From Aliiroseovarius halocynthiae (GTDB lineage Bacteria > Pseudomonadota > Alphaproteobacteria > Rhodobacterales > Rhodobacteraceae), in the NCBI RefSeq assembly GCF_007004645.1, contig NZ_ML660019.1, forward strand, positions 950,437-1,014,436: a stretch of DNA of 64,000 nt, written 5' to 3'. A program made the position numbers and the translations under genes. The notes under the pieces were generated by a model. That model searched no databases and was not told the origin of the DNA. It saw only the letters and a list, made by a program, of their open reading frames with translations. This document shows, piece after piece, positions 1 through 64,000 of this stretch. How positions within the stretch are numbered: position 1 is the stretch's first letter; every line of letters begins with the position of its first letter.

Positions 1-1014
1 ATGGGTCAGCTTCATCCCACGTTTGAAGTGGCCCGAGGCCAAACGCATGAACGCCACGCGGTCGCGGTGCTTCGGGTCCATATTGGCCTGAACCTTGAAG
101 ACGAAGCCGGCGACCTTCTTTTCCTCTGGCGCAATCGCGCGAGGATCAGCTTGCTGTGGCTGCGGTTCGGGGCCATAATTCGCGATGCCTTGCATCAGTT
201 CCTGCACACCAAACGAGTTGATCGCCGAGCCGAACCAGATCGGCGTCATGTGGCCTTCCAGTACCGATTGCGGGTCGAGCGTGGGCAGAAGCTCCTTCGC
301 CATCTCGACCTCTTCCAGAAACTTCTCAAGCAGATGCTCAGGCACATGTTCGGCCAATTTCGGATCGTCTAGACCGTTGATCTCGATCGTTTCGGCGACG
401 ACGTTTCGGTCGGCGCGGTCCATCAGCTCCAAACGGTCATTCAGTAGGTCATAGGTGCCCATAAAGTCGCGGCCCATGCCGATGGGCCAACTTGCAGGCG
501 ACACATCAATGGCCAGGTTTTCTTGAATTTCATCAATGATATCAAAAGTGTCCCGGCTTTCGCGGTCCATTTTGTTACAGAAAGTCAGGATCGGCAGGTC
601 GCGCAGGCGGCAGACCTCGAACAGTTTTTGCGTCTGGCTTTCCACGCCTTTCGCCCCGTCGATCACCATCACGGCCGCGTCTACGGCGGTCAGCGTGCGA
701 TAGGTGTCTTCCGAGAAATCCGAGTGGCCGGGCGTGTCCACCAGATTGAAGCGGTACTTGCCGAAATCAAACGACATGGCAGATGCCGAGACCGAGATCC
801 CCCGGTCCTGTTCCATCTTCATAAAGTCCGAGCGCGTGCGCCGCGCTTCGCCCTTTGCGCGCACCTGACCCGCCATCTGAATGGCACCACCATACAGAAG
901 GAATTTCTCGGTCAGGGTCGTCTTGCCAGCATCCGGGTGGCTGATGATCGCAAAGGTGCGACGACGCGCAATCTCGGGCGGCAATTCGGGGCGGTTTGTG
1001 TTCGTATCCAACAT
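1..1014 (-). CDS. prfC: Peptide chain release factor 3 (RF3), 3' part outside window
   Basis: Translational GTPase that recycles RF1/RF2 from the ribosome after termination. The visible 338 codons hold the G domain: P-loop PDAGKTT at about residues 27-33, DTPGHSDF (G3) near residue 93 and NKMD (G4) near residue 148, followed by the start of domain II. The start ATG at 1014 gives a product beginning MLDTNTNRPELPPEIARRRT, normal for RF3 in alphaproteobacteria. The gene runs off the left edge, so about 190 residues (the rest of domains II and III) are missing. EF-G and TypA share the G motifs, but the insertion pattern and the QVRAKGEARRTRSDFMKMEQ-type region fit RF3. Confidence 0.95.
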   Translation of the reverse strand, partial: MLDTNTNRPELPPEIARRRTFAIISHPDAGKTTLTEKFLLYGGAIQMAGQVRAKGEARRTRSDFMKMEQDRGISVSASAMSFDFGKYRFNLVDTPGHSDFSEDTYRTLTAVDAAVMVIDGAKGVESQTQKLFEVCRLRDLPILTFCNKMDRESRDTFDIIDEIQENLAIDVSPASWPIGMGRDFMGTYDLLNDRLELMDRADRNVVAETIEINGLDDPKLAEHVPEHLLEKFLEEVEMAKELLPTLDPQSVLEGHMTPIWFGSAINSFGVQELMQGIANYGPEPQPQQADPRAIAPEEKKVAGFVFKVQANMDPKHRDRVAFMRLASGHFKRGMKLTH

Positions 1015-1119
1015 GGTTTCGCGTATAGCGGCGGGGGCAGGGGCGCGCAATATGCAGGTTGCGTCTTGGTGTGTCTGCCCGCAAGGTGTCGCCCAAGGGA
1101 ATTTAGCGTGGAGGCCGTC

Positions 1120-1899
1120 ATGGATATGGGAATTAAAGGCAAGAAGGCGCTCGTATGTGCGTCGTCAAAGGGGCTTGGCTTTGGCTGTGCTCAGGCATTG
1201 GCGCGTGAAGGCGTGGATCTGGTGATGAACGCGCGGACGGAAGGGCCGTTGTTAGAGGCTGCCGAGAAAATCCGCACAGAGACCGGAGTCGACGTGGTGA
1301 CCGTCGCCACGGATGTGACAACTGAACAAGGGCGTGCGAAGCTGCTGGCCGCAGCAGGGCAGGCGGACATTCTGGTCACCAATGCGGGCGGGCCGCCCCC
1401 CGGCATGTGGTCGGATTGGAGCCGCGAAGATTTCATTGCCGCGTTTGACGCCAATATGCTGACGCCGATTGCGTTGATGCAGGCTTTGATGCCCGGCATG
1501 GCCGAACGCGGTTGGGGCCGCGTGGTGAATATTACCAGCCAATCCGTGAAGGCTCCTATTCCGGTTCTTGGCTTGTCCAATACCGCGCGCACGGGGTTGA
1601 CAGGCTTTGTGGCTGGCACCGCGCGTCAGGTGGCCGCACAGGGTGTGATCATCAACAACCTTCTGCCCGGCATCCACGACACAGACCGTGCTATCGCGTT
1701 GGACACCGGCGTGACGCAGGCGCAAGGCATCACGATGGACGAAGCACGCGCGCAGCGATCGGCGGCCATCCCTGCTGGGCGCTATGGGACGCGCGAAGAA
1801 TTCGGCGCGACCTGCGCCTTCCTGTGTTCGCAGCACGCGGGTTTTATGGTTGGCCAGAACGTCCTTTTGGATGGCGGCGGCGTGAACGCGACCATCTGA
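1120..1899 (+). CDS. Atypical short-chain dehydrogenase/reductase (BKR-like, no catalytic Tyr)
   Basis: Rossmann-fold SDR of 259 residues, probably NAD(P)H dependent, substrate unknown. Seen: a modified glycine-rich motif SSKGLGFG (residues 15-22), NAGG (88-91), NITSQS with Ser140, and a C-terminal VGQNVLLDGG strand. Counting 13 residues on from Ser140, where the family has YxxxK, the protein reads Ser153 and Arg157 (LSNTAR). It therefore belongs to the divergent BKR-like SDR group that does not match the standard catalytic tetrad. The ATG at 1120 is chosen because GGAGG lies 5 bases upstream and the product then starts at the fold; the reading frame is open further upstream. It stands alone, upstream of an aldo/keto reductase in the same direction. 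Confidence 0.88.
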   Translation: MDMGIKGKKALVCASSKGLGFGCAQALAREGVDLVMNARTEGPLLEAAEKIRTETGVDVVTVATDVTTEQGRAKLLAAAGQADILVTNAGGPPPGMWSDWSREDFIAAFDANMLTPIALMQALMPGMAERGWGRVVNITSQSVKAPIPVLGLSNTARTGLTGFVAGTARQVAAQGVIINNLLPGIHDTDRAIALDTGVTQAQGITMDEARAQRSAAIPAGRYGTREEFGATCAFLCSQHAGFMVGQNVLLDGGGVNATI

Positions 1900-1984
1900 T
1901 CGCGCATATGGGTGGCCGGGGCTTGTGCAATGCCTTGGCGCCCTTACTTAATCCCAACACGAAGCGTTTCCACGGAGAACCCGC

Positions 1985-3043
1985 ATGCGGATGAACACAC
2001 TTGCCAATGGCGCGCTTGAGGTTAGCGCGCTGTGCCTTGGGTCGATGACTTGGGGATCGACGAACACGCCAGAGGAGGGGCATGACCAGATCGACATGTT
2101 TCTGGATCATGGCGGGAACTTCATTGATACGGCCGAAATGTACCCAGTGAACCCGATCTTGGCCGAGCGTTGTGGTGCGTCCGAGGCCACAATCGGCGGT
2201 TGGTTGGCCAAAACCGGGCGGCGTGATGACGTGGTGATCGCGACCAAAGTGTCGGGCGATAATCCCGGCTGGAAGCGCAACGGAAAGGGCTATGACGGGA
2301 CGAACCTCTTTCAGGCTGTGGAGGAGTCCTTAGCCAAGCTGAACACCGATTATATCGACGTCTATCAGACCCACTGGCCCCTGCGTGGAAGCTATGCGTT
2401 CCGCCAGAACTGGACCTTTGATCCGTCCGGGCAGAACCGCGATGAGGTAGAGGCCCATATGCGCGATGTTCTGGAAGCGATGGCTGACCTGGTAAAAGGG
2501 GGCAAGGTCCGTCACTTTGCCCTGTCCAACGAAAGCGCTTGGGGCACGGCGCAGTGGCTGCGGATCGCCCGTGAGATGGGGGCGCCCGAGGTGGTCTCGG
2601 TCCAGAACGAATACAGCCTGATGCATCGCTTGGCAGATACCGATCTGGCAGAGCTGTGCATGAACGAAGGCGTCCGTATCTTGTCTTATTCGCCGCTGGC
2701 AACAGGGCTTTTGACAGGCAAGTATCAAAACGGAGCAGTCCCTGCGGGCTCGCGGCTCGAGATTGCGGCGAAGAACGGCTATCCGGATTTAGGCGGGCGT
2801 ATTACAGACCAAGCTTTCCCGGCGGTGGGCGCCTATCAAGCGGTCGCTGACAAGCACGGTCTTGACCTTGTTCAGATGTCGCTGGCCTTTGTCGTGTCGC
2901 GTCCTTTCATGGGATCCACGATCTTTGGTGCGTCCTCGATTCAGCAGTTGGCGCGTATCTTGGACGGTAAGGATCTGGTCCTGTCGGACGAGGTGCTGGC
3001 CGATATCGACGCAGCGCACCGGGCGCATCCGATGCCCTTCTAA
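1985..3043 (+). CDS. Aldo/keto reductase (Tas-like)
   Basis: NADPH-dependent oxidoreductase with a TIM barrel, 352 residues. It has the family landmarks: LCLGSMTWG near the N terminus, FIDTAEMYPVNP with the catalytic Asp and Tyr, a K in ATKVSGDNPGW, and the H of QTHWPL. The C-terminal half carries the GASSIQQL cofactor-binding segment. The extra loop around NPILAERCGASEATIG and the overall length resemble the E. coli Tas/YajO subgroup. GGAG lies 7 bases before the ATG at 1985; a second ATG two codons on is also possible. The physiological substrate cannot be told from sequence. Confidence 0.9.
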   Translation: MRMNTLANGALEVSALCLGSMTWGSTNTPEEGHDQIDMFLDHGGNFIDTAEMYPVNPILAERCGASEATIGGWLAKTGRRDDVVIATKVSGDNPGWKRNGKGYDGTNLFQAVEESLAKLNTDYIDVYQTHWPLRGSYAFRQNWTFDPSGQNRDEVEAHMRDVLEAMADLVKGGKVRHFALSNESAWGTAQWLRIAREMGAPEVVSVQNEYSLMHRLADTDLAELCMNEGVRILSYSPLATGLLTGKYQNGAVPAGSRLEIAAKNGYPDLGGRITDQAFPAVGAYQAVADKHGLDLVQMSLAFVVSRPFMGSTIFGASSIQQLARILDGKDLVLSDEVLADIDAAHRAHPMPF

Positions 3044-3061
3044 GACAGGGCTTGAGGATTT

Positions 3062-3088
3062 CCCGGGCGTGCGGCAGATACGCCCGGG
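3062..3088. other. GC-rich 9-bp hairpin after the aldo/keto reductase
   Basis: CCCGGGCGT (3062-3070) and ACGCCCGGG (3080-3088) are perfect reverse complements around a 9-base loop. There is no T tract on either side, so this is not a standard intrinsic terminator. It may partly uncouple the reductase from the lipoprotein gene that starts 20 bases later, or protect the 3' end of the mRNA. Confidence 0.55.
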
Positions 3089-3107
3089 TGAATGAATGAG
3101 GTGCCAG

Positions 3108-3632
3108 ATGATTGATCGACGCAAATTGCTGACCATTGGCGGCAGCGCGCTTGTCGGCTCGGCCCTGCCCGCCTGCGTGAGCAACAATGATGGTTTCGAG
3201 TTTCATCGCGACACTTCGCGTCGACTAAGCTCGACGACCCGGTTTGATGCGGCGCGCTTTGCGGGGCAGTGGGTGATCCGGGGCGAGTTCGTTCACCCTG
3301 GACAACCGCCGCTTTATGGCACGGTGGCGATTGAGCACGGCGCCAAAGGCATCACCGGAATCAGCATCAGTAGCGGTGCAAGCGGACGTGAGCGCTATGA
3401 TGCGCGGATGGATCGGGCAGGGCGAATTACTGTTGGGAAGCAGCCCTTTGCGACCCAATATTGGGTGCTTTGGGTGGATGCAGATTACCGTACTGCGGCG
3501 ATCGGCACGCCGTCTGGAAGCTTTGGCTGGATCATCGATCGCAACCGCAAGGGCGGTGATGATCGGATCAAAGCCGCCGCTGACGTGATGATCTTCAACG
3601 GCTATGCCAAGAGCCGGCTAAAACTTAGGTAA
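3108..3632 (+). CDS. Lipocalin-like lipoprotein
   Basis: Predicted lipoprotein of 174 residues. It begins MIDRRKLLTIGGSALVGSA and has a lipobox LPAC, so it should be lipidated at that Cys. The mature part carries a lipocalin-type first motif, FAGQWVIRGEFV, and later YWVLWVDADYRTAAIGTPSG, which resembles the outer-membrane lipocalin Blc family that binds lipids. The ATG at 3108 is preferred over one four codons upstream because a twin-Arg/hydrophobic leader then starts directly. The last third is short for Blc, so binding cavity and ligand are uncertain. Confidence 0.75.
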   Translation: MIDRRKLLTIGGSALVGSALPACVSNNDGFEFHRDTSRRLSSTTRFDAARFAGQWVIRGEFVHPGQPPLYGTVAIEHGAKGITGISISSGASGRERYDARMDRAGRITVGKQPFATQYWVLWVDADYRTAAIGTPSGSFGWIIDRNRKGGDDRIKAAADVMIFNGYAKSRLKLR

Positions 3633-3677
3633 GAATCTGGACTTGCAGCGGACCGCGCTACGTGCGAGATCGCGACT

Positions 3678-4580
3678 ATGCAAGCTTGGATCCCCATAAC
3701 AATTCTGGCCGCCTTTTCGCAAAACTTGCGGTTCATGCTGCAAAAGCGGTTGAAAGACACGCAGCTAAGTTCGACCGGGGCGACCTTTGCCCGTTTCGTC
3801 TATTCCGCACCCTTGGTGGCGGTGTTGATGACGGCTTATTTCATGGTGACGGGGGTGGAGGTGCCGACCCCCAATGCCCGCTTCTTTGCCTTCGCCTTTT
3901 CGGGCGGTATAGCTCAGATCCTAGCTACCATTTGCGTTGTGGCCCTGTTTGCCGAACGCAATTTTGCTGTCGGGATCACCTTCAAGAAAACCGAGGTCGT
4001 CTTGACGGCTTTGACCGGGCTTTTGGTGCTGGGCGAAGGGATTGGAACGGCCGGAGTGTTCGCGATCTTTGTTGGGTTCTCCGGGCTGCTTTTGCTGTCA
4101 GATCCGCCAGAAGGCGGGCGGGGCTGGCGGCGCTTTTTCAACCGGGCAGCGGCACTTGGTCTGGGTGCTGGGCTGCTTTTTTCCTTCTCGGCCATCGGTT
4201 ATCGTGGGGCGTCGCTGTCTTTGGACGCAGAAGGTGTCATTGCGCGCGCGGGCTTTACCTTGGCCGTGGTCACAGCATTTCAATCGCTGGTCATGGCGAC
4301 CTGGATGGTTCTGCGCGAAAAAGGCGAGGTCACGCGGGTTTTCGCCGCTTGGCGCGTTGGCGTGTTGGTTGGGCTCAGTTCGATGGTCGGCAGTTTTTGC
4401 TGGTTCACCGCATTCACACTGCAAAACGCAGCCCTTGTGAAGGCGTTAGGGCAGGTCGAGCTGCTGTTTTCCTATGCCGCGACGTTGTTTGTATTCCGCG
4501 AGAGCGTCAGCAAGCGCGAATATGCAGGCACGGCGCTAATTTTGGCGTCCGTTCTGGTCTTGGTGCTGTTTCTAAAGTGA
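3678..4580 (+). CDS. EamA/DMT-family membrane transporter
   Basis: Integral membrane protein of 300 residues with about ten hydrophobic segments in two repeats of five, the layout of the drug/metabolite transporter superfamily. The end of the first half shows the family pattern TFKKTEVVLTALTGLLVLGE, and the second half repeats it as LGQVELLFSYAATLFVFRE. Such proteins usually export amino acids, nucleosides or small metabolites across the inner membrane, but the substrate is not evident here. It ends 4 bases before the convergent NUDIX gene. Confidence 0.88.
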   Translation: MQAWIPITILAAFSQNLRFMLQKRLKDTQLSSTGATFARFVYSAPLVAVLMTAYFMVTGVEVPTPNARFFAFAFSGGIAQILATICVVALFAERNFAVGITFKKTEVVLTALTGLLVLGEGIGTAGVFAIFVGFSGLLLLSDPPEGGRGWRRFFNRAAALGLGAGLLFSFSAIGYRGASLSLDAEGVIARAGFTLAVVTAFQSLVMATWMVLREKGEVTRVFAAWRVGVLVGLSSMVGSFCWFTAFTLQNAALVKALGQVELLFSYAATLFVFRESVSKREYAGTALILASVLVLVLFLK

Positions 4581-4584
4581 AGTT

Positions 4585-5286
4585 TTAGGTTGCCGCCGAC
4601 AGGGGACCAACGCCGCCCAGTCGCACAAACAAGCTTTCTTCGTCCGAGTTGTTGAAGAACGGCACCTGCTGAGGTGCGCCCAGATCAGGCAGGTTGCCCA
4701 CGATCTCGGCCAAAACAACTTCGGTGATGAAGGGCAGATCAAAACGGCGTACATCATCCAATGGGATCCATTGAAGGTGGCTAAGCTCGTCCGATGCGCG
4801 CGAGAAATCGTCGATATCCGTTTGCAACTCGTCGGCGTCGACCGCAAAGAACCGCGCATCAAAACGACGCGTGCGACCTTTGGGGGTGATAGCGCGAAAC
4901 ACAAAGGCCATGCCTTTCGCCGAAGGGATAAAGCCTGCATCTGCAAAGCTTTTCCAATCGTCAGGAATGTCGCCGGGCCACGGGCCGGTCTGGCCAAGGA
5001 TCTGCCCGGTTTCTTCCCATAATTCGCGAATGGCTGCGACCAAAAGTGCCTGTGCTTTTGATGCATCGGCCTGCTGTGCCAGTCGGGTCAAGCAGGGTTC
5101 GGAGCCGGCATCTGCTAAGGGGACGTCCATGTCGGTTGCGTCCAGCGCCCCGCCAGGAAAGACGAACTTGTTGGGCATGAAGGCCGCGTTTGCGCCGCGT
5201 TGGCCCATAAGAACCTGTGGCCGTGTGGACTTGTCGCGGATCAGAATGACGGTTGCTGCGTCTCGAATGATCTTGGATTTGTCCAT
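4585..5286 (-). CDS. NUDIX hydrolase with interrupted Nudix box (NUDT19-like)
   Basis: Hydrolase of nucleoside-diphosphate-linked compounds, 233 residues. The N-terminal half has FVFPGGALDATD, the start of a Nudix box, but the second half of the box, RELWEETG, follows only after an insertion of about 30 residues. A similarly interrupted box is known for the CoA-pyrophosphatase-like NUDT19/RP2 family, which makes CoA or acyl-CoA a plausible substrate (inference). The next gene upstream on the same strand encodes a DUF983 protein and starts only about 20 bases from this ATG, so the two are probably cotranscribed. Confidence 0.85.
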   Translation of the reverse strand: MDKSKIIRDAATVILIRDKSTRPQVLMGQRGANAAFMPNKFVFPGGALDATDMDVPLADAGSEPCLTRLAQQADASKAQALLVAAIRELWEETGQILGQTGPWPGDIPDDWKSFADAGFIPSAKGMAFVFRAITPKGRTRRFDARFFAVDADELQTDIDDFSRASDELSHLQWIPLDDVRRFDLPFITEVVLAEIVGNLPDLGAPQQVPFFNNSDEESLFVRLGGVGPLSAAT

Positions 5287-5307
5287 GTCGGTCCCTTTCG
5301 GCTGGAA

Positions 5308-5727
5308 TTATTTCTTCCCTGCAAACCCGTGCATACGCTTCGCCCACTGAAAGGCAATCATAAAGCCCTTAAAGCGGGGCAGAAGGTAAAGTGACGCAGC
5401 GACAGTTCCGACCGTAAAAATGCTGGCCAACATCAGCGGGTCCTGAACGACATGGACGTAAAAGATGTGCAACAGAGGGGCCATCACGTGCCCAACGACA
5501 ATGATCGTCAGGTAGGCGGGGCCATCATCTGCGCGTTGGTGGTGAAGCTCTTCCCCGCAGACGGTGCAGTCATGATGCACCTTAAGATAGCCTTGAAACA
5601 GCTTTCCTGTACCGCAGTTCGGGCACCGCTTGGCCCAGCCTTTGCGCAGGGAAGGTTTCAGCTCGCGCTCTTCCTCGGCGCCGGCTGGCAGTGCATCATT
5701 TGCAGTCATCTGTGCGTTCTCGGTCAT
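5308..5727 (-). CDS. DUF983 family membrane protein
   Basis: Protein of 139 residues common in alphaproteobacteria, function unknown. It carries a zinc-ribbon-like pair CPNC and CTVC about 20 residues apart, then two hydrophobic segments (around AYLTIIVVGHVMAPLLHIF and LMLASIFTVGTVAASLYLL) and a short basic tail. The start at 5727 is chosen because AGAGG stands 6-10 bases upstream; the frame is open seven codons further. It appears to head a two-gene unit with the NUDIX hydrolase. Confidence 0.85.
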   Translation of the reverse strand: MTENAQMTANDALPAGAEEERELKPSLRKGWAKRCPNCGTGKLFQGYLKVHHDCTVCGEELHHQRADDGPAYLTIIVVGHVMAPLLHIFYVHVVQDPLMLASIFTVGTVAASLYLLPRFKGFMIAFQWAKRMHGFAGKK

Positions 5728-5919
5728 TGGGTTTCCTCTTTCGCGCATCAGAACATCATACAGAAATTCACATGTAAATCATGCCCAGAAATGTGCTTGC
5801 GGCGGGATGTCGCGGAAAATCAAAAAACTGCGACGGAAAGCGCGGGGCCGTGCGTTGAAGATACATAGCGACACCGAAAACAAGGTGCTGCGACAGGCAA
5901 GTAACCTTAGGAGAGTACG

Positions 5920-6507
5920 ATGAAACTGACGAAGAAAACTGCTGCTACTGCGATTGCATTGGGCCTCGGGGCTGCGTTGACACTGGGATCAACTGCGGCA
6001 ATGGCATTCGGCGGAAAAGACGGCGATCGCGGCATGATGGGACGCAAAGGCGGCTTCATGCAGTTGGAGTTTGCTGATGTTGATCTGGACAAGAATGGTC
6101 AGATCACTGCGGAAGATCTTCAAGCGGCGGCCGAAGCCCGCTTTGTGGCTGCCGATACAGATGGCGACGGTGCCCTGTCGTTGGATGAAATGAAAGCACA
6201 GGCCGAAAAGCGTATGGCCGAGCGGCTGGCCATGAAAGGCAAGGGCAAAGGCGACCGCGCCGAGAAGCGCATGACCAGTATGCTGGAAAGAATGCTGGCC
6301 AAGAAAGACGCAGATGGGAACGGCAGTCTGAGCCTTGAGGAAACACTGCCTGAACAGGCCAAGTTCGAGCGCATGATCGACCGGTTCGACACGGATGATG
6401 ACAATGCCGTGTCGCAGGCCGAGTTTGACGCGGCCAAGCAAGAGATGTCGCAGCGCCACGGCAAACGGGGTGGACATGGCGGCAAAGATTGTGACCGTAA
6501 GGGCTGA
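5920..6507 (+). CDS. Secreted EF-hand calcium-binding protein
   Basis: Exported protein of 195 residues: signal peptide MKLTKKTAATAIALGLGAAL ending near AMAFG, then four EF-hand loops (DVDLDKNGQITAEDL, ADTDGDGALSLDE, KKDADGNGSLSLEE, FDTDDDNAVSQAE). Between loops 2 and 3 lies a basic KGKGKGDR stretch, and the C terminus is rich in Gly, His and Lys. It is expected to bind Ca2+ or another divalent cation in the periplasm. AGGAG sits 7-11 bases before the ATG. An ECF sigma factor follows after a hairpin, with an anti-sigma candidate and a metal-sensor-like protein behind it, which suggests a shared role in sensing cations or envelope stress. Confidence 0.9.
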   Translation: MKLTKKTAATAIALGLGAALTLGSTAAMAFGGKDGDRGMMGRKGGFMQLEFADVDLDKNGQITAEDLQAAAEARFVAADTDGDGALSLDEMKAQAEKRMAERLAMKGKGKGDRAEKRMTSMLERMLAKKDADGNGSLSLEETLPEQAKFERMIDRFDTDDDNAVSQAEFDAAKQEMSQRHGKRGGHGGKDCDRKG

Positions 6508-6517
6508 CCTTAACTGG

Positions 6518-6545
6518 GATGCCCCGCTATCAATGGCGGGGCATC
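6518..6545 (+). terminator. 10-bp hairpin between EF-hand gene and sigma gene
   Basis: GATGCCCCGC (6518-6527) pairs perfectly with GCGGGGCATC (6536-6545) around an 8-base loop. No run of T follows, so termination would be incomplete. It could act as an attenuator or an mRNA 3' stabiliser, giving high expression of the EF-hand protein and low expression of the sigma factor 42 bases downstream (inference). Confidence 0.55.
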
Positions 6546-6586
6546 TGCAGATTGTCACCAGGCCGAGATCGGTCTAGGCAGGACGT

Positions 6587-7174
6587 ATGAGTATGGCCTT
6601 GGACGCGTATGAAGGGGCATCGGACGAGGCATTGCTGGTGCTTTACGGCAATGGAGATCCGGTGGCTGCACAGCTTCTGACCCACCGGCTTGCGCCGCGG
6701 GAGTTGGGCTTTGCCACGCGTCTATTGGGGGGGGACCGGGCCGAGGCCGAAGACGTGGTTCAGGAAGCGATGCTGCGGTTGTGGAAACAGGCCGAAAGCT
6801 GGCGCAGCGGAGAGGCGCAGGTCTCGACCTGGTTGTATCGCGTGGTCTCAAATCTGTGTACTGATCGGCTGCGCAAGCGCCGCACGGTCGGGCTGGACGT
6901 GGCGGGTGACCCCGAAGATGATCGGCCATCTGCTGTGGACAGCATGATGGATGTGGATCGGGCAAGCGCATTGCAGGATGCATTAAATCGCCTGCCGGAC
7001 CGGCAACGGGTTGCGGTGACACTGCGGCATATTGAAGGGGCAACCAACCCAGAGATCGCCAAGATCATGGACATCAGCGTCGAGGCGGTGGAAAGTCTTA
7101 CCGCCCGGGGTAAACGGGCTTTGGCCAAGGATTTGGCTGGCCGACGCAAGGAATTGGGATATGACGAAACCTGA
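6587..7174 (+). CDS. ECF-type RNA polymerase sigma factor
   Basis: Extracytoplasmic-function sigma-70 factor of 195 residues. Region 2 is recognisable as DRAEAEDVVQEAMLRLWK and STWLYRVVSNLCTDRLRKRR, and region 4 as LPDRQRVAVTLRHIEGATNPEIAKIM followed by a helix-turn-helix ending SVEAVESLTARGKRAL. Regions 1.1 and 3 are absent, as in all ECF factors. The ATG at 6587 has GGA 5 bases upstream; a second ATG two codons on is equally possible. It overlaps the next gene by 14 bases, so the sigma factor and the membrane protein are probably translated in a fixed ratio, typical of sigma/anti-sigma pairs. Confidence 0.93.
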   Translation: MSMALDAYEGASDEALLVLYGNGDPVAAQLLTHRLAPRELGFATRLLGGDRAEAEDVVQEAMLRLWKQAESWRSGEAQVSTWLYRVVSNLCTDRLRKRRTVGLDVAGDPEDDRPSAVDSMMDVDRASALQDALNRLPDRQRVAVTLRHIEGATNPEIAKIMDISVEAVESLTARGKRALAKDLAGRRKELGYDET

Positions 7175-7565
7175 TAAGACACAGCTGGACGACGATGACC
7201 TGGAGCTGTTCTTTGAGGCAGCGCGCCGTGATGCGCCAAAGCCATCCGAGGCGTTTCTTTCGGCCATCATGGCGGATGCTCAGACCCAATTGCCAAACGT
7301 GCAAACCAAGCCTGCCACACTGCAAAAACAGGGCTGGCTAGGGTCCATCCTGTCCGCGATTGGTGGCTGGCCTGCCGCGGCTGGGCTTGCAACCGCTACA
7401 GTTGCTGGCGTGTGGATCGGCTTTACGCAGCCCGTGCAGTTGGAAACTCTGTCTGGTGGCTTGGTCCTAGCCGGCGACTATGTCATCAGCGACGCGTCAT
7501 ATGTGCTGGAAGACCTTACACCGGGCTATCTTGGCACCAGTATTTTTGCAGAAGATGAGGGATGA
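7161..7565 (+). CDS. Candidate membrane anti-sigma factor
   Basis: Small protein of 134 residues: an acidic cytoplasmic N terminus (TQLDDDDLELFFEAARRD), one transmembrane segment (WPAAAGLATATVAGVWIGFT) and an acidic outer tail. This size, topology and position, overlapping the sigma gene by 14 bases and the sensor gene by 4, fit an anti-sigma factor such as CnrY/RsrA-type regulators. I see no ZAS zinc motif (HxxxCxxC). The assignment rests on context and topology, not on a recognised domain. Confidence 0.7.
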   Translation: MTKPDKTQLDDDDLELFFEAARRDAPKPSEAFLSAIMADAQTQLPNVQTKPATLQKQGWLGSILSAIGGWPAAAGLATATVAGVWIGFTQPVQLETLSGGLVLAGDYVISDASYVLEDLTPGYLGTSIFAEDEG

Positions 7566-8083
7566 ACATGTCTGATCAGACCCCACAATCTGAAACCCGC
7601 CCCCGCCGCCGCTGGTCACGGTGGGTCTTGGTTGCGTCATTGACGGTAAATTTGCTTGTTCTTGGGCTTGTGGTCGGGGCGAATTTCTCGGGCCATCGCG
7701 GGCATGACTTTGATCACCGGGGCCCAGAACGAGGGGCCATTCGGGATCTGGGTTTTGGTCCAATTGCCAAAGCGCTGGACGACAAGGACCGTCGCGAGAT
7801 TGGCCGCGCGTTCCGTCGCGAAAGCGGATCGTTCAAGGAAAACCGCGCCGCACTCGAGCAGGATTTCAACACGCTTTTGCAGGTTCTGCGCAGCGACCGT
7901 TTTGATCCGGTACGCTTTGAAACGGCTCTATCCGCACAAGCCGACCGGTTGCGCGCCCGTGGTGAAACATTGCGCAAATTGGTGGCGGAAAAGGTTGCGG
8001 CCATGTCCGTTGATGAGCGAAATGCGTTTGCAGATCGACTGGAAGATGCAGTGGATCGTAAATCCAGTCGCAAATCCCATTGA
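7562..8083 (+). CDS. Periplasmic heavy-metal sensor-like protein (CnrX/ZraP family)
   Basis: Protein of 173 residues with an N-terminal membrane anchor (WVLVASLTVNLLVLGLVVGA) followed by a His-rich patch (GHRGHDFDHRG) and a long charged helical domain of the type in CnrX, NccX and ZraP. In CnrYXH the equivalent protein senses Co/Ni in the periplasm and releases the ECF factor from its membrane anti-sigma factor. The start codon overlaps the stop of the preceding gene as ATGA. The His-rich linker could be the metal site (inference); specificity cannot be predicted. Confidence 0.82.
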   Translation: MNMSDQTPQSETRPRRRWSRWVLVASLTVNLLVLGLVVGANFSGHRGHDFDHRGPERGAIRDLGFGPIAKALDDKDRREIGRAFRRESGSFKENRAALEQDFNTLLQVLRSDRFDPVRFETALSAQADRLRARGETLRKLVAEKVAAMSVDERNAFADRLEDAVDRKSSRKSH

Positions 8084-8102
8084 TGGCGATGCTGCCGCCA
8101 GA

Positions 8103-9488
8103 TCAGGCGGCGGAACGACCAAAGGTCACAACATTCCGGCCATCGGATTTCGAGGCATAGAGCGCCTGATCGGCTGCTTGCGTCAATTCATGCGCACTGC
8201 GAGCATCATTTTTCATGTCGCCCCATACGGCGACACCAACCGAGACTGTGACACGGATTGGGAACGTCGCGTCGGCGACATCAATCGGGTGATCTCCAAT
8301 GGCACGCCGCAAGCGCTCTGCCATGGTGGCCACGTCTTGGCTGCTGACATCGGGTAGGGCGACCATGAACTCTTCCCCGCCAAAGCGCGCCAGCAGATCA
8401 AACTCGCGCAGGTTGTTGCGCAGGCGGTTCGCCACCTCGACCAGCACCTGGTCACCGACACCATGCCCGAACCTGTCATTGATGGATTTGAAGTGATCCA
8501 GATCCAATACGAGGATTGCATAGGGTTGCCCGTTGGTCAGGGCCTCTTGCTCTAGCCGGTTCAAATAGCTTTGCGCATAGCGCCGGTTGTGAAGCCCCGT
8601 CAGAGGATCCTGCACGGCCAGTGACAAATCTTGGTCAAAGCGTTTGCGTAGCGTGTCCAGCTCTCGCTTGCGAGCCAGAAGGGCCTTCAGGCGTAACGCA
8701 AGTTCAGCAGCTTGAAACCCCACATGCAAAATGGCGTCGGCACCAAGATCCAATGCCATGGCACCATCGCTTGGCCGCTCCTCATCCGGCACAACGATGA
8801 TGATAGCATGACGGGTACGCACACGCGCACGGAGTTCACTGACAAGACGAAGCCCATCGGAATCTTCGTCTAAGGATGCGCTGATGATGAAAGCGTCTGG
8901 CACAGTGTTAACGGCATTCATGTCGCCAAGTGCTTGCACTTTGGTCATGACATTTAATCGGTGTGGAAGTTCAGTTCCCAAGGTGCGCCGCCAAAGAAGA
9001 CCCGTTTCCGGGTCAGGTGCAACTAGGGCGATATGCGCCGCAGGTACAAAGCTTGCCGCACTTTCTGCGCAGCCGAATTTTGCCGAAGTATCGCGATGGC
9101 GGGTGACTTCCTCGCAGGTGGCGCGGGCGCGGATAAGGTTTCGTACCATAGCCGATAGCGTGCTTTCCTTGACGCCGCGCGAATAAACATCATCCGCTCC
9201 AGCCTGTAGGGCTGCGTTGCGGGCAGCTGGGCCGTCTTTCTCGGCAAAGAGGATTACGGGGATTGAGCGCAGGATTGGGTCGCTCTTAAGAGACGTGCAG
9301 ACTGACAGGTTTTGAACAGCCTGACCGCGACCCAAAATGATCAGGTCGGGCTGCGCCCGCCGTGCTGTATCCAGCACGTCATCAACCTGTTCGACCTGAA
9401 TGACATCATAGCCTGAAACCGTCAGCTTAACTTTCAGGACAATGCGATTGGTCGCAAGGTCGTCAGCTATAAGGATCCTTCCGCTCAT
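8103..9488 (-). CDS. PleD-like diguanylate cyclase with degenerate receiver domains
   Basis: 461 residues, architecture REC-REC-GGDEF like PleD. The GGDEF domain looks active: DPLTGLHNRRY, LDLDHFKSIND, GGEEF, and an intact inhibitory I-site RxxD (REFD) five residues before GGEEF, so c-di-GMP synthesis with product inhibition is expected. Receiver 1 keeps the acidic pair (ADD, residues 8-10), but the phospho-acceptor position, in PDLIILG, is Gly53 instead of Asp. Receiver 2 also lacks a clear acceptor. Control by phosphorylation is therefore doubtful. In Caulobacter, phosphorylated PleD dimerises at the pole. The divergent DUF3572 gene starts close by, as in many relatives. Confidence 0.88.
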   Translation of the reverse strand: MSGRILIADDLATNRIVLKVKLTVSGYDVIQVEQVDDVLDTARRAQPDLIILGRGQAVQNLSVCTSLKSDPILRSIPVILFAEKDGPAARNAALQAGADDVYSRGVKESTLSAMVRNLIRARATCEEVTRHRDTSAKFGCAESAASFVPAAHIALVAPDPETGLLWRRTLGTELPHRLNVMTKVQALGDMNAVNTVPDAFIISASLDEDSDGLRLVSELRARVRTRHAIIIVVPDEERPSDGAMALDLGADAILHVGFQAAELALRLKALLARKRELDTLRKRFDQDLSLAVQDPLTGLHNRRYAQSYLNRLEQEALTNGQPYAILVLDLDHFKSINDRFGHGVGDQVLVEVANRLRNNLREFDLLARFGGEEFMVALPDVSSQDVATMAERLRRAIGDHPIDVADATFPIRVTVSVGVAVWGDMKNDARSAHELTQAADQALYASKSDGRNVVTFGRSAA

Positions 9489-9578
9489 ATGACCTGTCTG
9501 TTAAAAGTTGAACTAAGTGGTGTGGATATTGCGCGCTATTGGTTAAGAAATCCTTTCCAAATGAAAAGGAGTGTTAAT

Positions 9579-9857
9579 GTGACATCTGATCAAGCGGAGC
9601 GGATTGCGCTGAATATGCTGGTCTGGCTGGTCTCGAATGACGAACTGCTGCCAGTGTTCATGGGAGCGACCGGAGCAGGGCAGGATGACCTCCGAGAACG
9701 AGCGGGCGATCCCGAGTTTTTGGCCGCAATGTTGGATTTCTTAATGATGGATGATCGATGGATCATTCAAGCCTGCGATGCGCAGGGATTGGCCTATGAT
9801 CAAATTTTGCGGATTCGCAAAGCTATGCCCGGAGGGGCGGAAATGCACTGGACCTGA
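9579..9857 (+). CDS. DUF3572 family protein
   Basis: Small protein of 92 residues, starting TSDQAERIALNMLVWLVSND and containing FLAAMLDFLMMDDRWI. It belongs to the alphaproteobacterial DUF3572 family, function unknown, regularly found beside pleD. The GTG at 9579 is chosen because AAAAGGAG (9564-9571) lies 7 bases upstream; an in-frame ATG at 9561 would include that Shine-Dalgarno in the coding part. Divergent to the PleD-like gene. Confidence 0.83.
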   Translation: MTSDQAERIALNMLVWLVSNDELLPVFMGATGAGQDDLRERAGDPEFLAAMLDFLMMDDRWIIQACDAQGLAYDQILRIRKAMPGGAEMHWT

Positions 9858-9905
9858 GCATCCGTTAGCGGCAGGGTGCCTTTGAAAACAAAGGTAGGAA
9901 CCCTC

Positions 9906-10598
9906 ATGACCATCAAAGCCCTTCTCTTCGACAAGGACGGTACGCTGTTCCATTTTAAAGCAACATGGGAGGCATGGGCTCACGCGGTTCTCCTGCGCTT
10001 GACAGATGGTGATCATGCGCGTGCGTCCGAGGTTGGGCGGGATGTCGGGTTTGATATGGAGTCTTGCTCTTTTGCCCGCGATAGCGTCGTGATTGCAGGT
10101 ACGCCAGCCGAGATCGTCGAGGCGTTGAAAAAACATTTTGATATTACAACTATCGCACTGGAAACTATCCTTAACGACGAAGCCGCGACTGCGCCTCAGG
10201 TCGAGGCCGTACCCCTCGTTCCCTACATGGAAAGCTTGCGTGCTAGAGGTTTGGCCCTTGGTGTGGCAACCAACGATGCCGAACGTCCGGCGCGCCAACA
10301 TCTGACCGGAGCGGGCGTGTCGGACCTGCTCGACTTCATCTCGGGCTATGACAGCGGCAATGGTGTCAAGCCTGATGCGGCCCCCTGTCTTGCTTTCGCG
10401 CGCGAAATTGACGTGCCAGCAGGGCAGGTCGCTATGGTCGGGGACAGTCTACATGATTTAAAGGCGGGTCGCGCGGCCGGTATGCGAACAATTGGTGTTT
10501 TGACCGGTTTGGCCACGCAGGACGAGCTATCCCCCTTCGCCGACGTGGTTCTCCGCGACATCGGAGAAATTCCAGCGTGGCTTGATCAACAAGCATAA
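9906..10598 (+). CDS. HAD-superfamily hydrolase (phosphoglycolate-phosphatase-like)
   Basis: Cytoplasmic phosphatase of 230 residues. HAD motif I is FDKDGTLF, where the usual DxD reads DKD with both Asp present. Motif II Thr is in GVATNDAER, motif III Lys is in GVKPDAAP, and motif IV is MVGDSLHDL. The helical cap sits between motifs I and II, as in phosphoglycolate phosphatases. Physiological substrate unknown. The ATG at 9906 follows AGGAA by 6 bases; the frame is open ten codons further upstream. Confidence 0.88.
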   Translation: MTIKALLFDKDGTLFHFKATWEAWAHAVLLRLTDGDHARASEVGRDVGFDMESCSFARDSVVIAGTPAEIVEALKKHFDITTIALETILNDEAATAPQVEAVPLVPYMESLRARGLALGVATNDAERPARQHLTGAGVSDLLDFISGYDSGNGVKPDAAPCLAFAREIDVPAGQVAMVGDSLHDLKAGRAAGMRTIGVLTGLATQDELSPFADVVLRDIGEIPAWLDQQA

Positions 10599-10674
10599 TC
10601 GATGTGCGCAGATTTCCGAATTGTTAAGATATCTTGCATAGCAATATCTATGTGAACTGACGCGTGTGATGATG

Positions 10675-11265
10675 ATGCATGGCTTGATTCTTTGGATATT
10701 CGAATCCTTTGTGCGCCTGACCTATGGGGATCAGGTCTGGGAAAAAGTGCTTTCTGATCTTGATCTCCATCTTCACTCGGTTGAGCCGATGTTTCACTAT
10801 GATGACCAGATTGGCTTGTCCATTCTGCGACAGTTGTCGATTGAACAGAAACGCGACAGGCATTCTTTGCTCGAGGATTTCGGCACGTTCCTTGTCACGG
10901 ACGCGCGCGTCGAACGCGTGCGTCGCCTACTGCGGTTTGGCGGGGTCGACTTTACCGAATTTCTACACTCGCTCGAGGATCTCAAGGGGCGCGCACGGCT
11001 AGCTGTTCCCGATCTGATTTTGCCTGAGATGCAGGTGGATGAAACTCATCCCCATCGTTTTGAGATTACCTGTGAAAACATTCCGGTAGGCGCTCCGTAC
11101 GTTCTTTTGGGCGCGCTGCGCGCATTGGCGGATGATTATGGCTCGCTGGTGTTTCTCGAGGTCAGCGAGGAAAAAAGTAGTGGCGTTGTGATATTAGCGA
11201 GCCTGCTGGAAAGCCAGCACGCCGAGGGTCGTGAGTTCCTTTGGGCGACGGAAGGTGCACCATGA
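10675..11265 (+). CDS. H-NOX-like protein without heme ligands
   Basis: 196 residues with the H-NOX (heme NO-binding) fold pattern: start MHGLILWIF, mid-region LLEDFGTFLV, and C-terminal half ending with a VFLEVSEE strand. The residues that hold heme in the family appear lost. Around positions 97-105, where the proximal His (about 102) should lie, the sequence is LHSLEDLKG. At 129-133, where YxSxR should contact the heme propionates, it reads FEITC. It may be a heme-free signalling protein or bind another ligand (inference). Four Val/Met codons precede MHGL (GTG 10666, ATG 10669, 10672, 10675); the last is used by analogy to the family. Its stop overlaps the next start as ATGA. Confidence 0.78.
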   Translation: MHGLILWIFESFVRLTYGDQVWEKVLSDLDLHLHSVEPMFHYDDQIGLSILRQLSIEQKRDRHSLLEDFGTFLVTDARVERVRRLLRFGGVDFTEFLHSLEDLKGRARLAVPDLILPEMQVDETHPHRFEITCENIPVGAPYVLLGALRALADDYGSLVFLEVSEEKSSGVVILASLLESQHAEGREFLWATEGAP

Positions 11266-12245
11266 ATATCGAACGCCCCATTTCGCTGACTTATGGCGCT
11301 TTGGACCATGTGCTGCCAATGCATATGATGATCGACAGCAATGGTATTGTGCAGCACGCCGGGCCTACGATTCAGAAGGTGTTCTCGAACCGTAAAATTG
11401 TGGGCCGTAATGTTTTCGGGCTGCTTGAGCTGAGGCGTCCTCGGAACATCACTCGGATCGAGGACGTGGCGAAGATCGATGCTAAACGTGTGCAGCTGCG
11501 CACCCGCGATTCATTTCATACCCCGTTAACCGGGGCGGTGGCGTTGATGCCGGGTCTTGACTATGTGCTGCTGAACCTTTCATTTGGGTATTCAATCGCT
11601 GAAGCAGTCGTGCGATATGAGTTGGCGGGGTCGGATTTTGCACCGACAGACTTGGCTGTCGAGATGCTCTATCTGGTTGAGGCGAAGTCTGCCGCGATGG
11701 ATATCGCCAGCCAGCTGGCCCATCGGCTGCAGGACGAAAAGGAAATGGCACAGTCCCAAGCGTTGACCGACGGATTAACCGGCTTGGCTAACCGTCGGGC
11801 CCTTGACGTTCGGCTGGATCGGCAGTTGTTGCGAAAAATGCCGTTCTCACTTATGCATCTGGATTTGGATTTTTTCAAATCTGTGAATGACACTTACGGC
11901 CACGCCGCAGGAGATGCAGTGCTGGAAGCCGTGGCGCAGATCTTATGTGATGAAACGCGTAGAGACGATCTGGTTGCGCGCGTTGGTGGTGATGAGTTCG
12001 TGATCGTCTTGGATGATCAAGTGGATCCCACGGTTTTAGAACAGATCGCAGCTAGATTGATCAAGTGTATTGAAGCACCAATTGTTTTCCAAGGGCGGGA
12101 ATGTAAAGTTTCCGCAAGTATTGGTGTGGTGTCCTCAACAAGCTATACCTCTCCTGATCCGGCTTTGATGGCTGACGATGCAGACAAAGCGCTCTACGCA
12201 TCAAAACACGCCGGACGCGCGGCCTACACGATTGCCGGGTCTTGA
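11262..12245 (+). CDS. HNOBA-GGDEF diguanylate cyclase
   Basis: 327 residues. The N-terminal about 100 residues look like the H-NOX-associated (HNOBA, PAS-like) domain known from soluble guanylate cyclases: VLPMHMMIDSNGIVQHAG and NVFGLLELRRP. A predicted coiled coil (about 135-165) leads into a GGDEF domain with DGLTGLANRRAL, LDLDFFKSVND and GGDEF at 242-246. An I-site RxxD (RRDD) sits five residues before it, so c-di-GMP synthesis with feedback inhibition is expected. Translational coupling to the H-NOX-like gene suggests that this protein is its output partner, as in canonical H-NOX/diguanylate cyclase pairs. Confidence 0.88.
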   Translation: MNIERPISLTYGALDHVLPMHMMIDSNGIVQHAGPTIQKVFSNRKIVGRNVFGLLELRRPRNITRIEDVAKIDAKRVQLRTRDSFHTPLTGAVALMPGLDYVLLNLSFGYSIAEAVVRYELAGSDFAPTDLAVEMLYLVEAKSAAMDIASQLAHRLQDEKEMAQSQALTDGLTGLANRRALDVRLDRQLLRKMPFSLMHLDLDFFKSVNDTYGHAAGDAVLEAVAQILCDETRRDDLVARVGGDEFVIVLDDQVDPTVLEQIAARLIKCIEAPIVFQGRECKVSASIGVVSSTSYTSPDPALMADDADKALYASKHAGRAAYTIAGS

Positions 12246-12730
12246 GTGCGCGTATGACTATGCTCGTTAGGTTGGGTATTGGACATAGCCTCGCCCCATC
12301 TAGCTCCCATACAGTCGGAGTTGCAGTGTCGTGACTATTGCGCGTAGGCCAATTCGTCGCGACGATGCCGACTTGCGCATCATTTATCTATACAACTGTT
12401 TGGTGGACGCCGATGAGATTACTCGGGCCATCTTGAGATGAAATCTGAACGGTTCGCGGATGTCTTAGGCCCATACCTGTTCGGAGAAATTGCTTAGGGT
12501 ATCTGGCGTCAGAACGCGCGGGGACAGAAAAGACCTGCGATCTGATTGGCTGATAGGGCGCGTTGCACAGCGGATGAGCGGATCGGGTGTGTTGCCTTCG
12601 AAAAGGCTGCTGATCGAACTAAAGATAGATGCAGAAATGCGGTTAATTTGGGAATAGTTTCTAGTTTCAGTCTGCTATTCCGCATGAGCGACACAAGCTG
12701 CATATCGCAAGTCTCGAAGGGAATTCCAAC
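12246..12730. other. 485-base gap without a recognised gene
   Basis: Between the GGDEF gene and the first tRNA-Glu. No open frame with a plausible start, codon use and domain was recognised, and no RNA gene. It is AT-richer than the flanks. It might hold a decayed gene or element next to the tRNA, but nothing specific supports this. Confidence 0.4.
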
Positions 12731-12805
12731 TGGCAGCCCGTAGGGGAATCGAACCCCTCTTTCCAGGTTGAAAACCTGGCGTCCTAACCGATAGACGAAC
12801 GGGCC
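12731..12805 (-). tRNA. tRNA-Glu (anticodon TTC), copy 1
   Basis: Read on the minus strand, a full cloverleaf with encoded CCA. The acceptor arm is GGCCCGT with ACGGGCT (a G-T first pair), the anticodon arm is CCAGG/CCTGG with loop TTTTCAA, and the T arm is AGGGG-TTCGATT-CCCCT. Second copy lies 157 bases further right on the same strand. Confidence 0.96.
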
Positions 12806-12962
12806 ACTCTGTTGGTAGGCGGGTTATTAGGCGAGCCAATTTGCAAGCGCAAGAGCTGAAATGCGCGAAGTGCAAAAAAGTTTTACAAAGACAGGAACCA
12901 ATTGAAGTCGCGCAATAGAAGCGCAATCTGATGGAAAGGTGTCTTTGCTGTAGGGGAATAAA

Positions 12963-13037
12963 TGGCAGCCCGTACGAGAATCGAACTCGTCTTTCCAGGT
13001 TGAAAACCTGGCGTCCTAACCGATAGACGAACGGGCC
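12963..13037 (-). tRNA. tRNA-Glu (anticodon TTC), copy 2
   Basis: Same acceptor, D and anticodon arms as copy 1 and encoded CCA, but the T arm reads ACGAG-TTCGATT-CTCGT. Two base pairs of the T stem have changed on both sides, keeping the stem intact. Both genes should therefore be functional. Confidence 0.96.
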
Positions 13038-13125
13038 ACGCTGTGGTGAGGGGTTTTTATGTCAAAGCCCTGTGTCGCGCAAGGGGCATTTTCACTTTTT
13101 TACACCTTCAGAAAGTCGATGAATT

Positions 13126-14874
13126 TCAGGCCTTTGCGGCGTCTTCCAGGCGAAGCTGGGGGCTAAGGCGTCCCTGCCATTGATTAACTTCGAGTCGCCC
13201 AGCCAAATGAAATCTGGCGCCGCTATGTTGCTCTAGCATCGGGCCCAATGGGCCATCAAACGCGCCAAACGCAATTGCATCAATGCGTGTGCCCAGCCCA
13301 TCGCCAAAGCTGACTTTCAGATGGTTTTGCCCGACGCGTTTGGCAAACATGATCTGCACATCTGGAAAGACGAAACGCGGAGCAGGGGCAGAGGCGCCAA
13401 AGGGACCTGCCTCTTCCAAGCTTTCAATCAGCTCGATCGTAGCGGCCGAGGGCATGAGAATACCGTCGACACGCAGATCGGCAGCACCCAGATCGTCTGC
13501 ACCCTGTTTCACCAGCAACTCGGTCAGGCGCTCCATTGCGGGGGCTAATTGATCGCGGGTCAGGCTGAGGCCCGCTGCCATCTTGTGCCCTCCGCCCTTT
13601 TCGATCAATCCGTCCGCCGCGAGCTTCTGGATGGCTGCACCAAGGTCAATACCCGATACGGACCGGCCCGAGCCTTTGCCGTCGTCGGCGTCAAAGCCGA
13701 TGACAATTGCAGGTCGGTTTGTTGTTTCCTTCAGGCGGCTGGCGACAATGCCGACCACGCCGGGATGCCAGCCATCGCCGGCGGCCCAGACCAGCGGCGC
13801 AGTCAGCCCGCGGTCTTCAGCCTGTTCCAGCGCCAGATCTTGCACACGTGCTTCGATTTCGCGGCGTTCACTATTGAGTTCATTCAGCTTTTCGGCAATC
13901 GCGCTGGCTTCGTTCGCGTCAGTAGTGGACAGAAGGCGCGTGCCCAGATCCGCCTTTCCAATTCGTCCGCCGGCATTCACGCGCGGTCCCATCAGATAGC
14001 CAAGGTGATAGGCGCGAGGTGCTTCGTTCAAGCCAGCCACATCAGCCAGTGCGACCATGCCCGGGCGGGCGCGGCGGGCCATGATCTTCAAGCCTTGGCG
14101 GACAAAAGCGCGGTTGGCGTGGATCAGGGGCGCAACATCTGCGACTGTGCCAAGTGCGACAAGATCCAGCATAGAAATCAGGTCCGGCCCTTTGCGCCCA
14201 CCTTCGCGCAGCAGGCGGCCGATCTCGACCAGCACAAGGAACACAACGCCCGCGGCGCAGAGGTATCCGGGCGCGTCGGCCTCGTCCTGACGGTTGGGGT
14301 TCACCACCGCATTCGCGTCGGGCAGGGTTTCCGCACCAAGGTGATGGTCCAGCACGATCACATCTGCCCCTTTGGCGCGCGCGGCCGCGATGGGGTCAAA
14401 GCTAAGCGTGCCGCAATCGACGCAGATGATCAGGCTGTGATCAACGGCAAGCGTCTCCATCGCGGGTGTGTTGGGGCCATAACCTTCGTCGATCCGATCC
14501 GGAATATAGAGCGTAATCTGACGCCCCATCTGACGGAACCAATCGATCAACAGCGTGGCCGATGTCGCGCCATCCACGTCATAGTCAGCAAACACAGCAA
14601 TGCGTTCGTTGTGATCAAAACCCGCCAAAATGCGTGTGGCGGCTTTGTCCATGTCTTTCAGTTTTCGGGGGTCAGGAAGGAGCTCGCGCAGGGTTGGGTC
14701 GAGAAACCCGGTGGCTTCATGCGGGGGGATGCCGCGTTGGGCCAGTAATGTACACAGCGGCAGGGGCAGGGATGTGTGCTGAGAAATGGCCTCGGCCTGT
14801 CGTTCGACTTCGGTCGACGGACCAATCCATTTCCGCCCGGTCAGAGAGCTTTCGACCCCAAGAAATGCGCTCAT
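13126..14874 (-). CDS. recJ: Single-stranded-DNA-specific exonuclease RecJ
   Basis: 5'-3' single-strand exonuclease of recombination and mismatch repair, 582 residues, cytoplasmic. DHH-family motifs are present: VFADYDVDGATSA (motif I), ICVDCG (II) and VLDHHLGAE (DHH, III), then the RVNAGGRIGKAD region and DHHA1 motif GGGHKMAAG. The C-terminal OB-like domain follows. The ATG at 14874 overlaps the stop of the cysteine hydrolase as ATGA; the frame is open upstream but overlaps the neighbouring gene. Forms a coupled run glpX - hydrolase - recJ. Confidence 0.96.
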   Translation of the reverse strand: MSAFLGVESSLTGRKWIGPSTEVERQAEAISQHTSLPLPLCTLLAQRGIPPHEATGFLDPTLRELLPDPRKLKDMDKAATRILAGFDHNERIAVFADYDVDGATSATLLIDWFRQMGRQITLYIPDRIDEGYGPNTPAMETLAVDHSLIICVDCGTLSFDPIAAARAKGADVIVLDHHLGAETLPDANAVVNPNRQDEADAPGYLCAAGVVFLVLVEIGRLLREGGRKGPDLISMLDLVALGTVADVAPLIHANRAFVRQGLKIMARRARPGMVALADVAGLNEAPRAYHLGYLMGPRVNAGGRIGKADLGTRLLSTTDANEASAIAEKLNELNSERREIEARVQDLALEQAEDRGLTAPLVWAAGDGWHPGVVGIVASRLKETTNRPAIVIGFDADDGKGSGRSVSGIDLGAAIQKLAADGLIEKGGGHKMAAGLSLTRDQLAPAMERLTELLVKQGADDLGAADLRVDGILMPSAATIELIESLEEAGPFGASAPAPRFVFPDVQIMFAKRVGQNHLKVSFGDGLGTRIDAIAFGAFDGPLGPMLEQHSGARFHLAGRLEVNQWQGRLSPQLRLEDAAKA

Positions 14875-15425
14875 GCAAGCACCTGATCGGTCGAGGTGAC
14901 AGCGGCGAATTCGCCGTTCAACTGGTCCAATGCTGAGATATGGATTTCTTCTGCAGTCATGGCTGCCCCGGTACGCCAACTGTTGTCTGCGTTGCCCGCG
15001 AAGGTGGCGCAGGCGTCATGGACCAGCGTGGCGCTGAAGCCCAAATTGGCAGCCATGCGCGTGGTCGTCGACACGCAATGGGGGGTGGTCAGGCCGCAGA
15101 TTGTGACCTGTTCGACACCCTGCTTCTGCAACAGTTTCTCGAGACGGGTGCCAATAAAGGCTGAATTTACATGTTTGGTTAGAACGGGTTCACCGTCGCG
15201 CGGCGCAACCATGGATTTCAGCGCAATCAGCCCGCCATCCGGGTTCAGGGGACTTCCCGCTGTGGTCGACAGGTGCTGGATGTGAAAGACGGGCGCGTCT
15301 TGCGCCCGCCAATGGGACAGAAGCCGGGCTGCATTTGCCTCGGCTTCTGGATTGTTGCGCGTACCCCAAACCGGGTCGTCAAACCCTTCCTGAATATCGA
15401 TCAGGATCAGGGCGCCCAGCGTCAT
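14871..15425 (-). CDS. Isochorismatase-family cysteine hydrolase
   Basis: 184 residues with the catalytic triad of the family: Asp in ILIDIQEGF near residue 10, Lys in VLTKHVNSAF, and nucleophile Cys in GLTTPHCVSTT. Members act as nicotinamidases, isochorismatases or N-carbamoyl hydrolases, and the sequence alone does not settle which. Start and stop overlap the neighbours by four bases each (ATGA), so it is translated with glpX and recJ. This is odd for a metabolic enzyme and may just be operon compaction. Confidence 0.87.
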   Translation of the reverse strand: MTLGALILIDIQEGFDDPVWGTRNNPEAEANAARLLSHWRAQDAPVFHIQHLSTTAGSPLNPDGGLIALKSMVAPRDGEPVLTKHVNSAFIGTRLEKLLQKQGVEQVTICGLTTPHCVSTTTRMAANLGFSATLVHDACATFAGNADNSWRTGAAMTAEEIHISALDQLNGEFAAVTSTDQVLA

Positions 15426-16393
15426 TTAGCGGTGACGGGGTTGCGATAAATCATGCGACGGACCGAACCGGTTTTCGAGCGCATCAGCAGCGTCTCGGTG
15501 GTCAGCCAGCCGGGTTCGCGCTTGATGCCGGACACGATCGAACCATCGGTGACGCCGGTGGCTGCAAAGATCACGTCAGCGGTGACCATTTCGTCGCGCG
15601 AATAGATGCGATCCAGATCCGTAATGCCGGCTTTGGCCGCACGGCCACGTTCGTCATCATTGCGGAAGGTCAGTTGCCCCCACATCTGACCACCCATGCA
15701 TTTCAGCGCGGATGCTGCCAGAACGCCTTCAGGCGCGCCACCACGACCCATATACATGTCGATGCCGGTGATTTCGGCTTCGGCACAGTGGATCACGCCC
15801 GCAACGTCACCATCGGTGATCAGGCGAATGGCGGCTCCGGTCGAGCGGATGCCCTCGATCATATCTTCATGGCGCGGACGTTCCAGAACGCAGACAGTGA
15901 TGTCCTTGGTTTCGCAGCCTTTGGCCTTGGCCAGAGCTTCGACGCGTTCTTTCGGCGACATGTCCAGCGATACCACGTCCTTCGGATAGCCCGGGCCGAT
16001 GGCCAGCTTTTCCATGTAAACGTCAGGCGCATGCAGCAAAGTGCCACGCGGTGCCATCGCGATCACGGTCAACGCGTTCGGCATGTCTTTGGCGGTCAGT
16101 GTGGTGCCTTCCAGAGGGTCCAGTGCGATGTCCACAGCGGGCCCCTCGCCGGTGCCGACCTCTTCGCCGATATACAGCATTGGGGCTTCGTCCCGCTCGC
16201 CTTCACCGATGACCACGGTGCCTTGAATGTCCAGCAGGTTCAACTGGTCGCGCATGGCGTTAACGGCAGCTTGGTCTGCAGCTTTTTCATCTCCGCGACC
16301 CACAAGGTCGGCGCTGGCCGTGGCGGCGGCTTCGGAAACACGTGCCAGACCAAGCGAAAGCAAACGGTCGGCGAAAACGACTTTATCGGCCAT
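15422..16393 (-). CDS. glpX: Fructose-1,6-bisphosphatase class II (GlpX)
   Basis: Gluconeogenic/Calvin-cycle type phosphatase of 323 residues. Recognisable segments: GRGDEKAADQAAVNAMR, VVIGEGERDEAPMLYIGEEV (metal-binding Asp/Glu), DPLEGTTLTAK and YMGRGGAPEGVLAA. The ATG at 16393 is preferred over an in-frame TTG nine bases upstream because GAGG lies 9 bases before it. First gene of the coupled run into the cysteine hydrolase and recJ; hom lies upstream, beyond the ceramidase-like gene. Confidence 0.95.
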   Translation of the reverse strand: MADKVVFADRLLSLGLARVSEAAATASADLVGRGDEKAADQAAVNAMRDQLNLLDIQGTVVIGEGERDEAPMLYIGEEVGTGEGPAVDIALDPLEGTTLTAKDMPNALTVIAMAPRGTLLHAPDVYMEKLAIGPGYPKDVVSLDMSPKERVEALAKAKGCETKDITVCVLERPRHEDMIEGIRSTGAAIRLITDGDVAGVIHCAEAEITGIDMYMGRGGAPEGVLAASALKCMGGQMWGQLTFRNDDERGRAAKAGITDLDRIYSRDEMVTADVIFAATGVTDGSIVSGIKREPGWLTTETLLMRSKTGSVRRMIYRNPVTAK

Positions 16394-16493
16394 AGGGGGC
16401 AATCCTCACTGTCTCTACTCGTGAATCGGTTTAAGGGCCGAGAGGGACAGGGGCAAGCGGATTACGCGGCGAAAGGGCGCTGTGCCCTATGTT

Positions 16494-17249
16494 TCAGGGC
16501 GTTTGTCGCAGATCCGGGCTGCGAATAAGGCCCTGAAACAGCAAGGCGATCATGACCCCGTTCAGGATATGCCAGATGAAATGGGTGCCGGTTGGCCAGA
16601 TTTCGCATATATGCATGTCGAGCGTGCGGAATGTGAGCGATATCATGAAGGTGATCGTTGCCGCCGTGACCCAAGACGCGATCTGATGGCCACTGCGACG
16701 GGTCATAAAGGTAAATACCAGAAGCGCCAACACCGCAGGCAGATATTGCTCGGAACCGTTCAGAAGGCTTTTTTCGGCAGCGTGGCCGTGGTCATGATCA
16801 TGAATCAGCGGGGTGGCGATCTCGTCCGATGTGGCGGGGGGGTGTTCGGATTGATTGTCGGCCCCGTCGCCTCCGAAGGCTATGAGCACGGCAATCAAGG
16901 TGGCGGCAATCGCGACGCCGATTCCGAGCGCTCCGGGTTTGATGCCTGCGATGCGACGCAATGCGACCAGCACGAACAGGGCGACGAATGTCCAGATTGG
17001 GATGACGTCTGCCAGCTCGGCCCAAGCGTTTGCTAAAGTGTGGAACAGGAAACTGCCCACGCCGATCATTGCGGCCAGCAGGATCAGGATGCCGGTCATC
17101 AGATCCAGCCGGTCACGGCGTTTTGCTTCAATCCAGCCCCAGACCGCCGCCAGAATGAATGAAATATTCGAAATCGCGTTCAGCGGCTCGGCCCAGAAAG
17201 CTGTGCCGACGCGTTCGCAATAGATGTCAATCGGTGTGAACCAATCCAT
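16494..17249 (-). CDS. Ceramidase-like CREST membrane protein
   Basis: Integral membrane protein of 251 residues with about seven hydrophobic segments. It carries the alkaline-ceramidase/CREST pattern: DIYCER near the N terminus, SNISF, then GVGSFLFH, a following Asp (AELAD), and late His residues in LDMHICEIWPTGTHFIWH. These are the Ser/His/Asp residues that hold zinc in alkaline ceramidases. It should therefore be a zinc hydrolase of an amide-linked lipid (inference). A His/Asp-rich loop HDHDHGH occurs mid-protein. GGGAGG lies 7 bases before the ATG. Confidence 0.8.
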   Translation of the reverse strand: MDWFTPIDIYCERVGTAFWAEPLNAISNISFILAAVWGWIEAKRRDRLDLMTGILILLAAMIGVGSFLFHTLANAWAELADVIPIWTFVALFVLVALRRIAGIKPGALGIGVAIAATLIAVLIAFGGDGADNQSEHPPATSDEIATPLIHDHDHGHAAEKSLLNGSEQYLPAVLALLVFTFMTRRSGHQIASWVTAATITFMISLTFRTLDMHICEIWPTGTHFIWHILNGVMIALLFQGLIRSPDLRQTP

Positions 17250-17345
17250 AAGCGCCTCCCTTTCAGGTTGCACTTTGTCGGCTCGTTGCAAGCAGGTCCA
17301 GTATCAAGCGCGCTGACGTCGCGAAAGGCGCGGTGGCTGGTTGCC

Positions 17346-18638
17346 TTAAAGGTTTTCGATACGGATCGCGACGGGGGCGCCGTCCACGACACCCGTGTCT
17401 GCAAAGCCTTGGATCGCCGCGTCCAGCGCGTCGCGGGTGCATTTATGGGTCACGATCAAGACCGGGGCTAACTTCTCGTCATGGCTGGTCTGGCGCATGC
17501 GGTTGATCGAAACGCCGGCGTCGCCCAGAACGGCGGCGACTTTGGCCATCGCGCCGGGTTTGTCCAACAGTGACATGCGCAGGTAATAGGGCGCAGGCTT
17601 CGCGGCCTTCGCACCGGTGACCGGGCGCAGGGTTGTCGCAGGCTGTCCGAAGGTCGGGATCCGAATGCCACGTGCAATATCCATCACATCGCCCATTACC
17701 GCGCTTGCGGTTGGGCCTTCGCCCGCTCCGGGGCCACGCAGAACAACCTGTTCCACCGCGTCGCCTTCAACAACGACCATATTGGTGCCGCCTTCCAGCT
17801 GACCCAGCGGTGATGTTGCGGGCACAAGGCATGGCGACATGCGCTGCTCCAGCCCGCGGCCAGTCATCTGAGCGACCCCCAGAAGCTTGATGCGGAAGCC
17901 CATTTCGGCTGCGTGTTCAATGTCTTCTAGCTGGATGCGCTGGATGCCTTCCAGCTCGACCGCGTCGAAATTGACCTGTGTGCCAAAGGCGATGGAGGAC
18001 AGGATCGACAGTTTATGACCCGCGTCAATGCCGCCGACGTCAAGGTTGGGATCCGCTTCCAGATAGCCAAGCTCGGCGCATTCATCGAACAGCGCGTTAT
18101 AGCCACGGCCCGTCGCCTGCATCTGTGTCAGGATATAGTTACAGGTGCCGTTCATTACGCCCATGATGCGGGTGATCTCGTTCCCTGCCAGACCTTCCAG
18201 CAGCGACTTGATGATCGGGATGCCGCCGGCAACAGCAGCCTCATAGCGGATGCGCACGCCTGCAGCTTCAGCAGCCAGCGCCAACTCCTGGCCGTGATGG
18301 GCCAGAAGTGCTTTGTTCGCAGTCACGATGTCTTTGCCTGCGGCAATTGCGGCTTCGACCGAGTCCTTTGCCGGGCCGCCGTCGCCGCCCATCAGCTCGA
18401 CAAATACGTCAACGTCGTCGCGTTTCGCCAGCGCGACAGGATCGTCTTCCCACGCATAGTCGGATAGATCCACGCCACGATCCTTGTCTTTTGATCGGGC
18501 AGAGACGGCGGTGATGACGACCGGACGGCCCGCGCGATCTTGCAGCAATGCAGCCTGACGACGAATGATTTTCACAACGCCGATGCCGACGGTGCCAAGA
18601 CCTGCAATTCCAAGGCGCAGGGGGGCGGTATCTGTCAT
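17346..18638 (-). CDS. hom: Homoserine dehydrogenase
   Basis: NAD(P)-dependent enzyme of the aspartate pathway to threonine and methionine, 430 residues. Rossmann motif GIAGLGTVGIGV at the N terminus, catalytic region AAVAGGIPIIK and GVMNGTCNYILT, and signature LGYLEADPNLDVGGIDAGHK. The last about 80 residues form an ACT domain (YYLRMSLLDKPGAMAKVA), the site of threonine feedback. GGAG lies 7 bases before the ATG. Confidence 0.97.
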   Translation of the reverse strand: MTDTAPLRLGIAGLGTVGIGVVKIIRRQAALLQDRAGRPVVITAVSARSKDKDRGVDLSDYAWEDDPVALAKRDDVDVFVELMGGDGGPAKDSVEAAIAAGKDIVTANKALLAHHGQELALAAEAAGVRIRYEAAVAGGIPIIKSLLEGLAGNEITRIMGVMNGTCNYILTQMQATGRGYNALFDECAELGYLEADPNLDVGGIDAGHKLSILSSIAFGTQVNFDAVELEGIQRIQLEDIEHAAEMGFRIKLLGVAQMTGRGLEQRMSPCLVPATSPLGQLEGGTNMVVVEGDAVEQVVLRGPGAGEGPTASAVMGDVMDIARGIRIPTFGQPATTLRPVTGAKAAKPAPYYLRMSLLDKPGAMAKVAAVLGDAGVSINRMRQTSHDEKLAPVLIVTHKCTRDALDAAIQGFADTGVVDGAPVAIRIENL

Positions 18639-18766
18639 GTCGGTCTCCGTCGGCTAGATATGTGTCCAGCGACGTGTAGCCAAAGCGGCAAGGCTGTGCA
18701 ATCCACGGCGCACTTGCAGGGTAGGATTTGTTGTTGAAATCATCGGCGAGCGCGCCGTGTCGTGGT

Positions 18767-19015
18767 TTACCCGTCCCCGACCGTCGTTCGGCGCAGGCGC
18801 TCGGCCCGTGCCCGTAATGCGGCGGCGCGAGTGGCGAGTGAATCTGTACCATAGCCCCCGTGATCCTCAGGGACCTGCGCCAGAAGGTCATTCATTGACA
18901 CGATCTTGGGGTAGGGTGCATTCGCTGTCGCGTCGTCCGCGAAGTCGGGGATGTCAGAACAAGCTGTCAGCGCGACGAACCCAATAAATAAACAGGTCTG
19001 AAACGGGCGTGTCAT
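18767..19015 (-). CDS. Small lipoprotein, function unknown
   Basis: 82 residues: signal peptide MTRPFQTCLFIGFVALTAC with lipobox LTAC, then a short polar domain ending in an Ala/Arg-rich helix (TRAAALRARAERLRR). AAGGA precedes the ATG. No domain recognised; small lipoproteins of this type are common in Rhodobacteraceae. The convergent and divergent neighbours give no hint. Confidence 0.7.
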   Translation of the reverse strand: MTRPFQTCLFIGFVALTACSDIPDFADDATANAPYPKIVSMNDLLAQVPEDHGGYGTDSLATRAAALRARAERLRRTTVGDG

Positions 19016-19128
19016 GCTGGGGATCCTTAGGCAGTGCTCTTGCGTGACAATAGACAGGCGTGGCGGGCGCTGCAAGGCAACATGATATGCTCAGTAAGTA
19101 GTGGCGAAGCATTGCAAAAAGCTTTGAT

Positions 19129-19144
19129 ATGAACGTTTGTTCAT
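19129..19144. promoter_or_regulatory. Palindromic operator before the TetR gene
   Basis: ATGAACGTTTGTTCAT: two half-sites ATGAAC and GTTCAT around four bases, ending 13 bases before the TetR start codon. Position and symmetry fit autoregulation by the regulator that follows. Confidence 0.6.
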
Positions 19145-19157
19145 TTAACACTACCCT

Positions 19158-19745
19158 ATGGCGCGAAAAACTGGATCCCACAGCGAAATAACTGGCCCCC
19201 GCGTCCGTGCGGCGGCGCTGACCCTTTTTGCACAGCATGGCTTTGCGGCCGTGTCCATGCGCCAGATTGCGCGCGAGGTAGGGGTTCAGGCCGGTGCGTT
19301 GTACTTATACACAAAGGACAAGCAAAGTCTGCTTTTCGATCTGATGCGCACGCATATGGACGAATTGCTGGCGGCATGGGCGGATGAACCCAAGGGCCAA
19401 AGCGCGTTGGATGCGCTTCAAGCGTTTTCCCGCTTTCACATCCGATTCCACCTTGAACGCCCAGAGGCCGTTTTCATCGCCTATATGGAACTACGGAATC
19501 TGACCGACGAGAATTTTGCGGCGATCGAAGCGTTACGTCGTCAATACGAAGGCGAGCTAGAGGCAATCCTGCGTGCAGGGCAAGACGCGGGCGAACTGGA
19601 TCTATCCGATATACGCTTAAGCTCGATGGCAATTATCGCCATGTTGACTGGGGTAAACACCTGGTATCGCGAGGGCGGGCGTCTATCGCGCGAAGCTGTT
19701 GCCGATCGTTACTGGGATATGGTGCGCGGCGCCGTCGGTGCGTGA
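19158..19745 (+). CDS. TetR-family transcriptional regulator
   Basis: 195 residues with an N-terminal TetR helix-turn-helix (LFAQHGFAAVSMRQIAREVGVQAGALYLYTKDKQSLLFDL) and a C-terminal ligand domain of the type often linked to acyl-CoA metabolism. No clear Shine-Dalgarno precedes the ATG, and a 16-base palindrome ends 13 bases upstream, so the message may be nearly leaderless and self-repressed. Target genes are not adjacent (dnaG follows), so the regulon lies elsewhere or only the gene itself is controlled. Confidence 0.9.
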   Translation: MARKTGSHSEITGPRVRAAALTLFAQHGFAAVSMRQIAREVGVQAGALYLYTKDKQSLLFDLMRTHMDELLAAWADEPKGQSALDALQAFSRFHIRFHLERPEAVFIAYMELRNLTDENFAAIEALRRQYEGELEAILRAGQDAGELDLSDIRLSSMAIIAMLTGVNTWYREGGRLSREAVADRYWDMVRGAVGA

Positions 19746-19784
19746 GCACTGGACTCTTTGATCCATGACGACAATATATAGCCT

Positions 19785-21752
19785 ATGTCTCTGCCACCCG
19801 GATTTTTGGATGAACTGCGCACGCGCCTCAGTCTGACACAGGTTGTTGGGCGCAAGGTTATGTGGGATCAGCGCAAGTCCAATCAGGCCAAAGGTGACAT
19901 GTGGGCGCCATGCCCCTTCCATCAGGAAAAAACCGCGTCTTTTCATGTGGATGACCAGAAGGGATTCTATTACTGCTTCGGCTGTCATGCAAAGGGGGAC
20001 GCGATCAGTTTCGTGAAAGAGACCGAGAATGTCTCGTTCATCGAAGCGGTTGAAATTCTCGCGGGCGAGGCTGGCATGAAGATGCCCGCCCGTGATCCGA
20101 AGGCGCAGGAAAAGGCCGACCGGCGCACTCAGTTGATCGAGGTTATGGAGATGGCGGTCAATCATTTCCGCCTTATGCTGAAGACCGGTGCCGGGGCCGA
20201 AGCGCGCGCGTATCTGACCCGCCGTGGACTGACTGAAGCAGCCTTGGATCGCTGGGAAATCGGCTTCGCGCCGGATGCGTGGCAGGGGTTGTGGGATCAT
20301 TTGAAGGGCAAGAATGTCGAGGATGATTTGATCCTTGGCGCGGGGCTGGCCAAGCCCAGCCAGAAGGGCGGCAAGCCCTATGACACGTTCCGCGGTCGCA
20401 TCATGTTCCCCATCCGCGATGCACGCGGCCGCGCGATTGCTTTTGGCGGTCGTGCGATGGACCCGAACGACAACGCCAAGTATTTGAATTCGCCCGAGAC
20501 AGAGCTGTTTGATAAAGGCCGCAACCTTTACAACCACGGACCCGCCCGCGAGGCGGCGGGAAAAGGCCAGCCGCTGATCGTCGCCGAAGGCTATATGGAC
20601 GTGATTGCCCTGTCAGAGGCTGGGTTTAATGCGACCGTTGCGCCGCTGGGTACCGCGATTACCGAAGACCAGCTGCGCCTTCTGTGGCGCATTGCACCCG
20701 AGCCGATCATCGCGCTGGATGGCGATACGGCGGGCCTGCGTGCCGCGATGCGGGTGATCGATAACTCTTTGCCCATGCTTGAAGCGGGGCAAAGCCTGCG
20801 CTTTTCAATCATGCCGGAAGGCAAAGACCCGGATGACCTTCTGAAAGAAAGCGGTGCCAGCGCGATGAAAACCTTGATCAACGGCGCAATTCCTATGGTT
20901 GATCTGCTTTGGCGGCGGGAAACCGAAGGCAAGGTTTTTGACAGCCCCGAACGCAAGGCCGCATTGGATAAAGATCTGCGCATTGCAATCGCCCGCATTC
21001 AGGATCCGTCGATTCGCAATCACTATGGTCAGGCCATCAAGGACAAACGGTGGGAGTTGTTCCGGTCCCGCCCGCCGCAACAGGGCGGGGGAAAGAAGCC
21101 ATGGGCGCCCGGCGGGCGGCGCGGCTGGCAGGCAACGCCTCCGGTTTTGGCGTCCACCAAAGGATCAGTGCTGGCAAGCGCAGACGAGCGGGCACAGGAT
21201 GCCCTGCGCGAGGCCGTGATTCTGGCCATTTTGATCCGCCGTCCCGATATGCTGGATCAAGTGGAAAGCCGGATGGAGCGTTTGGATATGATTGGTCCAG
21301 ACCATGACGCGATGCTTGGCTGTATCCTGTCTGCCGCGCATGCTGGGGCTGACGCCTTAGAGGAGCGATTGCTGAACCATGTGGGCGGCGATGTGCTGGA
21401 CCGCCTGTTCTCGCTGAACCATGTGCGTATCGCGCCGGGAATTCGGCTAAGCGAAGACGATGAGATCGTGCAAGCCTGCTTGAACGAAGAGCTTGCCAAG
21501 CTCGAGGCGAAACGCGGGGTGGTGCGGGAAATTCAAGATGCCGAAGCTGACATGGACGCCCTTCCTGATGAGGGCGTTACATGGCGTTTGGGGCAGGCAG
21601 CCGAGGCACGCAACAAGGCATTGCGTAGCCAGACGGAAGATAAAACCACTTACGAGATTGCCGACAACGGCACCCTGATGGACCGCGACGAACGGGAAGC
21701 GCTTGACGCATTGCTGGCACAGATCGACCCGTCGAAGGGAAAAAAACACTGA
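19785..21752 (+). CDS. dnaG: DNA primase
   Basis: Makes RNA primers at the replication fork, 655 residues. N-terminal CHC2 zinc finger: CPFH then CFGC about 20 residues on. TOPRIM catalytic core: VAEGYMDVIAL (the Glu) and ALDGDTAGLRAA (the DxD-like pair). The C-terminal helicase-interaction domain follows a linker rich in Gly/Pro (PQQGGGKKPWAPGG). First gene of the dnaG-rpoD part of the classical macromolecular synthesis operon; rpsU is not present upstream. Confidence 0.97.
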   Translation: MSLPPGFLDELRTRLSLTQVVGRKVMWDQRKSNQAKGDMWAPCPFHQEKTASFHVDDQKGFYYCFGCHAKGDAISFVKETENVSFIEAVEILAGEAGMKMPARDPKAQEKADRRTQLIEVMEMAVNHFRLMLKTGAGAEARAYLTRRGLTEAALDRWEIGFAPDAWQGLWDHLKGKNVEDDLILGAGLAKPSQKGGKPYDTFRGRIMFPIRDARGRAIAFGGRAMDPNDNAKYLNSPETELFDKGRNLYNHGPAREAAGKGQPLIVAEGYMDVIALSEAGFNATVAPLGTAITEDQLRLLWRIAPEPIIALDGDTAGLRAAMRVIDNSLPMLEAGQSLRFSIMPEGKDPDDLLKESGASAMKTLINGAIPMVDLLWRRETEGKVFDSPERKAALDKDLRIAIARIQDPSIRNHYGQAIKDKRWELFRSRPPQQGGGKKPWAPGGRRGWQATPPVLASTKGSVLASADERAQDALREAVILAILIRRPDMLDQVESRMERLDMIGPDHDAMLGCILSAAHAGADALEERLLNHVGGDVLDRLFSLNHVRIAPGIRLSEDDEIVQACLNEELAKLEAKRGVVREIQDAEADMDALPDEGVTWRLGQAAEARNKALRSQTEDKTTYEIADNGTLMDRDEREALDALLAQIDPSKGKKH

Positions 21753-21941
21753 TGCGCACGGCAGGTGCTGCCGTCTGCTTGCAAACAGGGCCTAAAGCAC
21801 CCACCTTACCACTGTGGGCGAATCACTGATTCGGATCTGTGACGTCCAACCCGAATCACCCTAAGCGCGGGTGGCTGATGGCAGGGGGCACTCTGTCGGA
21901 CCAGATCAGCCCATCACGCGCCTTTCGTGCAAGGAGAGCCC

Positions 21942-23927
21942 ATGGCTGCCAAGGACACCGCCAACGATCAAAAAGACGAGCAGCACGCCGAGCCGATGAC
22001 GGACATGTCGCAAGCTGCGGTCAAGAAGATGATCGCCGAAGCGCGCGAGCGTGGCTATATTACCTACGATCAGCTGAATCAGGTTTTGCCACCTGAACAG
22101 GTCAGCTCGGAACAGATCGAGGATGTGATGTCGATGCTGTCCGAGATGGGCATCAACATCATCGAAGATGAAGAGGCGGAAGAGGAAGACAAGGGCTCGA
22201 CCGAAGTCGTTGTGAAGAACGCTGGCGGTGAAGTGGCCGTTGCGGGCGCTGAGACCGAAAAGCTGGACCGTACCGATGACCCGGTACGTATGTATCTGCG
22301 CGAAATGGGGTCGGTCGAACTGCTTAGCCGTGAAGGCGAGATCGCCATCGCCAAACGGATCGAAGCTGGCCGCAATACAATGATCGCCGGGCTGTGCGAA
22401 AGCCCGCTGACTTTCCAGGCGATTACCATTTGGCGCGACGAACTTCTGAACGAAGACATTCTTCTGCGTGACGTAATCGATCTTGATGCGACCTTTGGCA
22501 ATCAGCTGGATGATGACGACGAAGAAGATGTCACACCCGCTGCCAATGGTGCTGAAGCACCTTCTTCCGAAAAGAAGGAAAAGGCACAAGAACTGGACGC
22601 AGACGGCAATCCGATTGCCAATGACGATGATGATGACGACGAGGATGAAGCAGCCAACATGTCGCTGGCTGCGATGGAAGCCGCGCTGAAACCGCGCGTG
22701 CTTGAGACCCTCGAATTGATCGCCCGCGATTACGAAATGCTGTCGGAAATGCAGGACCTGCGGATGTCCGCGACACTGAACGAAGATGACAGCTTCTCGA
22801 AGAAGGAAGAGGGTGCGTATCAGAAGCTGCGCTCGGAAATCGTGCTGCTGGTGAACGAACTGCACCTGCATAACAACCGTATCGAAGCGCTTGTTGACCA
22901 GCTCTATGGCATCAATCGCCGCATCATGTCGATTGACTCGTCCATGGTGAAACTTGCCGACCAAGCCCGTATTAACCGTCGTGAATTCGTCGAAGCCTAT
23001 CGTGGCCGGGAATTGGACCCGACATGGCTGGACGAGATGGGTGAGAAGACCGGCCGTGCATGGCAAAGCTTCATCGAACGCTCAACTGACAAGGTTGAAA
23101 AACTGCGCGGAGACATGGCGCAAGTTGGTCAGTATGTCGGTGTCGACATTCCTGAATTCCGCCGCATCGTGCAGCAGGTTCAGAAGGGTGAGAAAGAGGC
23201 GCGTCAGGCCAAGAAGGAAATGGTGGAAGCCAACCTGCGCCTGGTCATCTCGATCGCCAAGAAATACACCAACCGCGGCCTGCAATTCCTTGATCTTATT
23301 CAGGAAGGTAACATCGGCCTAATGAAGGCGGTGGACAAATTTGAATACCGTCGCGGTTACAAATTCTCGACCTATGCGACGTGGTGGATCCGTCAGGCAA
23401 TCACCCGCTCGATTGCTGATCAGGCCCGCACCATCCGTATTCCGGTCCATATGATCGAAACGATCAACAAGCTGGTCCGGACCGGTCGCCAGATGCTGCA
23501 CGAGATCGGCCGCGAGCCGACCCCGGAAGAACTGGCCGAGAAGCTGCAAATGCCGCTTGAGAAGGTCCGTAAGGTGATGAAAATCGCCAAAGAGCCGATC
23601 TCTCTGGAGACGCCAATTGGCGACGAGGAAGACAGCCAGCTGGGTGATTTCATCGAGGATAAGAATGCCGTCCTTCCGTTGGACAGCGCCATTCAGGAAA
23701 ACCTCAAGGAAACTACGACCCGCGTTCTGGCGTCGCTTACGCCGCGTGAAGAACGTGTGCTTCGGATGCGTTTTGGTATCGGCATGAACACGGATCACAC
23801 TCTGGAAGAAGTGGGCCAACAGTTCAGCGTGACCCGCGAACGGATCCGTCAGATCGAAGCCAAGGCGCTGCGGAAACTGAAGCACCCCAGCCGGTCGCGA
23901 AAGCTGAGATCCTTCTTAGACCAATAA
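21942..23927 (+). CDS. rpoD: Primary sigma factor RpoD (sigma-70)
   Basis: Housekeeping sigma factor of 661 residues. Region 1.1 at the N terminus, an acidic non-conserved insertion ([12 protein letters not shown]) before region 1.2/2.1, region 2.3-2.4 with [20 protein letters not shown], region 3 ([20 protein letters not shown]) and region 4 with [16 protein letters not shown] and [17 protein letters not shown]. The ATG at 21942 has AAGGAGA 5 bases upstream. Followed by a strong intrinsic terminator. Confidence 0.98.
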
Positions 23928-23944
23928 GTTTGCAGAAATCCTTG

Positions 23945-23977
23945 AAAACGCCCCGCTTTTGTGGGGCGTTTTTTGTT
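23945..23977 (+). terminator. Rho-independent terminator after rpoD
   Basis: AAAACGCCCC (23945-23954) pairs with GGGGCGTTTT (23963-23972) around an 8-base loop, with T's continuing to 23974. A classic intrinsic terminator for the dnaG-rpoD message. Confidence 0.93.
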
Positions 23978-24529
23978 GGTTGTGCCCGCTGGTTGGTCTT
24001 TGGGATATGTACTTTCTACTTGCCAGCTTTCACTAAGGCGATCGAACGTCTGATTTGAATTGGTTGGCCGTGCCAATGCTTGCGGTGGATTGCCTTATTT
24101 AGAACAAATTGTTTCCTTGAGAGCCGTAAATACTCACAATCTTTTGATTTCCTTCTAATTTAAAATATGTCACAAATGTGACGGGGACGTTCAGGTCAGA
24201 TATTTTACTGGCCGTATGACGGGTATTTAAAATGCATGATGTTGTGAGGGGAGAGCCGCTGGCGCTGCTGCCAGAATGGCAAATTGAAGACCCAAAGCGC
24301 CGGATGAGAGCAAACGGGGTGTTTGCAATCCGGCGCGGGCGGGTCCTTGCGTTGCAAGGGTTGGAAGATCGTAGACGTATGGGCGCTGCTGTGTTGCGGC
24401 CTATATATTCGCATCTCTAGTCGAACGCTTGCATACTTTGAAAGTAAGGTTTCCGCTTGTGCATTGCGTATGCGGGGCCGTCACCGATACATGATACACC
24501 ATCGCCAATAGGGCGCTGGTTTATCATGT
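23978..24529. other. 550-base gap, no confident gene
   Basis: AT-richer stretch between the rpoD terminator and the YjbQ-like gene. It holds an imperfect palindrome GTCACAAATGTGAC (about 24169-24182) and a short open frame 24232-24420 (62 codons) without a recognisable domain or good ribosome site. No RNA gene seen. Confidence 0.4.
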
Positions 24530-24955
24530 GTGGGGAAGATCGTGCAGAAATTTCAGATCGCTACGAACGGGTCAGGGCTTTACGAGTTTACAGACCAGGT
24601 ACATGGATGGATTCGCGGCTCTGCGCGCAATGGTCTGCTGACGCTGTTTGTGCGCCATACCTCATGCTCATTGCTGATTCAGGAAAACGAGGACCCCGAG
24701 GTTCAGACGGATCTGCGGAATTTCTTTCACCGTTTGGTTCCACCGACGACGGATCCTTCCATGTCTTACCTGACGCATACCTATGAAGGCCCCGATGATA
24801 TGCCCGCCCATATCAAAGCCGCCATGATGCCGGTCAGCCTATCCATTCCGGTCAGCGCCGGGCGCATGGTATTGGGCACTTGGCAGGGGATCTATCTGTT
24901 TGAGCATCGGACCGCGCCGCACCGGCGGCAGGTGGTGGCGCATCTTTCGAACTGA
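24530..24955 (+). CDS. YjbQ/UPF0047 family protein
   Basis: Cytoplasmic protein of up to 141 residues with the family signature: GLLTLFVRHTSCSLLIQENEDPEV, a late GTWQGIYLFEH, and conserved His/Glu residues that bind a metal in solved members. Reported as a weak secondary thiamine-phosphate synthase in E. coli; true role unknown. The start is uncertain: GTG 24530 or GTG 24542, the latter with GGGGAAG a few bases before it. A hairpin terminator lies just downstream, shared with the convergent dodecin gene. Confidence 0.88.
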   Translation: MGKIVQKFQIATNGSGLYEFTDQVHGWIRGSARNGLLTLFVRHTSCSLLIQENEDPEVQTDLRNFFHRLVPPTTDPSMSYLTHTYEGPDDMPAHIKAAMMPVSLSIPVSAGRMVLGTWQGIYLFEHRTAPHRRQVVAHLSN

Positions 24956-24965
24956 TGCGAAAAGG

Positions 24966-25005
24966 AACGCGCCGTTAAGTGTTCCACATCGGCGCGTTCA
25001 ATGCT
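24966..25005. terminator. Terminator hairpin between YjbQ-like gene and dodecin
   Basis: AACGCGCCG (24966-24974) and CGGCGCGTT (24990-24998) are perfect reverse complements around 15 bases. They lie between two convergent genes, and a T run begins seven bases after the stem on the plus strand. Confidence 0.65.
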
Positions 25006-25018
25006 TTTTAGGAAAAGA

Positions 25019-25222
25019 TCAGTCTTCCAAAATGAAGGTTACCATCAGATTGACCTGATAGTGTTCGATCTTGCCGTCTTTAACCGAAACTGACTGTTCT
25101 TTGACCCAAGCGCTGACAACGTTGCGCAGGGTTTTCGCGGCGCGCTCGACGCCTGTTTCGACAGCGTCGTCGAAGCTTTTCTTGGATGTCGCGGAAATTT
25201 CGGTGACACGTGCAACGGACAT
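25019..25222 (-). CDS. Dodecin (flavin-storing protein)
   Basis: 67 residues, full-length dodecin: begins MSVARVTEISATSKKSFDDA, has a central helix and ends NLMVTFILED. Dodecins form hollow dodecamers that bind riboflavin, lumichrome or FMN and buffer free flavin. GGAGGAACACAA directly before the ATG is a near-perfect ribosome site, so strong translation is likely. Its position 0.7 kb from the riboflavin gene cluster (ribD) fits a flavin role. Confidence 0.93.
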   Translation of the reverse strand: MSVARVTEISATSKKSFDDAVETGVERAAKTLRNVVSAWVKEQSVSVKDGKIEHYQVNLMVTFILED

Positions 25223-25438
25223 TTGTGTTCCTCCTGTTTCTGATGGGACGAGTTATTATGCAAATAAATGCGCGTGGCAGGGGAATAATTTCTATCTTTC
25301 CCAGTTTAGCCTATTAGTCGCTCTATCTTGGGGTATGGGTTTTACCCCTACACAAGACCTAGGCGCTGCCCTATAGTGCCTGTGGATAAGTGGTTAAAGC
25401 CCACATCAACGGGGAACAGTGAAGGAAAGGGATCGCCC

Positions 25439-25909
25439 ATGCGCTGTCCGTTTTGCGGAAATATAGACACTCAGGTGAAAGACAGCCGCCCAGCCGAGGA
25501 TCACGTTGCGATCCGACGTCGGCGGTTCTGCCCGGCATGCGGAGGACGGTTCACAACCTATGAACGGGTGCAGCTGCGTGATCTGGTGGTGATCAAATCT
25601 AACGGTCGCCGCGAGGACTTCGACCGCGAGAAGCTAGAGCGTTCGATCCGCATTTCCATGCAAAAACGCCCGGTCGAGCCAGAGCGGATTGATCAAATGA
25701 TCTCGGGCATCGTGCGGCGTCTGGAAAGCATGGGTGAAACCGACATTCAGTCGAAAACCATCGGCGAGATCGTGATGGAGGCATTGGCCCGAATCGACAC
25801 GGTGTCCTATGTGCGGTTTGCCAGCGTTTACAAGAACTTCCAAGCCGCAGATGATTTCGATAAGTTCGTCAGCGAGCTGCGCCCGGACATCCCGACAGAC
25901 GACGAGTAA
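25439..25909 (+). CDS. nrdR: Transcriptional repressor NrdR
   Basis: Zinc-ribbon/ATP-cone repressor of ribonucleotide reductase genes, 156 residues. N terminus MRCPFCG with the second pair CPAC forms the zinc ribbon; the ATP-cone follows ([20 protein letters not shown]). The ATG at 25439 starts exactly at the zinc finger; the frame is open upstream. It ends six bases before ribD, the usual gene order in alphaproteobacteria. Confidence 0.96.
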
Positions 25910-25915
25910 CCACTG

Positions 25916-27031
25916 ATGCATTCGGATATTTCAGGCGCAGATCTTCGATACATGCGCCTGGCCTTGTCGCTTGCACGCCGTGGTCTTGGCCGTGTGTGGC
26001 CTAACCCGGCGGTGGGGTGTGTGATTGTGCGTGATGGACGCATCGTTGGGCGCGGTTGGACACAACCCGGTGGACGTCCCCATGCCGAGCCGATCGCACT
26101 TGAACAAGCCGGGGCCGCTGCCAAAGGGGCAACCGCCTATGTGACGCTTGAGCCTTGCGCCCATCACGGAAAGACACCTCCATGTGCCGAAGCATTGATC
26201 AGTGCAGGCATCGCCCGCGTGGTCTGCGCTTTGAGGGATCCAGATCCGCGCGTGGATGGCGGAGGTTTTGACATGCTCCGTGCTGCGGGGATCACCGTCG
26301 ACACTGGTGTTTGTGAAGCCGCGGCGCGTGCCGATCAGGCGGGATTCCTAAGCCGGGTCACGCGCGGACGTCCGATGCTGACGTTGAAACTTGCCAGCAG
26401 CTTTGATGGACGCATCGCCACGGCCAGCGGTGAAAGCCAGTGGATCACGGGTCCTCAGGCGCGACGGCATGTTCATGCGATGCGGGCGACGCATGATGCA
26501 GTGATGATCGGTGCCGGGACGGCGCGCGATGACGATCCGTCTCTGACCGTTCGTGGCTTAGGGGTCGCGCATCAACCGGTACGTGTTGTCTTGTCGCGTC
26601 ATCTGGATCTGCCGTTAGGAAGCCAGTTGGCCCGGACCGCACACGACGTACCCTTGTGGGTCTGTCACGGGCGCCGCGCCGCACCCGAGCTGATCGCCGC
26701 ATGGAAGGGGATTGGGGCCACGTTGATCGAAGTGGCCGAGGCTCAGGCCACACTGGACCCAGTGTCGGTTCTGACAGCGTTGGGAGATCGCGGGTTGACC
26801 CGTGTCTATTGTGAAGGCGGTGGGGGGCTTGCGGCGTCGCTTCTCATGGCAGATGTGGTGGATGATCTGGTCGGCTATGGCGCAGGTGTGGCGCTGGGGG
26901 CCGAGGGCCGCCCGTCGCTTGCGGCTATGGGGATCAGTCGTCTGTTCGAGGCTCCGCGCTTTGGTCTGGTGGAGTGTCGTGACATCGGAGGTGATGTGCT
27001 GCATCGCTGGACGCGGATCGCGCGGGCCTAG
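25916..27031 (+). CDS. ribD: Riboflavin biosynthesis deaminase/reductase RibD
   Basis: Bifunctional enzyme of 371 residues: second and third steps of riboflavin synthesis. N-terminal cytidine-deaminase-like domain with zinc ligands PHAEPIAL and TLEPCAHHGKTPPC. C-terminal reductase with LKLASSFDGRIATASGESQW, GAGTARDDDPSL and the glycine-rich VYCEGGGGLAASLL. Follows nrdR by six bases. The downstream riboflavin genes are separated from it by about 4.8 kb holding the inverted capsule genes. Confidence 0.96.
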   Translation: MHSDISGADLRYMRLALSLARRGLGRVWPNPAVGCVIVRDGRIVGRGWTQPGGRPHAEPIALEQAGAAAKGATAYVTLEPCAHHGKTPPCAEALISAGIARVVCALRDPDPRVDGGGFDMLRAAGITVDTGVCEAAARADQAGFLSRVTRGRPMLTLKLASSFDGRIATASGESQWITGPQARRHVHAMRATHDAVMIGAGTARDDDPSLTVRGLGVAHQPVRVVLSRHLDLPLGSQLARTAHDVPLWVCHGRRAAPELIAAWKGIGATLIEVAEAQATLDPVSVLTALGDRGLTRVYCEGGGGLAASLLMADVVDDLVGYGAGVALGAEGRPSLAAMGISRLFEAPRFGLVECRDIGGDVLHRWTRIARA

Positions 27032-27035
27032 TGGT

Positions 27036-29090
27036 CTAGCGCCATAGATAGGCATAGCTGGCGAAAAGCCCTTGTAGTTTTGCCAAAATCCGCGTGCCCG
27101 GACGACCTTTAGGGAGTGTGCCGGTTGCCAACCGATCCACCACCACTTCGACCGGACATGCAGTTTTTGTGATTGGGTCGAAATAGCGCGGATAGTCGAT
27201 CAGAACGGCATGCACCAATGCGATCAGATCCGGGCGGGCTGTGCGACGTTCCGGAATGTCGCCCAGATCGGTGGTTAGACCCCACCCCGCATAGAACGGG
27301 GCCCCCAAGCAGGTGACCGGAACACCACGCAACAAAGCCTCAAACCCCATGGTCGATGTCATGGTCCATAACGCGTCTACGTGGTCCAGCAACGCGATCG
27401 GATCTGCCTGATCGGCAACCATATCGGCGTAATTGGCAGCTACGTCTGGCGGGATATGTCCATCACGCAGGCCCGCTTCGACATCCGGGTGGGGTTTGTA
27501 AATGATGACGGCATCCGGATTGTCCGCACGGGCGCGTTTCAGAAGGTCAAGATTGGTCGCAACCTCTGTCGCCCCCAATCGGATCGAGGCATCGTCTTCA
27601 ACCTGACCCGGGACCAAAATGCGCAGTCCATCATGCAGATCCGTCAAGCCCACGGGCAGGGGGCGGTCCAGATTGTACTTGCCCAGCCGGTTCTTCGTGA
27701 TCTGTGCCACCAAGCGGTGTGTTCGGTCACGGGCATGGTCGGGCAGGGTGGTGGACGCCGCGATATGATGTTCCAAGCGGCTCTCACGCGTTGGGTCATA
27801 ATAGATCCCCAGATCATCGCGCACCAAAGACAAAGGCGGGACAAGCGCAGCCCCCAAACCACGCGAACGCAGAAAGCCATCTTCAACTCGCAAAGGGGGG
27901 CGGTGTGTGCTGTGGTCCGGGGCTTCTTTTCCAGCCCACACCATCAACGGGCGCTCCATCGTTTCCGCCCCATCGGCAGCCCGAACCGCGTTGTCGTCAA
28001 AGATCATCGCGGTATCTGCCTTGAAGAACTCAGCCAAGGGGCGGCGTTTCCACAGACGCATTCCGCTGGCGACATAGCCTTGATGATCCTCGCGCCATGC
28101 GCGGGCGCGGGCCTCGAGCGTGTCCAGAACCTGTTCAATCTCGCACAGTTGATCACGGTAGGGATCGTACCACGTGGGATAGAGCATCATGGCGCCTGCA
28201 AATAGCTGCGCACGGGTCAGCTTGCGCCCGCGTCGGTTCACGGGTTGCCGGTCTTCGGTCAGGCCCCATCCGGCATAGCAAGGTAAGCCGAACACATGGG
28301 GTTTATGACCGGCCAGAATGGCTTCGAACCCCATGCCAGAGCTGACGGTATAGACGGCCATGGCCCCGTCCATAAGCGCCCAAGGACTGACCGGGTCCGT
28401 GATTAGCTGTACCTGTTCATTCTCATCTTCTGGTCCGAAGTACCCATCGCGGTGGCCCGCCAAAGTCTCGGGATGCGTTTTGATCAGGATGCGCGCGTGC
28501 GGATGCTCGAGCCGTGCCGCGACAAGCATGTCACGGAAAGTGGCCTCGCTAGCGCCGCCGAAGCGGATTGACGCATCGCCTCGCGTTTGGTCCAGTACCA
28601 AAACGTAGGGGGCATCTGGGACGGGAAGGTCCGGATGGAAGGCGTTGTACTTGGATAGATGACCTGTTGCCATCCGTGCCATCGCCGCGCGGGCACGCTT
28701 GAGCAATGCGCTGTCGTCCAGCGGATCGTCAGTCAGTATTTGTTCCAGGCGTGAGCGTTCAGACCCATTAAAATGCACGCCGATGTCATCCAGCATCAAG
28801 CCCAATGGTGCCTCGCCTGACCGACCGGGCAGCACCGACCGCAGGAAAGCATCTTCGACGCACAGGATTGGGTTTTCTTTGCGGGATGCCACCGCCTCGC
28901 CCCGGCTTGATGTGGGGCTTTTTCCCCAGGTGCCGACCCAATCCCCGTCGCCGGGCAGGCCGAGGCGAATTTGCCAGCCTGCCAATTCAAGGATGCGCTT
29001 AATGCGTGTTTGGGTTAGAAATCCGCCATTATAGACGAAAAGCCGCCGGGGCTGTTCTGACCCAGCGGTGGAGCTAATTGACATGTCCAT
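27036..29090 (-). CDS. kpsC: Capsule beta-Kdo transferase KpsC-like, two tandem domains
   Basis: 684 residues made of two related halves, as in KpsC, which adds the first Kdo residues to the phosphatidylglycerol anchor of group 2 capsules. Half 1 has VEDAFLRS, LMLDDIGVHFNG and DASIRFGGA; half 2 repeats VEDGFLRSRGLGA, LVRDDLGIYYD and DASIRLGA. Each half later has a GFEA(I/L)L and YAGWGLT segment. Cytoplasmic face of the inner membrane. The ATG at 29090 is used; an in-frame TTG at 29102 sits only seven bases from the stop of the wza-like gene. Part of a minus-strand block kpsS - wza-like - kpsC. Confidence 0.9.
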   Translation of the reverse strand: MDMSISSTAGSEQPRRLFVYNGGFLTQTRIKRILELAGWQIRLGLPGDGDWVGTWGKSPTSSRGEAVASRKENPILCVEDAFLRSVLPGRSGEAPLGLMLDDIGVHFNGSERSRLEQILTDDPLDDSALLKRARAAMARMATGHLSKYNAFHPDLPVPDAPYVLVLDQTRGDASIRFGGASEATFRDMLVAARLEHPHARILIKTHPETLAGHRDGYFGPEDENEQVQLITDPVSPWALMDGAMAVYTVSSGMGFEAILAGHKPHVFGLPCYAGWGLTEDRQPVNRRGRKLTRAQLFAGAMMLYPTWYDPYRDQLCEIEQVLDTLEARARAWREDHQGYVASGMRLWKRRPLAEFFKADTAMIFDDNAVRAADGAETMERPLMVWAGKEAPDHSTHRPPLRVEDGFLRSRGLGAALVPPLSLVRDDLGIYYDPTRESRLEHHIAASTTLPDHARDRTHRLVAQITKNRLGKYNLDRPLPVGLTDLHDGLRILVPGQVEDDASIRLGATEVATNLDLLKRARADNPDAVIIYKPHPDVEAGLRDGHIPPDVAANYADMVADQADPIALLDHVDALWTMTSTMGFEALLRGVPVTCLGAPFYAGWGLTTDLGDIPERRTARPDLIALVHAVLIDYPRYFDPITKTACPVEVVVDRLATGTLPKGRPGTRILAKLQGLFASYAYLWR

Positions 29091-29108
29091 GGGAACGGGC
29101 AACCCCGC

Positions 29109-30251
29109 TTACTTACTCGAAAGGCTTTGGTTCAACGCCGAGATTGATCCGGCGGTGGACAATGTGCCTGTCAAGGCAGACAGCACCTTAGACCATTGAG
29201 TATAGGGGGCTTCGGTCACGTAGACAGTGTCGCCATCGCGGATCACGAAATCACGCGACAGAAACAGTCCGTTTGCTTCAGTCATGTTCAATACATAGAC
29301 CATGCGCTGCGGGCCGATCAGATCGTTGCGGCCAAGGACCGAATTGGCGATTTCTGACACTTCATTGCGCAGCACAAACACGCCAGTTGGATCAGCTGAC
29401 GCTGCGGAAAGTCCGCCCACCTGTGCAATCGCTTCGACGGCCGAGAGGGTCTGGCTTGCAAACCCGACACGGTTTTGCGCACCAGTCGCGCCAAGTGCAG
29501 TAAACGACCGGGTGTCAGCTTCGACCAAGATTCGATCGCCGCCGCGTAGGGCGATATTCATTTCGGGATGCCTGAACAGGTCATTGAACCAGATCTCGCC
29601 GGATTTTGCGCCCCGGATGACTTTGACTTTCGCGATTTCGGGTTCGATCGATACGCCGCCTGCACGTGCCAGCATGGCATTCAGCGTGCGTGTCGGACGT
29701 TCAATTGGATAAACCCCTTGTCCACCCACGGATCCCGTGATCGACACGGTTGCGCCATCTCCGGCCGTGCGACGTACTGTGACCTGCGGGTCAGGAGTCT
29801 GTTCTGCCAGTTTCCGAGTAATGATGCGGCGAATGGCTTCCGGAGAATTGCCCGAAGCTTTCACGCGCCCTGCATAGGGAATGAAGATGAAACCAGATCC
29901 GTCCACCTGCACCTGATCAAGAACCGCAGGGGCTCCGGCAGAGGTCAGAATTCCGTCTTCGACATTCTCCCAAATTGAAATGCTGAGCGTGTCGCCCGCG
30001 CGGATCGTATCGGATCCGACAAGGCCTCCGTCTTGGAATGCTTTGTCAAATCCAAGGGCAGGTACGACGGCTGTGGCACGAGTCACACGGTCATTTACGC
30101 GGACAACAAAGGCATCGCCCTGACGTTGGACCGAGCCAGCATTGATTTCGCTCTTTGTTGGGCCGGTGCGCGGAAGGCCACAGGCCCCAAGCGCCGCGAC
30201 TGCGGTTGCCAAGATTAAGCTCTTGGCCCAATTGTTTTTTCTTGCCTGCAC
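29109..30251 (-). CDS. Polysaccharide export lipoprotein, Wza/KpsD type
   Basis: 380 residues: signal peptide with lipobox LGAC, then a polysaccharide-export domain (SDTIRAGDTLSISIWE, IFIPYAGRVKASG) followed by two SLBB-like segments (VSITGSVGGQGVYPIERP and the LSAVEAIAQVGGLSAASADP repeat) and a C-terminal stretch. It should form the outer-membrane channel for capsule. Lies between kpsS-like and kpsC-like genes. The membrane ABC transporter genes (kpsM/kpsT/kpsE) are not in this block. Confidence 0.9.
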   Translation of the reverse strand: MQARKNNWAKSLILATAVAALGACGLPRTGPTKSEINAGSVQRQGDAFVVRVNDRVTRATAVVPALGFDKAFQDGGLVGSDTIRAGDTLSISIWENVEDGILTSAGAPAVLDQVQVDGSGFIFIPYAGRVKASGNSPEAIRRIITRKLAEQTPDPQVTVRRTAGDGATVSITGSVGGQGVYPIERPTRTLNAMLARAGGVSIEPEIAKVKVIRGAKSGEIWFNDLFRHPEMNIALRGGDRILVEADTRSFTALGATGAQNRVGFASQTLSAVEAIAQVGGLSAASADPTGVFVLRNEVSEIANSVLGRNDLIGPQRMVYVLNMTEANGLFLSRDFVIRDGDTVYVTEAPYTQWSKVLSALTGTLSTAGSISALNQSLSSK

Positions 30252-30331
30252 TGCCCGGCCCTATTTTCGAGGTAAGATTCATTTCAGGAAGGTTACATCG
30301 AGATGTGATTAAATTCCAGCCAAGCTGGCTT

Positions 30332-31630
30332 CTAGGAAGAGTTGACTACACTTAACTGTTGCCGTGGTGCCGCTGTTCCGCGTTCAAGGGCCTGATAGGG
30401 ATCGTCCTTTGCCAGCATCATATCCACAACCTGCCGCAAAAGCTGTCGTCGTCCACGTGCCGAATAAAAACCGCCCGCCACCTGACTGGTTTCCAAAAGA
30501 AAATGGCGATAGTCGCGATAGGCGCGTTTGTCAGGGCGGGTGGGCGTGTCAAAGAATTCTGGAAGCGGCTGTTCAGAAACGAATTCCGGTTTGGCGTAGA
30601 CCGCGTTGCCAAACAGTTTCAACGGCAGACCGCGCCACAGAACTTGCTGGGCTGCAGTCGAATTGATGGTGACCGCCGAACGCGCGTGATCGAGAAGTTT
30701 TGCCAGCTTACCTCCGCGCACATAGTGAACGCGATCCGACAATCCATATTCCTGCGCCAGCCTGTTGATCTCGCGACGTTGTGGGACGCGGCCATCTTCC
30801 AGCGGGTGGGCTTTGAAAACCAGGTGATGATGGGTCGGGGCACCTTCTGCGAAACCAGCGATGACGCGCTCAAGAAACTCGGTCATTGTGTCAAACGGGC
30901 TGTGCATTTGAAAGCTGGAGTCGTGCTCAAGCTGTAGCAGTGCAAGATGATAAGGGAAGCCGCCATATCGAATGCGCAGCGACGCAGAGATACGGTCAGC
31001 GGCGATTGCAGGCATTAGAACAAGGCGTTGAACATAAAGCAAGAACTCCTTTCCAACGCCGATGGCCCGATGGGGCCGAAAATTGCGATAGCGCTGGTTC
31101 AGGAACATCACGAACCAATGATACAAAGCGCCGTAAAACACGTGGTGGCGCATGTCCCCCCAATGGGCGGGTGCTTCGGGCATATCCGGGTCGGCGTCTT
31201 CAAGAATGCGCTGCATATGGGCAACGTCATACTTCATCAAGCGCGAGTTTCCATTCGATCCATCCCGCTCATACGTCACCCAATAGGGGCGCAGGTATCC
31301 TTCTTCAAACACATGGACGGTTAGGCCGCGAGCACGCGCAGCCGCGACGGCTTGTGCATGGATAGGTCGCGTATCGCCATATAGAACGATATCTGTGATG
31401 CCATGGGTCTCTACGATGCGCGCAAACTGATCAGCCCACCGATCCTGTGGCTGCGTGAATGGAATATAGCTGGATTGGTCCGACCAGAACGCTTGGTCCC
31501 CACGATTGAAGCCAACGCGCCAGACCTGTGCGCCCGAGCGACGCAGCATCTTGGCCAGACGTGAAAAAAACGGCCCATGAGGACCTTGCAGAAACAGGAA
31601 ATTCCGATTTTCACCTGTTATGCGCGCCAT
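30332..31630 (-). CDS. kpsS: Capsule biosynthesis protein KpsS-like
   Basis: 432 residues, family of capsular Kdo transferases (KpsS). Landmarks: FLFLQGPHGPFFSRLAKML at the N terminus, VLYGDTRPIH, VFEEGYLRPYW, and HHLVFKAHPLEDGRV and TINSTAAQQVLWRG in the C-terminal nucleotide-sugar domain. Works with KpsC to start the poly-Kdo linker. The ATG at 31630 is chosen over an in-frame TTG three codons upstream. First gene of the minus-strand capsule block, divergent to ribE. Confidence 0.88.
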   Translation of the reverse strand: MARITGENRNFLFLQGPHGPFFSRLAKMLRRSGAQVWRVGFNRGDQAFWSDQSSYIPFTQPQDRWADQFARIVETHGITDIVLYGDTRPIHAQAVAAARARGLTVHVFEEGYLRPYWVTYERDGSNGNSRLMKYDVAHMQRILEDADPDMPEAPAHWGDMRHHVFYGALYHWFVMFLNQRYRNFRPHRAIGVGKEFLLYVQRLVLMPAIAADRISASLRIRYGGFPYHLALLQLEHDSSFQMHSPFDTMTEFLERVIAGFAEGAPTHHHLVFKAHPLEDGRVPQRREINRLAQEYGLSDRVHYVRGGKLAKLLDHARSAVTINSTAAQQVLWRGLPLKLFGNAVYAKPEFVSEQPLPEFFDTPTRPDKRAYRDYRHFLLETSQVAGGFYSARGRRQLLRQVVDMMLAKDDPYQALERGTAAPRQQLSVVNSS

Positions 31631-31853
31631 GCCAGTCAATCACCAAATCGTTAAGCGTGAATGCGTTATAGACCTACAAGAGGTTGGTTAAAGGGGAAAT
31701 AACAACGGCTTGCGGCAAAATTGGGGCCAAGTGGCGGGACCGAGCGCCGCAACGACACAAATGATCATCTTGGATGGCGAAAGGGCTATCGTGGCTTCAA
31801 ACTTGCCCGCGTTTGCGCTAGATCAGGGCCAACAACCCGAAGCAGGAGGCGAC

Positions 31854-32447
31854 ATGTTTACAGGGATCATCACCGATATTGGCCGTGTCGAGGTGCTGGA
31901 GCAATCAGGCGATATGCGGGCGCGGATCGCGACAGCCTATGACACGTCAGGGATTGATCTGGGGGCGTCGATCGCTTCGGACGGTGTGTGTCTGACGGTC
32001 GTTGCTATGGGTGACAATTGGTATGATGTTGATATTTCGGCGGAAACCGTATCGAAAACCAATCTTGGGGATTGGGCGGTTGGCCGTCATGTGAATCTTG
32101 AGCGCGCACTGAAAGTGGGTGACGAACTGGGCGGTCATATCGTGTCTGGCCACGTGGATGGCGTGGCCGAAATCGTGTCGATGCAGGTCGAGGGCGACAG
32201 CACACGCGTACGTTTCCGCGCACCATCGGACTTGGCGCGTTTCATTGCGCCTAAGGGCTCGGTTTCTTTGAACGGCACATCTTTGACCGTGAACGAGGTC
32301 GAAGGCGACGAATTCGGCGTAAACCTGATTTCGCACACCAAAGAGGTGACGAATTGGGGGCAGGCGCAAGTCGGGGACCGTGTGAACCTCGAGATTGATA
32401 CGCTGGCGCGCTATGTGGCCCGGTTGGCGGATTACGGGAAATCCTGA
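31854..32447 (+). CDS. ribE: Riboflavin synthase alpha chain
   Basis: Dismutates two 6,7-dimethyl-8-ribityllumazine molecules to riboflavin, 197 residues. Two lumazine-binding repeats: MFTGIITDIGRVE... GHIVSGHVDG and then a second copy beginning in the APKGSVSLNGTSLTVN region. The ATG at 31854 has AGGAGG 7-12 bases upstream. Its partner genes ribB and ribH lie 2.6 kb further along and ribD 4.8 kb before it. Confidence 0.96.
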   Translation: MFTGIITDIGRVEVLEQSGDMRARIATAYDTSGIDLGASIASDGVCLTVVAMGDNWYDVDISAETVSKTNLGDWAVGRHVNLERALKVGDELGGHIVSGHVDGVAEIVSMQVEGDSTRVRFRAPSDLARFIAPKGSVSLNGTSLTVNEVEGDEFGVNLISHTKEVTNWGQAQVGDRVNLEIDTLARYVARLADYGKS

Positions 32448-32529
32448 AACCCGATTGACGGGATCTCTGATTGAAATATTCGCAAGTGGGCATATGATTG
32501 GCGAAATCCTTTTCTGACGGAGATCGCCC

Positions 32530-33495
32530 ATGCCCCTCATTCGCCCCACGCGCCGTGATCTGCTACGACTGGCTGCAGTCGCACCTGCCTTTGCCATGCC
32601 TTCCGCTGCGCGGGCTATGCTGGGGGCGCCAACTGACGGCAATCCGGCGCATTTCAGTTTCACGCTGGGGCAGGCGAAAATCACCATCGTCTCGGATGGC
32701 TATTTTACGCTGCCCTTTGGCGGGCAAGCGATCAATGCCGCTGAGGACGAAAAACTGGCCTTCATGGCCGCGCATTACATTGATCCTAAGGTCGGGTATT
32801 CCCACACCAACCACATGTATATTGAACTGGGCGACGCCAAGGTCTTGGTTGATGTCGGATCGGGGACGCGTTGGTTTGATACGACGGGCCAGCTGATGGG
32901 CAATCTGGAAGCTGCTGGGATCGACCCGATGGGCATCACGCATGTTGCAATTACCCACGCGCATCCCGATCATATTTGGGGCGTTCGCGACGATTTCGAC
33001 GAGCCCATCGTCCCGGACGCGGAATATGTGATGGGGCAGGCCGAACATACGCATTGGATGCAAGATGGTTTGGTCGACCGCGTGTCGCCTGAAGACCAAC
33101 AGTTCGTGTTGGGGGCGGTGAACTCGATCGACACCGAGGGACTGGAATGGACATTGGCGACGAATAATCACGAGATTGCGCCGGGTATCCGCCTGATCGA
33201 CACGCCGGGCCACACGCCGGGCCATATGTCGGTCGCAGTGGAAAGCGAAGGTCAGCAGCTGATCGCGCTGGGCGATTGCATGACCCACGCCATCCTGAAC
33301 TTCGCGCACCCGGAATGGTACTCGGGCCGCGATGCTGACGGCGCGCAAACAGGTGCGACCCGCAACCGCTTGCTGGACATGGCCGCCAAGGACCGCATCG
33401 CAGTACTGGGGTATCATTTCCCGTTCCCCGGCGTCGGCCACGTGCGCCGCGATGGAGATGCATATCAATTCGTCCCGGCTTTGTGGCGTTTTTGA
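32530..33495 (+). CDS. Tat-exported metallo-beta-lactamase-fold hydrolase
   Basis: 321 residues with a twin-arginine leader (TRRDLLRLAAVAPAFAM, cleavage near ARA). It then has a metallo-beta-lactamase fold with the zinc motif THAHPDH, the later His in DTPGHTPGHM, the bridging Asp in ALGDCMTH and the final His in GYHFPF. Periplasmic, folded before export. Resembles AHL-lactonase/glyoxalase II-like hydrolases, but substrate is not predictable. Sits between ribE and the Hint-domain gene. Confidence 0.88.
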   Translation: MPLIRPTRRDLLRLAAVAPAFAMPSAARAMLGAPTDGNPAHFSFTLGQAKITIVSDGYFTLPFGGQAINAAEDEKLAFMAAHYIDPKVGYSHTNHMYIELGDAKVLVDVGSGTRWFDTTGQLMGNLEAAGIDPMGITHVAITHAHPDHIWGVRDDFDEPIVPDAEYVMGQAEHTHWMQDGLVDRVSPEDQQFVLGAVNSIDTEGLEWTLATNNHEIAPGIRLIDTPGHTPGHMSVAVESEGQQLIALGDCMTHAILNFAHPEWYSGRDADGAQTGATRNRLLDMAAKDRIAVLGYHFPFPGVGHVRRDGDAYQFVPALWRF

Positions 33496-33802
33496 CGGTA
33501 GAATATTGGTCTTACCGCACTGATATGAGGCGCTACTCAATGCTCTCGCAGCCACCCGATGGATCGCGCCTGAAAAGCTGAATTTCGTTTCGGTGGCAAC
33601 GCGGCCTTCAGACGCCTGTGTGCCAGAAGTCTTCTTCGTTTTGTCATAATCTGGGCGCATCGCAGGATTAACTGGCACCGAGAGGCCTGTTTGGGTAGAT
33701 ATCTCACGATTTGGAAACGAATTGGATGTATAGCACTGGGTAGGCTGTTGTGTTTGATGCCTCCGGGACGTGCTTCACGCCAACTGGTGATTGGATGGTT
33801 TA
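33496..33802. other. 307-base gap before the Hint-domain gene
   Basis: No gene, RNA or convincing repeat recognised. It must hold the promoter of the Hint-domain gene, but I see no clear -35/-10 pair. Confidence 0.35.
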
Positions 33803-34900
33803 ATGGTTGCGATTAATTTTGCCACGCTTCTTTCGAATGGGTCGCAGACTGTCACAGATGCAGACGGTGATACGGTTGTTGTGACCGCCACATTTAGCAG
33901 TGACTTCTATATCCACCCGTCCGGGATTGTACGCAGTGACGATGCTGTGGATACAGACGCAGATTCGTTTACGTTGTCTTTTTCCAAACCTGTCGAGAAC
34001 CTAACCTTCACAGTGGGCGATCTTAATTCCAACGGGTACCAAGGCGGCTTCAATGACCGGATAGAGGTGCAGTCAACGCTAGACGGCACACCTGTTGTTA
34101 CCAACCTCAGCGCGGGGACCAGCGGCACTACAGCTGTATACGAAGCGGCGTTCGGCACCAACATCACCGAAACCGTTACCGTCACCGGGCCATTTGACCA
34201 GATCACGCTGACAAACTTTGACCCTGATCAACAGCATGGTTGGCTGTATCTGACGACGGGCGATATCGGAAATGTCACCTGCTTTGTTGACGGCACACTT
34301 ATCGAGACCGGGGGCGGGTTGATTGCAATTGAAAACCTGTCTCAGGGTGATTTGGTTGTCACACGGGATCGCGGCCTGCAGCCGATCCGGTGGATCGGCA
34401 AAACTACGCTGTCTCGGGAAACTCTTCTGAAAAGCGAAAAGCTTCGGCCAATCCGGATTAAGTCGGGTGCGTTGTCCGAGGGGGTGCCAAACCGGGATCT
34501 GTTGGTGTCGCGCCAGCATCGTATGCTGTCCGTATCGCAACTATCGAAGCGTATGTTCGGCGAGGCCGAGGTGCTGATTGCCGCGGTCAGGCTGACGGGT
34601 CTTCCCGACATTGCGATTGAGCCGTTGACCGGATCTGTGACCTATTATCATTTGCTGTTTGACCACCACGAGATCATCTATGCCGAGGGCGCGCCGACGG
34701 AAAGCCTGCACACTGGAGCTCAGGCGCTGACCAGTCTTCCCGCTGCAGCGAAAGACGAAATCTTCACCTTATTCCCGGAACTGACCGAACGTACCGAAAA
34801 CCGGCGCTCAGCACGCCAGATTCCAACGGGCGGGCGTCAGAGGGAATTCATCACGCGCCTTGATAAGAACAAGAAGACATTCGTCTCGGCCTCTGTTTAA
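33803..34900 (+). CDS. Hint-domain exoprotein
   Basis: 365 residues. N-terminal about 155 residues form a beta-rich, Asp/Thr-rich domain (TDADGDTVVVTATF, FTVGDLNSNGYQGGFNDRI) without a cleavable signal peptide. The rest is a bacterial Hint_2 domain starting CFVDGTLIETGGGLIAIENL, with LVSRQHRML and YYHLLFDHHEIIYAEG. Such proteins are abundant in roseobacters and thought to leave by type I secretion. The Cys at the domain start is the intein-type nucleophile, so self-cleavage is possible (inference). The ATG at 33803 is preferred to an upstream in-frame TTG. It interrupts the riboflavin cluster. Confidence 0.87.
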   Translation: MVAINFATLLSNGSQTVTDADGDTVVVTATFSSDFYIHPSGIVRSDDAVDTDADSFTLSFSKPVENLTFTVGDLNSNGYQGGFNDRIEVQSTLDGTPVVTNLSAGTSGTTAVYEAAFGTNITETVTVTGPFDQITLTNFDPDQQHGWLYLTTGDIGNVTCFVDGTLIETGGGLIAIENLSQGDLVVTRDRGLQPIRWIGKTTLSRETLLKSEKLRPIRIKSGALSEGVPNRDLLVSRQHRMLSVSQLSKRMFGEAEVLIAAVRLTGLPDIAIEPLTGSVTYYHLLFDHHEIIYAEGAPTESLHTGAQALTSLPAAAKDEIFTLFPELTERTENRRSARQIPTGGRQREFITRLDKNKKTFVSASV

Positions 34901-35051
34901 GGTTCCACGTAGAAAACACACTGTGTTGTGTGACGCGTTGCATGGCGAGCGTGCCGATTATATGGCGCTGACGTGGGGAATCTTGCCGGGTTTTGACTGG
35001 CAATAAAGGCGTCTCTGCGTTACTCAGCCTCGAGCTTTAGGGGAATGCGCT

Positions 35052-36182
35052 ATGACTGAAAGCACCACGTACGAAACACCTGGCCCAATCGAAGCCGGTT
35101 TGTCCGATGCCATCGCGACGGCGGAAGAGATTATCGCCGAGGCGCGCGCAGGCCGGATCTATATCCTTGTGGATCACGAAGACCGCGAGAACGAGGGTGA
35201 CTTCGTCATTCCGGCTGATGCATGTGATGCAGCGGCTGTGAACTTCATGGCGACCTATGGGCGCGGGCTGATCTGCCTGCCGATGGAAGCGGGGCGCATT
35301 GACGAGTTGGGCTTGCCGATGATGGCAACGCATAATTCCTCGCGCCACGAAACCGCATTCACCGTGTCAATCGAAGCACGCGAAGGTGTGTCCACCGGCA
35401 TCTCTGCCGCCGACCGTGCGCTGACTGTCGCGACCGCCATCAACCCCGAAAATGGCCCGGCCGAGATCGCTACACCTGGCCATGTTTTCCCGCTGCGCGC
35501 GCGCAATGGTGGCGTGTTGGTGCGGGCGGGTCATACTGAAGCTGCCGTCGACATCTCACGCCTTGCAGGCCGCAACCCCTCGGGCGTGATCTGCGAGATT
35601 ATGAACGAAAACGGCACAATGGCACGCCTGCCGGAGCTGGTTGAAATTGCGAATAAACACGGTCTGAAAATCGGCACCATCTCGGACCTGATCGCGTACC
35701 GCCGCCGCCATGACAATCTGGTGCGCGAGACAGGGCGCGAGAGCATTACCTCGGAATTCGGGGGCGAATGGGAGATGCGCATCTTCACCGACATGACGCA
35801 TGAGATTGAGCATGTCGTGCTGATCAAGGGTGACATCACCACCGATGAACCCGTTCTGGTCCGCACCCACGCGCTTCAGGAAGCGCAGGATGTGTTGGGT
35901 CTTGGCCCAAAACCCGCAGACGAGCTGCCCCGTGCTATGCAGATCATTGCCGACGAGGGCAGGGGCGTTGTGTGCCTGTTCCGTGAGCCGCGCAAGACGC
36001 TGCACGCCGATGAAGAAGAAGGTCCACGTACCGTGCGACAGATCGGCCTCGGATCGCAAATTTTGTCCACTTTGGGCCTGAACGAGATGGTTCTTTTGAC
36101 CGACAGCCCCGAAACCCGTTATGTGGGTCTGGACGCCTATGGGCTGACCATTACGGGAACTCGCCCCATTCAGAAGGACTGA
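35052..36182 (+). CDS. ribB: DHBP synthase with degenerate GTP cyclohydrolase II domain (RibBX type)
   Basis: 376 residues. The N-terminal domain is a complete 3,4-dihydroxy-2-butanone-4-phosphate synthase: [16 protein letters not shown], the [12 protein letters not shown] region, [14 protein letters not shown] and [10 protein letters not shown]. The C-terminal half has the length and order of GTP cyclohydrolase II, but the zinc cysteines are absent: the usual H-x-C-x-T-G-D segment reads [14 protein letters not shown]. It therefore fits the RibBX variant described in Proteobacteria, active only as RibB, so a separate ribA should exist elsewhere. Three bases separate it from ribH. Confidence 0.92.
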
Positions 36183-36185
36183 ACC

Positions 36186-36737
36186 ATGGCCACCGCAGAA
36201 CAGCATTATATTCTGGACCGCCCCAGCTTTGATAAGCCGGTGAAAATCCTGATCGTCGTCGCGCCGTACTATAAGGACATTGCCGACAATCTGGTGGCCG
36301 GCGCCAAGGCTGAAATCGAGGCTGCTGGCGGGACGTGGGATCTGATCGAAGTGCCTGGAGCGCTGGAGGTGCCCACCGCTATTGCCATGGCTGATCGCCT
36401 GTCAAATTTCGATGGCTATGTCGCGCTGGGCTGTGTGATCCGGGGTGAAACCACGCATTACGAAACTGTCTGCAACGACAGTTCGCGTGCCATTCAATTG
36501 ATGGGTCTGAACGGTCTGTGCATCGGTAATGGCATTCTGACCGTGGAAAACCGCCCGCAGGCCGAAGTGCGTGCTGACGTGAACGATCAAAATAAAGGTG
36601 GTGGAGCGGCCGCTGCGGCCTTGCATCTGGTCGCGCTTTCGCGCAAATGGGCGTCTTCAAGCAAGGGCGTCGGGTTCAAGACACTTACGGATTCGATCAA
36701 GCTTGCTGGTGACACGAAGGATACCCCAACCGCATGA
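36186..36737 (+). CDS. ribH: 6,7-dimethyl-8-ribityllumazine synthase
   Basis: Penultimate enzyme of riboflavin synthesis, 183 residues, slightly long because of its C-terminal tail. Conserved LIVVAPYYKDIADNL, EVPGALEVPTAI and GCVIRGETTHYETVCND with the catalytic His. Starts three bases after ribB and its stop overlaps the nusB start as ATGA, so ribB-ribH-nusB are coupled. Confidence 0.96.
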   Translation: MATAEQHYILDRPSFDKPVKILIVVAPYYKDIADNLVAGAKAEIEAAGGTWDLIEVPGALEVPTAIAMADRLSNFDGYVALGCVIRGETTHYETVCNDSSRAIQLMGLNGLCIGNGILTVENRPQAEVRADVNDQNKGGGAAAAALHLVALSRKWASSSKGVGFKTLTDSIKLAGDTKDTPTA

Positions 36738-37201
36738 CGCTTTCCGGCAATCAGAAACGCAAGATGAAATCCGCTGCTCGCTTGTTCGCGGTGCAGGCGT
36801 TGTTTCAGATGGAGGCCGCGGCCCAGACCATGGACCGTGTGATGGTCGAGTTCGAAGATCACCGTTTTGGCGAAGAGTTCGACGACTACACAATGGCCGA
36901 AGGCGACAGCCGCTTGTTTCGCAAGCTGGTAAGCGATGCGGTAAACCATCAGGCAAAAATCGACCAGATGACCGACCGCGCGTTGGTGGCGAAGTGGCCG
37001 ATCGCACGCATCGATCCCACGCTACGCGCTTTGTTCCGTGCAGCGGGCGCTGAGCTGGTTGAAGGCGCCGCCCCGCCCAAAGTTGTGATCACCGAATATG
37101 TGGATGTGGCCCGAGCCTTCTTCCCGGAAGGGGACGAGGCGAAGTTCACCAACGCCGTTCTGGATCACATGGCCCGCGAGGCGAAGCCCGAGGCGTTTTA
37201 A
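36734..37201 (+). CDS. nusB: Transcription antitermination factor NusB
   Basis: All-helical RNA-binding protein of rRNA antitermination, 155 residues: AARLFAVQALFQMEAAAQ at the N terminus and the C-terminal signature VITEYVDVARAFFPEGDEAKF-FTNAVLD. Start overlaps the ribH stop (ATGA). Last gene of the riboflavin run. Confidence 0.96.
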   Translation: MTLSGNQKRKMKSAARLFAVQALFQMEAAAQTMDRVMVEFEDHRFGEEFDDYTMAEGDSRLFRKLVSDAVNHQAKIDQMTDRALVAKWPIARIDPTLRALFRAAGAELVEGAAPPKVVITEYVDVARAFFPEGDEAKFTNAVLDHMAREAKPEAF

Positions 37202-37319
37202 GATTGGGGGGCCTTCGGTGGGATAATCCGAGTTTACTCTCGTTATTTATTGTATTGATTTCCTATTGTGGGTAGATGGTGATTATCGTTTATCCCTTGA
37301 TCAGTGTTCATCTCGCGAA

Positions 37320-38909
37320 ATGAAAAACTCGAGCTTTCAGGCTAGGTCCGTTGCATTTTTTGCCATTCTGATTGGTTTGCTTGCGCTTGGTTGTTGGGCC
37401 GTATTGCTTCACGAACTTCATGGTGGCCGAGTTCTGGCTCCAACCGCATTTGTTGCTCTGTTGGCCTACTCAGTGGTTTTGTATCTTCGGCCGCGATCAG
37501 GATCTCATATCAAGCGCCCAGTTGCTGTGATTTACTGGGTGTTTGCAGGTCTGTTTTACCCTTGGTTGGTTCTGCGTCAGTATTTTGGGCCGGTTACAGT
37601 AAGCGCTGTCATCTTTCATTGGGGTGAAGGTGTTGAGGGCGGCGTGACCATCGCATCCGTTTTGGCACATATTGCGGCCCTTATTCTTATCGCCATTCTG
37701 CTGCATGCGATTTATCTGTTTGTTGCTCAGTCGCGATGGGGCAACTTTTTGTTGTTGATTGCGGCCACGGTTTTTTTGATCTTAAATCCAGTCACGCGAT
37801 ATGCAGGTGAAAAATTTCGCTACTGGGGGAAAGCTGAACTCGAAGGCGTTCGCTCATTTGCATCAGATCCGATCATCACTGCCGAGCCTGATACGCCACG
37901 CAATCTTGTGATTGTCCTGCTTGAAGGGCTTGAGGCAACCTATGAGAACCCAATGTTCGGGGACGCATATGCGCCGCTTGCGGATTTGCGCGATACAGCA
38001 ACCAGTTTTTCGAATATTCGTCAGTTTCCAATGACAGGTTGGAGCGTTGCAGGGTTGGTCGCATCGCAGTGTGGATATCCGACACCACCCCGTGGCGTGC
38101 GACCAACTTTTCTTATGGTCGACAAGAATCTGGACTTCATGTCTGACCGTGTATGCTTAGGGGATATTCTATCAAAACATGGCTATCAGGTTGAGATGCT
38201 GCTTGGAGCAAACGCGGTATTCGGCGGCTTCGAAGCCTTCCTGAATAGCCATTCCTTTGATCGTGTAACAGATCTTCAGGGATTGAAGGCATTTGGTGCA
38301 GCTGATTTCGGACCTTGGGGATTTCATGACGACGAGGTTTTTAAAGCCGGGCTTGCGCGCATTCGCGAGCTTGAACAGGCTGATGCACCCTATGCTCTGT
38401 CTTTGTTTACAATTGGTCCCCACGGGCCATATGGTTATCTGTCCAAGGTCTGCCGCTCCGATGGTATGCCTGATGCCGTTTCTGATGTGCTTTTGGCAGT
38501 GGAATGTACCGGCCGTTTGGCGCGCGACTTTATCAAAGAGGCACGTAAAGTTGCAGACCCATCGACGCTTTTTGTCGTGATGTCCGATCATTTGGCGCAT
38601 CCAAATGTCAGTGCGATTGGTCAATTAAAGACACTGGAGCGCCGGAACACTGTGTTGTTTGTGAATGCGGGCGAAGAGGGAACTGTTTCTGACAAACCTG
38701 GAACCATGCTTGATGTCTATCCGTCCATCCTGGAAGCTCTGGGTTTTCAATTGAAAGGTCGAAAAGCCGGGCTTGGAACTTCGTTGTTCTCTAACCTAAA
38801 GTCCTTTGCAGACGGCGAGGATGGTTTAACCACGCAACAGCGACTCCGTCGGGACGTCAAGTTCGTTAAGTGGCTCTGGCGCAACGAAGGTGATGGCGAG
38901 AAAGAGTAG
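37320..38909 (+). CDS. Phosphoglycerol transferase/sulfatase-like membrane protein (OpgB/MdoB-like)
   Basis: 529 residues: four hydrophobic segments in the first about 170 residues, then a periplasmic sulfatase/phosphoglycerol-transferase domain. Seen: VIVLLEGLEATYE (metal site), PMTGWSVAGLVASQCGYP (nucleophile Thr with the SQCGxP pattern of MdoB), SLFTIGPHGPYG and VMSDHLAHPN (metal His). MdoB adds phosphoglycerol from phosphatidylglycerol to periplasmic glucans; the acceptor here is unproven. The start at 37320 is the first ATG before the membrane segment; ribosome site weak. Visibly AT-richer than neighbours, hinting at transfer. Confidence 0.82.
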   Translation: MKNSSFQARSVAFFAILIGLLALGCWAVLLHELHGGRVLAPTAFVALLAYSVVLYLRPRSGSHIKRPVAVIYWVFAGLFYPWLVLRQYFGPVTVSAVIFHWGEGVEGGVTIASVLAHIAALILIAILLHAIYLFVAQSRWGNFLLLIAATVFLILNPVTRYAGEKFRYWGKAELEGVRSFASDPIITAEPDTPRNLVIVLLEGLEATYENPMFGDAYAPLADLRDTATSFSNIRQFPMTGWSVAGLVASQCGYPTPPRGVRPTFLMVDKNLDFMSDRVCLGDILSKHGYQVEMLLGANAVFGGFEAFLNSHSFDRVTDLQGLKAFGAADFGPWGFHDDEVFKAGLARIRELEQADAPYALSLFTIGPHGPYGYLSKVCRSDGMPDAVSDVLLAVECTGRLARDFIKEARKVADPSTLFVVMSDHLAHPNVSAIGQLKTLERRNTVLFVNAGEEGTVSDKPGTMLDVYPSILEALGFQLKGRKAGLGTSLFSNLKSFADGEDGLTTQQRLRRDVKFVKWLWRNEGDGEKE

Positions 38910-39080
38910 CCGGACCTGATCGGGTATAATCTGAACTTCCCAGATTATGAAATTAAGCATGCGGCCAGGCAAGCACGAGAAACAACCTACGCTGTGCTTA
39001 TGTCCTGTACCTGCGACGCCATGTCTGCTTTCATGTCTTTTTGCATCGGAATAATGCTGGTCGTGTATTAGGGGAAAAAT

Positions 39081-39383
39081 ATGCCAAAACTCGTCCGTGT
39101 ATACATCCAAAATGTTCTTGTTGGCTTCGGTTTGTCCGCTGCCTTCGTGGTTGCACTGCTCTACATGAACATCGGCAATCTGTGGCACCTGATCTCGACC
39201 TCGGACATGGGGTGGATTGCGGTTTTGATGCTGTTCATGTTTAACGGGATCGTCTTTGCAGGCGTCCAGTTTGCCTTTGTCATTATGCGGATGGGCGGGC
39301 GTGACGACACGCCAAAGGGCGGCAAACGTCAACCGGTGATCACCGGCGAACCTGCCCGTGTGAAAGTGGCCGCCAACCGCTGA
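39081..39383 (+). CDS. Small conserved membrane protein, two TM segments
   Basis: 100 residues: two hydrophobic segments (VLVGFGLSAAFVVALLYMNI and IAVLMLFMFNGIVFAGVQFA) and a basic, Pro-containing cytoplasmic tail. AGGGGA lies 5-10 bases before the ATG. No domain recognised. Confidence 0.72.
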   Translation: MPKLVRVYIQNVLVGFGLSAAFVVALLYMNIGNLWHLISTSDMGWIAVLMLFMFNGIVFAGVQFAFVIMRMGGRDDTPKGGKRQPVITGEPARVKVAANR

Positions 39384-39440
39384 GCATTTTGCAGGGCAGG
39401 CTGATTGCGGTAATGATCACCTGTCAGTGAAGGGGATCCC

Positions 39441-39710
39441 ATGGCCGGTGGTTGGGCGCGTGATGGCGCAGTAAGCGAACAGATTGAAGCGTCGGTTTCC
39501 GATGAGCTGGCCCGCATGAAGGCCAAGACCCAGCCCGTAGGCGAGAGCTTCACTCATTGCGCAGAATGCGAAGAAGAAATCCCACAAGCCCGCCGCGAAG
39601 CAGTGCCCGGTGTGAAGCTGTGCATCGATTGTGTGCAGGAACGCGATGCGGCGTTCAAGAAACGCCCGGGGATCAATCGGCGCGGGTCGAAAGACAGCCA
39701 GTTAAAGTAA
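39441..39710 (+). CDS. DksA/TraR-type zinc-finger protein
   Basis: 89 residues with one C4 zinc finger (CAEC ... CIDC, about 20 residues apart, with IPQARREAVPG between), as in short TraR/YbiI members of the DksA family. DksA-like proteins enter the RNA polymerase secondary channel, but this short form lacks the long coiled coil, keeping only SDELARMKAK. Function unknown. Preceded by AAGGGGATCCC. Confidence 0.86.
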   Translation: MAGGWARDGAVSEQIEASVSDELARMKAKTQPVGESFTHCAECEEEIPQARREAVPGVKLCIDCVQERDAAFKKRPGINRRGSKDSQLK

Positions 39711-39749
39711 ATCCATCAATTTCAATAATTTGAGTTTTCCGAGAACCCA

Positions 39750-40445
39750 ATGACAAACGACATTTCTGCGTTGTTCCAAAAACTAACCATACAAGTTCGA
39801 GAAGCGCTCGACCCATTAGGGTATATGGACGGGGCGAATGGTGCGTTTAAGACAGGCCACGTTCCCGGTATCGCTCCTCTTGCTTATCTTGCCACTTTTT
39901 ATGCTGGTTTGGACGACAATGGGATTCAAGCGGCTGAGGCGGAGTGTGACCGTTTCATTCCCGATCTTTACCGTGCACTGTTGAGGCACACGAATGGGCT
40001 GCGTTTAGGTAAGCTGAGTTTGCATGGAACGACGTTCCAGTCGGCCTACACATCGGGTCCGGGAATTGGGCAACCGATTAGCCTCGTCTATCAAAACGTC
40101 TATGAACGCCCTAACTATATTCCAAATGGGCATTTGGGGATTGGGGCGATGAACGGCGAGTGGCATTCGCAGGGTCACTTCTACCTCGCCTCTACTGGCG
40201 AGGTGGAAATGTACCATCGCGACGCGAATCTATTAGGCGCGCGATGGGCGTCGATTGAAGAGTTTCTTCAGAGCGAGATCCCACGCCAGCTGTCTTTATA
40301 TGATGCTGAAGGACGGATTAAGTCGGATGTTAAGCAGCTTCCGGGGGATACAGAAACTTGGGAAGCCATCGCGGAAGCAAAGAAAGGTGAACAGGCTCGA
40401 GCGTCTGGTCTTCGCGGCAAGATTGCCGACATGTTCAGGCGGTAG
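39750..40445 (+). CDS. SMI1/KNR4 (SUKH)-like protein
   Basis: 231 residues. The central part (ALLRHTNGLRLGKLSLHG, SLVYQNVYERP, FYLASTGEVEMYHRD, then ARWASIEEFLQSEI) follows the SUKH pattern of a small alpha/beta domain ending in a helix that names a surface residue. SUKH proteins often give immunity to nuclease toxins, but there is no toxin gene next to it. C-terminal 40 residues are charged and unassigned. AT-richer than the flanking genes. I am moderately sure of the family only. Confidence 0.55.
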   Translation: MTNDISALFQKLTIQVREALDPLGYMDGANGAFKTGHVPGIAPLAYLATFYAGLDDNGIQAAEAECDRFIPDLYRALLRHTNGLRLGKLSLHGTTFQSAYTSGPGIGQPISLVYQNVYERPNYIPNGHLGIGAMNGEWHSQGHFYLASTGEVEMYHRDANLLGARWASIEEFLQSEIPRQLSLYDAEGRIKSDVKQLPGDTETWEAIAEAKKGEQARASGLRGKIADMFRR

Positions 40446-40514
40446 GTTTCAAGCAGAGAAACAAAACCCGAATACTTCCATAACAGAATTCGTAGTGCTA
40501 AAAGCCTTTTGGGA

Positions 40515-40634
40515 CACGGCGATGGCGTCGCTGCGGGGCATCCTCCCCGGTTCCTTAACCACGCTCCTGTACGCCGGGACTTTCAATCGGGAGATTGAAG
40601 GCCCCGCCTTGCCTCCCACCAGACAGGAGGCGTC
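40515..40634 (+). ncRNA. Structured 5' leader of the amidinotransferase gene, candidate riboswitch
   Basis: Read as RNA, P1 GCGGGGC (40533-40539) pairs with GCCCCGC (40601-40607) and closes a three-way junction. P2 is CCCGG (40546-40550)/CCGGG (40574-40578); P3 pairs 40581-40588 with 40593-40600, capped by a GGGA (GNRA) tetraloop. A fourth hairpin, GCCTCC (40611-40616)/GGAGGC (40626-40631), hides the Shine-Dalgarno AGGAGG, 5 bases before the ATG at 40636. An alternative fold pairs GGGG (40535-40538) with CCCC (40545-40548) and GGTT with AACC. A small hairpin GCGA/TCGC precedes P1. No match to a riboswitch class I know. No T tract, so control of translation is likely. Confidence 0.6.
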
Positions 40635-40635
40635 C

Positions 40636-41757
40636 ATGGCTTGGTCACCGGACAAAACTGAAGTCAAAAGCTGGAATGAATGGGACACGCTGCGCCATGT
40701 GATCGTGGGCCGTGCCGACGACTGTCACATCCCGCCGGAAGAACCTGCACTGGATGCGAAAGTGCCGGAAGACAGCGATATGCGGGGCCAGTGGGGCCGT
40801 CGCCCGCAGGAAACCATCGATCGTGCGAACGAGCTTTTGGACAACTTCGCCGATCAGCTGCGCAAGCGCAGTGTTCGTGTGGATCGTCCCGTCTCGATCG
40901 ACCATTCGCAGCCCGTAGCCACCCCCGATTTCCACACAGACAGCCAGTTCGGCTGTATGCCGCCGCGTGACGTGTTGTTGACCGTCGGACACGAGATGCT
41001 GGAAGCGACCATGTCTTATCGCTGTCGTTGGTTCGAGTATCTGAATTATCGCCCGCTGTTGAAGCAATATTGGGAAGAAGACCCGAATTTCCGTCACGAG
41101 GCGGCTCCCAAGCCGCGACTGACGGACGCCGATTACAATCCGGATTACCTGTCCGAGAAGATCGGCGACGCCCAGCGTCTGGAATGGGCCGCCGAGAAGT
41201 TTTTTGTCACCACCGAGGAAGAGCCTCTGTTCGATGCTGCAGATGTGCTGCGTTTCGGCAAGGATCTGGTCGTGCAACACGGGTTCACCACGAACCTGAA
41301 GGGCATCGAATGGCTGCGTCGTCACTTCCCCGATCACCGCGTGCACACGGTGAATTTTCCGGGCGATCCGTATCCGATCCACATTGACGCGACTTTTACA
41401 CCGCTGCGTCCGGGCCTGATCCTGAACAATCCGCAGCGCCGTTTGCCAGAAGAGCAGCGCGGCATGTTTGAAAAGAACGGGTGGGAGATCGTGGACGCCG
41501 CTCAACCTGCGCACAACACGCCGCCGCCGCTGTGCTATTCGTCGACTTGGCTGTCGATGAACGTTCTGGTTCTGGACCCGAAAACTGTCTGCGTCGAGAA
41601 ATCCGAGGTCTATCAGGCCGAGCAGATGGACGAGCTGGGCATGGAAGTGGTCGAAGTCGAGCTGCGCGACGCCTATGCGTTTGGTGGCGGTCTGCACTGC
41701 TGCACGGCGGACGTGTATCGCGACGGGGATTGCGAGGATTACTTCCCGAAGCAGTAA
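40636..41757 (+). CDS. Glycine amidinotransferase family protein (AGAT-like)
   Basis: 373 residues, guanidino-group-modifying (GME) fold of five propeller repeats, close in layout to arginine:glycine amidinotransferase. Seen: DAADVLRFGKDL (Asp triad member), KGIEWLRRHFPDHRVH, PYPIHIDATFTPL (catalytic His), SMNVLVLDPKTVCVEK and GGGLHCCTADVYRDG with nucleophile Cys355; animal AGAT has HCW where this has HCC. The transfer of the amidino group from arginine to glycine or another amine is likely; acceptor unknown. AGGAGG is 5 bases before the ATG and inside a hairpin. Followed by a strong terminator, so monocistronic. Confidence 0.88.
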   Translation: MAWSPDKTEVKSWNEWDTLRHVIVGRADDCHIPPEEPALDAKVPEDSDMRGQWGRRPQETIDRANELLDNFADQLRKRSVRVDRPVSIDHSQPVATPDFHTDSQFGCMPPRDVLLTVGHEMLEATMSYRCRWFEYLNYRPLLKQYWEEDPNFRHEAAPKPRLTDADYNPDYLSEKIGDAQRLEWAAEKFFVTTEEEPLFDAADVLRFGKDLVVQHGFTTNLKGIEWLRRHFPDHRVHTVNFPGDPYPIHIDATFTPLRPGLILNNPQRRLPEEQRGMFEKNGWEIVDAAQPAHNTPPPLCYSSTWLSMNVLVLDPKTVCVEKSEVYQAEQMDELGMEVVEVELRDAYAFGGGLHCCTADVYRDGDCEDYFPKQ

Positions 41758-41776
41758 GTTCTGCACTCGGAAAATA

Positions 41777-41810
41777 AGTAACCCGCGCTTTTGGCGCGGG
41801 TTTTCTGTTT
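41777..41810 (+). terminator. Rho-independent terminator after the amidinotransferase
   Basis: ACCCGCGC (41781-41788) pairs with GCGCGGGT (41794-41801) around a five-base loop, followed by TTTCTGTTT. Lies between this gene and the convergent pepF. Confidence 0.92.
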
Positions 41811-41833
41811 GGGGGAATGCACCTTTGCGTGCC

Positions 41834-43660
41834 TCACTCCATTGCTACGAGTTCGTCAATGAAACCTTCGATCATCGACAGACCTTTGGCCCAGAAGTTG
41901 GGGTCTGAGGCGTCCAGTCCGAAGGGGGCCAAAAGTTCTTTGTGGTGTTTTGACCCACCGGCTTTCAGCATCTCGAAATACTTCTCTTGGAAGTCAGCGT
42001 CGCCTTCTTCGTAAACGGCGTAAAGCGCGTTCACTAAGCCGTCGCCGAACGCATAGGCGTAGACGTAGAAGGGCGAGTGGACGAAGTGGGGGATATAGGA
42101 CCAAAAGGTCTCATACCCTTCCATGAAATCAAAGGCTTCGCCAAGGCTTTCGGCTTGAACGGACATCCACAGAGCGTTGATGTCATCCGGGGTCAGTTCG
42201 CCCTCGGCGCGGGCGTCGTGCAGTTTGCATTCGAAGTCATAAAAGGCGATCTGGCGCACGACCGTGTTGATCATGTCCTCGACCTTGCCCGCCAGCATGA
42301 CTTTCTTTTCTTCGGGCGTTTTTGCCTCGGACAGAAGTTTGCGGAAGGTCAGCATTTCACCAAAGACGGATGCGGTTTCGGCCAGCGTCAGCGGGGTCGA
42401 GGACAGCATCTCGCCCTGTTCGGCGGCCAGAACCTGATGCACGCCGTGGCCCAGCTCGTGCGCCAAGGTCATCACGTCGCGCGGCTTGCCCAGATAGTTC
42501 AGCATAACGTAAGGGTGGGCATCAGTGACGGTGGGGTGAGCGAAAGCGCCGGGGGCTTTGCCGGGTTTTACGCCCGCATCGATCCAGCCATCAGTGAAGA
42601 AGGGTTTGGCGATTTCGGCCATGCGTGGATCAAAATCGGCATAGGCGTCCATGACGATCTTCTCGGCCTCGGGCCAGTTCACAAGCTTGTCGTCTTCCAT
42701 CGGAAGTGGCGCGTTGCGGTCCCAAACCTGCATCCGGTCCAGACCCAACCATTTGCGTTTCAACTCGTAATAGCGGTGCGACAAGCGCGGATAGGCGTCG
42801 ACAACCGCGTTGCGCAGGGCCTCGACCACTTCGGGTTCCACGTGGTTGGACAGGTGACGTCCGGTCTGCGGGCTGGGCATGTTGCGCCACTGATCCTCGA
42901 TGGCCTTCTCCTTGGCCAAAGTGTTGTGAACACGCGAGAAAATCTTGATGTTTTCGCCCAGAACGCGGGCGATCTCTTCTGACGCAGCCTGACGCGTGGC
43001 GCGGTCGTGTTCGGTCAGTAGGTTGGCGGTGGCTTCCAGCCCGCGCTCTTCGCCGTTCACTGTGAACATCAGCCCAGCAACGGTTTCATCAAACAGAGTG
43101 TTCCACGCCGATGCCCCAACCGAGGACTTGTCATGCAGGAACTGCTCCAGCTCGTCTGACAACTGATAGGGGCGCATGGCACGCAGGCGGTCGAAGACAG
43201 GCTTGTAGCGGGCCAGATCTGCGTTGTCCGCGAACCAGCTGTCCAGCACTGCGTCGTCAATCCGGTTCACTTCCAACGAGAAGAAGACCAAAGGTGCGGT
43301 GAAGACGGTGATTTGCTCTTGGCAGTTCTGGAAGAACTGCGCGCGGTCCGCATCGGTTGTTTCTTGGTAATAGCGCAGTCCCGCGAAGGACATGATGCGG
43401 CCGCCGATCATCTCGATCTTCTCATAGGCCAGCACGCAATCCAGCATGCCCGCAGCGTCCAGATCCGCCAGTTTCCCCTGATAGGTCTGGGCGAAATCAG
43501 CGCAGGCGTTTTCCAACCACGTCAGATCGCGCTCAAGTTCGGGTGCGTCTTCAGACGGGTACAGATCTGACAGATCCCATTCCGGCAGGTCCCCGAACGG
43601 GGTGTCGCCCGTACCGGCCGTGGCGTCGCGCAGAATTTGAGGGGTTAGGGTGGAAAACAT
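41834..43660 (-). CDS. pepF: Oligoendopeptidase F (M3 family)
   Basis: Cytoplasmic zinc oligopeptidase of 608 residues. Zinc motif HExxH as AHELGHGVHQ, with the downstream Glu in LAETASVFGEM. C-terminal half has YIPHFVHSPFYVYAYAFGDG typical of M3B. Hydrolyses 5-20-residue peptides. Convergent with the amidinotransferase gene. Confidence 0.95.
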   Translation of the reverse strand: MFSTLTPQILRDATAGTGDTPFGDLPEWDLSDLYPSEDAPELERDLTWLENACADFAQTYQGKLADLDAAGMLDCVLAYEKIEMIGGRIMSFAGLRYYQETTDADRAQFFQNCQEQITVFTAPLVFFSLEVNRIDDAVLDSWFADNADLARYKPVFDRLRAMRPYQLSDELEQFLHDKSSVGASAWNTLFDETVAGLMFTVNGEERGLEATANLLTEHDRATRQAASEEIARVLGENIKIFSRVHNTLAKEKAIEDQWRNMPSPQTGRHLSNHVEPEVVEALRNAVVDAYPRLSHRYYELKRKWLGLDRMQVWDRNAPLPMEDDKLVNWPEAEKIVMDAYADFDPRMAEIAKPFFTDGWIDAGVKPGKAPGAFAHPTVTDAHPYVMLNYLGKPRDVMTLAHELGHGVHQVLAAEQGEMLSSTPLTLAETASVFGEMLTFRKLLSEAKTPEEKKVMLAGKVEDMINTVVRQIAFYDFECKLHDARAEGELTPDDINALWMSVQAESLGEAFDFMEGYETFWSYIPHFVHSPFYVYAYAFGDGLVNALYAVYEEGDADFQEKYFEMLKAGGSKHHKELLAPFGLDASDPNFWAKGLSMIEGFIDELVAME

Positions 43661-43844
43661 GGGACCTCCAGAATGTGGTTTCCCAAGACATAGGGGGTGG
43701 CGTGCGCGGTTGCAATCAGCCGGTCACGACTTGGCGATCATGCGCGAAAGGGGCGGGATATGGCCGAATTTCCCCCCTTGGGGGTTTTGACCCCGCTTCG
43801 TGGTCCCTTTATACGGAGGGTGACTTTCCGTAGGAGCATTTGGC

Positions 43845-46379
43845 GTGGTCAGATTCGTACTTGGCATTTTCGGTGCCGTCTTTACCGGCATCACACTTGC
43901 GATCTTCATGGCAGCCTTGGCCATCGGGGGCGTTTTCTGGATGTATTCCAGGGACTTGCCCAGCCACGAGCAGCTTGCGAACTATACGCCTGCCACGATT
44001 AGCCGCGTGTATTCGGGTGAGGGCCAATTGATGGATGAGTTCGCACGCGAGCGCCGCCTGTTTGCACCTGCCGATGAAATCCCGGATCTTGTGAAGCATG
44101 CCTTCATTTCGGCTGAGGATAAGAATTTCTATAACCACGCTGGTTTTGACCCTCGTGGGATCGCTGCGGCGGCCATTGAAGCGGCGCGGGGGGGGGCCTT
44201 GCGCGGGGCGTCGACCATTCCGCAGCAGGTCGTGAAGAACTTCCTTCTATCGTCCGAACGTTCGGCAGAGCGGAAGATCAAAGAGCTGATCCTGTCTGTG
44301 CGTTTGGAAAGCACTCTGTCCAAGGATGACATTCTGGCCTTGTATCTGAACGAGATTTTCTTGGGGCAGAACTCGTATGGTGTGACCGCTGCGGCGCAGA
44401 CCTATTTTAACAAGACGCTTGATCAACTGGCCCCGCACGAGGCGGCTTATCTGGCGACGCTTCCGAAGAAACCCGCGAAGCTGCATCCGGTGCGCAACAA
44501 AGAGGCCGCTTTGGGGCGCCGCAACTATGTTCTGCGTGAGATGTATCAAAACGGTTATCTGGATCAGGCAGTCTATGAGGCAGAAAAAGAATTGCCGCTC
44601 CGCTCGGTTCAGAATGGTGATTTCGAGGGCTTCCGCACCGCTTTGCCGGATCGCGACTATTTCTCGGACGAGATCCGTCGGCAGTTGAGCCGTGATTTCG
44701 GCGAGGAAGAGTTCTTTACTGGCGGTCTTACGGTGCGAGCGACGGTGAACCCGGATCTGCAAAAAATAGCTGCGGCAAGCCTGCGACAAGGGCTAGAGGA
44801 ATATGACCGTGGTCGCGGCGTTTGGCGCCCGACCGGCGTCACATTGCCTGAAAGCGTTCTGGGCGATGAAGCAGGCTGGCGGCAGGCGCTGGCTGATACG
44901 AAGTTTTCGCGGGATATCGAGGGCTGGTATCCGGCTGTTGTGCTGGAAATCAGCGGCGGCAACGCACGGATCGGTATTGAAGGCGTCGAGGATGACGGCG
45001 ATGGTCACTGGGTTCCGGCCAAAGATGCGACATGGGCCCGCCGCTTGAATGAAGATGGCAGTCTTGGCCGTCGTGCGCGTGGGGCGGGTGACCTGCTGAA
45101 AATCGGCGAGGTCGTGCATGTGCGTCGCATGGTGAAAGATGCTGATGGCAGCTTCATCCGCTGGACCTTGCGCCAGATCCCGGAAGTGCAGGGCGGGTTC
45201 ATGGCGATGGACGTGAACACTGGTCGTGTGATCGCGATGCAGGGCGGGTTCAGCTATCAGCATTCGGTTTATAACCGCGCAACTCAGGCGCAACGCCAGC
45301 CGGGATCAAGCTTTAAACCCTTTGTGTATGCGGCTGCTTTGGACAGCGGGTTCTCGCCCGCGACCATCGTGATTGACGCCCCGATCGAGGTGGAAAGTGG
45401 TGGCAAGATCTGGCGTCCGAAGAACGCCTCGAACCAGTTCTATGGCCCGACGCCGTTGCGTACCGGGATCGAGCAATCACGAAACCTGATGACCGTACGT
45501 CTTGCGCAGGAAATTGGGATGGATACCGTAGCGGGCTATGCCGAACGCTTTGGTGTCTATGACCGGATGAACCCGTTCCTTGCGAACTCGCTTGGGTCGG
45601 AAGAGACCACTCTGTTCAAGATGGTTGCGGCCTATGCCATGTTTGCCAATGGTGGCGAACGGGTAGAGCCCACATTGGTTGACCGTGTGCAGGACCGTTG
45701 GGGGCGTACGGTTTATCGCCACGACCGCCGCGACTGTGTAGATTGTAAAGAGCCCGTGCTGGCCGCCGGAGCCGAGCCCCGGATTGAAAGCGACCGCGAG
45801 CGTGTGATGGACGCGATCACGGCTTATCAGCTGACCTCGATGATGCGCGGTGTTGTGCAGCGTGGTACCGCCCGCCGCACCGTGAACCTGCCGGTGCCGA
45901 CAGCAGGTAAAACCGGAACCACCAACGATTCTCGTGATGTCTGGTTCGTGGGCTTTACCTCGAACATCGTGGCTGGTTGCTATATCGGTTATGACCGTCC
46001 GCGCCACATGCCCGGCGCATCGGGTGGCGGAATGTGTGGCCCGGTCTTTAATCGCTTCATGAAAGAAGCGGTGAACCAGCTGGGCGGCGGAAGCTTTGAT
46101 GTGCCCCAAGGCGGACACTTCATCAAGATCGACCGTTTCTCGGGCGCGCGCCTTCCAAACGACGCCAGCGGCGACCATGTTGTGGCTGAATACTTCCGCG
46201 ATGGCGAAGAGCCGCTGTTCGGCGTGATGTTCGATGGTGGCTTTGCGATGGGATCTAACTTGCCGTTGTTCGACCGTGGTGGAGCAGGGGGCGAACAGGT
46301 CAAGACCTCGACCGGGAAAACCGTCGTTGTGCCAGACAAGGCCGATTTCGGATCGCTGTCATCTGGTGGTCTGTACTGA
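43845..46379 (+). CDS. mrcA: Class A penicillin-binding protein 1A
   Basis: Bifunctional peptidoglycan glycosyltransferase/transpeptidase of 844 residues. N-terminal TM anchor, GT51 domain (AEDKNFYNHAGFDPRGI, STIPQQVVKNFLLSSERS, LYLNEIFLGQNSYG), an OB-like insertion, and transpeptidase motifs SxxK (QPGSSFKPF), SxN-like (EQSRNLMT) and KTG (AGKTGTTNDSRD). Acts in the periplasm on lipid II. Upstream 180 bases carry the promoter. rne follows after a long leader. Confidence 0.96.
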   Translation: MVRFVLGIFGAVFTGITLAIFMAALAIGGVFWMYSRDLPSHEQLANYTPATISRVYSGEGQLMDEFARERRLFAPADEIPDLVKHAFISAEDKNFYNHAGFDPRGIAAAAIEAARGGALRGASTIPQQVVKNFLLSSERSAERKIKELILSVRLESTLSKDDILALYLNEIFLGQNSYGVTAAAQTYFNKTLDQLAPHEAAYLATLPKKPAKLHPVRNKEAALGRRNYVLREMYQNGYLDQAVYEAEKELPLRSVQNGDFEGFRTALPDRDYFSDEIRRQLSRDFGEEEFFTGGLTVRATVNPDLQKIAAASLRQGLEEYDRGRGVWRPTGVTLPESVLGDEAGWRQALADTKFSRDIEGWYPAVVLEISGGNARIGIEGVEDDGDGHWVPAKDATWARRLNEDGSLGRRARGAGDLLKIGEVVHVRRMVKDADGSFIRWTLRQIPEVQGGFMAMDVNTGRVIAMQGGFSYQHSVYNRATQAQRQPGSSFKPFVYAAALDSGFSPATIVIDAPIEVESGGKIWRPKNASNQFYGPTPLRTGIEQSRNLMTVRLAQEIGMDTVAGYAERFGVYDRMNPFLANSLGSEETTLFKMVAAYAMFANGGERVEPTLVDRVQDRWGRTVYRHDRRDCVDCKEPVLAAGAEPRIESDRERVMDAITAYQLTSMMRGVVQRGTARRTVNLPVPTAGKTGTTNDSRDVWFVGFTSNIVAGCYIGYDRPRHMPGASGGGMCGPVFNRFMKEAVNQLGGGSFDVPQGGHFIKIDRFSGARLPNDASGDHVVAEYFRDGEEPLFGVMFDGGFAMGSNLPLFDRGGAGGEQVKTSTGKTVVVPDKADFGSLSSGGLY

Positions 46380-46957
46380 TCGGTCAAAGCAACCTTAAAT
46401 AGAATGTTTTTTGCACCTCCAAACGGGGTGCGCATGAAACTTCTGCAAAGAAACGCATTTTGCCCATTGTCTTTCCGTCCCCTCAGCACTTATGTTCAGG
46501 GGACGGAGATGCGTTATCCAAAGGCACTCCGATCACAGAGTTTCGCTGTCATGGCGACGGATGCCGGCCCGAAAATGCCGCAGACCACATCATGACAGGC
46601 TAAAAGCGCTTCGGGACGCAGCCGCAGGACGGCTGGCCGCCGAAGCCGGAAATTGATGACACGGCAGCAGGTTTACAACGATCTGCCCCGGCGTCTGAAA
46701 ATACGCCGACGCTTTGCGGTGCAAAGGGTGGGTACATAAATGGGTTTCGTGCGAACCGCCGGGATAACCGGACAGGATAGACGAGGCCGGAGAAGAAACG
46801 CGATGATGCGTGCGAGGATCGAGCAAGGACAGGCACAGGGGCATTCGCCCCTTCAGCTGTTGTCCCATCCCCCGCATCTGCTCGCCCTGACAAGTCACCC
46901 CTTTCCTCAAGCGCGTCCTCCGGGGCGAGCGCGGCGATCCGGGTGCGGAAAGACAAC
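46380..46957. promoter_or_regulatory. Long structured leader of rne
   Basis: 580 bases without a gene. Hairpins seen: CCGTCCCCT (46475-46483)/AGGGGACGG (46498-46506), enclosed by AACGCAT (46453-46459)/ATGCGTT (46509-46515); CGGCGT (46689-46694)/ACGCCG (46703-46708); CTTTGC/GCAAAG with a triloop (46712-46726); and AGGGGC/GCCCCT (46837-46852). RNase E messages are known to carry autoregulatory leaders in enterobacteria, so this is probably a 5' UTR by which the enzyme controls itself (inference). The part near 46453-46515 could also be the mrcA 3' end. Confidence 0.5.
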
Positions 46958-49879
46958 ATGGCAAAGAAGATGCTTATCGACGCCACCCACGCCGAGGAAA
47001 CTCGGGTTGTGGTGGTCGACGGAAACAAGGTTGAGGAATTCGACTTTGAATCCGAGAACAAACGCCAGCTCGCTGGCAATATTTATCTGGCAAAAGTAAC
47101 ACGGGTCGAACCGTCGCTTCAGGCGGCGTTTGTAGACTATGGCGGAAACCGCCACGGGTTCCTGGCCTTTTCGGAAATCCACCCGGATTACTATCAGATT
47201 CCGGTTGCAGACCGTGAAGCGCTGCTAGAAGAAGAGCGTGCCTATGCAGAAGCAATGGCCGCCGAAGAAGATAAACCCAAATCCCGCCGTCGCCGCCGGT
47301 CGCGCTCGCGTTCCAAAGCGGAAGAGACCAAGACGGATGATGCGGTCGCCACCAAAGAGCTGGACCAGTCCAGCAATGGAATGGATGTGATTGATCTGGA
47401 CGAAGGCGGGGCGAATGCCGATGAAGGCCATTCGCCAATGGATCTGGTTGCGGATACGCCGGTGGAAGAACCGGCTGAGGCTGCTGATACCGAAGCAGAA
47501 GACAATGCAGCCAAAGATGCTGACGCTGAAACAACATCGGATGATGATGCTTCGGCAGCGGACGCGACAAAGTCTGATGAAGACGTTGCCCCGGCAGAAG
47601 CCCAGCACGTATCGGACGAAGACGAGGCCGATTCTGATTCTGACAGCGATGATGACGAAGACGAACCGCTGGAAGCGTCCGAGAAGGATGACCAGATCGA
47701 ACGCGTGGCGGACGACGATTCAAGTGACGACATCCGCCCGCGTCGCAAGCCGCGTCCCAAGCGCTATAAGATCCAGGAAGTGATCAAAGTGCGCCAGATC
47801 CTTCTGGTGCAGGTTGTGAAGGAAGAACGCGGCAATAAAGGCGCTGCGCTGACCACCTATCTGTCTTTGGCAGGCCGGTATTGCGTTCTGATGCCCAACA
47901 CCGCGCGTGGTGGCGGGATCAGCCGCAAGATCACCAATGCGTCCGACCGTAAGAAGCTGAAAGAAATCGCTGCCGAGATCGACGTGCCCAAAGGGGCAGG
48001 CCTGATCGTACGCACGGCAGGTGCCAAGCGCACCAAGTCCGAGATCAAGCGCGACTATGAGTATCTGCAACGCCTGTGGGAACAGATCCGCGAGCTGACG
48101 TTGAACTCGATCGCGCCTGCGAAGATCTATGAAGAAGGCAACCTGATCAAACGCACCATCCGCGACCTGTATTCGCGTGAGATTGACGAAGTGTTTGTGG
48201 AAGGCGAGGCCGGCTATCGCGTGGCCAAAGACTTCATGAAAATGATCATGCCGTCCCACGCCAAGAACGTGAAACACTATCAAGACGCGATGCCGCTGTT
48301 CGCGCGCTATCAGGTGGAAAGCTATCTGTCGGGCATGTTTAACCCGACGGTTCAGCTTAAATCCGGTGGCTATATCGTAATCGGAGTGACCGAGGCCTTG
48401 GTCGCGATCGACGTGAACTCGGGCCGAGCCACCAAAGAAGGCTCGATCGAGGAAACCGCGCTGAAGACCAACCTTGAGGCCGCAGAAGAAGTCGCGCGTC
48501 AGTTGCGTCTGCGCGACCTTGCGGGCCTGATCGTCATCGATTTCATCGATATGGATGAACGTCGCAACAACAACGCCGTTGAAAAGCGGATGAAAGACAA
48601 GCTGAAGACCGACCGCGCCCGCATTCAGGTGGGCCGCATCTCGGGCTTTGGTCTGATGGAGATGAGCCGTCAGCGTCTGCGTCCCGGCATGATCGAGGCA
48701 ACGACCCAGCCTTGTAACCATTGTCACGGCACTGGCTTGATCCGTTCGGACGACAACCTTGCCCTGAACATCTTGCGTCAGCTGGAAGAAGAGGGCGTAC
48801 GCCGTCGTTCGCGCGAGGTTCTGGTGAAAGCGCCCATCGGGATCGTGAACTTCCTGATGAACAACAAGCGCGAGCATATCGCGCAGATCGAAGCCCGCTA
48901 TGGCATGTCGGTTCGGATCGAAGCAGATCCGTTCCTGATCTCGCCGGACTATACGATCGAGAAGTTCAAGACTGCCACGCGCATCGTGCCCGAAGCGGCT
49001 CCGGTTGTGTCTGTTGATGCGTCGATCATGGCAGACATCGACGATGTTGAAGAGGCCGAGGTGATCTCGGATGAGACACCGGAAGCCGAAGGCGAGGGTA
49101 AGCCCAAGAAGCGCCGCCGTCGCCGTCGTCGTCGCCGCGGTCGCGGTGGGGATGACCAGCAAGAGAATGGCCAGGCCGAGAACGGAGAAGCCGAAGAGGT
49201 TGCTTCGGAAGCTGATGCGAAAGCCGATGACGCCTCGGGCGCTGAAGACGCGCCCAAGGATGCTGCGGACGAGGCACCGGAAGAAAAGCCCAAGCGCAAG
49301 CGGGCCACGCGGTCGCGTAAGAAGAAGACGGACGAGGTTGCCGCGGACGTTGACGCTGCTGATGCCGTTTCGACGGAATCTGTAGATCCCGAAGCCGCTG
49401 CTGAGGAAGAAAAGCCCAAGAAGCCAGTGCGCAAGCGCCGGACATCAAAGGCGAAGGCCGAGGAAGACGCGAAAGCCGCCGAGGCCGAGGCGTCCGACGA
49501 GGCAAAGCCGGAAGCTTCCGAAGAGGCAAAAGAGGAAAAGCCCAAGCGCAAGCGGGCCAGTCGCGCGAAAAAGCCGAAGGCGGACGAAGCGCCGGCCGAG
49601 GTTGAGGCAGACGCCAAGACGGAAGAGGCCCCGGCTGAGGAAGAGAAGCCGAAAAAGCCTGCGCGCAAACGCGCGCCGCGTAAAAAGGCTGAACCGGTCG
49701 CAGAAGAAGCTGTATCTGAACCTGCCGAGGCCCCCGTTGCGGAACCTGCACCGGTCCCGGTAGAGGCCGCCGTCGCTGAAGCGCCGACCGCCGCACCCGA
49801 GCCTGCACCAGTGGCCGAGGTCGCACCGGACGAGCCGCCCAAGCCCAAGCGCAAAGGGTGGTGGTCGCTGAACCGCTAA
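46958..49879 (+). CDS. rne: Ribonuclease E
   Basis: Essential endoribonuclease of mRNA decay and rRNA processing, 973 residues. An S1 domain at the N terminus is split by a long acidic insertion (about residues 93-265, with many Asp/Glu stretches) that resumes at KRYKIQEVIKVRQILLVQ. The catalytic region has LVAIDVNSGRA and VIDFIDMDERRN, and the zinc link is PCNHCHGTG. The C-terminal 280 residues are disordered, alternating acidic segments with basic repeats (PKRKRA, RKRAPRKK), the expected degradosome scaffold. The ATG at 46958 lies after a 580-base leader. Strong terminator follows. Confidence 0.96.
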   Translation: MAKKMLIDATHAEETRVVVVDGNKVEEFDFESENKRQLAGNIYLAKVTRVEPSLQAAFVDYGGNRHGFLAFSEIHPDYYQIPVADREALLEEERAYAEAMAAEEDKPKSRRRRRSRSRSKAEETKTDDAVATKELDQSSNGMDVIDLDEGGANADEGHSPMDLVADTPVEEPAEAADTEAEDNAAKDADAETTSDDDASAADATKSDEDVAPAEAQHVSDEDEADSDSDSDDDEDEPLEASEKDDQIERVADDDSSDDIRPRRKPRPKRYKIQEVIKVRQILLVQVVKEERGNKGAALTTYLSLAGRYCVLMPNTARGGGISRKITNASDRKKLKEIAAEIDVPKGAGLIVRTAGAKRTKSEIKRDYEYLQRLWEQIRELTLNSIAPAKIYEEGNLIKRTIRDLYSREIDEVFVEGEAGYRVAKDFMKMIMPSHAKNVKHYQDAMPLFARYQVESYLSGMFNPTVQLKSGGYIVIGVTEALVAIDVNSGRATKEGSIEETALKTNLEAAEEVARQLRLRDLAGLIVIDFIDMDERRNNNAVEKRMKDKLKTDRARIQVGRISGFGLMEMSRQRLRPGMIEATTQPCNHCHGTGLIRSDDNLALNILRQLEEEGVRRRSREVLVKAPIGIVNFLMNNKREHIAQIEARYGMSVRIEADPFLISPDYTIEKFKTATRIVPEAAPVVSVDASIMADIDDVEEAEVISDETPEAEGEGKPKKRRRRRRRRRGRGGDDQQENGQAENGEAEEVASEADAKADDASGAEDAPKDAADEAPEEKPKRKRATRSRKKKTDEVAADVDAADAVSTESVDPEAAAEEEKPKKPVRKRRTSKAKAEEDAKAAEAEASDEAKPEASEEAKEEKPKRKRASRAKKPKADEAPAEVEADAKTEEAPAEEEKPKKPARKRAPRKKAEPVAEEAVSEPAEAPVAEPAPVPVEAAVAEAPTAAPEPAPVAEVAPDEPPKPKRKGWWSLNR

Positions 49880-49894
49880 TCGAAGGCACAAAAC

Positions 49895-49927
49895 GAAAAA
49901 GCCGGGCATCGTGCCCGGCTTTTTTTG
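49895..49927. terminator. Bidirectional terminator between rne and tusA-like gene
   Basis: GCCGGGCA (49901-49908) pairs with TGCCCGGC (49912-49919), flanked by A's before and T's after, so it can serve both convergent transcripts. Confidence 0.95.
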
Positions 49928-49940
49928 TTTTGCGCTTCAT

Positions 49941-50177
49941 TCACTTGTGTTTGATGAAGTAATAGGTCACGCCGTCCGGGCCTGATGTCTCATCCTGCCC
50001 GACAAACTCGTGTCCCTGTTCAGCGCAGAAATGCGGCACGTCGATCACGGCTGCGGGGTCAGTGGCCTGTAGGCGCAGAATTTGACCCTTCTCAAGCGAT
50101 TTCAAGCGCTTGCGGGCTTTTAGAACGGGCAGGGGGCAGAGCAGCCCAATGGCATCCAGATCGTCATCATAGGTCAT
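49941..50177 (-). CDS. TusA/SirA-like sulfurtransferase
   Basis: 78 residues with the CPxP motif (LDAIGLLCPLPVLKARK), whose Cys carries persulfide sulfur in TusA. Members feed sulfur to tRNA thiolation or other pathways. The start at 50177 begins at MTYDDDL; an open frame continues 13 codons upstream without a good site. The neighbouring divergent ccdA gene handles thiol redox, which fits sulfur handling loosely. Confidence 0.88.
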   Translation of the reverse strand: MTYDDDLDAIGLLCPLPVLKARKRLKSLEKGQILRLQATDPAAVIDVPHFCAEQGHEFVGQDETSGPDGVTYYFIKHK

Positions 50178-50282
50178 AGTTTTGCATAATCCCTGCGGAA
50201 ATCTCTGTCCATCCATTGCGTGATCGCAACTTGTCGCGCAGATGTGACAAAGCGGCAGGTGACGCCGCGCTGAACCCGCGCT

Positions 50283-51047
50283 ATGTCGGGTGTTATGTTT
50301 GGAATTGAACTTATCGACGCAAGCCTTGTGCCCGCTCTGACCATCGCGTTTTTCGCGGGCATCTTGAGCTTCCTCAGCCCCTGTGTGCTGCCCATCGTGC
50401 CGCCTTATCTGGCCTATATGTCCGGCATCAGCATGTCAGAAATGAACGAAGGTGAATCGGGTCGGGGAAAAGTGTTTCTGACGGCGCTGTTTTTTGTTCT
50501 CGGGCTGTCGACGGTATTTCTGTTCCTTGGTTTTGCTGCTTCGGCTTTCGGTGCGGTGTTTCTGTCCAATCAAACGCTCTTTGCGGGAATTGCTGGTGTG
50601 GTCGTCATGATCTTTGGCGCGCATTTTCTGGGCGTGATTTCGATCCCGTTTCTGAACCGCGAGGCGCGTTTGGATGCAGGCGATCAGGGCGGCAGTGCTT
50701 TTGGGGCTTATCTGCTTGGGCTGGCCTTTGCCTTTGGGTGGACGCCCTGCATTGGACCGCAACTGGGGGCCATTCTGGCCCTCGCAGCGAGCGAAGGATC
50801 GGTTGTGCGGGGCACAGTTCTGTTGGCCGTCTATGCGATCGGCCTGGGTATTCCATTTCTGCTGTTTGCAGCCTTCTTTACGCGTCTTGGTGGCCTTATG
50901 GCCTTCATGAAGCGCAACATGGAACGGATCGAGCGGATCATGGGGCTGCTGCTCTGGACCATCGGGCTGTTGATGCTGACCGGTGGTTTCTCGCGCTTTT
51001 CGTACTGGCTGCTGGAAATGTTCCCGGCTATGGCCACGTTGGGCTGA
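50283..51047 (+). CDS. ccdA: Cytochrome c biogenesis protein CcdA
   Basis: Integral membrane thiol-electron carrier of 254 residues with six TM helices in two repeats. Active cysteines are in FLSPCVLPIVPPYL (TM1) and FGWTPCIGPQLG (TM4). Moves reducing power from thioredoxin to periplasmic thiol proteins needed for cytochrome c maturation. ATG 50283 or the ATG at 50295 could start it. Confidence 0.94.
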   Translation: MSGVMFGIELIDASLVPALTIAFFAGILSFLSPCVLPIVPPYLAYMSGISMSEMNEGESGRGKVFLTALFFVLGLSTVFLFLGFAASAFGAVFLSNQTLFAGIAGVVVMIFGAHFLGVISIPFLNREARLDAGDQGGSAFGAYLLGLAFAFGWTPCIGPQLGAILALAASEGSVVRGTVLLAVYAIGLGIPFLLFAAFFTRLGGLMAFMKRNMERIERIMGLLLWTIGLLMLTGGFSRFSYWLLEMFPAMATLG

Positions 51048-51128
51048 CCCAAGCTGCGAATTCTGCATGCCGGGGGTTATGTCCTTAATCAATCCGGTTT
51101 AACCTGCCTCAAAACACAGGCCGGGCAG

Positions 51129-52373
51129 ATGAGTAACCACGCCGAGACATCGAAGATCGTGCGCCGCCGCCGGGTGTTTTACATCCCCGGCTACGACCCG
51201 ATTCACCCGCGCCGCTATCGCGAGCTTTACCGCAAGGAAGGGGCCACGCAGGCCGAGATCTCGGACTATGAGCTGGACCTGATCGGACGCCAAGGCGCGG
51301 CGACCTATGGCTGGCAAGTGTTGGGTCGGATTGGTGGTCATGAAGTCGAGGCCGAATTTGACGTTCTGGTTTGGTCCGACATTGTTCGCGACAGCATGAA
51401 CCTGAACATTGCCCAAACCTATCTGATGATGGCCCGTACCGCGTGGACCTATATCAGCACGGGCGCGCTTCGCCGGTTGATGTGGTTGCGCAAGGGGCCG
51501 GTGATTGCTGCGCTCTATCCGGTGGTGGCACTGGTCTTGCAGCTGTTGCTGGCGGTAATCGTCGGCTGTATCCTTGGCGGGCTGACACAATGGGTCGTGG
51601 GCGAGGTTTCTCTGCTTCTGGGGCGCGTTTTGGGCTGGGCGGTTGCGCTAGCCGTTGTAACTGCACTGCTGGTGTGGTTTCGCAAGATCGACAACAAGCT
51701 GTTCATTTACTATTTGATGCATGACTATAGCTATTCCGCGTCAACTAAGGGGGCGAACCCACCTGCGCTTGAGGCAAGGATGGCCCAGTTTGGTAGCCAG
51801 ATTGCCGACGCACTGACCACTGATGTCGACGAAGTGCTTGTGATCGGTCACAGCTCGGGTGCGCATCTGGGCGTGTCGATCCTGTCGGATCTTCTGGCGC
51901 AGGGCAGAGTGCCGACGGGTGGCCCGCAGCTGAACTTCCTAACCCTCGGCCAAGTTGTCCCGATGGTCAGCTTCCTGCCCAAAGCAGGGCGTCTAAGACG
52001 GGATTTGCATTTGCTGAGCCAACAGAACCAGATTGCGTGGGTGGACGTAACTGCGCCGGGGGATGGCTGCGCCTTTGCGCTGTGCGATCCTGTGTCTGTG
52101 TCAGGCGTTGCACCAGGGCAAGGTAAGCGCTGGCCGCTGGTTTTCTCTGCGGCCTTCACCCAAAGCCTTAGCCCCGAACGCTGGGCCGCGCTGCGCTGGC
52201 GATTTTTCCGACTGCATTTCCAGTATCTCTGCGCCTTTGATCGCCCACGGGACTACGACTATTTCCAGATCACCGCCGGGCCGAAAACGCTTCGGGATCG
52301 GTATAGGGATCGCAATCCGTCGAAAAGCCGCATTGACGTCCCGGCCTCGAAATACACATCAATGGTGTCATGA
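51129..52373 (+). CDS. Membrane protein with alpha/beta-hydrolase fold
   Basis: 414 residues. N-terminal part begins RRRRVFYIPGYDPIHPRRY, an oxyanion/first-strand pattern of alpha/beta hydrolases, followed by two strongly hydrophobic segments (about residues 128-185) and then the nucleophile elbow VLVIGHSSGAHLGV (GxSxG). A clear His or Asp triad partner is not certain. Probably an inner-membrane lipid or ester hydrolase. Its stop overlaps the P450 start (ATGA), so the two enzymes likely act together on a common substrate (inference). Confidence 0.72.
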   Translation: MSNHAETSKIVRRRRVFYIPGYDPIHPRRYRELYRKEGATQAEISDYELDLIGRQGAATYGWQVLGRIGGHEVEAEFDVLVWSDIVRDSMNLNIAQTYLMMARTAWTYISTGALRRLMWLRKGPVIAALYPVVALVLQLLLAVIVGCILGGLTQWVVGEVSLLLGRVLGWAVALAVVTALLVWFRKIDNKLFIYYLMHDYSYSASTKGANPPALEARMAQFGSQIADALTTDVDEVLVIGHSSGAHLGVSILSDLLAQGRVPTGGPQLNFLTLGQVVPMVSFLPKAGRLRRDLHLLSQQNQIAWVDVTAPGDGCAFALCDPVSVSGVAPGQGKRWPLVFSAAFTQSLSPERWAALRWRFFRLHFQYLCAFDRPRDYDYFQITAGPKTLRDRYRDRNPSKSRIDVPASKYTSMVS

Positions 52374-53755
52374 CGGACCCGTTGCCACCCAAACCGCCCT
52401 CGCGCCCCGGACGGGTGTCGCTGTGGCGCTATGCGAAGCTTTTTCGCAAAGACATCTTGTCGGCCCAGCCCGCCCGGTTGTACCGCGCGTGGATGGCCGA
52501 GTTTCGGACCCCGTTTTTTCGCAGTTATATGTGCAACGACCCGGAACTTGTGGATCTGGTGCTGAAAAAGCGCCCGGACGACTTCCCGAAATCCGATCGG
52601 ATCCGCGAGGGGCTGGCCCCGCTGTTGGGTAACTCAGTTTTCGTGACAAATGGCGAGGTTTGGAAACGGCAGCGCCGTATCATTGACCCGGCCTTTGAAG
52701 GCGGACGCCTGCGCGAGGTGTTTCCTGCCATGTGGGACGCGGCCACTGCAGCGGTGGAACGGTTTGACGCGCACGCCACAGGCCAGCCGGTCGAGATCGA
52801 AGGCCATACCAGCCACGCTGCCGCCGATGTGATATTTCGCACGCTGTTCTCGATCCCCATCGAACACAAGGTTGCGGGGCGTGTATTCGACGAATTCAAG
52901 AACCACCAGCGCGCCCAGCCCGTGTTGAACCTTGGGGCATTTCTGCCTCTGCCCAAATGGGTCCCGCGCTTTCACAAGCGCGACACCAAGCGTACGGCCA
53001 AGGTCATCCGCGGGTTGATCCAGCAGCTGACGCAGGACCGCATGCGCGCCATTCAGGCGGGAACCGCGCCGGATGATCTGGCCACCAAGATCATGACCAC
53101 CCCGGACCCGAAGACGGGGGCGTGTTTTGACACGGATGAGATGGTCGATCAGGTTGCCATCTTCTTTCTGGCCGGGCACGAAACCAGTGCCTCGGCCCTG
53201 GCCTGGGCACTGTATTTGCTGGCGATGCATCCCGAATGGCAGGATCGGGTCGCAAAAGAAGCGCAGGACCACATCGACCCCGAGAAGGTCTATTTCTCGG
53301 TTATGTCCAAGCTGCGCCTGTCGCGCGATGTGTTTCGCGAGACGATGCGCCTGTATCCACCTGTCCCCATGATGGTGCGCGAAACCACCTGCCCCGAGGA
53401 ATTCCGGGCCCGCAAGGTTCCCGTCGGAAGCCAGATTGTGCTTAGCCCTTGGCATCTTCACCGGCATGAACGGTTGTGGGACAGGCCCGACGAATTCGAT
53501 CCCGAGCGGTTCCAAACCCCGAATGGCAAAGACTGCCTGCGCGATGCCTATATGCCGTTCTCGGCCGGGCAAAGGGTGTGCCCGGGGGCGGGCTTTGCGA
53601 TGATCGAGGGGCCTTTGATCCTGTCGATGCTGGTGCGCGCCTTTCGGTTCGAGTTGGTCGAAAAACGTCCCGCGATGCCCGTCGCGCACCTGACTGTGCG
53701 CGGAAAATCGGGGATCTGGCTGTCAGTATTCCCTCGGAAGAATCTGGAAAATTAG
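52370..53755 (+). CDS. Cytochrome P450
   Basis: 461-residue heme monooxygenase. I-helix AGHETSASALAW, K-helix ExxR as RETMR, and the heme-binding motif FSAGQRVCPGAG with the proximal Cys. No N-terminal anchor, so soluble and needing external ferredoxin/reductase. Fold resembles fatty-acid/alkane-type bacterial P450s; substrate unknown. Start overlaps the stop of the membrane hydrolase gene (ATGA). Confidence 0.93.
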   Translation: MTDPLPPKPPSRPGRVSLWRYAKLFRKDILSAQPARLYRAWMAEFRTPFFRSYMCNDPELVDLVLKKRPDDFPKSDRIREGLAPLLGNSVFVTNGEVWKRQRRIIDPAFEGGRLREVFPAMWDAATAAVERFDAHATGQPVEIEGHTSHAAADVIFRTLFSIPIEHKVAGRVFDEFKNHQRAQPVLNLGAFLPLPKWVPRFHKRDTKRTAKVIRGLIQQLTQDRMRAIQAGTAPDDLATKIMTTPDPKTGACFDTDEMVDQVAIFFLAGHETSASALAWALYLLAMHPEWQDRVAKEAQDHIDPEKVYFSVMSKLRLSRDVFRETMRLYPPVPMMVRETTCPEEFRARKVPVGSQIVLSPWHLHRHERLWDRPDEFDPERFQTPNGKDCLRDAYMPFSAGQRVCPGAGFAMIEGPLILSMLVRAFRFELVEKRPAMPVAHLTVRGKSGIWLSVFPRKNLEN

Positions 53756-53879
53756 TTTAAAACAAACCCTTGCTGGATGACGTGCGTGTCCGGTGACAAG
53801 CGGGCCGCTTTTCCCCGTTTACGCTTACGTCAACTGATCCAATATGTTGCCCACTAGGGGAAACACATTGGGGAATGTG

Positions 53880-54122
53880 ATGATGTCAAATTTGGGCAAA
53901 CCGACGTTGCGCAAGAAGCTTAGCTATCGCATGGCACTGCCGACCTGGCGCGTCTTTGGTGTCCAGCGGCATAAGCGCGTTGAGGACGAAACGATCTCGC
54001 GTGAAGAGATTGAGGGGATCTTCGAAGATGAATTGCGCCGAAAACGGCGTAGCAAGGGGCCGAAATCGCAGGCCCCCCAAAAGAGCCGTAACACAGCTGT
54101 TCCCCTCATCTTGAAAAACTGA
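53880..54122 (+). CDS. Small basic protein, function unknown
   Basis: 80 residues from ATG 53880 (or ATG 53883, better placed behind GGGGAA). Composition very basic, with RKKLSYRMALPTWRVFGVQRHKR and ISREEIEGIFEDELRRKRR. No domain recognised. Convergent with the RHH gene. Could be a spurious call. Confidence 0.45.
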   Translation: MMSNLGKPTLRKKLSYRMALPTWRVFGVQRHKRVEDETISREEIEGIFEDELRRKRRSKGPKSQAPQKSRNTAVPLILKN

Positions 54123-54133
54123 CAACAACCCGG

Positions 54134-54361
54134 TCAACTTTTGGCGTGCGTTTTGGTGTATTCCAATACATAGACGCGAATGGCCGACGCCAGCCCACGA
54201 TCCACCCCGCGCGCGTTATCAATCTCGGCAGCTAAGGCATTTAGGGGCATTCCCCGGGCGGCTGCGATCTCTTGAAACGCTTTCCAGAACTCGGGCTCCA
54301 AGGACACGGAAGTGCGGTGTCCATGCAGGGTGAGTGAGTGTTTTTGCGGACGATGTGTCAA
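54134..54361 (-). CDS. Ribbon-helix-helix domain protein
   Basis: 75 residues with a single RHH fold: beta strand HSLTLHGHRTSVSLEPEFW, helices AFQEIAAARGMPLNALAAEI and ASAIRVYVLEY. Small DNA-binding regulator, seen near fumC in roseobacters. The start is a TTG overlapping the stop of the membrane-protein gene (TTGA), so it is translated from the fumC operon message. Confidence 0.82.
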   Translation of the reverse strand: MTHRPQKHSLTLHGHRTSVSLEPEFWKAFQEIAAARGMPLNALAAEIDNARGVDRGLASAIRVYVLEYTKTHAKS

Positions 54362-54855
54362 AGTAGGGATTCCCTGAATATGAACCAGTTCTTGCGGTCA
54401 ACCGTTTGGGTGCAGGACCCCTTTTCGGTCCATTGTGGCAGAGATGGCCAGCTCCAATTTCCAATGTATCCGTGTGTTCGATGGGTAAGAGAGACTGCAA
54501 GGATGAAAACCGAAACGACGATCGGGGGCAAGCTCGCAGCGGTTAGGATCGTTATTGTTGCTCTTTTACTAAGTCCAAGCCGGTTGACGAACCACAAGAG
54601 CACAAAACAGATAGGAACACCAAAAATGACCGCGTTCAGGAATAGCGGAGGGTAGTAGATATAGTTGTTGGTCCAACCTCTGGGATTGTGACTTTCTAGG
54701 AAGTTCCAGAAATTCCCGTAGGATTTATAGTAGGGGATTTTTGCGTCCGGCACTTCGCAATGGATGGACACCGAAGCAAACAGAAAGTTCAAACAGATCC
54801 CAGTAGCGAGAGCCGTGATCATGAAGGTGATGATGCCGATCGAACGGCGCCCCAT
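54358..54855 (-). CDS. Unknown membrane protein inserted in the fumC operon
   Basis: 165 residues with three hydrophobic segments (IGIITFMITALATGICLNFL, FLNAVIFGVPICFVLLWFV, SLPPIVVSVFILAVSL), Tyr/Trp-rich loops between. AT-richer than its neighbours, no recognised family. Starts on the DUF4169 stop (TGATG) and its stop overlaps the RHH start, so it is well coupled into the operon even though this gene is not part of the usual set. Confidence 0.65.
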   Translation of the reverse strand: MGRRSIGIITFMITALATGICLNFLFASVSIHCEVPDAKIPYYKSYGNFWNFLESHNPRGWTNNYIYYPPLFLNAVIFGVPICFVLLWFVNRLGLSKRATITILTAASLPPIVVSVFILAVSLTHRTHGYIGNWSWPSLPQWTEKGSCTQTVDRKNWFIFRESLL

Positions 54856-55034
54856 CAATCTCGATCCTGTTTATGGCCGTCGAACAGGCGCTTTACGCGC
54901 GCCGCGTCGGACTTTTCTGCGTCTTTCTGGGCCTTGGTCCGCCCAAATGTCACGGCATTATTGTCTGCGCGGGCCTTCTTTTCGGCCCGCGCTTTGCCTT
55001 TTCGATACCGGTTCAGGTTGACCGGCTTTTCCAT
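54855..55034 (-). CDS. DUF4169 family protein
   Basis: 59-residue basic protein starting EKPVNLNRYRKGKARAEKKA, with ADNNAVTFGRTKAQK. This is the complete DUF4169 pattern, unknown function, found directly behind fumC in roseobacters. Starts one base into the fumC stop (TGATG) and ends one base into the next start, so translation is coupled. Confidence 0.88.
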   Translation of the reverse strand: MEKPVNLNRYRKGKARAEKKARADNNAVTFGRTKAQKDAEKSDAARVKRLFDGHKQDRD

Positions 55035-56428
55035 CAGGCTTTCGGGCCGATCATCTGTTCTGGACGGACCACAGCGTCGAAGGTCTCTTCATCCACGAAG
55101 CCAAGGGCGATGGCCTCTTCCTTCAGGGTGGTGCCATTCTTGTGCGCGGTCTTGGCCACTTTGGTTGCGTTGTCATAGCCGATGGTGGGGGCAAGTGCTG
55201 TGACCAGCATCAGGCTTTCCTTCATCAGCTTGTCGATGCGCGGCTCGTTGGCTTTGATGCCGTTCAGCATACGCTCGGTGAAGCTGTCGGTGGCGTCGCC
55301 CAGAAGCTGGATCGACTGCAGAAGGTTATAGCTCATCATCGGGTTATAGACGTTGAGTTCAAAGTGGCCTTGCGACCCGGCGAAGGTCATCGCAGCATTG
55401 TTGCCCATGACGTGGGCAGCGACCTGAGTCAGCGCCTCGGCCTGCGTCGGGTTCACTTTGCCCGGCATGATCGACGAACCGGGTTCGTTTTCCGGCAGTA
55501 TTAGCTCGCCCAGACCCGAGCGTGGGCCGGAGCCCAAGAAACGGATGTCATTGGCGATCTTGTAGCAGCTGCCAGCAACGGTTGCCAAAGCACCTGACAT
55601 GAAGACCATGGCGTCATGGGCTGACAGGGCTTCGAACTTGTTGGGGGCGGTGACGAAAGGCAGGTCGGTAATGCGTGCCATATTGGCAGCGACTTCTTCG
55701 CCCCAGCCTATTTTGGTGTTCAGGCCAGTGCCAACAGCTGTACCGCCTTGGGCCAGTTCATAGATGCCGGGTAGGGTGGATTTCACGCGGGCGATGCCCT
55801 GACGGATCATGTGGGCGTAACCCGAGAACTCCTGACCCAATGTCAAAGGCGTCGCGTCCTGCGTATGCGTACGGCCGATCTTGATGATGTCTTTGAATTC
55901 TTCTTCCTTGGCCTCAAGACCTTTCAGGAGCTTCTCCAGACCGGGCAGCAGCACGTCACGGACCGACATGGCGGTGGCGATGTGCATAGCAGTCGGGAAA
56001 GTGTCGTTCGACGACTGACCCATGTTGCAGTGATCGTTCGGGTGCACCGGATCTTTCGATCCGATGACGCCGCCCATAATTTCAATCGCGCGGTTGGCGA
56101 TGACCTCGTTGGCGTTCATGTTCGACTGGGTGCCCGAACCGGTCTGCCAGACCACCAGCGGGAAGTTGTCGTCGAACTTGCCGGCAACCACTTCACTGGC
56201 GGCTTGAATGACCGCATCCGCGATGTCAGCGTTCATCGCGCCCGAGGCTTTGTTGGCTTCGGCACAGGCTTGCTTGATCACGCCAAGCGCGCGCACGATG
56301 GCGACGGGCTGTTTTTCCCAACCGATGGGGAAGTTCATGATCGAACGCTGCGTCTGAGCGCCCCAATACTTGTCGGAAGGAACCTCGAGCGGGCCAAAGC
56401 TGTCGGATTCGGTGCGGGTCTGGGTCAT
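55034..56428 (-). CDS. fumC: Fumarate hydratase, class II
   Basis: Converts fumarate to malate in the TCA cycle, iron-independent, 464 residues. Signature [20 protein letters not shown], plus [14 protein letters not shown] and [16 protein letters not shown]. First gene of a coupled minus-strand run fumC - DUF4169 - membrane protein - RHH. Confidence 0.97.
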
Positions 56429-56543
56429 GTCTTTGCGCCTTTGTCAAAAATACCGCGTTCTTCATAGCGGAACGGGCGCAAAGTTCAATCGTGTATACCG
56501 TGGGATACCGCTAACGTTGGCGGTATCCCAAGCGTATTTTTGC

Positions 56544-57101
56544 TTAATGGGTCTGGCGGCGGAACTCGTAGACGCGTGCGGGGGGCAGGTTGTTCCACAC
56601 GACACCGCGATGGTGGGCGAAGATCCCCAGCTCAATCTGCATCTCCTCTGAGATCGGGCTGTTGGGCGCATAAGTGATTTGCGTAAAGAACCCAGTGGGG
56701 GACATGACATCGAAGGCGCGCCCCACAACTTCGCGTTGGATCTGGGGGCGGGCAAGAACGGGAACGCCCGAAATGACTGCGCCGATGTCACGTAGCCCAA
56801 GATCCCGGATGTCCTGTGCCGGACGGTTCAGGACGGTGACGCCCGGAAAATCCCGTGCCAAGGCTTTGCAGAATTCCGGGTTGGTTTCCAGCAATGTCAG
56901 GCGTTCGGGGGCGACGCCTCGTTTCAGAATGGCGCGGGTGAAGCTGCCTGTGCCCGGCCCAATTTCCACCACTGGGCCGGTCGAGTTTTCCAAGCCCTCG
57001 GTCATCTTACGTGCGACTGCGGCCGACGAGGGTGCTATTGCCACCACCTGCGTCGGGCGACGCAGCATTTGACCAAGAAAAAGAGAGATATTTGCCGCCA
57101 T
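56544..57101 (-). CDS. SAM-dependent methyltransferase, PmtA/rRNA-dimethylase-like
   Basis: 185 residues. Motif I VVEIGPGTGSFTRA, post-I acidic LLETNPEF, and motif NRPAQDIRDLG. The short length and SGVPVLARP segment resemble phospholipid N-methyltransferases (PmtA) that make phosphatidylcholine, but rRNA dimethylases share the fold. GGAGG is 5 bases before the ATG at 57101. Confidence 0.8.
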   Translation of the reverse strand: MAANISLFLGQMLRRPTQVVAIAPSSAAVARKMTEGLENSTGPVVEIGPGTGSFTRAILKRGVAPERLTLLETNPEFCKALARDFPGVTVLNRPAQDIRDLGLRDIGAVISGVPVLARPQIQREVVGRAFDVMSPTGFFTQITYAPNSPISEEMQIELGIFAHHRGVVWNNLPPARVYEFRRQTH

Positions 57102-57179
57102 CACAGCCTCCGAAGCTTACATTTTGCCCAGTCTGTCGGGGGAATGTAACGGCTGTGTGGCGCGCGGACGGAAACCGCA

Positions 57180-57701
57180 CTATTTGCGGAAGCTGTCCAG
57201 ACTGACGATCTCGGCGTCTTGGTGCTGTTCCTCAACATCCTCGGCAAATCCGGCCTCAGTGTCATCATGCTCGGGGTCAGTCACCGGCTGTTCTTCTTCA
57301 GCCAAAAGGTCCTCATCCCCAGCCACATGCAGATCAGGGTGGTGCTCTTCCTGAAGTTCAAACCGCAGGCCGAATTCGACCGAGGGATCCACAAAAGTGC
57401 GAATCGCGTCGTAGGGCACATAAAGCGTTTCTGGAACGTCACCGAAATTCAGGGTGACCGAAAAGCCGTCGTCCCGCACGTCCAGATTTTCGAACCAATG
57501 TTGCAACACGATGGTCATGTCGTCGGGAAACCGGTCATGCATCCAATCGGCGATTTCGACATCTTCATGATGCGTGTCGAAATTGATGAAGAAATGATGC
57601 TCGCCCGGTAATCCATTTAGGGACACGTCATCCAGAACCTTTTGGATCAGACTGCGCATGGCGTCATGCATCAGATTGCCATAATCGATCTGGTCGGACA
57701 T
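57180..57701 (-). CDS. sspB: ClpXP adaptor SspB, alphaproteobacterial type
   Basis: 173 residues: the SspB-alpha core (MHDAMRSLIQKVLDDV, EHHFFINFDT, MTIVLQHWFENL, VTLNFGDVPETLYVPYDAI) and a long acidic linker ending in DAEIVSLDSFRK, the ClpX-docking tail. It delivers ssrA-tagged proteins to ClpXP. The tmRNA gene itself lies 2.3 kb away in this window. Confidence 0.93.
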   Translation of the reverse strand: MSDQIDYGNLMHDAMRSLIQKVLDDVSLNGLPGEHHFFINFDTHHEDVEIADWMHDRFPDDMTIVLQHWFENLDVRDDGFSVTLNFGDVPETLYVPYDAIRTFVDPSVEFGLRFELQEEHHPDLHVAGDEDLLAEEEQPVTDPEHDDTEAGFAEDVEEQHQDAEIVSLDSFRK

Positions 57702-57768
57702 GCGGGGATCCTCCTGCGCTTTGGGTCAGAATAGGGGGTGGATGCAGCGAAGGGAAGACGGGAAGTGA

Positions 57769-59019
57769 TTAGAAGATCAATAGATTGCCGGTTAATCCTG
57801 CCAGCGCCATACACATCAGCGTGAGCGGAAGCGACAGGCGCGTCAGCAACAGTGCGGATAATGCGCAAAGCCCGGCGGCCATCGGGTCTACGCTTGATAA
57901 GATAGGGCGTGCACCGGGCAGGCCGTCCCAGATGGGTTGGGTCTGGTCGAAAAAGACGTTCAGTGCGAACCACAGCATCAGATTGGCGATGACGCCCACG
58001 ATGGCAGCGGTAATGGCACGCAAGGCAGCATCTAGCCGGGGTTGGCTTGTCAGCCATTCTACATGGGGGGCTGCGGTGAAGATCCACAGGAAGCAGGGCA
58101 TGAAGGTGGTCCAAAGCGTCATCAGCCCTGCAGCGAAGGCCAAACCGACGCCTGCCAGGTTGTAGCCTGCCATGAAACCCACAAACTGTGTGACAAGGAT
58201 CAGGGGACCGGGCGTCGTCTCGGCCAACCCCAGCCCATCAACCATCTGTCCTGCGCTGATCCAGCCCTCGGCCTCGACCGCGGCTTGCGCCATATAGGCC
58301 AGCACTGCATAGGCGCCGCCAAAGCTGACCACGGCCAGTTGCGAGAAGAAAAGCCCCACATCCACAAGGAAATCTGCGCCCACCACAAATGCCAGAGCGA
58401 TAGGGGCGATCCAGAGCCCGCCCCAAAGGGCGATGGTGGACAGTGTGGTGCGGCTTTGTGGGGTAGGTGCTGGCACGGTGGTGCTTGAAGAGACAGGGCG
58501 CAAAGCGCCAAACAGCGCTGCCATGGCAATGACCAGTGGGAAGGGCAGGCCGAACAGGTAAAGCGCCACGAAGGCCATCAAAGCGATGATCCAATGCAAC
58601 GGGCGCTTCAGGGTCTTTCGCCCCAACCGCCACAGGGCTTGCAGGACCACCACAACAACGGTGGCCTTGATCCCAAGGAAAAGAGCCTCGACCGCTGGGA
58701 TGTTGCCCCAGTTCGCATAGGCTAGAACCAGCGCAAACATGACGGCAGCTCCGGGCAGGACGAACAGCAGTCCGGCGATCAACCCGCCCAACGTGCCACG
58801 CAACCGCCAGCCCGCATAGGTGCACAGCTGCATGGCTTCCGGGCCGGGCAAGAGCATGCAAAAGGACAGGGCGCGCAGGAACTGATCCTCGTTCAGCCAC
58901 GGGCGTTCTTCCACCAACTCTTTATGCATGACCGCAATCTGCGCCGCAGGTCCGCCAAAGGACATCAGGCCAATGCGGGTGAAAATGCGGGTCAGCTCCG
59001 CCAAGCTGGGAGGTGTCAT
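57769..59019 (-). CDS. chrA: Chromate transporter ChrA
   Basis: Inner-membrane chromate efflux protein of 416 residues with two homologous halves of about six TM helices. Each half begins with the family pattern: FTRIGLMSFGGPAAQI in half 1 and FFSQLAVVSFGGAYAVL in half 2, and LLPGPEAMQLCTYAG occurs in half 1. Start overlaps the ChrB-like stop (ATGA). Confidence 0.94.
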   Translation of the reverse strand: MTPPSLAELTRIFTRIGLMSFGGPAAQIAVMHKELVEERPWLNEDQFLRALSFCMLLPGPEAMQLCTYAGWRLRGTLGGLIAGLLFVLPGAAVMFALVLAYANWGNIPAVEALFLGIKATVVVVVLQALWRLGRKTLKRPLHWIIALMAFVALYLFGLPFPLVIAMAALFGALRPVSSSTTVPAPTPQSRTTLSTIALWGGLWIAPIALAFVVGADFLVDVGLFFSQLAVVSFGGAYAVLAYMAQAAVEAEGWISAGQMVDGLGLAETTPGPLILVTQFVGFMAGYNLAGVGLAFAAGLMTLWTTFMPCFLWIFTAAPHVEWLTSQPRLDAALRAITAAIVGVIANLMLWFALNVFFDQTQPIWDGLPGARPILSSVDPMAAGLCALSALLLTRLSLPLTLMCMALAGLTGNLLIF

Positions 59020-59831
59020 TTTGTCCCCCGGTTGTCGGGCCAGTCATGGGTTTCGTCCGCCCCGTCGCGCGCCCAGCGATAGAGCGCATCATAGAAGGGC
59101 ATCGCCGCGTCCAGCTGTTCGGTGTCGCTTTTATATTGCCGCGACAACCCGACCGAAAGCGCCAGCAGCCCTGCGGCCTCGGGCACCTCGGCAAGCCGGT
59201 TGGTGTCCGCCGCGCGCACGACATCCGCCAGACGGGACAGGGCGGGGGTAGCCAGCGCAAACTCCTCGATCATCGTGTCAAAGCTGCATCGTGGGCCGCG
59301 ATGGGACCAAAACGTGTCCTCGATATCGAACGGGGTGGCGTCATAGCGCGCGGCCACATCCACGACCTGCGCCGGCGGGACAAACAGGAACCGCGCGTCC
59401 GGGTCGACAAAGCGACGGATCAGCCACGGGCAGGCGATGCGGTCGATCTTGGGGCGGTGACGGGTGACCCAAAGCGTGGCGCCGCCCTGTTTGGCTGGGA
59501 TCGAGGCCGCAGGGATGCGCGGCAGTTTGGCGTCGCGCCATCCATAGTTGCCGCCTGCCAAAACCTCGGCTCGCAATCCGGCGTCTCGCAATATCGCGGC
59601 CGCTCCGTGGCTTAGCTTCCCGCCTTTCTGGCAAATCGTGACAACGGGGCGGTCCCCCAAGGAAGGCAGCAAGGTGCGGATATCAGTGTGTGGATGGCGG
59701 ACCGCGCCGGGGACCAGAAACGGGTCGGCGTCAAAGTTCTCGTCGATCGAGACATCTATTAAAACCGGCGCGTCGGGCGTGCCGATCAAGCGCATCAGCT
59801 GGGCGGGGGATATTTCTGCAAAAGCAGGCAT
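59016..59831 (-). CDS. chrB: Chromate resistance protein ChrB-like with rhodanese domain
   Basis: 271 residues: N-terminal rhodanese-like domain (VLIDVSIDEN, active Cys in VVTICQKGGKLSHGA) fused to a ChrB C-terminal domain (WVTRHRPKIDRIACPWLIRRFVD, FDIEDTFWSHRGPRCSFDTM). It is translated just before chrA with a 4-base overlap. Acts in chromate sensing or detoxification; regulatory and enzymatic roles have been proposed for this family. Confidence 0.9.
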   Translation of the reverse strand: MPAFAEISPAQLMRLIGTPDAPVLIDVSIDENFDADPFLVPGAVRHPHTDIRTLLPSLGDRPVVTICQKGGKLSHGAAAILRDAGLRAEVLAGGNYGWRDAKLPRIPAASIPAKQGGATLWVTRHRPKIDRIACPWLIRRFVDPDARFLFVPPAQVVDVAARYDATPFDIEDTFWSHRGPRCSFDTMIEEFALATPALSRLADVVRAADTNRLAEVPEAAGLLALSVGLSRQYKSDTEQLDAAMPFYDALYRWARDGADETHDWPDNRGTK

Positions 59832-59976
59832 GGCTGGGCATCCTTCAAACGGGCTTGGTGATGGATGCGAACCTTGAGCCTTGGCCTCACGGGGTGGTCA
59901 CGCGAACCCCATAGGCAGTTTGTGCCAGACCCAAGGGGCAGGGGTCAAGGTCTTGAGGTGCCTAAGAAATGGAAGT

Positions 59977-60290
59977 GCAGGTTTCTGTTGCCAGGTACCT
60001 GCGAACCCCGCCCAAGGCGGCTAGGCCAAGGGACTTAGTTTCGGCAACCCGAACTGCTTACGCAGCCAGAGCCATAGCCGGAGCTTTGTTGTCATTTGCA
60101 ACTAGCTTAAATGAACCGATAACGGTGGTATCTCACCGAAACAAAGCTAACCCCTTTAGACGTCCGTCGATCCTATTTCGTCCCCATGATCCCCAAATGA
60201 AGGATGTTTGGTGGAGACGCCGGGTACCGCCCCCGGGTCCGATCCGCTTATTACGAGCGCGTTTATGTCCATAGTCCCCGAGGGGACAGG
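59977..60290 (-). ncRNA. ssrA: tmRNA (ssrA), circularly permuted two-piece form
   Basis: On the minus strand the 3' acceptor piece (up to about 60290, ending in CCA at 60209) comes first, then a spacer, then the coding piece from GGGGACG (60185-60179). GGGGACG pairs with CGTCTCC to rebuild the acceptor stem, and the T arm is CCGGG-GGCGGTA-CCCGG. The tag frame 60099-60061 encodes ANDNKAPAMALAA followed by TAA. A hairpin GCAGGT/ACCTGC closes near 59977-60002. This split arrangement is typical of alphaproteobacteria. Rescues stalled ribosomes. Exact ends are estimated. Confidence 0.93.
60061..60099 (-). other. tmRNA tag reading frame
   Basis: Thirteen codons, ANDNKAPAMALAA, with the resume codon GCA at 60099 and stop TAA at 60060-60058. 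The last residues ALAA are a ClpX signal. Confidence 0.9.
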
Positions 60291-60513
60291 CAACATATAA
60301 ATATGGTGGATGTGCTTTGAAAGGGGAAAACGGAAAGTTTCGTGCCCTATGGTCTGATTTTTGCAATGGAAACTAGAATGGGCGAAGTCGCCCAAACCAA
60401 CATTAATCGTCCAACAAATGCTGATGGAGGGTCTGCTAAGAAGTGTTCATAGCAGTGTCTTTCCAAAGTTAGCTAAGTCTCTGAGGTTGGTGAAACGTTG
60501 ATGCAAGCCGCTA

Positions 60514-61227
60514 TCAATCTCTGCCCAGATCCGCAGTCAGCCGATAGTGCCCCGTTATTGGGAAAGCGAACAAAATATCGTCTTCGTGTGTGCCGGCTCC
60601 AATATTGTGGATCACCAGAGGATGCGTGCCCGCGCGGTTCATGCGGTCCGACAGGATGCCAATGTGCGGCAGGGTGCCGCTGACGGTCCAGGTGACCAAA
60701 TCTCCGGGCTGATAATCGGCAGGGTTTTGCGTCACGGCCATATCCATGCCCTTGCGCTGAAAGAAGCGCTGTTGATTTGGAACGCGGCGGTGATCGATAT
60801 TCTTATCGGGACGGGTAAGTCCCCAGTTCTTGGGGTAGGCGTTGAAATTGCGGGCCATGTCTTCATGCACGGTCTTTTGCAAATCGACCCCGTGGGCGTC
60901 ACGCAAGGCGCGTACAATGACATCGGTGCAAACCCCGGTTTGGCGGTCGACGTCTCCGTTAGGATAGGCAAGTCGCACATAGGCCCCGCTATAGCGCGTG
61001 GTTACGCCAATCTGGCTGCGCGCGGCGGTGATCAGGGCTTGGGACCATTCAGATATGGGGCGCGATTGGGTAACGGAATCAGGCCCACTGCTGTTAGGTG
61101 CAGGTGGGTTGGCCGACGTTGCGGTGTAGAGAAACCCACGCACCACCAGCTTGTGCTGATGTGGCAGGGCGGCCCAGCCGATAACAGGCAAAGCAATTAG
61201 TGTGAGGGGAAGAAGCAGTTTTCTCAT
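60514..61227 (-). CDS. DUF1287 family exported protein
   Basis: 237 residues with a signal peptide (MRKLLLPLTLIALPVIGWAA) and the DUF1287 domain: YPNGDVDRQTGVCTDVIVRALRD (Cys nucleophile region) and PHIGILSDR, HNIGAGTHEDDILFAF. The fold resembles NlpC/P60 cysteine peptidases; a cell-wall or peptide-cleaving role is likely but unproven. Located between ssrA and the GntR gene. Confidence 0.88.
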   Translation of the reverse strand: MRKLLLPLTLIALPVIGWAALPHQHKLVVRGFLYTATSANPPAPNSSGPDSVTQSRPISEWSQALITAARSQIGVTTRYSGAYVRLAYPNGDVDRQTGVCTDVIVRALRDAHGVDLQKTVHEDMARNFNAYPKNWGLTRPDKNIDHRRVPNQQRFFQRKGMDMAVTQNPADYQPGDLVTWTVSGTLPHIGILSDRMNRAGTHPLVIHNIGAGTHEDDILFAFPITGHYRLTADLGRD

Positions 61228-61269
61228 TGCCGCATCATGGGACCCTTTGTCCCCAATGGCGAGCCGCGC

Positions 61270-62016
61270 CTATTCAGATGGCGAGGTTTTGCCTGTCGCT
61301 GTCGCAGACAATCGAGAACGCCCCATCTCGATTGTATATTGCGCAAGCTTCTGCAGTGAAGCGTCGGTTTGCTCTGGTATTTGCGCCTCGATCGCGTCGG
61401 TGATTTCGGTATGCAGACCCACGATGCGCTCGCGATCCCGTTGCGTATAAGTGATCATGTTCATCAGGGGCTGCATCGCCTCGACCGCACCCGCCAGTTG
61501 ATAGGACAGCACTGGATTGCCCGCGCCATCCACCAATGCCCGGTGGAAGGCCACGTCTGAGGCGCAGAAGGCCTCGTCTGTCAGGCCGGGCTGGGATTGG
61601 CGGTGGATTTCGGCACGCATGGTCGCCAATTGGTCTGGTGTTCGGCGCTGGGCCGAGAGCGGCGCGCAAGAGCGTTCCAGCGCGTATCGCGCCTCGCAGG
61701 CAGTTTCAAAGTCCACGCTATTCATCGATAGGAGCAAGGTCGAGGTCGTGATCTGCTGGTCATAGGCATCTTCGAACGACATGCGGTTCACGAAGGCCCC
61801 ACCCGTGGCGCCGCGCTGGGTGCGGATCAGGTTCTGTGCGGCGAGCCGTTTCAGCGCCTCGCGCACGGTGGAGCGACCTACGTCAAATTTTTCGCACAGC
61901 TCCGCCTCGGACGGCAGGCGTTGATCGACGATCAGGTTGCCCTCGATAATGGCATCGCGGATGGCCTCGGCGATCTGTGCTGACAGGTCTTTATTCTCGT
62001 CCAGTTCTGTTTTCAC
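61270..62016 (-). CDS. GntR/FadR-family transcriptional regulator
   Basis: 248 residues: winged helix-turn-helix (RLPSEAELCEKFDVGRSTVREALKRLAAQNLI) and FCD ligand domain with metal-binding His (DVAFHRALVDGAGN, VGLHTEITDAI). Divergent to the DUF2182 gene, with palindromic operators between the two, so it probably controls that operon and itself. FCD ligands are usually carboxylic acids. Confidence 0.93.
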   Translation of the reverse strand: MKTELDENKDLSAQIAEAIRDAIIEGNLIVDQRLPSEAELCEKFDVGRSTVREALKRLAAQNLIRTQRGATGGAFVNRMSFEDAYDQQITTSTLLLSMNSVDFETACEARYALERSCAPLSAQRRTPDQLATMRAEIHRQSQPGLTDEAFCASDVAFHRALVDGAGNPVLSYQLAGAVEAMQPLMNMITYTQRDRERIVGLHTEITDAIEAQIPEQTDASLQKLAQYTIEMGRSRLSATATGKTSPSE

Positions 62017-62042
62017 GCCGCGTCACATCCCACAATTGTCGT

Positions 62043-62057
62043 AATTGTCTGACAATT
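62043..62057. promoter_or_regulatory. GntR operator palindrome 1
   Basis: AATTGTCTGACAATT, a perfect 15-base palindrome, matching the FadR-type TNGTNNNACNA pattern. Lies between the divergent GntR and DUF2182 genes. Further half-sites (ACAATTGTC, 62032-62040) stand beside it. Confidence 0.75.
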
Positions 62058-62073
62058 CATTTGCTCGATTTGC

Positions 62074-62087
62074 AATTGTCAGACATT
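62074..62087. promoter_or_regulatory. GntR operator palindrome 2
   Basis: AATTGTCAGACATT, a near-copy of palindrome 1 centred about 31 bases (three helical turns) further on. The spacing would allow cooperative binding by dimers on one helix face (inference). Confidence 0.7.
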
Positions 62088-62117
62088 ATCAATCCCGACT
62101 CGCAAGATGGGGGAAGC

Positions 62118-62897
62118 ATGTCCGTTTCGTCAAGGATAAGAACCATGGGTGCGCCGCATTGGCTGGCGCTGTTCGGGTTGATTCTTGTGGGGTGGGTGCT
62201 TCTGTATGCGATGGCGCTGCCACCCGACGCGCTGGAACTGTCGCGCATCTATGGTGCTGACTTCTGGCGCTCGCTCTGCGTGGTCGAGCCTGACAAGGCT
62301 GGGTTTATGGGGCTCTTTGCCATGTGGGCGGTGATGTCCGCCGCGATGATGGCCCCGACGGCCCTGCCGACCTTCGCCACCTATGACGACATGATCGCTT
62401 CGGGTGCCGGGTCTCAGCGCGGGTTTTTGGAACTGGTCGCGGGCTATCTGGTGATTTGGCTGGGCTTTGCAGCCATCGCGGCTGCCGGGCAGTTGGCACT
62501 GTTCCGCGCTGGGCTTCTGTCACCGCTGGGCCAAAGCATCTCGCCGTGGCTGACGGGCGGATTGCTGATCGGCGCAGGAGTGTATCAATTCTCGTCCCTG
62601 AAGGACCGCTGCCTGAGCCAATGCCGCCAGCCGATGACCTTCTTCATGCAATATTGGCGCGAGACCCGTTGGAACGCGGTCGCGCTGGGCCTGCGTTTGG
62701 GGGCGATTTGCCTTGGTTGCTGTTGGGCGCTGATGCTTTTGGGCTTCGTGGGCGGGGTGATGAACCTCGCCTTCATGGGGCTCGCCACTCTCATCATGAT
62801 TTTTGAAAAACTGCCGGATCTCGGCCGCTATCTGACCTGCCCCTTGGGCTGGGCGTTGATCGCGGGTGGGATCGTGGCGCTTGTCCAGGGAGGATAA
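62118..62897 (+). CDS. DUF2182 membrane protein
   Basis: 259 residues with about six TM segments; DUF2182 family, thought to be a metal-binding integral membrane protein. Conserved parts: FMGLFAMWAVMSAAMMAPTA and Met-rich MSAAMM, CRQPMTFFMQYWRE, LGLRLGAICLGCCWALM. GGGGGAAGC precedes the ATG at 62118. It starts one base after DUF1326's neighbour pattern (next gene begins two bases after its stop), so they form an operon. Confidence 0.88.
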   Translation: MSVSSRIRTMGAPHWLALFGLILVGWVLLYAMALPPDALELSRIYGADFWRSLCVVEPDKAGFMGLFAMWAVMSAAMMAPTALPTFATYDDMIASGAGSQRGFLELVAGYLVIWLGFAAIAAAGQLALFRAGLLSPLGQSISPWLTGGLLIGAGVYQFSSLKDRCLSQCRQPMTFFMQYWRETRWNAVALGLRLGAICLGCCWALMLLGFVGGVMNLAFMGLATLIMIFEKLPDLGRYLTCPLGWALIAGGIVALVQGG

Positions 62898-62898
62898 C

Positions 62899-63531
62899 AT
62901 GGACGGATCGCAAATAGGAACGGTCGAATGGACCATCAAAGGGGAGCTGATCCTCAACTGTAACTGCACGGTGTTCTGCCCCTGCGTGGTCAGTCTTGGC
63001 GACCACCCGCCGACCGAAGGCTACTGCATGGGCTGGGCGGGCATCCGCATCGACAGCGGTCAATATGGCGACGTGGACCTTTCGGGTCTGAATGTCGGTC
63101 TACTACTGGAAATCCCCGGCCGCATGGCGCGGGGGAACTGGAAAGCAGCGGCCTATATCGATGATCGCGCCAATGACGAGGCGTTCGAAGCGCTTTGCCA
63201 TATCTTTACCGGGGCCGCCAAAGGCACTACCGGCTTGTTCAAAATGCTGGTCAGTGAGTTCTTGGGCGCCGAGCGTGCACCCGTATCGTTTGAAACCGAA
63301 GGCAACACCCGTCGTCTGATCGTCGGCAAAGCCATTCGTGGCTCGGTCACGCCGGTGCCGGGTAAAGGCGGGGCTGAACAGGTGATCACCAACACCAACT
63401 ACTGGATGGGCCCGGATATCACCGTCGCCAAGGCAGACGAGGCCCGCGTGCGCGCCTTTGGACGCGTATGGGATTTTGACGGCAAATCCGCCGAGATCTG
63501 CCAGATCGATTGGAAAGGCCCCGGTCGCTAA
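62899..63531 (+). CDS. DUF1326 protein
   Basis: 210 residues; DUF1326 domain beginning LNCNCTVFCPCVVSLG, two close CxC pairs that may bind copper or another soft metal, and YCMGWAG with a further Cys. Follows DUF2182 with GGAGG 6-10 bases upstream, the regular partner of DUF2182 in many genomes. Function unknown; a metal-dependent role is an inference. Confidence 0.88.
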   Translation: MDGSQIGTVEWTIKGELILNCNCTVFCPCVVSLGDHPPTEGYCMGWAGIRIDSGQYGDVDLSGLNVGLLLEIPGRMARGNWKAAAYIDDRANDEAFEALCHIFTGAAKGTTGLFKMLVSEFLGAERAPVSFETEGNTRRLIVGKAIRGSVTPVPGKGGAEQVITNTNYWMGPDITVAKADEARVRAFGRVWDFDGKSAEICQIDWKGPGR

Positions 63532-63563
63532 CGCGGCCGGAGGACCCCACGGGAGCGCGACCC

Positions 63564-64000
63564 ATGGCCCTGATTTCTCCGTCCCGCCGTCTGCGGCGCA
63601 CCCCTTTCTCTGACGGCGTCGAAGCTGCCGGGGTCAAAGGGTACACGGTATATAACCACATGTTGCTGCCGACCGTCTTTCGGTCGGTGGAGGAAGACTA
63701 TCGTCACTTGAAGTACGCCGTTCAGGTCTGGGACGTCGCTTGTGAACGTCAGGTGGAAGTGCGTGGCCCCGATGCAGCCCGCCTGATCCAGATGCTGACC
63801 CCGCGAGACCTGTCCAAGATGCAAGACGGGCAGTGTTTCTATGTCCCTATGGTGGATGAGACCGGCGGGATGCTGAACGACCCGGTGGCTGTGAAACTGG
63901 ATGACGACCGCTATTGGATCTCGATCGCTGACAGCGATCTGATCATGTGGGTGAAGGGGCTGGTTTATGGGTTCCGGCTGGACGTTCTGGTTGATGAACC
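63564..64000 (+). CDS. dmdA: DMSP demethylase-like / GcvT-family aminomethyltransferase (partial)
   Basis: The first 145 residues are visible; the rest lies outside the window. The start MALISPSRRLRRTPFSDGVE and the segments YTVYNHMLLPTVFRSVE, VQVWDVACERQVEVRGPDAA and DETGGMLNDPVAVKL match the N-terminal folate-binding domain of DmdA, the tetrahydrofolate-dependent DMSP demethylase, within the GcvT superfamily. Close DmdA-like clades with other substrates exist, so the symbol is tentative. Preceded by GGGAGCGCG. Third gene of a unit behind a GntR regulator; in roseobacters dmdA often has a GntR gene beside it. Confidence 0.6.
   Translation, partial: MALISPSRRLRRTPFSDGVEAAGVKGYTVYNHMLLPTVFRSVEEDYRHLKYAVQVWDVACERQVEVRGPDAARLIQMLTPRDLSKMQDGQCFYVPMVDETGGMLNDPVAVKLDDDRYWISIADSDLIMWVKGLVYGFRLDVLVDE

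Follow-up and report, generated by a model that had tools for sequence, protein, structure and literature searches.

The stretch of DNA analysed here, 64,000 nucleotides of Aliiroseovarius halocynthiae (the window), harbors a gene for an amidinotransferase of the L-arginine:glycine amidinotransferase (AGAT) family, preceded by a structured leader. A gene for a SMI1/KNR4 (SUKH) domain protein (39750-40445) lies immediately upstream of this leader. The Shine-Dalgarno sequence (SD), AGGAGG, was located at 40625-40630, separated by five bases from the ATG (40636). The following features were recognised:

40475..40503, + strand: putative promoter, with CTTCC at 40475-40479 and a -10-like TGCTAAAA at 40496-40503, adjoining P1 upstream
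40511..40515, + strand: 5' strand of helix P1, GGGAC pairing with GUUCC at 40550-40554, obtained by constrained folding of locus L087, that of the window
40517..40533, + strand: hairpin P2, stem 40517-40521 / 40529-40533, loop AUGGCGU 40522-40528
40525..40528, + strand: GCGU of the P2 loop, proposed kissing partner of ACGC 40571-40574 in the P4 loop
40534..40549, + strand: variable hairpin P3, 40534-40538 / 40545-40549
40550..40554, + strand: 3' strand of P1, on the same basis as its 5' strand
40565..40579, + strand: hairpin P4, UCCUG 40565-40569 / CGGGA 40575-40579, loop NACGC 40570-40574
40576..40604, + strand: hairpin P5, 40580-40588 / 40593-40601 with a GGGA loop, from sequence and alignment
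40589..40617, + strand: alternative hairpin, hypothetical, by which the SD would be released, 40589-40593 / 40613-40617 and 40598-40602 / 40606-40610
40611..40631, + strand: SD-blocking hairpin, GCCUCC 40611-40616 / GGAGGC 40626-40631
40636..41757, + strand: presumed regulated gene, AGAT-family amidinotransferase, 373 aa

Elsewhere in the window, the minus strand carried a chrB-a cis-regulatory RNA recognised by Rfam (59829-59915, 53.7 bits), adjoining a tmRNA (59974-60326).

An earlier note on this leader had drawn a three-way junction closed by an outer stem (GCGGGGC 40533-40539 / GCCCCGC 40601-40607). The letters of this stem do pair, but it is not a conserved element: at least six contiguous pairs were possible in only seven out of 40 AGAT leaders, three of which were the window's own locus and its near relatives L004 and L005. 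One of its inner hairpins (GGUU/AACC, 40549-40560) was present in the window and kept in one leader out of 40, that of the window itself, while the other, the GGGA-loop hairpin of GNRA type at 40580-40601, was found in 38 of the 40. A three-way junction does exist further 5', where it is formed by P1, P2 and P3 (40511-40554) and supported by the relatives; outside the GGGA-loop and SD hairpins, the structure drawn earlier is mostly incorrect, and the position of P1 moves the start of the feature to about 40511. The six-bp hairpin over AGGAGG withstood comparison, displaying compensatory changes and, over 40 leaders, a swap z of 4.0 that was equalled by none of 300 swaps. A competing fold had also been foreseen and was encountered as alternative states in constrained folds, in which an extension of P5 (40576-40578 / 40602-40604) vies with P4 for the same GGG. 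The fold energy of the leader (-56.7 kcal/mol) was only a little lower than that of shuffled sequences (-50.8 +/- 3.8; z -1.57; equalled by 13 out of 200 shuffles) and is thus no proof of structure.

Upstream of the junction, 40 AGAT leaders aligned on P2 displayed conservation of 0.6 to 1.0 bit each at positions -47 to -42 (TTCCCC) and -22/-21 (TA). These boxes are kept at a fixed spacing before P1, by which the RNA would start near P1, and they are regarded here as a putative promoter; a scan of 40380-40660 with the sigma-70 consensus returned no promoter match.

Relatives of the leader were gathered through the gene and through the RNA. The first set comprised 80 AGAT loci, the best 80 of 369 relatives of the 373-aa protein, which were chosen via AGAT. 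Conservation upstream of orthologues, which the earlier note had proposed to verify, applied to part of this set: the core preceded the gene directly in 35 of the 80 loci, in addition to the window, which is far more than chance would give, and was absent from 45. The second set relied on covariance models of the whole leader (R1) and of the P1-P4 part alone (R2); unlike the AGAT-derived loci, R1 matches were picked without regard to the gene. The shared core consisted of CGATGGCGTCG, a variable spacer and TCCTGNACGCCGGG, followed in the AGAT class by a near-invariant P5 and the SD hairpin; weaker R1 matches shared this core with the AGAT type and differed in the SD part. A genomic repeat was discarded as an explanation, the window's own genome containing one full match and two others 16 bases long.

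Among 394 genomes of the family, taken to be the Rhodobacteraceae on account of the named AGAT loci, model R1 matched 237 at E 0.01 and R2 matched 243 at E 1e-4. In the class, R2 was found in 31 out of 385 genomes at E 0.01, 12 of which reached at least 33 bits, and in the phylum in 12 out of 299 genomes at E 0.001. Strong matches outside the family belonged to families f41, f105, f107, f109 and f156. One genome of the window's genus (G373) displayed a match of neither model. Family matches were counted per genome, and downstream genes were read at the listed places only; those of the phylum-level loci L194-L196 were left out of this reading.

Covariation backed the fold as a whole, P1 of AGAT leaders being its weaker part. 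In an alignment of 100 model-aligned matches, which was fitted to the structure, 82.8% of cells were paired against 70.7% in shuffled controls, two-sided changes were displayed at 15 out of 20 pairs, and the score was 0.257 against at most 0.106 for slid structures. An unfitted MAFFT alignment, scored over 24 pairs including the kiss, gave 0.126 against at most 0.080 for slid and 0.075 for shuffled structures; two-sided changes occurred at 13 of the 24 pairs, a figure equalled by 24 out of 500 shuffles. The covariance model that the earlier note had called for could thus be built from relatives' leaders, with covariation above that of slid and shuffled structures. As the leader sequences are related to each other, p values and shuffles given here are optimistic. 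Repeats were removed before swap, fold and energy counts, and nine matches for which no start codon was found (L108, L112, L117, L122, L124, L143, L153, L161 and L167) are absent from the leader counts.

The individual helices contributed unequally. P2 was paired in 98.5% of cells, with two-sided changes at three out of four pairs (alignment A5), and in a weak match before a creatinase gene (G063) the P2 stem and the loop-closing pairs changed together. P3 displayed two-sided changes at all six pairs and was paired in 79.6% (fitted) and 57.1% (unfitted) of cells; by eye, part of the creatinase leaders seemed to have a shortened P3 or none. A half-split swap of P3 failed, swaps being equal in 200 out of 200 cases for AGAT, 23 out of 200 for creatinase and 113 out of 200 for all leaders, which was put down to the crude split. 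P1 was in register in 54.6% (fitted) and 42.6% (unfitted) of cells and, as its position wanders, it was also tested alignment-free. Swapping the upstream piece raised the energy in 70 creatinase leaders (z -6.0, so low a value being reached by none of 60 swaps) and in 39 AGAT leaders (z -2.5, reached by one of 60). The best-helix swap of P1 gave z 3.8 for all 109 leaders and z 3.9 for creatinase leaders (0/200 each); for AGAT leaders alone it gave z 1.3, with 20 out of 200 swaps as good. At least four P1 pairs were formed in 33 out of 39 AGAT leaders; after swapping, the number of such leaders averaged 27.8 and reached 36 at most.

P4 was paired in 92.7% of cells and its stem varied little, compensatory changes within it being encountered in L002, L149 and G089. 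A sixth, outer pair was present in creatinase leaders (G-C in 42, A-U in 14 and G-U in five out of 71) and missing in 38 out of 40 AGAT leaders, forming in the other two. The GCGU of the P2 loop and the ACGC of the P4 loop were complementary in 71 to 72 of 72 sequences; because these columns hardly vary, covariation is uninformative on this contact, and the loop-loop kiss is proposed from complementarity.

The genes behind the element were of two kinds. In the loci gathered up to that stage, all 115 pattern matches preceded either a creatinase (66) or an AGAT gene (49), or 65 and 40 out of 105 once repeats were removed. All 14 further strong model matches that were read were located upstream of creatinase; among the next 40 listed places, creatinase was found downstream in 39 and AGAT in one, two of these places overlapping the earlier set (the AGAT one being L091, and G370 being L040). 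Wherever the gene following a strong match was read, it encoded an amidinotransferase or a creatinase, and the element is thus a conserved structured RNA in the 5' leaders of functionally related genes. One creatinase (L269 of G022), which the creatinase search of family genomes had passed over, was split over two frames right behind the element; creatinase matches with one internal TGA were those of G083, G105 and G115. Twenty weak class-wide places remained below 33 bits; the eight that were read (L166-L173) displayed short unrelated frames downstream, and on this basis all 20 were taken as chance.

The association was also approached from the creatinase side in 120 family genomes, per genome and not per place, three R2 genomes (G080, G107 and G108) being left out of this check. 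At the thresholds used, creatinase was detected at E 1e-120 in 82 and AGAT in 20 of the 120 genomes. A full-length creatinase at least 65% identical to the query was present in 74 genomes, of which 69 displayed an R2 match somewhere. Three of the other five (G063, G079 and G089) harbored a weaker upstream copy of 25 to 35 bits when filters were switched off; with the same setting, G014 and G029 (two out of 74) displayed no element upstream of their high-identity creatinase. No R2 match was found in any of the eight genomes containing only distant or fragmentary creatinases. Second creatinases of 61-63% identity were encountered in two genomes that each also have a close one (G010:C2:568068-569246 and G106:C6:22684-23868). 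The window's own genome contained a second, divergent copy of the element (33.6 bits, G000:C8:30868-30961, recorded as L174 and L273), located before a creatinase gene behind which the genes of a PotA-type ABC importer lie.

The protein encoded in the window resembled human AGAT (phmmer E 2e-83; Pfam ADI E 2e-5) and aligned with it at the His of HIDATF and the Cys of GGGLHC, which we take to be the catalytic residues. Residues N300 and M302 (human numbering and role as we assume them) were Y and I in the window protein (YPIHIDATF), so that an amidino acceptor other than glycine may be used; with glycine, which is uncertain as acceptor, guanidinoacetate would be formed. Creatinases were compared with the protein of G152 as reference, which was closely similar to solved creatine amidinohydrolases (E 9.5e-165 and 4.2e-163) and 76% identical to the creatinase of the window's own genome. 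Judged by this similarity, the downstream creatinases resemble creatine amidinohydrolases. Their neighbourhoods included a Pfam creatininase gene (near the G294 creatinase), a gene resembling glycine betaine monooxygenase reductase, below the family cut-off (near the G433 creatinase), and an aldehyde dehydrogenase cluster recurring in eight out of 20 neighbourhoods (L180, L184, L186, L187, L188, L189, L192 and L193), the L180 member being a succinate-semialdehyde dehydrogenase.

That one RNA precedes the genes of two unrelated enzymes of guanidino-acid metabolism speaks for a riboswitch sensing creatine or a related compound such as guanidinoacetate. The layout of a translational riboswitch, noticed earlier in the window alone, agrees with the covariation, with the lack of an Rfam family in the loci scanned and with the presence of the same RNA before creatinase. 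We consider it probable that the leader is a cis-acting translational riboswitch of a class outside Rfam, whose P1-P4 aptamer binds a guanidino acid, creatine being the likeliest. Creatine was placed before guanidinoacetate or another guanidino acid because creatinase is the commoner target and matches solved creatine amidinohydrolases. It had been missing from the ligands suggested in the earlier note; of those, a guanidino compound was retained, with guanidinoacetate as a plausible candidate, and the case for glycine, arginine or free guanidine seems weaker, creatinase being the commoner target. The narrower claim, a first natural creatine riboswitch built of a three-way junction and a loop-loop contact, distributed over this family and a few other families of the class and equipped with two platforms, is tentative and attracts slightly more doubt than belief.

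The same riboswitch class might instead respond to guanidinoacetate, or to another guanidino acid made by this amidinotransferase. Guanidinoacetate is the product or reverse substrate of AGAT and possibly a substrate of creatinase, so that both enzymes plausibly handle it. In favour of this, AGAT and creatinase genes were convergent at short distance in L022, L026 and L040, at other loci both elements lay within a few kb of each other, and the acceptor side of the AGAT-like protein is unlike that of the human enzyme. The far higher incidence of creatinase than of AGAT in the family genomes (82 against 20) and the resemblance of the creatinases to true creatine amidinohydrolases argue the other way, and this ligand is considered unlikely, at a level that still deserves attention.

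An RNA-binding regulator that recognises P2 and P4 and controls both genes would fit the long near-invariant stretches of the element. No regulator was recognised among the annotated clusters recurring in at least three out of 20 creatinase neighbourhoods, though it may lie elsewhere; autoregulation by the gene products is unlikely since the two enzymes are unrelated, and a junction followed by a hairpin overlapping the SD block is a usual layout of metabolite switches. A protein-binding leader is consequently held to be improbable. Even less probability, very little indeed, is granted to a functional SD hairpin acting alone as an RNA thermometer or simple damping device, with the remainder of the leader a by-product of promoter or DNA sequence conservation: the SD was mostly paired in folds (mean 0.74 to 0.81), which speaks for it, but compensatory changes occurred in P1-P4, away from the SD, and it is the upstream element that both gene classes have in common, their SD parts being different. 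A coding explanation, in which the AUG of the P2 loop opens a conserved frame for a leader peptide or N-terminal extension, was rejected as next to impossible for the leaders as a set: in the window this frame does continue uninterrupted into the gene, but the distances from this AUG to the core were spread across all three phases (9/13/18 for 40 AGAT and 22/22/27 for 71 creatinase leaders), and an uninterrupted frame in phase with the gene occurred in five out of 40 AGAT and eight out of 71 creatinase leaders.

A possible switching route for the proposed guanidino-acid riboswitch was most apparent in creatinase leaders, where CGGGAC, the 3' strand of P4, continues into the SD-blocking strand. 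Short creatinase leaders read GGGACCUUUCU...AAGGAGGGUC, where GAC is the foot of P4 and, with the following bases, pairs with the SD side; a strand of the aptamer is thus shared with the SD-blocking stem, the two pairings being mutually exclusive. Alignment position 123 covaried both with its P4 partner (p 3e-8; 63 out of 71 leaders entering the table) and with the SD side (p 4e-5; 39 out of 71), these values being optimistic for related sequences. With P4 formed, the mean cost of opening the SD in 21 short creatinase leaders decreased from 8.7 to 6.0 kcal/mol; the drop exceeded 0.5 in 19 of them, and the cost rose in one. Shuffled controls displayed a mean change of 0.0, with 24% lower. For the 50 long creatinase leaders the cost decreased from 5.8 to 4.5 kcal/mol, being lower in 30 and higher in eight (shuffled control: change 0.2, lower in 23%). 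AGAT leaders displayed lower costs in 20 and higher costs in 17 out of 39. Unconstrained equilibrium folding by itself brought out little of this effect: with P4 forced, the SD opened by more than 0.2 in two out of 21 short creatinase, five out of 50 long creatinase and none of 39 AGAT leaders.

Pairing of GGG plus 9 nt in long creatinase leaders was above swaps when directed at the rest of the leader (0/300) and not above swaps when directed at the last 20 nt (80/300). At least five contiguous pairs (G-U allowed) between the loop side of P5 and the later leader were possible in 40 out of 42 leaders of AGAT type, including GGAAG/CUUCC in L096; this pairing is not independent, since complementarity to the SD is also required of that strand, and the alternative hairpin freeing the SD in AGAT-type leaders is hypothetical. 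L096 and L114 were creatinase leaders with an AGAT-type downstream part.

These elements can be assembled into a model. The aptamer would consist of the P1-P2-P3 junction and P4, possibly locked by the kiss between the P2 and P4 loops, and would sense a guanidino acid, most likely creatine and next guanidinoacetate. Binding would hold P4 in place; since P4 shares bases with the SD-blocking stem of creatinase leaders, the ligand should loosen the block there and turn translation on, by which a creatine-type substrate would induce its own breakdown by creatinase. In AGAT leaders P4 would compete with the GGG/CCC foot of P5, and the ON direction is proposed for creatinase only. Ligand binding, ligand identity and direction are all inferred in this model.

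Scans of the window leader and of further loci encountered no known Rfam family, in agreement with the earlier note, which did not recognise the fold as any class known to it. The whole window searched at the gathering threshold gave no match at the leader, and relaxing the threshold to E 10 over 40480-40640 yielded three chance-level matches only. Guanidine-I to IV riboswitches are small switches tied to guanidino chemistry, some of them translational, which control exporters and carboxylases; none matched at the gathering threshold in the loci scanned or was among the weak matches listed for two leaders, and their downstream genes are unlike the AGAT and creatinase genes found here. The fluoride riboswitch (crcB) is comparable in that the loop of its GGCGAUG-type hairpin pairs with a strand lying 3' of another hairpin. 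Its model gave no match in two leaders at E up to 10 or 5, and the present element differs by an extra closing helix (P1), its own hairpin P4 and unrelated genes. The glycine riboswitch is comparable in responding to an amino-acid-type ligand and switching catabolic genes on; its Rfam model did not match the leaders scanned.

Creatine-use genes are reported to be regulated in Corynebacterium by AmtR, a TetR-family protein of nitrogen control (PMC8864220), a protein regulator in contrast to the RNA leader considered here. In another report, Rhodobacterales motifs were described at cco and cysS genes (PMC8632094). The main text of PMC11109978 made no mention of creatin or amidinotransferase, and PMC7266159 did not mention creatine. 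The published literature searched contained no description of this element; survey supplements and most subscription papers were outside this search, so that an earlier sighting is possible. On comparative sequence grounds, the element is presented as a candidate riboswitch class whose fold and probable ligand were undescribed in that literature.

If this is true, it would be a riboswitch class with a new type of ligand, present in 243 out of 394 genomes of the family including marine roseobacters, and it would offer a clean case of one aptamer joined to two different expression platforms as well as a creatine sensor made of RNA. These bacteria would then be sensing free creatine, or a guanidino acid related to it, directly as a nutrient, and gene control could be tied in a testable way to dissolved organic nitrogen.
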